From the IMG/VR virus record IMGVR_UViG_3300006929_000081, positions 1-28,184 of that record: a stretch of DNA of 28,184 nt. One strand, written 5' to 3'. This document shows positions 1 to 28,184 of this stretch, in pieces. The position numbers were made by a program, and so were the translations under genes. Every line of letters begins with the position of its first letter. Position 1 is the stretch's first letter. This stretch comes from a virus. The notes below the pieces were generated by a model, which saw only the letters and a program-made list of their open reading frames with translations, searched no databases and was not told the DNA's origin.

Positions 1-9
1 AAAACCTAA

Positions 10-222
10 ATGGCAAAAGACGCTTGTTATAGAAAAGTTAAAGCTCGATACAAAGTGTTTCCGTCTGCGTATGCGTCAGGAGCCATAGCCAAGTGCCGAA
101 AGGTTGGCGCTAAGAACTGGGGCAACAAGACGAAACGTGCAAAAGGTGGAATGACAGTTAAGACTAACGGGTGCGGGGCGGTGATGTCCAAGCACGGTGG
201 GCGACAAGTCAGGATATTCTGA
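10..222 (+). CDS. small basic Cys-containing phage protein, unknown function
   Basis: A 70-residue, Lys/Arg-rich protein with three cysteines (C6, C29, C55) and a conserved-looking N-terminal half (KARYKVFPSAYASGAIAKCR). I recognise this segment as recurrent in marine phage genomes, but no function is established. The C-terminal part has GG-containing stretches and ends in VRIF. The ATG lies directly after a TAA at 7-9, probably the end of an upstream gene whose last codons only are visible. Its stop overlaps the start of the next gene in TGATG. The charge would fit a nucleic-acid-binding or internal virion protein, but that is inference. Start is well fixed by the tight packing. Confidence 0.85.
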   Translation: MAKDACYRKVKARYKVFPSAYASGAIAKCRKVGAKNWGNKTKRAKGGMTVKTNGCGAVMSKHGGRQVRIF

Positions 223-500
223 TGGCTGTTCGGAAGACAAAAAAGGGGGCGGCTCTCAAGCGTTGGTTTAAGGAAGATTGGGTTGACGTAAGGACAGGTA
301 AGCCTTGCGGAAGAAAGAAAGGCGAAAAAAGAGGAACACCTTATTGCAGGCCGAGTAAACGTGTTTCCAAGAAGACACCTAAGACGGCCAAGGAACTAAC
401 CTCGTCTGAGAAGAGGTCTAGGATTTCTCAGAAAAAACGTCTGGGCCAACCGGCTGGTAAGCCCCGTAGAGTTAAGTCTGTTAAACGAAGGAGAAAATAA
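222..500 (+). CDS. small very basic phage protein, unknown function
   Basis: A 92-residue protein extremely rich in Lys and Arg, ending in a run of basic residues (KSVKRRRK). The middle part, with WVDVRTGKPCGRKKGEKRG followed by YCRPSKRV, resembles a short Cys-containing motif seen in many aquatic virus proteins annotated as DUF5872-like; this link is from memory. The open frame extends upstream to 171, but the ATG at 222 is preferred because it overlaps the previous TGA by one base, the junction style used throughout the window. The following gene begins on the last base of its stop. DNA or RNA binding is plausible from charge only. Confidence 0.85.
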   Translation: MAVRKTKKGAALKRWFKEDWVDVRTGKPCGRKKGEKRGTPYCRPSKRVSKKTPKTAKELTSSEKRSRISQKKRLGQPAGKPRRVKSVKRRRK

Positions 501-898
501 TGGCTAGTGGCAAAACAATTTCAGATGCGGATCGTCGGTTAGTGGAGACGATGCTTAACGAGGGTAACCGAACTATTTCAGATGCGGATCGCGCCCGTAT
601 TGAAGAAAAGTACATGAAGAGCATTCTAAACGAGTCTAGCAAAACAATTTCAGATGCGGATCGTCTCCGTGTAAAGAAGGCTCTCGGTATGCGAGACGGT
701 GGCATGACCGACCAGATGGCTGAACAGATGGATATGTCAGAGCGTGAAGCTGGCGGTCTTATGAAGAAAGCCAAAAGAATTAACGATGCAGACATGATGA
801 ACATGGCTGACGGTGGAATGGCTCGTATTAAGGGAACCCCACCCGCTCAAGTAAAAGGGTTCACCTACAACGACAACGGTGGAAAGGGGACATTCTGA
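500..898 (+). CDS. ISDADR-repeat small protein, unknown function
   Basis: A 132-residue protein carrying three copies of the motif TISDADR (about residues 6-12, 25-31 and 49-55), with a degenerate fourth, RINDADMMN, near residue 93. Two copies are preceded by LNE. The C-terminal part is Gly/Met-rich with two DGGM motifs and ends NDNGGKGTF. The same LNEGNRTISDADRAR string occurs near residue 682 of the large internal virion protein at 19272-21830, so a structural or assembly role is inferred. No known enzyme fold is recognised. The start ATG overlaps the upstream TAA and the stop overlaps the next ATG, which fixes both ends. Confidence 0.85.
   Translation: MASGKTISDADRRLVETMLNEGNRTISDADRARIEEKYMKSILNESSKTISDADRLRVKKALGMRDGGMTDQMAEQMDMSEREAGGLMKKAKRINDADMMNMADGGMARIKGTPPAQVKGFTYNDNGGKGTF
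518..663 (+). repeat. three DNA-level copies of the ISDADR coding repeat
   Basis: The 17-base core atttcagatgcggatcg occurs at 518-534, 575-591 and 647-663, spaced 57 and 72 bases (19 and 24 codons). Copies one and three are identical over 27 bases (510-536 and 639-665). The repeats stay in frame and encode ISDADR. A diverged copy lies at 21315-21359 in another gene. Confidence 0.9.
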
Positions 899-1197
899 TG
901 GCAGAAAAAGAGAAAAAGGTTATCGTTCAAGACAACAAAATGACCGACGAGGAAAAACGGGACTTTGTTGTTGATGTCCAAGGCATTGGTTTGAACACTG
1001 CCGCCGAACTAACAGGCGATCTTTTGGAGAAAGCTTATCAAAAAGCTTTGAAAGACGCTGAAGGAAAGAACATGGGTGGAGCCATGGTCGATGAACTCGG
1101 CTATATGCGTGGTGGTATGAAAGAAGAAAAACGTGGCCCCATTAAATACGCTGACGGCGGAGCTATCAGTGGCAAAAACTTTAGAGGATCTTTTTAG
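898..1197 (+). CDS. small charged protein with glycine-rich C-terminus, unknown function
   Basis: A 99-residue protein. Residues 1-65 are charged and probably helical; the rest is rich in Gly and Met with GGAM, RGGM and ADGGA segments, ending in NFRGSF. The terminal Phe after a basic/glycine-rich stretch is shared with the proteins ending at 222 and 898, and the (A/D)DGG motif with the protein ending at 898 and, as ANGGM, with the N-terminus of the protein starting at 19272. I do not recognise a family. It is followed by tandem stop codons TAG TAA and then the next ATG. Confidence 0.83.
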   Translation: MAEKEKKVIVQDNKMTDEEKRDFVVDVQGIGLNTAAELTGDLLEKAYQKALKDAEGKNMGGAMVDELGYMRGGMKEEKRGPIKYADGGAISGKNFRGSF

Positions 1198-1200
1198 TAA

Positions 1201-1395
1201 ATGGCTGATCCAACGACCTTTGCTTATTCTGTATTAAAAGCTATACAGGGTCGCATAGAATTAACCCAGGACTCAATCCTTCACGGTAGCCCTAGAGACA
1301 TGGAGTCTTACAAGCAACTTATCGGAGAACTAAAGGGGTTAGAGTTCGCAGAACAGGAGATCAAGGATCTTCTGCAATCTTCGGAGGACGAATGA
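1201..1395 (+). CDS. small helical protein, unknown function
   Basis: A 64-residue protein, acidic at the C-terminus (SSEDE), probably two helices around the segment LHGSPRDMESYKQLIGELKG. I recognise this pattern as a recurrent small protein encoded between portal/head genes of marine phages, where its function is unknown. Its stop overlaps the start of the co-chaperonin gene in an ATGA arrangement, suggesting coupled translation with the head module. No membrane segment or cysteines. Confidence 0.82.
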   Translation: MADPTTFAYSVLKAIQGRIELTQDSILHGSPRDMESYKQLIGELKGLEFAEQEIKDLLQSSEDE

Positions 1396-1862
1396 CTAAA
1401 ACTCTATACGTTCCAGATCATGTACTGGATTCGCAGAAAAAGCAGAAAGAAGCAACTTTGGCAACAGCATATATAAAGAAGGATGAGAAAGTTCTCGATC
1501 CGTCTTTGGTTTCCAAAAACTTAAAAGAGAGATTACCCCAGCCCACAGGCTGGAGACTCCTTGTTATGCCCTATATGGGCAAGGCCACTACAGATGGCGG
1601 CATTCACATTCCCGACGCTGTTCGTGATAGGGAAGCACTCGCTACGGTGGTTGCATATGTTTTGAGGGTAGGTCCTCTTGCATATCAGGATCCAAACAAA
1701 TTTGGCCCAGACGGGCAATCTTGGTGTGGAGAAGGTGATTGGGTTTGCATTGGCCGCTACGCTGGCGCTCGATTTAAAATTGAGGGTGGCGAAGTACGCA
1801 TCATTAATGATGATGAGGTCATTGCTACAATTCTTGAGCCTGACGACATCAAGCATGTGTAG
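1392..1862 (+). CDS. phage GroES-like co-chaperonin (Cpn10 family)
   Basis: Residues about 50-148 of this 156-residue protein match the GroES layout: an opening strand (GWRLLVMPY), a mobile-loop region with GGIHIP at 69-74 where GroES has GGIVL, a strand reading ATVVAYVLRVGP, a turn ending in GDWVCI, and a closing strand EVIATI. A 49-residue charged N-terminal extension is absent from bacterial GroES (about 97 residues). Phage co-chaperonins such as T4 gp31 replace GroES on the host GroEL ring to fold the capsid protein; here the gene lies four genes upstream of the major capsid protein, which fits that role. The function in this phage is inferred. It is followed by a strong ribosome site for the scaffold gene. 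Confidence 0.85.
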   Translation: MTKTLYVPDHVLDSQKKQKEATLATAYIKKDEKVLDPSLVSKNLKERLPQPTGWRLLVMPYMGKATTDGGIHIPDAVRDREALATVVAYVLRVGPLAYQDPNKFGPDGQSWCGEGDWVCIGRYAGARFKIEGGEVRIINDDEVIATILEPDDIKHV

Positions 1863-1880
1863 AAAGAAGAATTTTATCAT

Positions 1881-1885
1881 GGAGG
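1881..1885 (+). promoter_or_regulatory. strong ribosome binding site for scaffold gene
   Basis: GGAGG with a six-base spacer to the ATG at 1892. First of a set of strong Shine-Dalgarno sequences around the head genes, in contrast to the stop/start overlaps used elsewhere. Confidence 0.75.
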
Positions 1886-1891
1886 ATAACC

Positions 1892-2773
1892 ATGCCTGAA
1901 GAAACTAAAATTGACATCGGAGATACCGAGGAAGAATCGGTAGACGTAAATCTTTCGCAAGGAGCGAAAGAAGATTCTCCAGAACCCGTGCAAGCTTCTG
2001 AAGAGGAACTTGATGAATATAGTTCTGGGGTAAAGAGCCGAATAAACAATCTTACCAAGCGTTTTCGTGAAGAAGAACGACAGAAACAAACGGCAATTGA
2101 GTATGCGGAAAGCGTTCGGAAAGAAAACGAAAACCTCAAACAGCGTATTGATTCTCTTGACAAGGGTTATCAAGAACAGTTTGAGAGCAGAGTTTCAAAC
2201 CAGATTGATTCGGCAAAAGAAATTTTAAAGCAAGCTCATGAGACAGGTGACGTAGATAAGATTGTGGAAGCGCAAGAAGCTTTGGCTAATCTTACCGTTG
2301 AAAAAGGCACTTTGAAGGCTGTTCGAGCCGAAAAAGCTACGGAAGAAGAGAAAACTCCTGTCGCAGAAACCCCTCAAACCACTGCTGCGCCAGCAGCACC
2401 CGCAGCACCTGCTGCGGAACCAGATCCTAAAGCGGAAGCTTGGGCTCAGAAAAATGACTGGTTTGGTCAAGACGAAGTTATGACATATGGGGCTTTCGGC
2501 ATTCATAGGCGGCTTATAGAGGATGAGGGGTTTGACCCTTCCTCAGATGACTACTATGCTGAACTGGACAGTAGACTAAAAGCCGAGTTTCCACATAAAT
2601 TCGACTCTAAGTCTAAAAGTAACGGGGGAAGTCGTAAGGTTGCGTCAGCCGAAGCTTCCGCATCCCGCAATAGAAGTGGACGAAAAACTGTGCGATTAAC
2701 GCCCTCTCAAGTTGCGATTGCGAAGAGGTTAAATGTACCACTCGAAGAATACGCTAAATATGTGAGGGATTAA
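1892..2773 (+). CDS. putative capsid scaffolding protein
   Basis: A 293-residue protein with an acidic N-terminus (1-45), a long predicted coiled coil (about 48-150), an Ala/Pro linker (about 158-180), a conserved-looking acidic/aromatic block around 189-237 (NDWFGQDEVMTYGAFG onward) and a basic C-terminus (245-293) ending in a short helix pair. Acidic coiled-coil proteins with a small basic C-terminal hook directly upstream of the coat gene are typical of phage scaffolds, which drive procapsid assembly and then leave. I recognise it as the usual scaffold-position protein of marine podovirus-like phages. No protease domain is visible. Assignment rests on architecture and position rather than on diagnostic residues. 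Confidence 0.75.
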   Translation: MPEETKIDIGDTEEESVDVNLSQGAKEDSPEPVQASEEELDEYSSGVKSRINNLTKRFREEERQKQTAIEYAESVRKENENLKQRIDSLDKGYQEQFESRVSNQIDSAKEILKQAHETGDVDKIVEAQEALANLTVEKGTLKAVRAEKATEEEKTPVAETPQTTAAPAAPAAPAAEPDPKAEAWAQKNDWFGQDEVMTYGAFGIHRRLIEDEGFDPSSDDYYAELDSRLKAEFPHKFDSKSKSNGGSRKVASAEASASRNRSGRKTVRLTPSQVAIAKRLNVPLEEYAKYVRD

Positions 2774-2775
2774 TC

Positions 2776-3261
2776 ATGAATACTGAGAACACAACTCGCC
2801 AAAAGTCTACGAGAACGCCTAGGGCAAATCAAACACGTGCTAGCCAAGCACGCAGAGAACCTTGGAAACCACCGTCCATGTTGGACGCACCGCCTGCACC
2901 GGAAGGCTACAGACATCGGTGGATACGGGCAGAAGTTATGGGTTTTGATGACCGTAAAAACGTAGCAGCACGATCTCGAGAGGGATGGGAACTGGTACGT
3001 GGTGAAGAATACCCAGACTTTGATATCCCGACCGTCGAGGATGGTAAACATGCTGGTGTAATTGGTGTCGGTGGTCTTCTTTTAGCCAGAGTAACAGTTG
3101 AGATTGTTGAAGAACGCAATGATTATTATCGTGGCATGACTCACAATCAAATGACTGCTGTTGATAACGACTTAGCTCGCGAACAACATCCAGCAATGCC
3201 TATCAGTAAACCTGACAGGCAGACTCGTGTAACTTTTGGAGGTCCTCAAGAAGAGGACTAG
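2776..3261 (+). CDS. conserved head-module protein, unknown function
   Basis: A 161-residue protein with a basic, probably disordered N-terminus (1-30), a Pro-rich segment (PWKPPSMLDAPPAPEGY), then a compact part with RWIRAEVMGFDD and GWELVRGEEYPDF motifs, a strand-rich stretch IGVGGLLLARVTVEIVEE, and a polar tail. I recall similar proteins between scaffold and capsid genes in marine phages, but no function is known. Its position between the scaffold and decoration-like genes suggests a head assembly or structural role. The ATG lies two bases after the preceding TAA. Confidence 0.82.
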   Translation: MNTENTTRQKSTRTPRANQTRASQARREPWKPPSMLDAPPAPEGYRHRWIRAEVMGFDDRKNVAARSREGWELVRGEEYPDFDIPTVEDGKHAGVIGVGGLLLARVTVEIVEERNDYYRGMTHNQMTAVDNDLAREQHPAMPISKPDRQTRVTFGGPQEED

Positions 3262-3270
3262 GAGATAAAC

Positions 3271-3915
3271 ATGGCTAATTCTAATGGAAGCTTTGGTCTT
3301 CGTCCGATTAGTAAATTGGGCGGTGGTGCCAATTCCACTGGACTTACTGGGTATACTCCTTATGAAATCGCCTCAGATAACAGCGACAAAATCTACCATG
3401 GGCAATTGGTTATTCCTCTTGCTTCAGGGTATATTGATCACACGGCTAATGCAGCCGGTGGTACGGTCAGTCATCTGGGTGTTTTTCAGGGATGTGAGTA
3501 TGTCTCCAGTACCACTGGAAAAACAATTTGGAGTAACTACTGGCCTGGATCTGGAGCGGATAGTAACCACCCAGTAAAGGCTTTTATCAACGATGACCCG
3601 TCGCAACTCTATGTTATTGCAACGGATGCTTCGTGGACAAGTAAGGCAAATGCACGTGCAAGTGTCTTCTTGAATGCGAATCTATCCACGGGTATCACCG
3701 GAACCGATGCCACTGGTGTCTCACTGGGTCGTCTAGCTATTAGTACGCTAGCAACCACTAACTCTTTGGCGCTTCGCGTTATGGGTTGGGTTGATGATCC
3801 AGAGAATGCTGATTTTTCAGCCGCTGGTATTGGCGCAATCGTTAGGTTGGCAAACTCGTTCAATGCACCCAATGGGTCCATTGCTACGGGTACTGTGTCA
3901 ACCACTGGCGTATAG
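3271..3915 (+). CDS. putative capsid decoration/head structural protein
   Basis: A 214-residue Gly/Ser/Thr/Ala-rich protein starting MANSNGSFGLRP, with alternating hydrophobic strands throughout, no signal peptide and few charged clusters. It lies immediately before the capsid gene, has a good ribosome site (AGGAG at 3260-3264), and ends where the capsid gene's Shine-Dalgarno begins. In related marine phages a protein of this type precedes the coat gene and is reported as a structural protein; decoration or head fibre is my inference from composition and position. Confidence 0.72.
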   Translation: MANSNGSFGLRPISKLGGGANSTGLTGYTPYEIASDNSDKIYHGQLVIPLASGYIDHTANAAGGTVSHLGVFQGCEYVSSTTGKTIWSNYWPGSGADSNHPVKAFINDDPSQLYVIATDASWTSKANARASVFLNANLSTGITGTDATGVSLGRLAISTLATTNSLALRVMGWVDDPENADFSAAGIGAIVRLANSFNAPNGSIATGTVSTTGV

Positions 3916-3919
3916 GAGG
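3914..3919 (+). promoter_or_regulatory. strong ribosome binding site for major capsid gene
   Basis: AGGAGG overlapping the preceding TAG stop, eight bases before the capsid ATG at 3928. Consistent with high expression of the capsid protein. Confidence 0.8.
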
Positions 3920-3927
3920 ATTAGAAA

Positions 3928-4836
3928 ATGGCTATCAGTAGAGCCCAACTAGCGAAAGAGCTAGAGCCTGGTCTCAACGCCCTTTTCGGCCTTGAGTATG
4001 CTAGGTATGACGACGAAGCATCCGAAATTTATGACACTGAATCTTCAGAGCGTGCCTTTGAAGAGGAAGTCATGCTTTCCGGTTTCGGAACTGCACCTGT
4101 TAAGGGTGAAGGTTCGGCTGTTTCTTTCGATGATGCACAGGAAGCGTATACTGCACGGTATACGCATGAGACTATCGCTCTTGCTTTCTCCATTACGGAA
4201 GAAGCAATTGAAGATAATCTTTATGACCGCCTCGCATCTCGCTACACAAAAGCCTTGGCACGTAGCATGGCGAACACCAAACAAGTTAAAGGTGCCGCTA
4301 CGCTCAACAATGCTTTTGACAGCACCTTCACTGGTGGTGACGGCAAGGAGCTTTGTGCAACGGATCACCCTCTTGTGAATAATAACGATCTTCGCAATGA
4401 GCCAAGCACTGCTTCTGACCTTAACGAAACCAGCCTTGAAAATGCTCTTATCGACATTGCTGCCTTTGTCGATGAGCGCGGACTCAAGGTATCGGTTCGT
4501 GGCGAAAAGTTGATTGTTCCGCCTGCTCTGCAATTCGTTGCAGATAGGCTGCTTGAGTCAACCCTTCGTCCGGGAAGTGCCGACAACGATGTTAACGCTA
4601 CGCGGAACATGGGTATGCTTCCGCAGGGTTATGTCGTTAACCACTATCTGACGGATACGGATGCTTGGTTTATTAAAACCGATGCTCCTCGTGGATTTAT
4701 CCACTTTGAGCGTATGCCGATGTCCACGAAGATGGAAGGCGATTTCGATACAGGCAATGTTCGGTTCAAAGCCCGTGAGCGTTACAGCTACGGTTACTCT
4801 GACCCACGTTGCGTGTTCGGATCACCTGGCGCGTAA
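3928..4836 (+). CDS. major capsid protein (Mu gpT-like, HK97 fold)
   Basis: A 302-residue protein that I recognise as the Mu gpT-like major head subunit found in many marine phages. The segment FEEEVMLSGFGTAPVKGEG leads into an E-loop-like region. A helical stretch around residues 88-125 (SITEEAIEDNLYDRL and following) is the probable spine helix. GKELCATDHPL, LKVSVRGEKLIVPPALQ and the C-terminal GNVRFKARERYSYGYSDPR are characteristic of the family. It would form the icosahedral shell after scaffold-directed assembly, perhaps with help from the upstream co-chaperonin. It has a strong ribosome site and is followed by a G/C-rich hairpin, both fitting a highly expressed gene. No N-terminal delta domain is evident, in keeping with a separate scaffold. 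Confidence 0.92.
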   Translation: MAISRAQLAKELEPGLNALFGLEYARYDDEASEIYDTESSERAFEEEVMLSGFGTAPVKGEGSAVSFDDAQEAYTARYTHETIALAFSITEEAIEDNLYDRLASRYTKALARSMANTKQVKGAATLNNAFDSTFTGGDGKELCATDHPLVNNNDLRNEPSTASDLNETSLENALIDIAAFVDERGLKVSVRGEKLIVPPALQFVADRLLESTLRPGSADNDVNATRNMGMLPQGYVVNHYLTDTDAWFIKTDAPRGFIHFERMPMSTKMEGDFDTGNVRFKARERYSYGYSDPRCVFGSPGA

Positions 4837-4842
4837 GACTAC

Positions 4843-4864
4843 GGGGGAGGGGAAACTCTCCCCC
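4843..4864 (+). terminator. G/C hairpin after capsid gene, likely terminator or mRNA stabiliser
   Basis: Inverted repeat GGGGGAG (4843-4849) and CTCCCCC (4858-4864) with an eight-base loop, seven bases after the capsid stop codon. The following bases, AACTTATTT, are only weakly T-rich, so partial termination or 3'-end protection are both possible. The rest of the 118-base gap to 4955 holds no convincing gene; a 20-codon frame at 4879 looks random. Confidence 0.65.
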
Positions 4865-4940
4865 AACTTATTTCTGGGATGAATAGCTCTAGCGACTGCC
4901 CCAGCAGACTCTTACAAGACGCTAGAACGAAACCTTTGTA

Positions 4941-4946
4941 AGGAGG
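4941..4946 (+). promoter_or_regulatory. strong ribosome binding site
   Basis: AGGAGG eight bases before the ATG at 4955; the same sequence and spacing as used by the capsid gene, suggesting comparable expression of the downstream virion protein. Confidence 0.75.
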
Positions 4947-4954
4947 AAAGCCAA

Positions 4955-5503
4955 ATGGCTAATACAACTTTTAATGGTCCCGTCCGTTCTGAGAACGGTT
5001 TTGAGGTTATTAACGTCAATGCTACTACAGGTGCAGAAACGAATGTTTTTGATGTTGCCTCTACAGGTATTGTTACAGACAAATACGTCAAGCACGTTGG
5101 TTTTGCCACGGGCGTTACTGTAAACACCACAGCGGGTGACAGCCCCGCAATTGGCGAGTTTACCCAACCTGCTAACACCATCATTACCGACATTAAAATT
5201 TTCTGTGTTACCGCTCCAACTATTGGAACGGGGGATATTGGTTATGAGGTTGGAACGTCTAGTTCAGGCGCACAAATTGTCGCTGCGATAACAGATGAAA
5301 TCCTTGATGGTGGAACAACTGTTGTTGTTGGCAACGTGACGACTACTACACTAGTAGCAACGACACAAAGCGCAACTACTGCTCCAGTTTCCGCTCAATA
5401 TGCGTCAGCAGAACGAACCATCTACTGCAACATTACAAACACCGTAGATGCTACGACAGCAGGCTCCTTTACGTTTATTATTGAATACGTTCAGGTAGCT
5501 TAA
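4955..5503 (+). CDS. putative virion structural protein (capsid-associated)
   Basis: A 182-residue, Thr/Ala/Val-rich beta-type protein. The N-terminus ANTTFNGPVRSENGF is a recurrent motif of structural proteins in marine cyanophage and pelagiphage-like genomes (recalled, not searched). Strand-rich blocks such as IITDIKIFCV, TIYCNITNTVD and SFTFIIEYVQVA end the protein. It sits between two G/C hairpins with its own strong ribosome site directly after the capsid gene, suggesting an abundant head-associated or decoration protein. No catalytic motif is visible. Confidence 0.72.
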   Translation: MANTTFNGPVRSENGFEVINVNATTGAETNVFDVASTGIVTDKYVKHVGFATGVTVNTTAGDSPAIGEFTQPANTIITDIKIFCVTAPTIGTGDIGYEVGTSSSGAQIVAAITDEILDGGTTVVVGNVTTTTLVATTQSATTAPVSAQYASAERTIYCNITNTVDATTAGSFTFIIEYVQVA

Positions 5504-5510
5504 CTTAAAT

Positions 5511-5530
5511 GGGGGGAGGCAACTCCCCCC
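5511..5530 (+). terminator. second G/C hairpin with GCAA tetraloop
   Basis: Perfect eight-base stem GGGGGGAG (5511-5518) / CTCCCCCC (5523-5530) closed by GCAA, a GNRA-type tetraloop, lying in the 40-base gap between two virion genes. The following bases TTAAAAGGAGG lack a T-run and already form the next ribosome site, so an RNA-stabilising or expression-setting role is as likely as termination. Confidence 0.65.
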
Positions 5531-5534
5531 TTAA

Positions 5535-5541
5535 AAGGAGG
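5535..5541 (+). promoter_or_regulatory. ribosome binding site that decides start of next gene
   Basis: AAGGAGG leaves two bases before the ATG at 5544 but five before the ATG at 5547, so 5547 is preferred. It begins four bases after the G/C hairpin ends. Confidence 0.7.
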
Positions 5542-5546
5542 TCATG

Positions 5547-5951
5547 ATGGCTGATGCTGTAACAGCAACTACAGTGCAAGATGGAGACAGAAACGCTGTT
5601 TTCTATTGCACAAATACAAGCGATGGAACCGGAGAAGCGGCTGTTACCAAGGTTGATGTATCAGCTTTGGCATCTCGTGCGGACGGAACAGCTTGCACAG
5701 GGGTTCGCATCAAGAAAATTGTTTTTTCTAATGTTGGAATGGGCGTTAAGATTTTGTGGGACGCTTCTACAGACGTTATTGCGGCTCAATTACCCGCAGA
5801 TTATTCCGACACATTAGACTACTCTGAAATTAGTGGACTTCCCAATGTTGCAGCTTCTGGAGGCAAAACGGGAGACATACAATTTACTACAGTGGGACAC
5901 AGTAGCGGGGACACCTATTCCATAGTTCTCTACTGCTTAAAAGAGTATTGA
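5547..5951 (+). CDS. small beta-rich virion protein, unknown function
   Basis: A 134-residue protein (one Met longer if 5544 is used). It is strand-rich throughout: AVFYCTNTSDGTGEAAVTKVDVSA near the N-terminus, GVRIKKIVFSNVGMGVKILWD in the middle and TYSIVLYCLKEY at the end. The pattern suggests a compact beta sandwich of the kind seen in head or tail accessory proteins of marine phages. Position after the capsid-associated gene and before the holin-like gene supports a structural role, but no specific function can be given. Confidence 0.78.
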   Translation: MADAVTATTVQDGDRNAVFYCTNTSDGTGEAAVTKVDVSALASRADGTACTGVRIKKIVFSNVGMGVKILWDASTDVIAAQLPADYSDTLDYSEISGLPNVAASGGKTGDIQFTTVGHSSGDTYSIVLYCLKEY

Positions 5952-5955
5952 TACC

Positions 5956-6168
5956 GTGGCTGAAGATAAGGAAAGACAGAATGAAATAAACCTTATTAAA
6001 CTTCAAGGTGAGATAAAGATTCTGTCGGAACGTATCGAGGTTATTAAAACGAATGATTTACACCATGTTCAAAAATCCCTCGACTTTATTGTAAAGATAC
6101 TTTGGGGGGTAGGGTTTTTAATTTTGGGTCAATTAGCAGTGGGTTTGCGTTTGACCCTTTGGGGATAG
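5956..6168 (+). CDS. coiled-coil plus membrane-anchor protein, possible holin (XhlA-like)
   Basis: A 70-residue protein starting at GTG, four bases after the previous stop. Residues 5-43 are charged and heptad-like (NLIKLQGEIKILSERIEVIK), followed by one hydrophobic segment at about 44-67 containing ILWGVGFLILGQLAVGL. This order, N-terminal coiled coil then a single C-terminal membrane helix, resembles the XhlA/hemolysin-type lysis proteins and some small phage holins. The lysin-like M15 gene is 19 kb downstream, so a lysis role is inferred from architecture only; a membrane anchor for another process remains possible. Confidence 0.65.
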   Translation: MAEDKERQNEINLIKLQGEIKILSERIEVIKTNDLHHVQKSLDFIVKILWGVGFLILGQLAVGLRLTLWG

Positions 6169-6177
6169 GTAAAAGAA

Positions 6178-7080
6178 ATGGCAACTTCTGGTTCGGTTGA
6201 TTTTAACCTGGATATGGCCGAGATTACAGAAGAGGCCTTCGAGAGATGCGGCTTAGAGTTTCGCACTGGATACGATAGCAAAACCGCACGTAGGTCATTG
6301 AATTTGCTTTTTGCAGATTGGGCGAATAGGGGTCTTAATCTGTGGACGATAGAGCAAATTACGCAAACGATGGCTCAACTTTCTACTTCTTCGGCTGTAA
6401 CAAGTTACCCCGTTGGTGCAATAACAGCTACGGTTGGAGCCTCTACTAATCTTAGTATTGGCGAGACTATAACAGGTGCTACGAGTGGCACTACCGCTTC
6501 TGTTATTACAAAGCCCTCTTCTACCACTATCACAGTAACTATTCCTTCTGGAGCGTTTACGGCTGGAGAAAATATAACTGGATCCAGTAGCGCAGCTACC
6601 ACTACCATTAGTGCTGATCCAAGTTTAGCAGACGTTCAGTGTTCAGGAGACATTCTGGAGGCTGTGATTAGACGTAGTGATGAAGACATATCAATCACTC
6701 GCATTAGCCGCCAGGAATATCTAAGTATACCTAAAAAAACGACTCAAGGTCGTCCTACACAGTTTTATATGGATCGTCAGATAACTCCATCAATTTCAGT
6801 TTGGCCTGCGCCTGAGAACTCTACTGATTCTTTAATTTATTACAGAGTTAAAAGAATCCAAGATGCGGATGCTGCGGTCAATACAGCAGACATTCCTTTT
6901 CGGTTTCTTCCCTGCCTTATAGCTGGGTTGTCGTATCAAATTGCTTTGAAACGATCCCCCCAACGCATTGAAGCTTTGAAACTTATCTACGAAGAGGAGT
7001 TTCAAAGAGCTTCTAGCGAAGACATTGATCACGGGATACCTCTTCGTTTGGTTCCCACGTATCAATCATTAAGGATTTAG
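6178..7080 (+). CDS. head-tail adaptor, P22 gp4-like with beta insertion
   Basis: A 300-residue protein. Residues 9-56 (AEITEEAFERCG, then ARRSLNLLFADWANRGLNLW) match the helical core seen in P22 tail accessory factor gp4. Residues about 68-152 are a Thr/Ser/Gly-rich beta insertion with an internal echo: SIGETITGATSGTTASV versus TAGENITGSSSAATTTI. The C-terminal half has a PTQFYMD...SVWPAPE...LIYYRVKRI pattern typical of adaptor or tail-tubular proteins. P22 gp4 is 166 residues, so the insertion explains part of the extra length. It would sit below the portal to close the head. The family call is from pattern memory. Confidence 0.72.
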   Translation: MATSGSVDFNLDMAEITEEAFERCGLEFRTGYDSKTARRSLNLLFADWANRGLNLWTIEQITQTMAQLSTSSAVTSYPVGAITATVGASTNLSIGETITGATSGTTASVITKPSSTTITVTIPSGAFTAGENITGSSSAATTTISADPSLADVQCSGDILEAVIRRSDEDISITRISRQEYLSIPKKTTQGRPTQFYMDRQITPSISVWPAPENSTDSLIYYRVKRIQDADAAVNTADIPFRFLPCLIAGLSYQIALKRSPQRIEALKLIYEEEFQRASSEDIDHGIPLRLVPTYQSLRI

Positions 7081-7081
7081 T

Positions 7082-7585
7082 ATGGCTCGATTTTCTGGGG
7101 GAAGATACGCTTTAGGTATATCAGACAGGTCAGGCAGAGCCTATCGTCTTAAAGATATGGCTTTGGAATGGACAGGTATGCTCGTGGGACGAGATGAGTT
7201 TGAGGAAAAACAACCTCAACTTGACCCCCGCCATCACATTACAGACCCGCAAGCTTTAAGAATTAGCAGACCTGCTCGAACTGAACCTGCTGTCGAAGTT
7301 CTTCTTGCTTTTGATGCCTTTAAGTCTGGAACAAGTGGTTCTGCTGTAATTACGGTCAATGAGCCGGGTCATGATCGTAGTACAGGGGATACAGTGAGGT
7401 TCAGGAAAGTAGAAGCGTTTGATGGTTTTACGGAGGCTGCGTTAGAAAGTTCCGCTGGTTTTTCAATTACTAAAGTAGACAGTAACAATTACACCTTTAC
7501 GTCTGGAAGTGGGACAGCAACGTCTGGAAACGTAAAAGGTGGAGGGGGATCTGCCTCCGCTGGACCTGTAACAGTGAGTGCATGA
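7082..7585 (+). CDS. virion protein with C-terminal Ig-like/beta module
   Basis: A 167-residue protein. Residues 1-80 include MALEWTGMLVGRDEFEEKQP and the H-H-I-T-D-P segment, recognised as recurring in marine phage neck regions. Residues about 85-165 form a beta module: AVITVNEPGHDRSTGDTVRF, then FSITKVDSNNYTF and a Gly-rich GGGGSASAG end. A clearly similar module (LTVTAPSHGAVNGD ... LTLIDSNSYTI ... GGGSSVVA) lies inside the tail protein at 13865-16150. It probably belongs to the neck or tail, wedged between two adaptor genes. The next start lies one base after its TGA. Confidence 0.75.
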   Translation: MARFSGGRYALGISDRSGRAYRLKDMALEWTGMLVGRDEFEEKQPQLDPRHHITDPQALRISRPARTEPAVEVLLAFDAFKSGTSGSAVITVNEPGHDRSTGDTVRFRKVEAFDGFTEAALESSAGFSITKVDSNNYTFTSGSGTATSGNVKGGGGSASAGPVTVSA

Positions 7586-7586
7586 T

Positions 7587-8231
7587 ATGGCTTATACATT
7601 TACAACATTAAAAACGTCTATCCAAGATTACACGCAGAATACGGAGTCCACCTTCGTAAGCCAACTTTCTCGTTTTATTATCAATGCCGAAGAACGCATT
7701 CTAAAAGAGTGCCAGCTTGATGTTTTTAGAAAAAACTCCCAGGGCAACACAACTTCTGGAAACCAGTATCTTTCTAAGCCTACTGATTTTTTGTCCCAGA
7801 ACTCTCTTAGTGTTATTAACTCCTCAAGTAAGGAGTTTCTTCTTTATAAACAAGTAACGGCTCTACAAGACTACACCCCAAACCCAACTACAACAGGCAC
7901 TCCTATTTATTACGCTGATTGGGACAACGATACTTTTTTATTAGCCCCTACGCCCGATAGTAATTATTCGGTAGAGCTTCATTACTTTTATAGACCTACT
8001 TCTATTACAGATAGTTCTGACGGAACAAGCTGGCTAGGAACTAACGCAGAACTAGCTCTTTTATATGGAAGCCTAGTTGAGGCTTACACCTTTATGAAAG
8101 GTGAGGCGGATATGTTGCAACTTTACAATGCAAGATTTCAAGAATCCTTGCAATGGTTAAAGAACCTTGGTGAGGGTCTCCAAACCAGAGATCAGTATAG
8201 ATATGACCGGGTTAGGAGGGACGTTGCTTAA
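7587..8231 (+). CDS. phage adaptor / tail-tubular-like protein
   Basis: A 214-residue protein from the ATG at 7587; an upstream in-frame GTG at 7578 would overlap the previous gene and is less likely. The N-terminal helix FVSQLSRFIINAEERILKEC, the central GTPIYYADWDNDTFLLAP and VELHYFYRP strands, and the C-terminal helix ALLYGSLVEAYTFMKGEADML form a pattern I recognise as a widely conserved adaptor protein of marine phages, comparable to T7 gp11-type tail tubular proteins. It likely works with the gp4-like protein to build the neck. The two share the central layout, suggesting distant paralogy. Confidence 0.75.
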   Translation: MAYTFTTLKTSIQDYTQNTESTFVSQLSRFIINAEERILKECQLDVFRKNSQGNTTSGNQYLSKPTDFLSQNSLSVINSSSKEFLLYKQVTALQDYTPNPTTTGTPIYYADWDNDTFLLAPTPDSNYSVELHYFYRPTSITDSSDGTSWLGTNAELALLYGSLVEAYTFMKGEADMLQLYNARFQESLQWLKNLGEGLQTRDQYRYDRVRRDVA

Positions 8232-8521
8232 TGTTTGACAGCGAGAGCATGGCGGGAGTCAGTGACGCTCTGGTGTTTACAACAACTGATAGAGGGCATT
8301 CTCCTGAAGAAATAGCAGAAATGGCTATGAATAAAATTATGCTGGTTTCGGAAGATGCCCCTCCTGTCATACGGGATCAAGCGATAGCACATAGAGATAA
8401 GTTGAAGGAAATACTTATTTTTTATATGAATAGAATGGCTCAGAGTGAAAGAACTACAATCTGGGCTCTTATGAAGAAGCAAGGTCAAGATGACTTGGCC
8501 GAAATTATAAGGAGGCTGTAA
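8231..8521 (+). CDS. small conserved helical protein, unknown function
   Basis: A 96-residue, mostly helical protein with a conserved-looking motif RGHSPEEIAEMAMNKIM, the segment APPVIRDQAIAHRDKLKEIL, and an ending AEIIRRL. I recognise this as a small protein recurring between neck and tail genes of marine phages, function unknown. Start and stop both use one-base overlaps with the neighbouring genes (TAATG), so it is firmly in the operon. Chaperone or tail-completion roles are guesses only. Confidence 0.82.
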   Translation: MFDSESMAGVSDALVFTTTDRGHSPEEIAEMAMNKIMLVSEDAPPVIRDQAIAHRDKLKEILIFYMNRMAQSERTTIWALMKKQGQDDLAEIIRRL

Positions 8522-9030
8522 TGGCAGTTGGATCTTCCGCTATCTGCGGAACTTTTAAGAGAGAGATACTCGCGGGTATCCATTTCTGGACAGCGCATAC
8601 GCGGACGGGGTCTAGCGCAATTTCAGCAGACACCTTCAAGATTGCGATGTTTACCAATAGTTCGTCTATTGACGCAGACACTACAGGATACACCACCAGC
8701 AATGAAGTCAGCGGCACAAATTACACGGCTGGCGGTAATTCTCTAGCAAGTGTAACGATAGGGCTTGCTGATAACAGTAGTTCTGTCCCTACGGCTTTTG
8801 TTGATTTTGCAGACACTACCTGGTCTAGTTCTACTATCAGTAGTGCGAGAGGTGCTTTAATTTACAACAGCACATTAAGCACTGCTGGCACAGGATCTAC
8901 AACAAATCACGCGGCTGACCCTGCGGTTGCGGTCATTAATTTTGGCGGGGACAAATCGTCAAGTGCGGGAGACTTTACCATTCAGTTTCCAGCAAATGAC
9001 GCTAACAATGCGATAATCAGGATTGCCTAA
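8521..9030 (+). CDS. beta-rich virion protein, unknown function
   Basis: A 169-residue Ser/Thr/Ala/Gly-rich protein beginning with FKREILAGIHFW, followed by TFKIAMFTNSSSIDADTTGY, and ending in FTIQFPANDANNAIIRIA. The pattern of short strands separated by polar loops is that of a tail or baseplate-like structural protein, and similar proteins recur in marine phages at this position. No enzyme motif is visible. It overlaps the genes on both sides by one base. Confidence 0.78.
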   Translation: MAVGSSAICGTFKREILAGIHFWTAHTRTGSSAISADTFKIAMFTNSSSIDADTTGYTTSNEVSGTNYTAGGNSLASVTIGLADNSSSVPTAFVDFADTTWSSSTISSARGALIYNSTLSTAGTGSTTNHAADPAVAVINFGGDKSSSAGDFTIQFPANDANNAIIRIA

Positions 9031-9491
9031 TGGCGTTAATTACTGGCTGGGATAGAAGCACTTGGAACGCCGGAGCGTGGAATAGTCCTATTCCCGTTGA
9101 GGTTACAGGTGTTTCTGCGGCTAGTGCAGTTGGTTCGGCTACGGTAAGTCTTCCAGTTAGTGTTTCTGTTACAGGTGTTTCTGCGGCAACCGGAATAGGA
9201 TCTGTTTCTATTCTTGTACCTGTTACAGTAACACCAAGCGGAGTTTCGGCGGCAAGCGGAATAGGATCACCTACTCTTGTAACGAACTCTACGCTGTCAG
9301 TTACAGGAGTTTCTTCGGCAAGTGCGGTTGGTTCTGTCCAAGCTAATTTTGCATTTACCGTTGAAGGAGTTTCTGCGGAGGGTCTCATTAACGTTCCAAA
9401 CGTGTGGACTGTTATAGACGACTCGCAAACTTCAAACTTCTCAGAGATAAGCACAACACAAACGCCGAATTGGACGGAAATAGCGGCATAG
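9030..9491 (+). CDS. GVSA-repeat virion protein
   Basis: A 153-residue protein with an N-terminal aromatic cap (GWDRSTWNAGAWNSP) followed by five units built on (V/S)TGVSAASAVGSVTV-like strands. The GVS triplet starts at residues 27, 49, 71, 93 and 113, a period of 22 residues with the last slightly shorter. The C-terminus is polar and aromatic (TQTPNWTEIAA). Such repeats suggest a beta-solenoid or stacked Ig-like rod. Position just before the fibre genes favours a tail fibre or tail surface protein. I recall similar repeat proteins in marine phages without known function. Confidence 0.78.
   Translation: MALITGWDRSTWNAGAWNSPIPVEVTGVSAASAVGSATVSLPVSVSVTGVSAATGIGSVSILVPVTVTPSGVSAASGIGSPTLVTNSTLSVTGVSSASAVGSVQANFAFTVEGVSAEGLINVPNVWTVIDDSQTSNFSEISTTQTPNWTEIAA
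9096..9389 (+). repeat. 22-residue (66-base) in-frame GVSA repeats
   Basis: Four full units and one partial unit with GVS codons at 9108, 9174, 9240, 9306 and 9366. Units match in protein (TGVSAASAVGS consensus) and partly in DNA (cggctagtgc / cggcaagcgg variants). Copy number could vary between relatives. Confidence 0.8.
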
Positions 9492-9501
9492 GAATAGTAT
9501 C

Positions 9502-10914
9502 ATGGCATCATCATACACGACTAGTTTTGGTATTGAAAAAATAGGTTCCGGAGAACAGTCTGGAGCGTGGGGAACGACTACAAACCACAATCTAGATATT
9601 CTAGACCGGGTAGCCTCATACAAAGCTGTTGCGATAACAACGAACGCAGACACGCACACTTTAACTGTGCGAGAGGCATCTCCTGGATCTGGGACAGAGA
9701 ATCTGCAAGATGGAATGTATCGTGTAATTAAATTTACAGGAGCATTGGATTCAAATTGCACAGTTACAGTGGCCCCTAACACGACTGCCGCTTTCTTTAT
9801 CATTATCAACGCAACTACCGATTCTGGCTCTAGTGGACCATACTCCGTAATTCTTACGCAAGGTTCTGGAGCGAATATAACTGTAGAAAATGGAAAATCT
9901 GCCGTTGTTTACATGGATGGTGCGGGTTCTGGCGCGGCGGTAATAGACGCTCTTTCCAACCTTCAGCTTGCTACGCTGACCGCGTCTGGAGATGTTACAT
10001 CCAGCGGCACGTTTAACGCTTTAGGTGATACTGCCGCAAGCGACAAGGCGGCAATGGGCTACACCTCCGCTGAAGGATTGATCCTTACGGGTCAGGGTTC
10101 AACTAATGATGTGACCATCAAGAATGACGCAGATGCAGACGTTATTACGATTGCCACCGGAGGAACTAATGTTGATATTGTAGGCGACGTAACAGCCGCC
10201 ACGGTACAGGCTGATGGTGATACTTCCGCTGGTGACAACGCTGCAATGGGGTACACGGCTGCGGAAGGTCTAATCCTTACAGGTCAGGGGTCAACTAATG
10301 ACGTTACCATTAAAAATGACGCGGACGCTGATGTAATCACGATTGCGACTGGGGCAACTAACGTCGATATTGTGGGTGATGTGACAGCCGCTACAGTAAA
10401 CGCTGACGGCGACACTTCCGCTGGTGATAACGCTGCGATGGGTTACACCGCTGCCGAAGGTTTGATTCTTACGGGTCAAGGCTCGACTAACGATGTCACA
10501 ATTAAGAACGATGCTGATGCGGATGTAATCACAATCGCAACTGGAGCAACTAATGTAGCGGTTGCTGGTCAGATTAATGGTGGCACAATCATTCTTGCAG
10601 AGACTGACACTGACACATCCAACACAGGCAGTGTAACGATTGACTTCTCCGCTCATCAGAATTTTGTGCTTACCCTTACGGGTAACGTGACTTTGGCTAA
10701 CCCCAGTACAGAATCAGTTGGTCAGGCAGGAGTGTTTGTGTTCATTCAAGATGGCACTGGATCACGAACTTTGAGTTTAGGCACGGATTATGAAACTGCG
10801 GGTGGGGCTGGAATTACTCTCAGCACCGCAGCTTCAGCCGTGGATGTCGTACCATATTTTGTGAAGGCTGCAAATTCAATTCAGCTAGGAGCTATACAGA
10901 AGGCATTTAGCTAA
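9502..10914 (+). CDS. tail fibre-like protein with three 64-residue repeats
   Basis: A 470-residue protein. Residues 1-150 begin SYTTSFGIEKIGSGEQSGAWGTTTNHNLDIL, split here by a conserved Gly/Trp motif GSGEQSGAWG common to marine phage fibre-like proteins, and continue as a beta domain. Residues 175-352 are three tandem 64-residue repeats centred on AAMGYT(S/A)AEGLILTGQGS and NDVTIKNDADADVITIATG. The C-terminal 360-470 is another beta domain (HQNFVLTLTGNVTLANP onward). The repeat region likely forms an elongated trimeric shaft. It is directly upstream of the large fibre gene. No catalytic site is recognised. Confidence 0.78.
   Translation: MASSYTTSFGIEKIGSGEQSGAWGTTTNHNLDILDRVASYKAVAITTNADTHTLTVREASPGSGTENLQDGMYRVIKFTGALDSNCTVTVAPNTTAAFFIIINATTDSGSSGPYSVILTQGSGANITVENGKSAVVYMDGAGSGAAVIDALSNLQLATLTASGDVTSSGTFNALGDTAASDKAAMGYTSAEGLILTGQGSTNDVTIKNDADADVITIATGGTNVDIVGDVTAATVQADGDTSAGDNAAMGYTAAEGLILTGQGSTNDVTIKNDADADVITIATGATNVDIVGDVTAATVNADGDTSAGDNAAMGYTAAEGLILTGQGSTNDVTIKNDADADVITIATGATNVAVAGQINGGTIILAETDTDTSNTGSVTIDFSAHQNFVLTLTGNVTLANPSTESVGQAGVFVFIQDGTGSRTLSLGTDYETAGGAGITLSTAASAVDVVPYFVKAANSIQLGAIQKAFS
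10024..10557 (+). repeat. three 192-base in-frame repeats in fibre gene
   Basis: Repeat units begin at codons for residues 175, 239 and 303, exactly 192 bases apart; the third is cut short at residue 352. In the 22-codon core (10090-10155, 10282-10347, 10474-10539) the three copies encode identical residues but differ at 12, 17 and 16 codons in pairwise comparison, all synonymous. Confidence 0.92.
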
Positions 10915-13334
10915 TGACGATGTTTGGATCACAGTGGTTCGCCGCACCTGATACGACTTATGAGATAAATCAGTCGATCAGGTTTGAATCGGGGGATAAT
11001 GCTCTTTTAAGTCGTAGCCCTTCGTCTTCCGGCTCTCTAACAACGTGGACGCTTTCTTGTTGGGTCAAGAGAGGTAGACCAAACGCTAATGAAAATGGCC
11101 AATGGTTTCCTATCTGGTCTGCATCGGATGGCTCTAGCACCTATGATGCTCCGCTATATATTGGGGACGCATCTGCTCCCGGTCCGTGGAATGTTAATAT
11201 TGCTGGTCAAACTTGGACAACTACACAAAAAGCCGCAGATGTTGCGGGGTGGTATCACACGGTCGTAGTTTGGGATAGCACAAACGGCACCGCTGGTGAT
11301 CGGATGCGACTCTACATTAACGGCAGTAGGGTTACTGATTTTTCAGCAACTGGCACAGCAACCAGCAGTATGGAAAGTAGATGGAATAGCAGCAGCTACT
11401 CATCTCACCGCATTGGATCACTCAACATTACGGGTGGGGCGGATAATAAATATCTGTTTGACGGATATCTGGCTGAAATGGTTTTCCTTGACGGAACCGC
11501 CTCCACCGATGCCAGCGACTTTGGTGAAACAAACAGCAGTACTGGTCAATGGATACCGAAAAATGTTAGTGGCCTGACGTTTGGAACTAATGGATTTTAC
11601 GTTACAGGTCAGGACAGTTCTGATTTAGGCGATGACGAATCTGGTAACGGAAATGACTGGTCTAGCAGTGGCTTGGCAGCAACGGATCAGGTTGACGACA
11701 GCCCGACTGATAATCACTGTGTTATCAATCCTCTTGATGCACAACTTCCAAGCAATGTAACTTTAGATGAAGGAAATTTAAAGTACTCCAACGCAAATTC
11801 TGGTAATGCTGCCGATGCAAGGGGAACTTTTGCTGTCAGCAGCGGTAAATGGTATTGGGAGGTAGAGGCTGACGCTCTCGGTCAGTCAGGAGTTAACCGT
11901 GAATTTATCGGCATCGTTGGAACAGAATGGCCAATCGGCAGTGGTTCGGGCGGAACTAGCTTTGGGTCTGATAGCACGGGTTACGCTTTTGCAACAACAG
12001 GTCAGAAGATCAATAACGACAGTGCTTCTAGCTACGGTTCGGCATTTACAGCGGGTCAGTATATAGGCGTTGCTCTCGATTTAGATAACGGTAAAATTTA
12101 CTGGAGTATAAATGGCACTTTTCAAGACTCTGGTGACCCTGCTGGCGGTTCGGGAGAAGCGTTTTCAAGCATCTCTGGAACCTTTGCCCCTGCTTTTGCT
12201 GTAGATTACGGAACTGGGACTTCAACGCTAATAGCTAATTTTGGTCAACACGATTTCCAAAATAGTCCTCCAACAGGATTTAGCGCATTAAGCACCGCCA
12301 ACCTAGCCGACCCACAAGTAGAAAATCCCAGCAAGTATTTTCATACCCAGCTTTACACGGGTAATGGTAGCTCCGGCCACTCGATTACCAATAATGCCCA
12401 AGCGGGAGATTTTCAGCCTGATTGGTTAATAATCGCTCCCCGTTCCAATGGCGACCATCATCAAGTTTTTGATGCCGTAAGAGGCACCACAAGCCGCATT
12501 CAAACAAACCAAGCAAACGCAGCAACAGTGGACGGTACTGCACTTATCACGTTTGAAACCGATGGATTTGACATTGACACCACGGATGTGAACTACAACG
12601 GATCAAGCAGAACCTATGCTGCTTGGCAATGGAAAGCTAACGGTAGCGGCAGCAGCAACTCTGATGGTTCTATAACGTCAACAGTTAGTGCTGACACAAC
12701 CGCTGGTTTCAGCATTGTGCAATATGAGGGAACAAAATCAAACGCCACTATAGGACATGGTTTAGGAGTGGCTCCGAAATGGATTATCATAAAAGATTTT
12801 GATAATACTGAAAGTTGGGTTGTAGGGCTGGACGTTTTAGGCTTTACAAAAAATCTTTTTCTTAATCTTAACAATGCAGTGGCAACCAGCTCAACAATTT
12901 GGAATGATACTGCACCAACTTCGTCTGTGTTTAGTATAGGCACAAGTGATGGTGTTAATAAAACAGCCACGCACATTTCCTACTGTTTTGCAGAAGTCGA
13001 GGGCTTTAGTAAATTTGGAACATACGAGGGCAATTCGAGTGCGGACGGAACATTTATTGCCACAGGATTTCGTCCCGCGTGGATTACACTAAAAACTGTG
13101 GACTCAGCAAACGATTGGGTCATCTACGACAGCAAGCGTGATCCGATTAACATCGCTGATACTGTACTGCGAATGGACAGCACCAACTCTGAGTATTCTG
13201 GCAGTGGTCGAGAAATAGACATACTCAGTAATGGTTTCAAAATGAGAACGTCAAACGGAACGATTAACGCAAGTGCTACGTTTGCATATATGGCGTTTGC
13301 TGAGTTTCCCTTAAAATACGCGAATGCGAGGTAA
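10914..13334 (+). CDS. large tail fibre / receptor-binding protein with LamG- and SPRY-like domains
   Basis: An 806-residue protein. Residues about 20-215 look like a concanavalin/LamG fold (FESGDNALLSRS, WTLSCWVKRG, MRLYINGSRV, DGYLAEMVFLDG). Residues about 287-447 resemble a SPRY domain (SGKWYWEVEAD, GQYIGVALDLDNGKIYWSING). From 475 onward three related modules carry QPDWLIIAP (501), APKWIIIKD (620) and RPAWITLKT (720), each followed by a second strand pair; I recall this as a DUF7483-like fibre module. LamG and SPRY folds often bind sugars or proteins, so host-surface binding is a reasonable inference. The gene starts on the stop of the repeat fibre and is followed by a putative fibre assembly gene. 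Confidence 0.8.
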   Translation: MTMFGSQWFAAPDTTYEINQSIRFESGDNALLSRSPSSSGSLTTWTLSCWVKRGRPNANENGQWFPIWSASDGSSTYDAPLYIGDASAPGPWNVNIAGQTWTTTQKAADVAGWYHTVVVWDSTNGTAGDRMRLYINGSRVTDFSATGTATSSMESRWNSSSYSSHRIGSLNITGGADNKYLFDGYLAEMVFLDGTASTDASDFGETNSSTGQWIPKNVSGLTFGTNGFYVTGQDSSDLGDDESGNGNDWSSSGLAATDQVDDSPTDNHCVINPLDAQLPSNVTLDEGNLKYSNANSGNAADARGTFAVSSGKWYWEVEADALGQSGVNREFIGIVGTEWPIGSGSGGTSFGSDSTGYAFATTGQKINNDSASSYGSAFTAGQYIGVALDLDNGKIYWSINGTFQDSGDPAGGSGEAFSSISGTFAPAFAVDYGTGTSTLIANFGQHDFQNSPPTGFSALSTANLADPQVENPSKYFHTQLYTGNGSSGHSITNNAQAGDFQPDWLIIAPRSNGDHHQVFDAVRGTTSRIQTNQANAATVDGTALITFETDGFDIDTTDVNYNGSSRTYAAWQWKANGSGSSNSDGSITSTVSADTTAGFSIVQYEGTKSNATIGHGLGVAPKWIIIKDFDNTESWVVGLDVLGFTKNLFLNLNNAVATSSTIWNDTAPTSSVFSIGTSDGVNKTATHISYCFAEVEGFSKFGTYEGNSSADGTFIATGFRPAWITLKTVDSANDWVIYDSKRDPINIADTVLRMDSTNSEYSGSGREIDILSNGFKMRTSNGTINASATFAYMAFAEFPLKYANAR
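12336..13313 (+). repeat. three diverged modules of about 100-120 residues in fibre C-terminus
   Basis: Modules begin near residues 475, 598 and 699 with YTGNGSSGH, YEGTKSNATIGHG and YEGNSSADGTFIATG. Each continues with (Q/A/R)P.W(L/I)I and a later (G/S).F.I/M strand. They are recognisable only as protein and look like old duplications. Confidence 0.6.
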
Positions 13335-13339
13335 AAACT

Positions 13340-13864
13340 ATGTGGAAATATAACGGAAAAGTTATTCGAGAGGGGAGTTCCTGGGCTAATAGCAATGGCA
13401 TTCAACATCCCCCCAACTGGTACATCTGGTCTAAGTCTGAAAAAGAAGCCGCAGGAATGACGGAAGTTAATCCCGAAACTCCTCCAGACTCTCGCCTGTA
13501 TACATGGAACTATGCTGCTGATGGTGTGACGATTGAGAAAACGGCTAAAAACTTAGCAGACACAACTGTTGATGGTGTTACTAACGAAGGTGTGAAAACA
13601 ATTCTCAAAAGAGAAGTTCAGGCACAGCAATACCGCAAGTTGGCTGAGACAGATTGGGTGGTGGTCAGGAAAGCAGACAAGGGAACAGCTATTCCGTCTA
13701 ACATCCAGACTTACCGAGATGCAATTCGCACCAAAGCAACTGCCATGGAAAGTGCAATTGATGGCGCTGCTAATACCGCTGCTGTGTCCGCGTTGTTTGT
13801 TACCTTTGACTCAGAAGGAAACAAATCTGGCATTCTTTATGATTGGCCTGAGTTAGGAAGTTAA
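13340..13864 (+). CDS. putative tail fibre assembly/chaperone protein
   Basis: A 174-residue protein. The N-terminus is aromatic-rich (MWKYNGKVIREG ... PPNWYIWSKSEKEAAGM). The second half has a helical segment and the LAETDWVVVRKADKGTAIPS motif followed by YRDAIRTKATAMESAID. The pattern 'leu-x-x-thr-asp-trp ... tyr-arg-x-ala-(i/v)-arg' is typical of small proteins downstream of tail fibres (DUF4376/Tfa-type), which help fibres fold or attach. Position immediately after the 806-residue fibre supports this. It could instead be a structural fibre tip protein. Confidence 0.65.
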   Translation: MWKYNGKVIREGSSWANSNGIQHPPNWYIWSKSEKEAAGMTEVNPETPPDSRLYTWNYAADGVTIEKTAKNLADTTVDGVTNEGVKTILKREVQAQQYRKLAETDWVVVRKADKGTAIPSNIQTYRDAIRTKATAMESAIDGAANTAAVSALFVTFDSEGNKSGILYDWPELGS

Positions 13865-16150
13865 ATGCCGCTGTCTAAAATACAGTTCAGACCTGGAGTA
13901 AACCGAGAGACTACGTCTTACGGAGACGAAAATGGCTGGTTTAATTCAGACCTAATTCGATTCCGCAAGGGTCGCCCCGAAAAGATGGGTGGGTGGTCTC
14001 GTCTTAGTAGCAATACTATTGAGGGAACTGGACGTTCTCTTCATGTCTGGGCGGCTTTAGATGGTTCCAAGTATATGGGTCTTGGAACGGAAACCAAGTT
14101 CTATATAGAAGAAGGCGGAGGATATAACGATGTTACTCCTATTCGGACTACAACTACTTTGGGTGCTAACCCCCTTAAAACAGGCTCTGCTACTAGCGGT
14201 GTCTTAACTGTAACGGCTCCGTCTCATGGTGCTGTTAACGGAGACTTCGTTACGTTAAGTGGTGCAACGACTACGGATGGTGTTACAGCGGCTCAAATTA
14301 ACACTGAACATGAACTAACTCTTATAGATTCTAACTCTTACACTATACCAACTGCGGGTGCCGCTTCTTCTGGAAGCACCGCAGGTGGTGGTTCTTCTGT
14401 AGTGGCTACCTATCAGATTAACACGGGTCTTGGAACGGTTGTTACAGGAACGGGTTTCGGAGCGGGTTTATGGGGTGGTTTAAGCACTGGATACGCTCAA
14501 ACAACTCTAAACGACAGCGGAGGCATAAGTAACTCGGATACCTCCTTTACGTTAACAAGCGCAGCATCGTTTGAAACAGCTTCAACTACTACGGGAGCCA
14601 ACTTGACAGCCGCCAGTTCTTCTATTGCGGTAGCGGACTCGAGCGGATTCCCAAGCAAGGGAACAATCAAGATAGGCAGCGAGAACATTCGCTATGGAAC
14701 TAATGTAGCCAACGTGTTCGGAGAACTTACCCGTGGAGATGATGGAACCACTGCCGCAAGTTCTTCCAGTGGAGATACCGTTACGTTTGTTGGTCTTATG
14801 CTTATTGATGACGAATTGATTCAATACACGGGTAAATCCAGTAACACCATAAATGCCGGAGTTGCGAGAGGAGCAAGAGGAACTACCGCTGCCGCTCATG
14901 ATGATGGGGTTAACGTAAAGGAAGCAAATGATTTTGTAGGGTGGGGAGAATCTTCTGCTACTGCTGCGGAAACAGGATCTAACATTCGTCTTTGGTCTCA
15001 GGACAACTGGGGAGAAGATTTGGCGTTTAACGTCTATGACGGGGCTCCTTATTATTGGGATAAAACACTGGGGCTAGGAAACAGAGGATCAACTCTGGCT
15101 TCTCAATCAGGTGCGTCTGGCGCTCCGACTATTACACGTAGGCTGATGATATCTGGTGCAGACCGTCACCTTGTTTGTTTTGGGTGCAATCCACTAGATG
15201 AAGCGGATCAAGATCTTCTTATGGTTAGGTGGTCTGATCAGGAAGATCCTTTTGATTGGACTCCTACAGCTACTAATACAGCAGGCTCTCAACGTGTGTC
15301 TTCTGGTTCCGAGATTATATCCGCACAGAAGACACGCCAGGAAATGCTTATTTGGACGGATACGTCTCTACATGCTATGCGGTTTGTAGGACCGCCCTTT
15401 ACGTTTGGTATGAGCATGTTAGCCAACAACGTGTCGATTATTGGGCCAAATGCTGTAACCACCGTTGGAGACAAGGTTTTCTGGATGGATCGTGAAAACT
15501 TTTACGTCTACACGGGTCGTGTTCAGACAATTCCCTGCACGCTTCTTCGCTATGTCTTTGACAACATCAACCTTGAACAGAGCTTTAAGTGCTTTGCCGC
15601 ATCTAACAAGATGTTTGATGAGGTGTTTTGGTTCTACCCTAGTTCAGACGCAGACGAGATAGATCGCTACGTCAAGTATAACTTTACGGAAAACACGTGG
15701 GATTTAGGGACTTTGTCTCGAACAGCGTGGGTGGATTACGGTATCCACGACAATCCGAGAGGTTGCGGCACTTCTAGTGGCACAAATTACGTCTATGTCC
15801 ACGAAAGTGGCGATGACGATGATGGTTCTCCCATGACATCCTTTATAGAATCTGCCGATTTTGATCTGGGAGACGGCGAACAATTTATGTTTGTAGATCG
15901 CCTCATACCTGATATCGACATTACAAGTTCAGACGCTGAAGCTTCGGTTAATTATATTCTCAAGACTAGGAATTACCCTGGAGATAGTTTGTCTACAAAT
16001 TCAACAAACGCGGTGAAATCCTCAACTCAACAGGCTTTTCTGCGTAGTCGATCAAGGCAAGTGGCTCTCCGCATAGAAAGCGATACTACCGATATAACAT
16101 GGACATTGGGCGATTTACGGCTGGGCATACGTCCAGATGGGAGGCGATAA
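13865..16150 (+). CDS. tail hub/stabilisation protein, P22 gp10-like
   Basis: A 761-residue protein. The N-terminus FRPGVNRETTSYGDENGWFNSDLIRFRKG and later segments (GADRHLVCFGCNP, SDQEDPFDW, GDKVFWMDRENFYVYTGR, WDLGTLSRTAWVDYG) follow the order seen in packaged-DNA stabilisation and tail-nozzle proteins such as P22 gp10. P22 gp10 is 472 residues; the extra length is largely beta modules at about 106-180 and two tandem units at about 242-352, each with IxI(G/D)xExIxY and an RG(D/A)xGTTAA ending. It would close the tail below the adaptor proteins. The family call is by recognition, not by search. Confidence 0.72.
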   Translation: MPLSKIQFRPGVNRETTSYGDENGWFNSDLIRFRKGRPEKMGGWSRLSSNTIEGTGRSLHVWAALDGSKYMGLGTETKFYIEEGGGYNDVTPIRTTTTLGANPLKTGSATSGVLTVTAPSHGAVNGDFVTLSGATTTDGVTAAQINTEHELTLIDSNSYTIPTAGAASSGSTAGGGSSVVATYQINTGLGTVVTGTGFGAGLWGGLSTGYAQTTLNDSGGISNSDTSFTLTSAASFETASTTTGANLTAASSSIAVADSSGFPSKGTIKIGSENIRYGTNVANVFGELTRGDDGTTAASSSSGDTVTFVGLMLIDDELIQYTGKSSNTINAGVARGARGTTAAAHDDGVNVKEANDFVGWGESSATAAETGSNIRLWSQDNWGEDLAFNVYDGAPYYWDKTLGLGNRGSTLASQSGASGAPTITRRLMISGADRHLVCFGCNPLDEADQDLLMVRWSDQEDPFDWTPTATNTAGSQRVSSGSEIISAQKTRQEMLIWTDTSLHAMRFVGPPFTFGMSMLANNVSIIGPNAVTTVGDKVFWMDRENFYVYTGRVQTIPCTLLRYVFDNINLEQSFKCFAASNKMFDEVFWFYPSSDADEIDRYVKYNFTENTWDLGTLSRTAWVDYGIHDNPRGCGTSSGTNYVYVHESGDDDDGSPMTSFIESADFDLGDGEQFMFVDRLIPDIDITSSDAEASVNYILKTRNYPGDSLSTNSTNAVKSSTQQAFLRSRSRQVALRIESDTTDITWTLGDLRLGIRPDGRR

Positions 16151-16317
16151 TGGCTAAATTGCTCGACCATTCAATGCCCATGGCTCCTGATCAGTATGAT
16201 GCGGACACTTTTGTGCGTATTTTGCGTGATTTAGAGATGGCTTTAACAAAAATAGATTTTCCCGCTGTAGTCAGTGGGGAAGATGACGATAACGGCAAGA
16301 ATTGGTTTATGGACTGA
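16150..16317 (+). CDS. small conserved phage protein, unknown function
   Basis: A 55-residue protein with the pattern HSMPMAPDQYDADTFVRILR followed by DLEMALTKIDFP and an acidic end. I recognise the SMPMAPDQYDAxTFxRILRD motif as recurring in marine phages after the tail hub gene; its function is unknown. The open frame extends upstream to 16099 but the ATG at 16150 shares its A with the preceding TAA, and the TGA overlaps the next ATG, so this start is preferred. Confidence 0.82.
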   Translation: MAKLLDHSMPMAPDQYDADTFVRILRDLEMALTKIDFPAVVSGEDDDNGKNWFMD

Positions 16318-16637
16318 TGGCTTCAGCGTATAAAAACATAGCAACTTTAGTGGGTTCGACAGGGGATGTCACAATTTATACCTGCCCAACCGCGACAGAA
16401 GCGATAATAAAGAATATAAATCTTTATAATAGTCATTCAGGCACTATAGTAGTGTATCCGAAGATTACCGATAGTTCCGCGTCGGTTACTGTTACGCTAG
16501 AGAAAGCTAGTATCGGAACTCTCGCAGATACGTTTCTCGCTGGGCCTTTTGTTCTTGAGGCCAGTGATACGCTCATACTTAATTGTGACACAGCGTCGAA
16601 GATTTATGCCTTCGCAAGCGTGCTGGAGATTTCCTAA
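16317..16637 (+). CDS. small beta-sandwich virion protein, unknown function
   Basis: A 106-residue protein from the ATG that overlaps the previous TGA; an in-frame TTG at 16302 lies inside the previous gene and is rejected. Strands such as DVTIYTCPTATEAIIKNINLYN, split by short turns, and VTVTLEKASIGTLADTFLAGP end with an IYAFASVLEIS strand. This resembles small tail or head surface proteins of marine phages. Position between the tail hub and internal proteins suggests a structural role; nothing more can be said. Confidence 0.78.
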   Translation: MASAYKNIATLVGSTGDVTIYTCPTATEAIIKNINLYNSHSGTIVVYPKITDSSASVTVTLEKASIGTLADTFLAGPFVLEASDTLILNCDTASKIYAFASVLEIS

Positions 16638-18244
16638 TGATGACAGATACCTCTCCCAAATATTCTGGTGAACCCACCGCAGAAGCCTTGGCCAACGGTT
16701 TGGCAACTCTTGGTCGTTACGGTGACAACTACATGGTTCACGCTGCTGAAGGTGAGACCCTTGTCCCCAAAGAGATTCTTGAGGCTAATCCAGGTCTAAA
16801 AGAAGACTTATTTAGACAAATGACGATGATGGGCATTGAAGACCCAAATCGTTATGTTGTGGGTAACGAACTAAACTCAATTAACCCTATTACAGGACAG
16901 CCTGAATTTTTCTTTAAGAAAGTATTTAAGGCTATTAAGAAAGTCGCTAAAAAAGTTCTTCCTATAGCGGCTCCTATTATTGGTAACATTATTGCACCAG
17001 GCATTGGTGGCATTATAGCGTCAGGATTAACCACTAAGCTCATGGGTGGTTCATGGGGAGATGCTCTTAAATCCGCTGCTTTAAGTTATGGAACAAGCGC
17101 CCTTGGTTCAGGAATTATGTCAGGGTTTAATGCTCCAGCAGGCACGAGCTTCGGAGAAGCTTTCACGGGGGGACTTGGTAAGGGTCTTACCGCACCCTTT
17201 AGTGCGGCTAGCAATTTGTTCTCTTCGGGACCAGCCAATCCATTTAGTCAGGGTATCTTCGGCTCGTCAGGAGCGATGAATGCGCCTGGTGCAAGCTTCA
17301 TGGACAAAGTATTCCCTCGTTATGACCCTAATGCAATTGTAGGAGCGCAATATAATTACCAACCCGGAGCAATTAAAACAGAGCCGTTGGCTCCCATCGC
17401 AGATGCGGGAGACAATGTTGGCAATTTTGTGCAGGGCGGAAATAACGCTTCTTATGCTCAGAACTTAGCCACCGCGAACCAAGTTTTTCCGGATAATCCC
17501 ACGGCGGCTGAAAGTATGGCCACCGAGTTAACGTATGGTCCTTTAGGCAAGGCACCAGTAGCTAACGTTCAAACCAATGTTGCAGGACCTCAAGCTCAAA
17601 CAACGACATCCGCTTTAAAAGAAGGTGATATTTCTCCCGGTGGAAATTTTAGAGCGGTAGAAACGCTTGATAAAGCAGGCAATATTAAAATTGGATATGA
17701 ACCAAGAGGGTTTATAGAAAAAACCGTTGGCAATTTAACTGGTTTTAAGGATCCTCTCGTTACCAAGGGCATTGGATACGGTGCCTTGGGATTAGGGGGA
17801 TATGGTCTGGCCTCGGCTACAGGAATGCTCGATGCCCCCGAACAAGAAGAACAATTTAAGGATTTAATGGCACGAGGCCAAGCCAACTCAGAGCAAATAG
17901 CCGCTTATCAGCAATGGTTAAAACTAGCGGATAAAAATTCTCCCGAAGCACAAGGGTTAAAATTAACTTGGTATGGACAGCCTTCGTATACTAATCCACA
18001 ACTTGCCGCTAAGTTTGGAGCGGTGCCTATAGGACCTGATACTGGTCTTAATATAGCCGCAGCAGGGGGCGGAGAAATCGTAGGACCCGGAACAGGAACC
18101 TCTGACAGCATTCCCGCAAGGCTATCGGATGGTGAATTTGTAATGACGGCTCGAGCCGTTAGAAATGCAGGTGGTGGTAACAGAAACCTAGGTGCTGCTC
18201 GAATGTATGACATGATGAATCGTTTTGAGAAAGGAGTAGCATAA
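16637..18244 (+). CDS. internal virion / ejection protein candidate with hydrophobic segment
   Basis: A 535-residue protein. Residues 91-106 form a Lys-rich amphipathic helix (FFFKKVFKAIKKVAKK) leading straight into a hydrophobic, glycine-rich stretch at 107-131. A second hydrophobic Gly-rich segment lies near 377-397. Residues 140-330 are Ala/Gly/Pro/Asn-rich. The C-terminal 58 residues (GPGTGTSDSIPARLSDGEFV, then MTARAVRNAGGG) are a motif I recognise from virion proteins of many marine phages. Position and membrane-active look fit a protein injected with DNA to cross the cell envelope, as in P22 gp7/gp16/gp20 or T7 gp14-gp16, but homology to those is not evident. A second ATG at 16640 is equally possible. 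Confidence 0.72.
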   Translation: MMTDTSPKYSGEPTAEALANGLATLGRYGDNYMVHAAEGETLVPKEILEANPGLKEDLFRQMTMMGIEDPNRYVVGNELNSINPITGQPEFFFKKVFKAIKKVAKKVLPIAAPIIGNIIAPGIGGIIASGLTTKLMGGSWGDALKSAALSYGTSALGSGIMSGFNAPAGTSFGEAFTGGLGKGLTAPFSAASNLFSSGPANPFSQGIFGSSGAMNAPGASFMDKVFPRYDPNAIVGAQYNYQPGAIKTEPLAPIADAGDNVGNFVQGGNNASYAQNLATANQVFPDNPTAAESMATELTYGPLGKAPVANVQTNVAGPQAQTTTSALKEGDISPGGNFRAVETLDKAGNIKIGYEPRGFIEKTVGNLTGFKDPLVTKGIGYGALGLGGYGLASATGMLDAPEQEEQFKDLMARGQANSEQIAAYQQWLKLADKNSPEAQGLKLTWYGQPSYTNPQLAAKFGAVPIGPDTGLNIAAAGGGEIVGPGTGTSDSIPARLSDGEFVMTARAVRNAGGGNRNLGAARMYDMMNRFEKGVA

Positions 18245-19272
18245 TGGCCACTGTAACAGAACAGATTGTACGCCAAGCCCCCTTTCTTGAGGACTTCCAA
18301 AGAAAGATTCTGGAAGCTTCGTTTGCGCGAGGCGAAACTCCTGTTGATATTCCAGACATAGGCGTTGCGGGTCTTGATCCACTTACGCAGCAGGCCATTG
18401 CTACTGGACAGGGCATAGGGCAGTTTCAGCCTTTTTTAACAACAGGTGCGGACACAATAGGACAGGGTCTGGCTACTCTTCAGCAACAGGCGGCTGGTGT
18501 CCCAGGGTTATTTGAACAAGCACAGCAGCAGGCGGCTGGGACTACGGGTGCTTTTGACCCGACTACATCTGCTGCGTTTATGGATCCGTTCCAACAGGCT
18601 GTTACACGGGATGCTCTTGCCGAAATGCAACGGCAGGCAGACATCCAGACGAATCAGCTTTCGGCACAGGCCGTTGGTGCGGGTGCTTTTGGTGGTAGTA
18701 GACAGGGCATAGCACAAGCAGAACTGGGCAGAAATCTGGCCGACATTCAGAGCCGTCGCATCTTTGAAGATGCAAGCCGTAACTTTAACCAAGCCCAGAA
18801 TGCCGCACAAACAGCTTTTGAAAACCAGCAACGCCGTCAGCAAGGTGTCGCACAGCTTCTAGGTGGACTAGCATCCTCACAGTCACAGGAGGCGGTTCGT
18901 CTTGGTGGGGGTATCGCGGGTCTTGGATCACAGCAGGCTAACATAGCTGGTGTAGGACAAAACCTTTTGGGTCAGCAGGCGCAGCTACAGTCTCAGCTTG
19001 GCTCTCTTGCACAGACGCAGTCGCAAAGAGAACTAGACGCTGCCAGACAGTCTCAGTTGCAACAGTCCTTTGAACCCTTCCAGCGTATTAGCTTCATGAG
19101 TGATATCTTTAAACCTCAGATTGGTTCCGCTGGCTCCACGTTAGGTTTGAACGTGGCTCCCGCACCAAGTCCATTGTCACAGGCTATTGGTCTTGGAATA
19201 GGGGCTTTTGGAATTAACCAGAAGTTAGGTAACCCTTTGGGTAATCTCTTTGGCAGTGCTACGGGGACTTGA
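18244..19272 (+). CDS. glutamine-rich internal virion protein candidate
   Basis: A 342-residue Gln/Ala/Gly-rich protein, mostly predicted helical. Recognisable parts are GLDPLTQQAIATGQGIGQF, AAFMDPFQQAVTRDALAEMQ, the conserved AVGAGAFGGSRQGIAQAELG, and a C-terminal LGIGAFGINQKLGNPLG. This protein type is widespread in marine short-tailed phages next to the large internal proteins. Its composition resembles ejection proteins, which partly unfold to pass the tail. It overlaps both neighbouring genes by one base or a few bases. No enzymatic motif is visible. Confidence 0.75.
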   Translation: MATVTEQIVRQAPFLEDFQRKILEASFARGETPVDIPDIGVAGLDPLTQQAIATGQGIGQFQPFLTTGADTIGQGLATLQQQAAGVPGLFEQAQQQAAGTTGAFDPTTSAAFMDPFQQAVTRDALAEMQRQADIQTNQLSAQAVGAGAFGGSRQGIAQAELGRNLADIQSRRIFEDASRNFNQAQNAAQTAFENQQRRQQGVAQLLGGLASSQSQEAVRLGGGIAGLGSQQANIAGVGQNLLGQQAQLQSQLGSLAQTQSQRELDAARQSQLQQSFEPFQRISFMSDIFKPQIGSAGSTLGLNVAPAPSPLSQAIGLGIGAFGINQKLGNPLGNLFGSATGT

Positions 19273-21830
19273 TGATGAATAGACGCTCTCCAGTTCGATC
19301 CGTCCTAGCACAACGCAAAATGTTTGCGAATGGTGGAATGCTTCCCATAAGCACTCCCATGCAAAACACCATGGATCAAGGTCAGAATAAAGCGTCTGGA
19401 ATACTGGCATCCTCGACTCCACTGATTGAGGCGGTGTCGCAAGAGATTCTTGCACCCATGACGGGTGGTGCAATGCCCGTGGCTGGGTTTCATGAAGGGG
19501 GTTACGCCCATCGACATCCGCATGGTCTAACCATTTTTGGTGAACCTCCTAAATTACAAGAGGGAGATGCGGAAGGCAAAAGAATATACGACGCTGCTTA
19601 TAAAAGTGAAACTCCCATAGGATTGCAAACAAGTGGTCCTTTTGCAGAAGTAGAGTATAAGCCAACTGTAGGAGAACGTGCGGAAATTGGTCTGGGCTCT
19701 CCTCCAGAAGATCTACAAAAACGTGCGAATATGACTGCTGCGGAGCGTTTAGAGTCTATCTTCCCTTATGAGGCAGAACTTACAGGCGGATTTTTTGGCC
19801 CCCAAAAAGCTAGGGAAGCAGGTCCTGGCATAGGAGTAGATTCAACTTCTTTAGCTGAACAAGCTATAGAGGCTCCTCTTGCGTTTATTGATGAAACAGC
19901 AAGAAATTTAAGTCAGGCTAATTTTGCGGCAGGAAAGTTCTTAATGAACTTAGGAGAAACTATATTTAAAAGGGGCGACCAAAGTTTTGGAACAAAATAC
20001 GATCAGATATCTACCCTAGGTAACTTAATACGCAGACAACCTACCATTGAAGGTACGGATCCTTCAGAAGTTACGGATACTATTAATAGATTGGCAGATG
20101 CGTATTTAGGGGAAAATCCTGATGCTAGTGGTGCTGATTTAGCTAAAGCTGTATCAGAGGGAGTTTATAATCAGTATGAAGCCGGATATGCATTGGCAGC
20201 GGCTGATGCTGATTTAGTTATCAACGAAGAGGCTCGAGACAAAGCTATTCAAGATGCGGAAGAGGCAAAGCAACAAGAAGAAGCTTTAGCCACTGACGAT
20301 TCTGTTTCTGGAACGGAGGTTCCCGACCCTGCTCCGGAGCGTCCAGATCAAGACAGTCAAACTGTGCTAGATGGTGTTATAACAGGTTCAAAGGCTGTTC
20401 AAGACATTCAATCTGGCGTTGAAAAAGAAACTGCTCTTGCAGCAGAAGATGCTCTTGGTGCTGATTTAGCTAATTTAACTATTCCTGAAGCCGCAGACAA
20501 AGACGAAAAAACTACGGAAGAACTATTAGAGATGTATAAAACAGAGTTTTTAAACTCTGTCGGAGAATACGAAGGTAAAACAGAAGGCGAAATAGCTAAC
20601 GATTGGATTAAAATGGGCATGGCGATAGCTGCCGGTCAAAGCCAGTATGCTATTTCAAATATTGCTAATGGTGTTCTTAAAACAATTGATGCTTTTGGGG
20701 ATGATCCCAGAAGCAAAAGAGCTTACAACAACAAAGTTAAACTGGCTGCTGCTAAATATTCTCTGGAGTCTTTGGCTAAGTATAGGTCTAATTTAGAACA
20801 AACGTCTAGGGATGATAGGGCTTTATTTAACACGAGATTTAGAGTGCAGCCTGGTGAAAGCTTTGAATACAACGGAAGAACTTATAATGCTGGCGACACT
20901 GTAATTGCTCAAGTAGGAGACATTCGCAGCGGTGTTTTCCCGCTGAACAAAGTTAACTCCGAAGCTTTTGATATCAAACTTCTTGAAGATCAAGTTCGCG
21001 ACCTTAAAAAAACACTAAAGTCCAATCTATCAGCCCTAGGAGATAGAACGGAAAAAGGTTCTTCTATAGATAGTGCTGTGGAAGCCTATGGAAATCAGGT
21101 CGCGCAGGTCAGAGCAAATATAGGTATTCAGCATTTATTAAAAGAAGCCATGACCATGACGGGCGCTGTTACTGGTGGCGCTAACGCGCTGTTAGCTTTT
21201 GGTCAAAAAGTAGAAAACTTTTTAGGTATAAAATTAGGAGAGTTCTCTGCGGAAGAACCCGAAAAATACCGATTTTTGGTTAACCAAGCTATTCAGAAAA
21301 ATATTACGGCTTTGTTAAACGAGGGTAACCGAACTATTTCTGATGCAGACCGCGCCAGAGCGGAAACAATTGGTGGTCTTTACGCAGACTATGTATTGGC
21401 TCCTTCTACGATGAACAGAGATATACTAGAAAATACTCTCATAGAGTTCAGTAATTCTATAAAAAGAAACACTCAAGAAACGCTGGCTGATATGCAGGCT
21501 AGAGAAAATACATGGGCGGGGACTTTAACTAAGGGCGGCAGAGATGCTCAACAAATTATGGAACAGAGAAGGGGAACATTGGCCCTTGAAACATTGGATC
21601 CTTCTTCTGGTAAAAGAGTTCCCAGCAAAATTAAATGGACAGATATTTTAGACGTTAAGGGAGAAGGCAAAGATAGAACCATTACTTACAAATCGGATTG
21701 GTTTAAAAGACCGGAGCTTAAAACTGTAGAAGATTCTGCATTACCAGAAAATTATACCAAAGCTAAAACTCCCGAACAACGACTTGCAGAAATACTAGAA
21801 GAAAACCGTAAAAAGGAAGGGAAAGAATAA
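19272..21830 (+). CDS. large internal virion protein with ISDADR motif
   Basis: An 852-residue protein from the ATG at 19272, which overlaps the previous TGA; another ATG follows immediately. The N-terminus (RRSPVRSVLAQRKMFANGGM) is basic with an ANGGM motif, and HEGGYAHRHPHG follows. Residues about 310-420 are acidic and low-complexity. A conserved-looking block NDWIKMGMAIAAGQSQYAIS lies near 440. Residues 682-696 read LNEGNRTISDADRAR, matching the small protein at 500-898. The C-terminal part contains WTDILDVKGEGKDRTITYK. No transmembrane segment is evident. Position among ejection-type genes suggests an internal or injected protein. Confidence 0.72.
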   Translation: MMNRRSPVRSVLAQRKMFANGGMLPISTPMQNTMDQGQNKASGILASSTPLIEAVSQEILAPMTGGAMPVAGFHEGGYAHRHPHGLTIFGEPPKLQEGDAEGKRIYDAAYKSETPIGLQTSGPFAEVEYKPTVGERAEIGLGSPPEDLQKRANMTAAERLESIFPYEAELTGGFFGPQKAREAGPGIGVDSTSLAEQAIEAPLAFIDETARNLSQANFAAGKFLMNLGETIFKRGDQSFGTKYDQISTLGNLIRRQPTIEGTDPSEVTDTINRLADAYLGENPDASGADLAKAVSEGVYNQYEAGYALAAADADLVINEEARDKAIQDAEEAKQQEEALATDDSVSGTEVPDPAPERPDQDSQTVLDGVITGSKAVQDIQSGVEKETALAAEDALGADLANLTIPEAADKDEKTTEELLEMYKTEFLNSVGEYEGKTEGEIANDWIKMGMAIAAGQSQYAISNIANGVLKTIDAFGDDPRSKRAYNNKVKLAAAKYSLESLAKYRSNLEQTSRDDRALFNTRFRVQPGESFEYNGRTYNAGDTVIAQVGDIRSGVFPLNKVNSEAFDIKLLEDQVRDLKKTLKSNLSALGDRTEKGSSIDSAVEAYGNQVAQVRANIGIQHLLKEAMTMTGAVTGGANALLAFGQKVENFLGIKLGEFSAEEPEKYRFLVNQAIQKNITALLNEGNRTISDADRARAETIGGLYADYVLAPSTMNRDILENTLIEFSNSIKRNTQETLADMQARENTWAGTLTKGGRDAQQIMEQRRGTLALETLDPSSGKRVPSKIKWTDILDVKGEGKDRTITYKSDWFKRPELKTVEDSALPENYTKAKTPEQRLAEILEENRKKEGKE
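21315..21359 (+). repeat. remote copy of the ISDADR coding repeat
   Basis: Encodes LNEGNRTISDADRAR. Against 554-598 the 39 bases from AAC to GCC differ at three positions only, all synonymous, and include a 23-base identical run (557-579 versus 21318-21340). Confidence 0.92.
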
Positions 21831-24800
21831 TGACAGTAATTACTCTTCCTTCTGGAATGGATGTTGATTTTGAAGATGCTTCTCAGGAGGACATAGAAAA
21901 GTCTCTGACATTGATGCAGCAAGAACAGCCTGAACTGTTTACTGAGCCTAAAATGTCTGAAAGAGATTTTATACGCTCATTATCTATAGAAGAAGTTAGA
22001 GACTACCAAAGACAAAAAGAAGGTCTTCTGGAAGAGCAACAATTTAAGACCACTCACGAAGGAGAGGTAAAAGATTTTGGTCTTTCTTATTTTGTGGGTC
22101 GAGGAGACAACGACGAAGAACGGCTTCTCAGGCTTATGCAAGTTTTTGGAAAAGACGGGGTTATAAAAGTAGGCCCCGACGATTTCGTATTGCAGCTTGA
22201 CAACATAACAGAAGAATTAAAAGAAAAATTTAATCTTCCTGAAACAGGAACTATTCGATTTAACGAGAAAGGTTTAGGGTGGCAAGACGTATGGTCTTGG
22301 CTGGGTAGAGAAACGGTTCCTCTTTTAGCGGCTGTAGGTGCCTCCGTAGCTGCTTCCGGTGTTGCAACAGTTCCAGGAATAGCCTTGGTTGGTTTGGCGG
22401 GTGCTGCGGGTAAAGCAGTAGATGAGTTTATCTTTGAAGATATTTTTGAGGGTCTACAAAGACAAAGCCTAGAAGAGATTCTTAAAGATGTAGCTCTTCA
22501 AGGACTTATAGAAGCTGGAGGTGAAGGGGTAGGACGAGGAATGGGCGCTCTTGTAAGATATGCTACCAAAGGCAAAGGACCGTTGCCTGATTCTGTAAGG
22601 GTTCAAGAGTTAAGAGATAGGTTAATCGCTCAAGGATATGGAAATAGAAAAGCTAATAGCGTAGCTCGAAAGGCTGCTTCCGAAGAAGCTTCAGCTTTGT
22701 ATCGTAAAATGATCGAAGGAGGAGCCAATATTCCTGCGGTTACTGTTACGGGTAAAAGTATATTGGGCAGAACCCAGGCTATCTGGGAGTCTATTTTCCC
22801 CAATGATGTAGCAGTCGCTAAGAACGTAGATTTTGTTCGTAAAATCTTAGCTGATGAAAAACTAGGTAAAATATCTACGGACGAAGCTAAAGAAGCTATC
22901 GGGCAGACAGCAGACAGTATGGTTGCTCAATTAAAGGAAACCATGGCAAACCCAAAACAAGCGGTTAAGCAGGCCAACAAAGAATTAAAAGATGTTTTAG
23001 AAAAAGAATTTGATAGCATAGCTAAAGTTTTAGAAGAATCTACAGCGGGTTCTCAAGGGCTAGCTTCTGAATTCCAACATGGTCTAAACCTAGCTGTCAA
23101 TCTGTTTACAGCTAGGTCTAATCAATTATACCGAAATGCTGATGTAGCTTTAAAGGGTGAAGTTATTGATGCGGGGCCTCTTATATCTCAACTAAAAGCT
23201 ATAAGAGGAGATGTTCTTTCTGGGGGTGAAAAATTACAGGGAGGAATATGGAAATATATAGATGATGCCGAAGGAGTAGGTATTCCCATAAGTGATATTC
23301 CAGCTTTGAGAGCGGCTTTGAGAGCTAGCGAAAGTGACCCCAGTTTATTAGGAACCTCCGCTGGATTAAATATTAGAAAAATGCTTGATACCATAGATCA
23401 AGGTTTAAAGAGAAAAGAAATAGCCTTAACCGAACAATTAACAAGTTTGGAAAAAACAGGGGCAAAATTTGGGGCTACGGCTCGAGATCCCGCAACAAAA
23501 AAATTTGTTAGTGAGGCAAACATTGAAAGGTCAAGAGAAGGATTGAACTTACTTGTTTCTGCTAACAAACATTACGCTGAAGGTGCTGATATTATTAATT
23601 CTGGTTTTGTAAAAGGTTTGAATTCACAAATTAAAGAAAAAAATATACAGGATTTAAGCGGTATAGTGGATTTGGTAGTAAGGGAAAAACAACCTGCTCT
23701 TCTTAAATTTGTTTTAGACTCTGTAAAACCTTCTGGAAAAGAAGTTAACAAGATTATAGAAGCGGGAAAAAACAACCCTGGAGTTTTTCGTGAGTTAGCA
23801 GAACAAATTAAACAGGGAGATATAACTGGCGTAAATCAGAGGTTAAATGACTTAGGTCTTTCTTCGTCTTCCTTAGAAAAAGCTGGAATTAAAGCTGACA
23901 AATTTATGCTTACTGTTCCAGAAGTGTTTAAAAAGGTCGCTAAAGATGATCCTATGCGGGTTCGTCTTCAGGACGATTTTGCAGAAGTCTTAAAATTATA
24001 TGATGATATGTCCGTTGCTGCTGCGAGTCCTTCCCAGTTTAGGGAAGGCTTCAGAAGTCTTTTGGCAAATACTTGGTTAAAAAAGTCAACGTCATTAAAC
24101 CGCTCAGACTCAGGCATAAACTACAACGCTCTTGCTTCGTCTTTTGATAACCTTGGCCCGCAAGTTCAAAAAGAACTTTTTGGACAGCAGGCTGGAGAGT
24201 TTAAAAAAGTTATGAATGATTTGAAAATTCTTGATCGAACAAGCGCAGCTAAGTTAGACGAGTTTTCAGGAACACTGTTTAATCAAGACGCTAAAACAAT
24301 ATTGAACACTTTTAAAGAAGTAATTCGTCAGTCTGAGCAAGAAGGTAAAGATGCTTTTCTTAGGGCCGTAGCGGGTGGAACATTAGATACCGATAAACTC
24401 GTATCTAATGTTTTGAAAAACCCTAAAAACTTTAAAATTTTACGCGAGCGGCTTGGCGATGAAGCTTTAGGATTAACCGATGACGCTCCGTTAGGAAATT
24501 TTAGAGATTTAATTATGTCAAAAATTCTTGCTCCTGCCTTTCCCACGGGTGCAGTTACAGACGACATTGTTAAAAGTGGTTCATGGGGGGATGCCATATT
24601 AAAAAATATGAAGGATCTCAACAAAGGAGGGGCTTTAGAAACTGTTTTAGGAAAAGAAACCTTAGACAACCTTCGGCAAGTAGCTAAAGCGGGAGAAACT
24701 ATTTCGGATTCTGTAATGAGAGGCAAAACAGGATTGGCCGCTGCGGGATATTCTGCTGGATTTGCTACGGCCTTAATAATGGAGCCCATATCCACTATTA

Positions 24801-25267
24801 CAGGTGCCGCTGGTATTCTTGCTTTGTCTCGTGCTTTGCGGACGAAGCCTATAATGAAATATCTTACCTCTCCCCGCCTAAGAGCTTATGAAACTGAAAG
24901 AGCAATGAAAGTCGGAGCGGATTTAAGCGGATTTGGAAGAAGGAACATAGCAGCGGAACGTGCTAGAGAATCTGCTTTAAGATCACTTAGAACAATTCTT
25001 GTAGACGCTGGTTACTACGCAAGCGATCAAGGCTCTAATGTTGCTCAACAAAGGGTGGTAGATCCTGTAGTTAGAGAAATAACAGAAAAAGGATCTGCCC
25101 CCGAAGAAAATCAAGGATTGAGAAGGCCAGCCATACCAAGTTCTGACCGCTATACTCCTAGTAATTTTAACCCACAACTTATTCCTAGAGATTCTTCTGT
25201 AACTTCCGCTGAAGCTTTAAGACAACAAGAAATAAATAAACTGTTAGGGGTTCAGCCAACACAATGA
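21830..25267 (+). CDS. very large internal virion / DNA ejection protein candidate
   Basis: A 1145-residue, mostly helical, Lys/Glu-rich protein. The N-terminus MTVITLPSGMDVDFEDASQEDIEKSL is split by a short strand motif. Residues 163-195 are hydrophobic with small residues (VPLLAAVGASVAASG onward), and a second such segment lies at about 966-1003 (GYSAGFATALIMEPIS onward). The end is polar with Pro (SSDRYTPSNFNPQL) and a final EINKLLGVQ. Size, placement as last large gene of the virion block, and two potential membrane segments resemble T7 gp16-type or P22 ejection proteins. I see no lytic transglycosylase motif at the N-terminus. Its stop overlaps the start of the lysin gene (ATGA). Confidence 0.75.
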   Translation: MTVITLPSGMDVDFEDASQEDIEKSLTLMQQEQPELFTEPKMSERDFIRSLSIEEVRDYQRQKEGLLEEQQFKTTHEGEVKDFGLSYFVGRGDNDEERLLRLMQVFGKDGVIKVGPDDFVLQLDNITEELKEKFNLPETGTIRFNEKGLGWQDVWSWLGRETVPLLAAVGASVAASGVATVPGIALVGLAGAAGKAVDEFIFEDIFEGLQRQSLEEILKDVALQGLIEAGGEGVGRGMGALVRYATKGKGPLPDSVRVQELRDRLIAQGYGNRKANSVARKAASEEASALYRKMIEGGANIPAVTVTGKSILGRTQAIWESIFPNDVAVAKNVDFVRKILADEKLGKISTDEAKEAIGQTADSMVAQLKETMANPKQAVKQANKELKDVLEKEFDSIAKVLEESTAGSQGLASEFQHGLNLAVNLFTARSNQLYRNADVALKGEVIDAGPLISQLKAIRGDVLSGGEKLQGGIWKYIDDAEGVGIPISDIPALRAALRASESDPSLLGTSAGLNIRKMLDTIDQGLKRKEIALTEQLTSLEKTGAKFGATARDPATKKFVSEANIERSREGLNLLVSANKHYAEGADIINSGFVKGLNSQIKEKNIQDLSGIVDLVVREKQPALLKFVLDSVKPSGKEVNKIIEAGKNNPGVFRELAEQIKQGDITGVNQRLNDLGLSSSSLEKAGIKADKFMLTVPEVFKKVAKDDPMRVRLQDDFAEVLKLYDDMSVAAASPSQFREGFRSLLANTWLKKSTSLNRSDSGINYNALASSFDNLGPQVQKELFGQQAGEFKKVMNDLKILDRTSAAKLDEFSGTLFNQDAKTILNTFKEVIRQSEQEGKDAFLRAVAGGTLDTDKLVSNVLKNPKNFKILRERLGDEALGLTDDAPLGNFRDLIMSKILAPAFPTGAVTDDIVKSGSWGDAILKNMKDLNKGGALETVLGKETLDNLRQVAKAGETISDSVMRGKTGLAAAGYSAGFATALIMEPISTITGAAGILALSRALRTKPIMKYLTSPRLRAYETERAMKVGADLSGFGRRNIAAERARESALRSLRTILVDAGYYASDQGSNVAQQRVVDPVVREITEKGSAPEENQGLRRPAIPSSDRYTPSNFNPQLIPRDSSVTSAEALRQQEINKLLGVQPTQ

Positions 25268-25713
25268 CACGCCTTTCGACACACTTTTCTCTAAAGGAAT
25301 TAACAAGATCACAAACAGCAGAACGAAAGGGAATTAAAAACACACCAAACGATGGTGAAATAGAGAACCTCAAGATCTTGTGCGAAAACATACTGGAGCC
25401 TGTCCGGGAACATTACGGCATTCCCTTTACGCCCTCGAGCGGTTTCAGATGTTTTGATTTAAACAAGGCTGTTGGTTCTTCAAACAAGTCCCAGCACATA
25501 ACAGGGCAAGCTGTTGATTTTGAAATACCTGGAGTTCCCAACATGGAACTCGCGCTATGGATAAAGGAGCATTTGGACTACGACCAATTGCTTTTAGAAT
25601 TTTACAAAGAAAGCATACCAGACTCAGGATGGGTACATTGTAGTTATGTCGGAGAACGAAACAGAAAAGAATCAAAACGGTTCGACGGAAGGACTTGGTC
25701 CCCGTTGTCCTAG
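25264..25713 (+). CDS. M15-family zinc peptidase, probable endolysin
   Basis: A 149-residue protein with the M15A zinc-site pattern: SQHITGQAVDFEI supplies H78 and D85, and WVHCSY supplies H125, with SSGFRC (R62) upstream. The length fits single-domain M15 peptidases, which cut peptide cross-links of peptidoglycan as D-Ala-D-Ala carboxypeptidases or L-Ala-D-Glu endopeptidases. No signal peptide or membrane segment is seen, so release would need a holin; the coiled-coil/membrane protein at 5956 is a candidate. Cell lysis is the likely role; a tail-borne entry enzyme is possible as it directly follows the ejection genes. Its last 68 bases also encode the start of the zinc-ribbon gene in another frame. 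Confidence 0.9.
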   Translation: MTRLSTHFSLKELTRSQTAERKGIKNTPNDGEIENLKILCENILEPVREHYGIPFTPSSGFRCFDLNKAVGSSNKSQHITGQAVDFEIPGVPNMELALWIKEHLDYDQLLLEFYKESIPDSGWVHCSYVGERNRKESKRFDGRTWSPLS

Positions 25714-25816
25714 CTGTGGGTGTGACAAACCAAAGGTCTTTGTCCATGGACACTACCAGTGTGTCGATTGCAAGTGTGTGACTGACGGAGACTGTTGTCA
25801 GGGAAGACCGCTGTAA
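25646..25816 (+). CDS. hidden 56-residue zinc-ribbon-like protein overlapping the lysin gene
   Basis: This frame overlaps the M15 gene by 68 bases. It encodes eight cysteines in 56 residues: CPSCGC at 21-26, CVDCKC at 39-44, and CC at 50-51, with HGHYQC in between, a clear zinc-ribbon/double-knuckle pattern. It would fill the only sizeable gap in this region, and its TAA overlaps the next ATG in the same TAATG style as the rest of the operon. I recall similar small Cys-rich proteins (with VFVHGHYQC-like motifs) beside M15 lysins in marine phages. Function unknown; nucleic-acid or protein binding is possible. No strong ribosome site is seen before 25646, so the exact start is less certain. Confidence 0.8.
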   Translation: MSENETEKNQNGSTEGLGPRCPSCGCDKPKVFVHGHYQCVDCKCVTDGDCCQGRPL

Positions 25817-26457
25817 TGGATTCTGCTGATAGACAATACCCTTACGAAAATTTAGGAGGTTACAGAACTTCGGATCAAGACGGAGTTAGAGAATCTCAAT
25901 TTCGTATCCGAACTCCAGAAGAAGGTTTATCCGTAGGACCTGTTACTTTTTCAGGAGATTACTTTTCAGGATCTTCCGAAAGAACTCCTGAAGCTTTAGG
26001 AATGCCTTCAGAGTTTGTGCGATTTATGTCTGAAAGGGGAACTCCCGTACAAAATTTAGAAATAGACGAAACCTCTTACAATGTTGGGATAGCGGCTCAC
26101 TTGCCTGGAGGAGTTTTGCCTAAGTTTATGGAAGATGTTTTACGACCAAAACGAGTCAATGTTTCGTATGGTCAGTCAAGACAGGAGGTGACTACTCCCT
26201 TCGGAGAAAGCATCGTTGATACAAACCGACGCAGAGGAATAGGCGGTCAAGGGGAAATTCTAAGAGGTATGTTTGAAAACAACGCCCCCACAGTTAATTT
26301 TCAATATTTTGAACCCAACTTGTCTGACCGTAATTTTTCAGGATCTGTAGAAGCCCCTGTTGGACCCGGTATTCTTTCGTTGTCTGGGCAAAGATCACTT
26401 AACGAAGGACGACCAGACGAAAGTAGCGCACGCGTGGGTTACAGAATTAATTTTTAA
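25816..26457 (+). CDS. beta-strand-rich protein ending in aromatic C-terminus, unknown function
   Basis: A 213-residue protein from ATG 25816, which overlaps the preceding TAA; the open frame reaches an upstream TTG at 25795 but that lies in the zinc-ribbon gene. The second half shows alternating strand segments (YNVGIAAHLPGGVL, RVNVSYGQS, PTVNFQYFEP, GILSLSGQRSL) and ends SSARVGYRINF, which resembles the C-terminal signal of outer membrane beta barrels. There is no signal peptide, and the length is modest for a barrel. A virion surface or lysis-related function is possible. I do not recognise a named family. Confidence 0.75.
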   Translation: MDSADRQYPYENLGGYRTSDQDGVRESQFRIRTPEEGLSVGPVTFSGDYFSGSSERTPEALGMPSEFVRFMSERGTPVQNLEIDETSYNVGIAAHLPGGVLPKFMEDVLRPKRVNVSYGQSRQEVTTPFGESIVDTNRRRGIGGQGEILRGMFENNAPTVNFQYFEPNLSDRNFSGSVEAPVGPGILSLSGQRSLNEGRPDESSARVGYRINF

Positions 26458-26458
26458 A

Positions 26459-28184
26459 TTACTTAGCTAATCCCCAATTATCGCCTAGACCCACATCAAT
26501 CTTGGACGGTATTTTCATGTCTGGGACGCAGTTCTCCATGAGATCCTTGATCTCGGTCACCTGATCCTCACTCTCTATCGAAAAACATAACTCGTCATGA
26601 ACCGTAAGCATGGGCCAATGACCATGGTCTATGCAGTCTTGCATGGCTTTCTTGGTCTGATCCGCTGCGGAAGCTTGTATCAGTCTGTTAAGCGCCTTGT
26701 ATACAAACGCAACCTGATAGCCTTGAGGGTTCTTCTCAGCCCAATTTGAAGGTCTCTCCTCTAGCTCAGTCTCCAATATCTCTTGCCATTGCTCTTCGAG
26801 CTTCTCTGCATGAATGATGGTCTTTGCCTTACGAGAAAATCCTTTAGGCTCCCTCATTGGAAATCTGCACTTACGACCCAACAAGGTTCTTACCTCACAG
26901 CGTTTGGAGGCAGCATCCATAACAGAGGATGCAAGGGCTCGTATAAACGGAACCTTCTCATCATACTCCGCTCGAATAGCCTTGGCTTCTTCAAAAGGTA
27001 TGTCTCCAAGGGTCTGTGCCAGCTTACCAATGCCCATGCCATACATGGTGCCTAGGTTAATGACCTTGGCTTGGTATCGGTCTACACCTGCTATGTCTGC
27101 CATGATCTGATGGAAATCTACATCTGATTCCTGATATTGGCTGACGATCTCTTGAACACGTTCATTATCGCGAGTAGCTGGAGCCAGGGAAGCGTAATGC
27201 ATCAACCATCTTGGTTCTTGGGAACTGTAGTCAAAGCTACCCCACTGGCATCCTTCTTCTGGCAAAAAGAGACCTCGAATGAGTTCTTTGATTTCTGGAT
27301 GCCGAGAGGGAACTTGCTGTAAATTAGGATGGCTTGATGAGAATCGTCCTGACACAGTTCCACCTTCATCTGAGCGCAACTGATTAAACTGGCAGTGGAT
27401 GCGACCATTGTGCTGATGATTAAGAATCGTATCAACGAAAGTCGTATTGGCTTTGTTGTATTCCCTGACTTCCAGGATTTTCTTCGCGACAGGATGCTCA
27501 TGGGTCTTCAGAAAATGCTTGGTAAAGCTGGGTGCATCAGACTTGGGAGTTCGATCATAGGATAGACCGAGACTATCAAACGCTGCCGCCAAGCTTTTTG
27601 CATTCCATGGTTCAATGTGAACTCCCGTTTCGTCATGGAGTTCTTTGAGGATGTTTTTTTCTCTCGATAAAAGATAGGACTTGGTCTTCTCTGCCTTGTC
27701 CAAATCCACCCTAACGCCCCTCTTCCTCATCTCAAAAACAAGCGGAAGCAGGGAAAGCTCCATCTTTAGGATATCCTGACAGTTATCCTCTTGCAACTTC
27801 TTGTAAAGAACATCCCACAATCGAAGAGTTAAATCGGCATCGCCCTCTGCATACAAGGCTACCCTCTCGGCAGGCAGTTTCCACATCTCAGCTTTAGCAT
27901 TAACGCCATGCTGATCTGCCGCCCTCTTCAACTCTTCTTCTTTTTTCTTTTCGCCCAGATACGTCGAACCCAGCGCGTTAAGGGAGTAACTGAACCTGTT
28001 TTCGTCAAGTAACGGAGCGGCGACCATAGTGTCAAGAATAGCACCTTTGACCTCAATTCCTTCTGACAAAAGCCATCCTAAATCATACTGAGCGTTATGA
28101 AACACCACAGACATGCCGTGGTCAAGTTGGTCTTGGAGCCAGCCGGTCACAAGACTTTTCGCCATGTTTCCGCCACCTTCGTGG
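26459..28184 (-). CDS. family A DNA polymerase (DNA polymerase I-like), N-terminus outside window
   Basis: The frame is open to the right edge (six more codons, HEGGGN, precede the Met at 28165), so the gene is partial at its 5' end. Numbered from that Met (568 residues): the exonuclease part shows FHNAQYD at 22-28 (Exo II) and YAEGD at 105-109 (Exo III); Exo I lies outside. Polymerase motif A is FDYSSQEPRW (D312, E317, R319), motif B RYQAKVINLGTMYG (364-376) and motif C VHDEL (522-526). The residue aligned with E. coli F762 is L371. A short insertion rich in Glu and Trp lies at about 450-485. It replicates the phage genome. It is the only minus-strand gene in the window and meets the late operon tail to tail. 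Confidence 0.95.
   Translation of the reverse strand, partial: HEGGGNMAKSLVTGWLQDQLDHGMSVVFHNAQYDLGWLLSEGIEVKGAILDTMVAAPLLDENRFSYSLNALGSTYLGEKKKEEELKRAADQHGVNAKAEMWKLPAERVALYAEGDADLTLRLWDVLYKKLQEDNCQDILKMELSLLPLVFEMRKRGVRVDLDKAEKTKSYLLSREKNILKELHDETGVHIEPWNAKSLAAAFDSLGLSYDRTPKSDAPSFTKHFLKTHEHPVAKKILEVREYNKANTTFVDTILNHQHNGRIHCQFNQLRSDEGGTVSGRFSSSHPNLQQVPSRHPEIKELIRGLFLPEEGCQWGSFDYSSQEPRWLMHYASLAPATRDNERVQEIVSQYQESDVDFHQIMADIAGVDRYQAKVINLGTMYGMGIGKLAQTLGDIPFEEAKAIRAEYDEKVPFIRALASSVMDAASKRCEVRTLLGRKCRFPMREPKGFSRKAKTIIHAEKLEEQWQEILETELEERPSNWAEKNPQGYQVAFVYKALNRLIQASAADQTKKAMQDCIDHGHWPMLTVHDELCFSIESEDQVTEIKDLMENCVPDMKIPSKIDVGLGDNWGLAK

Follow-up and report, generated by a model that had tools for sequence, protein, structure and literature searches.

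A phage GroES tied to one HK97-fold capsid clade and its possible role as a dedicated lid for host GroEL

Why do some phages carry their own GroES? For T4, the answer outlined in the available part of PMC3012670 is that a large capsid protein calls for a larger cage, and the probable effect of gp31 is to widen the cage for gp23 of ~56 kDa (excerpt of PMC6318259). The GroES of phage B8b has been suggested to be of use for a capsid or tail of greater complexity (excerpt of PMC4294664). Here we ask what GroES might do in a phage with a small capsid protein. The window, that is, the whole stretch of DNA that we analysed, is the 28,184-base IMG/VR virus record IMGVR_UViG_3300006929_000081. We argue that its GroES is a lid for host GroEL that is dedicated to the capsid protein of this phage and thus gp31-like in role, a reading to which we assign a probability of roughly two in three.

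The GroES gene and its head module

The features of the locus are listed in Table 1. The Cpn10 domain of the GroES protein (residues 50–147) matches Pfam PF00166 (E 1.1e-7, 32.2 bits against a curated cut-off of 21.1), the ORF matches PHROG 3188 'co-chaperonin GroES' (E 2.2e-12), and its top sequence match in the PDB is GroES 3nx6 (E 6.6e-7). Within the phage GroES set, the PF00166 profile matches 96 of 97 members (E<=0.01) and the PHROG 3188 profile matches all 97. We modelled the single chain with AlphaFold2, with 92 aligned proteins from the window and the loci as input. The mean pLDDT is 83.7, with 86–96 for the core blocks (residues 51–150) and 57–82 for the N-terminal extension. The predicted structure is a Cpn10 barrel, the absence of which the first-pass annotation of this DNA had named as evidence against a co-chaperonin. 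Its closest structure is GroES 8wuc_a (Z 10.0, rmsd 2.8 over 93 residues), and T4 gp31 is also matched (1g31_A, Z 7.1, rmsd 4.2 over 85 residues; 2cgt_O, Z 7.6). The top viral structure match is the BFVD entry A0A221S4I5, 'Co-chaperonin GroES [uncultured virus]', with 42% identity; presumably, the uncultured-virus GroES entries in BFVD stem from the virioplankton GroES study of Marine et al. 2017 (ISME J). The profiles and the predicted barrel thus agree with the GroES-type core that had been annotated. The N-terminal extension likewise has the annotated length of 49 residues, and the GGIHIP motif occupies residues 69–74 at the position of the mobile loop.

Table 1. Features of the GroES gene and the head module in the window
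Feature	Position	Strand	Basis or remark
64-aa acidic ORF (ATG to TGA), candidate GroES partner	1201-1395	+	stop overlaps GroES start (ATGA)
GGAGG, likely GroES ribosome-binding site, within the 64-aa ORF	1383-1387	+	sequence
GroES/Cpn10 co-chaperonin, 156 aa	1392-1862	+	PF00166, phrog_3188, AlphaFold2 barrel
N-terminal extension, residues 1-49	1392-1538	+	block pLDDT 57-82, median dN/dS 0.14
Mobile-loop region, residues 61-86	1572-1649	+	predicted GroEL-binding tripeptide, longer arm
GroEL-binding tripeptide I71-H72-I73 (predicted from sequence)	1602-1610	+	motif G69-G70-I71-H72-I73
Roof segment, residues 95-114, PLAYQDPNKFGPDGQSWCGE	1674-1733	+	position of host GroES roof hairpin
Scaffold-like acidic head protein, 293 aa	1892-2773	+	phrog_28737 7.3e-83 (function unknown), pI 4.86
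Conserved head-module protein, 161 aa	2776-3261	+	phrog_36003 5.9e-62
Conserved head-module protein, 214 aa	3271-3915	+	phrog_37556 5.8e-16
Major capsid protein, 302 aa, HK97 fold, PF25209/Mu gpT-like, proposed client	3928-4836	+	profiles, model

The capsid protein, which has a mass of 33.3 kDa, matches the profiles PF25209 (1e-14) and Mu gpT PF10124 (1.3e-9). Its predicted model has the HK97 fold, with matches to the JBD30 gpT-type capsid 8rkc_A (Z 13.6, rmsd 2.7 over 200) and to HK97 1ohg_A (Z 13.6). Its description as a Mu gpT-like coat is therefore supported by PF10124 and by the JBD30 match of the model. GroES had also been placed just before scaffold and capsid genes; the gene order and the capsid bear this out, and the 293-aa protein is better termed scaffold-like, as the label reflects its position, size and acidity only. 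Directly 3' of the capsid gene lies a terminator-like G+C-rich hairpin (4843–4864), although the totals of the scan were near chance, and a promoter scan gave nothing above chance.

The window is related to a known group of phages. In HTVC023P-type pelagiphages, the co-chaperonin GroES is one of 13 core genes (excerpt of PMC9599517), and the GroES gene itself was thus already known. The GroES proteins of HTVC023P, HTVC027P and Roseobacter phages CRP-901/902 belong to the same PHROG 3188 family and occupy the same slot before the scaffold-like and capsid genes; the window protein shares 40–48% identity with those of the cultured pelagiphages HTVC023P and HTVC027P. We conclude that the record is a relative of the HTVC023P-type pelagiphages and that GroES is not peculiar to it. 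Viromes are rich in close relatives, and for one query the best 80 of 563 candidate stretches were taken. The available parts of PMC9599517 do not treat the capsid link, the loop or the small ORF. In the literature searched, we found no paper on a link between GroES and a capsid clade, a longer arm or a coupled small ORF, and Marine et al. 2017 may overlap with these points. Our analysis adds that GroES and one capsid clade are linked in both directions, that the loop arm is longer, and that a small ORF precedes GroES and is probably coupled to it.

Among 50,697 phage records, 14 match the GroES (E<=1e-3) and 22 match the capsid, including all 14 of the former. Of the eight records with a capsid match only, four are annotated with a GroES that lies between the portal and capsid genes, except that no portal was seen in MW202675. 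No GroES was found in the capsid-matching relatives MW202601 and vir526; MW202604 equals MW202601 in length and in the position of its match, and the search of one unannotated record with the GroES model was negative. The relatives share a gene order in which the portal (where seen) is followed by the small ORF, GroES, the scaffold-like gene, genes for proteins of ~160 aa and ~190–210 aa, and the capsid. This order recurs in phages that infect Pelagibacter, Roseobacter, Caulobacter, Alcaligenes and cyanobacteria as well as in metagenomic phages, with inserted genes interrupting it in a few relatives. Caulobacter phage RW, with its GroES in this slot, and Alcaligenes phage QDWS535 are phages of this kind.

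The 64-aa ORF that precedes GroES was absent from the earlier account of the gene. A model of this ORF has a match directly upstream of GroES in 207 of 247 eligible loci; the ORF overlaps GroES in 160 of the 207, by exactly 4 bases in 73. None of the 51 loci with other capsids has a match. The model misses 40 loci, and most of the 25 inspected have an ORF of 40–101 aa that overlaps GroES or ends close before it; these differently worded ORFs were likened to the small ORF by position and size, and two loci have none. The sole database match of the 64-aa ORF at E below 0.01 is phrog_32603 (function unknown, E 1.5e-5). Judged from its sequence, the product is helical, and the gene overlap suggests that its translation is coupled to that of GroES.

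Phages have acquired GroES in several contexts, as can be seen from its place before the portal gene or beside polA in other phages. In DSL-LC05, a short GroES frame lies directly before the portal gene, Flavobacterium phage immuto has a GroES-GroEL pair beside polA, and BcepSaruman and Vibrio D93 carry GroES within non-structural regions.

Linkage between GroES and one capsid clade

We scanned for the linkage from both sides. The capsid-first scans covered IMG/VR and 84,980 species genomes, were blind to GroES and yielded 231 loci, of which the 153 with at least 3.5 kb upstream were counted. GroES is present upstream in 150 of these 153 loci (45/45, 40/40 and 65/68), about 2 kb before the capsid gene. 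The 78 loci with less upstream sequence were left out; GroES is still present in 33 of them. As some IMG/VR contigs were present in both capsid scans, we clustered the capsids at 95% identity, which still leaves GroES in 124 of 127 clusters, and we thus reject a sampling artefact as the source of the linkage. All three exceptions were scored as misses, though none is an intact module without GroES: one has an unreadable stretch within a frame whose visible residues match a Roseobacter phage GroES, one combines an unreadable stretch with bacterial genes upstream, and in the third, a chimera or remnant, bacterial genes replace the upstream head genes. The GroES-first scans, which used three different queries, gave 174 loci. 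All 108 with at least 3.2 kb downstream have a capsid of this type (51/51, 48/48 and 9/9). In 258 of 264 cases, the distance from the end of GroES to the capsid is 1.7–2.5 kb, and the two genes share a strand in all 264.

For comparison, we collected outgroup loci with the capsids of vir526 and MW202601 as well as control loci with Mu gpT-type and protease-fused PF25209-type capsids, the latter two from genomes of one bacterial class. None of these 51 loci (31 near outgroup, 20 control) has a GroES; a recognised capsid with at least 3.5 kb upstream is present in 25 of the 31 and 14 of the 20. Since the GroES model scores host GroES at 48–66 bits, an ordinary GroES in the outgroups would have shown. 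In the genomes of one bacterial class (loci L378–L388), most strong PF25209 matches fall in frames of 600–800 aa without GroES upstream; in these frames, the capsid domain is joined to a longer N-terminal portion.

Among 43 representatives in a capsid tree, a single branch (SH-aLRT 99) divides the 19 with GroES from the 24 without it, and the latter have at most 31% identity to any representative with GroES. The distances of GroES and capsid are correlated (Spearman 0.70 for 61 representatives, with none of 999 permutations as high), as is expected for two genes that are inherited together. The simplest reading is a single gain of GroES, with no clean loss observed. Thus, the correlation with a capsid clade, which the first-pass annotation had suggested to look for, is strongly positive in both directions. 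Capsids of the HK97 fold mostly do without a phage GroES, and the existence of related capsids without GroES indicates that GroES is no requirement of the fold itself.

This pattern bears on a different explanation, according to which GroES is a general lid that boosts the late supply of GroES for many phage proteins, with its place in the head operon a matter of timing only. One would expect a general helper to pass freely from one capsid type to another, whereas the linkage that we observe is two-way and near complete, related capsids occur without GroES, and the clade-specific loop and roof described below suggest specialisation. We thus consider a mere dosage effect unlikely, even though the mobile loop looks canonical, GroES is placed among the late genes, and the GroES genes of immuto, BcepSaruman and Vibrio D93 lie outside the head genes.

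Linkage alone cannot tell the capsid from the other head-module proteins as the client of a dedicated lid. The client could instead be the scaffold-like protein, the 161-aa or 214-aa protein, or the portal, as the module genes travel as a block in fixed order and GroES adjoins the scaffold-like gene. However, in vir526 and MW202601, which have no GroES, three genes are retained at the corresponding positions between portal and capsid, the acidic scaffold-like protein would be an unlikely client, and where the phage client of a dedicated lid is known, namely gp23 of T4, it is a capsid protein (excerpt of PMC3012670). We regard a client other than the capsid as improbable, somewhat more so than the dosage effect.

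Loop arm, roof and the host chaperonin

To compare the loop and roof, we aligned 266 phage GroES with nine host GroES and five other phage GroES. The 266 are those of 278 model matches that are whole, contain no unknown residues and lie on the plus strand of the locus; of six further phage GroES, we omitted DSL-LC05 because its annotated frame has no recognisable loop. The arm from the tripeptide to glycine 94 (residues 71–93) spans 23 residues in 255 of the 266 phage GroES and 24 in the remaining 11, compared to 19 residues in 9/9 host GroES and 18–19 in the five other phage GroES. Aligned in this way, the arm is longer by four or five residues, within our sample in this clade only, and that of the window GroES exceeds the host arm by 4 residues. 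The gp31 loop is also longer than the GroES loop (22 versus 16 residues; excerpt of PMC6318259), and the lengthening of the loop thus appears to have occurred in two lineages.

The roof segment has a signature of its own, with W111 in 223, C112 in 215 and Y98 in 209 of the 266 phage GroES and in none of the nine host GroES, while its length is roughly kept (18–22 residues in most relatives). In relatives, the length of the N-terminal extension ranges from 6 to 77 residues, with a median of 36. The phage protein thus resembles bacterial GroES in fold, domain and the GroEL-binding GGI motif, and it differs in the N-terminal extension, the Y...WC roof and the longer arm (266/266 versus 0/9). It resembles T4 gp31 in the Cpn10 barrel, the longer loop and the predicted role as a phage lid for host GroEL. 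Nevertheless, the two share 9–11% identity in the structural alignment, T4 gene 31 has no adjoining head genes, and gp31 has no roof loops (according to the available part of PMC6318259), whereas here a roof segment of similar length but other sequence is present.

Residue 71 is I, V or L in all 266 phage GroES. Residue 73 is L, I, V, M or F in 243 of the 266 and K or R in 21, and a K or R at this position would be expected to weaken the canonical hydrophobic tripeptide. Median pairwise dN/dS values among 80 close sequences are lowest in the Cpn10 domain (0.053) and the loop (residues 61–80; 0.056) and higher in the extension (0.14) and the roof (0.19); all are rough, because synonymous distances are near 1. 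By this measure, the GroEL-binding loop is conserved under purifying selection. These observations also bear on the idea that the protein has lost its GroEL action and was recruited for another role, either as a ring in head assembly or as a partner of the 64-aa ORF. The altered roof with its conserved W-C, the long N-terminal extension, the widespread small neighbour and the 21 proteins with K or R at residue 73 would fit such a role. Yet the loop is as constrained as the whole Cpn10 domain and residue 71 is invariably I, V or L, which makes a role outside the chaperonin very improbable.

A capsid-dedicated lid would act on host GroEL. A search of 27 relatives (13 named phage records and 14 IMG/VR records, which may be fragments) revealed no Cpn60/GroEL, and we thus reject a pairing of the phage GroES with a phage GroEL in these records. 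In a Cpn10 search of eight host assemblies, seven had, besides the prophage copy, a separate, high-scoring GroES of the host; the eighth, a 0.8 Mb Pelagibacteraceae single-cell assembly, has a match of the phage type only. The phage gene as a replacement for a missing host GroES is thus rejected for seven of the eight assemblies, and the eighth, being incomplete, does not settle the matter. As the hosts own a GroES, the phage adds a second, different lid. A tree of nine host and 119 phage GroES places the host proteins in a group of their own with support 100, which argues against recent capture of a host gene; this quick tree has few columns and long branches and is unrooted, and hence does not prove a single origin of the phage GroES.

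A proposed lid for a small capsid protein

Returning to the lid dedicated to the capsid, we propose the following mechanism. The phage GroES would assemble into a seven-fold lid, which would cap host GroEL through the mobile loop. The capped chamber would then fold the HK97-fold major capsid protein, encoded four genes downstream and the putative client, before assembly. With a capsid of only 33.3 kDa compared to ~56 kDa for gp23 (excerpt of PMC6318259), the cage-size reason for gp31 does not apply, and we reject the possibility that the lid is needed since the client exceeds the cage. The analogy to T4 gp31 that had been drawn for this gene therefore stands for the Cpn10 barrel and falls for the enlargement of the cage. 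Instead of making room for an oversized protein, the longer arm and the new roof may change the seating of the lid or the lining of the cage. Homologues of gp31 prefer their own gp23, and subtler features of the cage may matter (excerpt of PMC3012670); the longer arm and the changed roof would be candidates for such features.

A small capsid and a lid with a longer arm and a changed roof are locked together across hosts from cyanobacteria to Alphaproteobacteria. Together with the cultured phages of Caulobacter, Alcaligenes, Roseobacter and Pelagibacter, this makes a lid specificity that is independent of volume testable. The capsid type of these abundant ocean phages probably depends on host GroEL.

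A more far-reaching version appears doubtful to us, yet less so than the alternatives above. It describes a three-part device dedicated to the capsid, which would have become fixed a single time at the base of a worldwide clade of capsids with the HK97 fold. The GroES with its W-C roof and an arm extended by four or five residues would be co-translated with the ~64-aa helical protein, which would help to load the capsid protein onto host GroEL or to hold it there. The capsid would thereby be an obligate client of its private lid, despite fitting into the normal cage by size. If true, this would set the client specificity of the lid apart from the volume of the cage, an issue that gp31 left open.

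Lastly, we made some observations on related prophages and on the rest of the record. Gluconacetobacter diazotrophicus PA1 5 has two separate prophage-like regions of this capsid/GroES type (L274 and L282), and nine records of other Gluconacetobacter species contain further such regions, which could serve as laboratory systems. In the window, positions 171–500 encode a basic 109-aa protein with DUF5872 (PF19197, 3.1e-16), and positions 10914–13334 an 806-aa protein with a Laminin-G-like domain, SPRY and DUF7483 that matches a virion structural protein family. The motif TISDADR occurs in three copies in a 132-aa protein (500–898; motif region 515–660) and in one copy in an 853-aa protein (19269–21830; at 21333–21350). 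The longer stretch LNEGNRTISDADRAR is identical in these two proteins, and ISDADR is also found on the plus strand in 32 fetched loci.

Follow-up and report, generated by a model that had tools for sequence, protein, structure and literature searches.

A 28,184-nucleotide stretch of DNA of a marine virus from IMG/VR (the window) carries a tail-fibre-like gene encoding 470 residues, in which three consecutive repeats of 64 residues separate an N-terminal from a C-terminal domain (Table 1). The three in-frame 192-nt units together span positions 10009-10584, and the same period was also found by a repeat finder (10005-10580) and by Tandem Repeats Finder (10024-10553). Each unit contains one copy of the core GQGSTNDVTIKNDADADVIT, starting at 10090, 10282, and 10474. 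The initial annotation described three 64-residue repeats, 192 bases apart, with an identical 22-residue core, which proved exact, and the block identical across all three units in fact extends over 31 residues (AEGLILTGQGSTNDVTIKNDADADVITIATG). Our recount over the 22 codons from G also reproduced its figures of 12, 17, and 16 differing codons for r1-r2, r1-r3, and r2-r3, all of them synonymous; over the 31-codon core, 18, 21, and 21 codons differ in the same order. The units share 56 of 64 residues and are 70–77% identical in DNA, a resemblance that indicates homology beyond chance.

Table 1. Features of the fibre-like gene and its repeats (nucleotide positions in the window, residues in the 470-aa product).
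Feature	Position	Strand	Remarks
Fibre-like gene, 470 aa	9502..10914	+	ORF call; N-terminus phrog_31104, C-terminus with fibre homology
N-terminal domain	residues 1-165		phrog_31104 membership
Three 64-aa repeats	residues 170-361		
C-terminal domain	residues 362-470		fibre protein homology
Repeat unit 1 (r1)	10009..10200	+	64 codons
Repeat unit 2 (r2)	10201..10392	+	64 codons
Repeat unit 3 (r3)	10393..10584	+	64 codons; terminal type, ends AVAGQINGG unlike units 1-2
31-aa identical core, copy 1	10069..10161	+	
31-aa identical core, copy 2	10261..10353	+	
31-aa identical core, copy 3	10453..10545	+	
Putative recombination junction, window vs L131	10530..10599	+	in or just after the unit 3 core

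The family phrog_31104, to which the N-terminal domain belongs, has no function assigned in PHROG. The C-terminal 95 residues share 75% identity with the Roseobacter phage CRP-811 "fiber protein", a deposited annotation through which the product can be regarded as a putative phage tail fibre, and the C-terminal domain is also similar to cyanophage fibres. The gene belongs to the structural module and follows the major capsid gene at a distance of 4.7 kb. AlphaFold2 modelling with 37 sequences predicted four strands per unit (repeat pLDDT ~60, pTM 0.33) and a C-terminal domain with a pLDDT of 80–90, and the best Foldseek matches were phage fibre or spike proteins with low TM-scores. The repeats likely constitute the fibre shaft, as judged mainly from the context, the model being of low confidence; from the gene position, the C-terminal domain, and this low-confidence model, we infer a trimeric β-structured shaft. 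The 64-residue repeat was absent from all GenBank phage records searched, and tblastn with the repeat alone against GenBank phages returned chance-level matches only. The fibre has no Pfam match, a literature search for the motif NDVTIKND found no paper, and the only sequence matches in the PDB, to PCNA (E 0.01–0.03), were discarded as spurious. The repeat family is common in marine viral contigs, one scan alone matching over 580 stretches.

The major capsid protein shares 66–73% identity with its counterparts in HTVC023P-type pelagiphages and phage DSL-LC04, and DNA polymerase A is 46–47% identical to those of HTVC023P, HTVC027P, DSL-LC04, and 023Pt_psg01. Capsid, polymerase A, and gene order, compared without a whole-genome tree, place the window in the HTVC023P-type group, whose members share a GroES-like gene upstream of the capsid gene; their structural regions contained no detectable copy of the repeat in the stretches read. 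Among the marine phage fibres compared (CRP-811, CRP-901/902, and those of cyanophages SS120-1, PSS2, and S-CBP2), CRP-811 has the homologous C-terminal domain, and CRP-902/901 have a homologous N-terminal domain (32–35% identity), with the CRP-902 fibre gene similarly placed after the head genes.

The repeats had been described as heavily recoded, and a comparison of their codon divergence with the expectation from the codon use of the genome had been proposed. We calculated the expected differences under free synonymous choice for the same residues, taking codon frequencies from the genes of the window itself. The observed numbers of differing codons (29, 31, and 31 for the three pairs) are equal to or below the expected ones (35.1, 30.6, and 34.6); the divergence of the units is synonymous saturation or just short of it and not an excess of recoding. 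With NG86, the whole units show a pS of 0.67–0.78 and a dN of 0.08–0.15, the core a dN of 0 at a pS of 0.80–0.93, and the linker a dN/dS of ~0.17–0.20 between copies. The dN/dS is far below 1 between copies (~0.03–0.05 for the unit) and between orthologous repeats of relatives (0–0.055). The unchanged core at saturated synonymous sites, these ratios, and the orthology of the repeats by position described below give good support to the proposal that the unit has long been under purifying selection. Four-fold sites of the neighbouring genes (7578, 8521, 9030, the N- and C-terminal domains of the fibre, the DUF7483 gene, 13340, and 13865) are mostly 0.2–0.6 identical between relatives, with protein identities from ~0.35 to 0.98, and the repeats are equally saturated. 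Because all genes of the locus are near synonymous saturation, the synonymous turnover of the fibre repeats does not stand out.

We gathered relatives from at least 80 IMG/VR loci with the gene and at least 80 found by a two-repeat scan, the contigs partly overlapping; all repeat-bearing relatives are metagenome contigs or assemblies, in which chimeras and collapsed repeats are possible. Among 77 non-redundant ORFs, a few of them cut by contig ends, the copy number was one in 4 ORFs, two in 22, three in 38, four in 7, five in 4, six in 1, and seven in 1, at odds with the suggestion of a conserved fibre length. L068 and L079 were dropped as candidate copy-number changes because their contigs end inside the array. 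In a tree built with 61 repeats of 19 near genes, position labels require 13 changes, compared with 31.7 when shuffled, and gene labels require 52. Of the three position clades, that of r2 (11 rows) is starred and those of r1 and r3 are not; the bootstrap is not fully settled, with many deep forks open. The units of the window are closest to the same-position units of relatives. This grouping by position across relatives dates the duplications to before the divergence of the near clade, in which the tree shows r1, r2, and r3 as separate orthologous lines.

The arrays have continued to recombine despite the divergence of their units. L056 has two units, and its near-identical kin carry three. 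Its N-terminal part is 99.2% identical to that of L004, which has three units, and its unit 1 is 99% identical to unit 1 of L004. The first 87 nt of its unit 2 are identical to unit 2 of L003 and L009, and the remainder is of the unit 3 type, in register. L056 has thus lost one unit or acquired the shorter array by exchange with another phage. The exchanged repeats are only ~70% alike, and at the junction only 2 nt match the known parents exactly, the true parent of the right half lying outside the set (nearest 97%). With that proviso, we rejected the idea that copy number can change only through long stretches of exact homology. Lambda Red joins sequences that are 22% diverged (PMC2327257). 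The gene of the window is also a mosaic relative to that of L131, which has the same length and three units: the DNA identity is 95.6% over residues 1-130, 77.8% over 170-340, and 96.8% over 341-456, and it changes at the junction from 71% (residues 298-340) to 97% (residues 341-456). A screen of all units detected four chimeric ones (L056, L113, L137, and L151). As far as the contigs can be trusted, the crossover step is documented by L056 and by the window with L131, with similar chimeras in L113, L137, and L151.

All cores are identical in only one of the 51 genes with at least three units, namely that of the window. The three-way identity is rare because most relatives carry VIEIPTG or a similar sequence at the end of the terminal core. 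The VITIATG of unit 3 in the window lies within sequence that matches the terminal unit of L131 at 97% identity, and this match, set against the VIEIPTG of most relatives, points to a lineage-specific origin of the core identity.

The best explanation, to which we assign a probability of roughly 0.86, combines old duplication, purifying selection, saturated synonymous sites, and an array that is not frozen. The likely shaft is built from an old, internally duplicated 64-residue unit, predicted to be rich in β-strands, whose protein sequence purifying selection keeps nearly unchanged in each copy. Synonymous sites have meanwhile drifted to saturation, as they demonstrably have in every gene of the phage group, and the near-clade duplications predate the divergence of the phages, in line with the tree. 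In-register crossovers of diverged repeats, within or between phages, alter the copy number and shuffle segments of the shaft. The three-way core identity in the window may then combine lineage-specific shuffling with selection for the family-wide consensus, which is partly documented and partly conjectural.

A lack of young duplicates counts against this explanation, as do the low confidence of the structure model and the origin of all repeat-bearing relatives in metagenome contigs or assemblies. None of the 244 within-gene repeat pairs from 73 genes exceeds 84% DNA identity although copy number is variable; young duplicates are thus absent from the sample, whereas simple birth-and-death would predict some. 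Young near-identical arrays might arise and be quickly deleted, or units might come only from other phage lineages, so that the survivors would be a filtered, diverged set. The gap above 84%, at copy numbers from one to seven, speaks for such filtering, as do the chimeric units, which point to imports and in-register exchanges. However, short-read assemblies collapse near-identical tandem repeats and would themselves collapse or break 192-nt ones (PMC6868369), and the 84% ceiling may be an assembly bias of the data; the longest identical run retained between repeats, 80 nt, is shorter than usual k-mer sizes. Pairs of 85–97% identity, which should assemble, are also missing, but this range would be passed quickly at the present substitution rate. 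Contig ends inspected by eye gave no clear excess of breaks at repeats, truncated genes being under-sampled. A gene neighbouring the fibre gene in L008 contains near-identical 60-nt repeats (2.2 copies, 100%), which indicates that short near-identical repeats do assemble, and a tandem repeat of 126 nt (94% matches) that lies upstream of the L062 fibre gene, at 2614-2841, shows that fairly young repeats of such size can survive assembly. Filtering as a whole seems to us unlikely, without being negligible. We likewise hold only tentatively, and with more doubt than belief, that new units come chiefly from in-register homeologous recombination with other lineages, rather than from local tandem duplication, or that near-identical arrays are purged at once; if so, shafts would always consist of mutually diverged units, and the repeat would act as a shuffling cassette for the length and composition of the fibre.

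The initial annotation had further raised the possibility that the codons of neighbouring repeats are selected to differ, blocking slippage or homologous recombination from altering the fibre length. The low DNA identity of units with identical cores and the lack of any within-gene pair above 84% would suit this idea, and engineered codon diversification does suppress recombination between repeats (PMC12365220). We compared repeats within and across genes in a paired test, restricted to codons encoding the same residue in all four repeats; for old repeats, the difference between r1 and r2 is expected to be as large within a gene as between genes. Codon identity was higher within genes than across for r1-r2 (0.42 vs. 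0.35), r2-r3 (0.41 vs. 0.36), and r1-r3 (0.37 vs. 0.34), with codon use accounting for ~0.015 of the difference; in the near clade alone, the within-gene excess was weaker and was absent for r1-r3. Exact runs of at least 30 nt are over tenfold more common within genes, being shared by 5.1% of within-gene pairs against 0.4% of pairs across genes. The signal is slight homogenisation, the opposite of avoidance. Codon divergence that does not surpass the neutral expectation, the length of shared runs, and the variable copy number all argue against diversifying selection on codons, and diverged repeats undergo in-register crossovers anyway. The expectation test together with the paired test led us to reject selection for codon difference, which we consider highly improbable. 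That unduplicated units converged on one protein sequence would fit synonymous sites with almost no trace of common ancestry, but is hardly conceivable given the spacing of exactly 64 codons, the 56 identical residues, an excess of short DNA runs in common throughout the family, synonymous sites that in the family remain more alike than saturation would leave them, and the crossovers between units in relatives.

Old duplication under purifying selection makes the pattern an ordinary one, a fresh example of a known phenomenon. In polyubiquitin, protein-identical repeats carry many synonymous differences, and concerted versus birth-and-death evolution has been debated (PMC10457151). The fibre repeats resemble polyubiquitin in their head-to-tail arrangement, constant protein, diverging synonymous sites, variable copy number, and occasional unequal crossing-over. 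In contrast to polyubiquitin, the near-clade fibre repeats group by position and not by genome, indicating little concerted evolution, in agreement with the small within-gene excess of similarity; the fibre units belong to a single protein that, so far as is known, is not cleaved into units, and their linker part varies between copies. Protein repeats generally show strong vertical conservation (Persi, Wolf and Koonin 2016, PMC5120217), and the fibre repeats share with those repeats the strong conservation of orthologous copies, a low dN/dS, and birth-and-death by duplication and loss. Unlike in the typical accelerated "horizontal" evolution reported there, the fibre core diverges no faster between copies than between orthologues, whereas the linker does diverge faster between copies. 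Repeats with the same protein and different DNA are thus an expected outcome of old duplication and purifying selection in fast-turning phage genomes, and ~30% DNA divergence is insufficient to prevent in-register exchange between repeats of a fibre gene. The analysis also documents an uncurated repeat family.

Other repeats lie near the fibre gene and elsewhere in the window. The gene directly upstream (9030-9491) has its own repeats of 20–22 residues (VTGVSAASAVGSVT...) and is among the least conserved of the neighbourhood, with protein identities of 0.4–0.8 between relatives. Immediately upstream of the fibre gene in L030 is an array of ~40 copies of a 66-nt repeat (16-2728). The gene after the fibre (10914-13334) encodes Laminin_G_3, SPRY, and DUF7483 domains, and its product is only 35–53% identical to its counterparts in relatives where one was found; it is likely a receptor-binding or adhesin-like structural gene under fast exchange. 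A small ORF at 500-898 contains repeated motifs of the TISDADR kind, and the motif NEGNRTISDADRAR recurs in the 853-aa ORF at 19269-21830.
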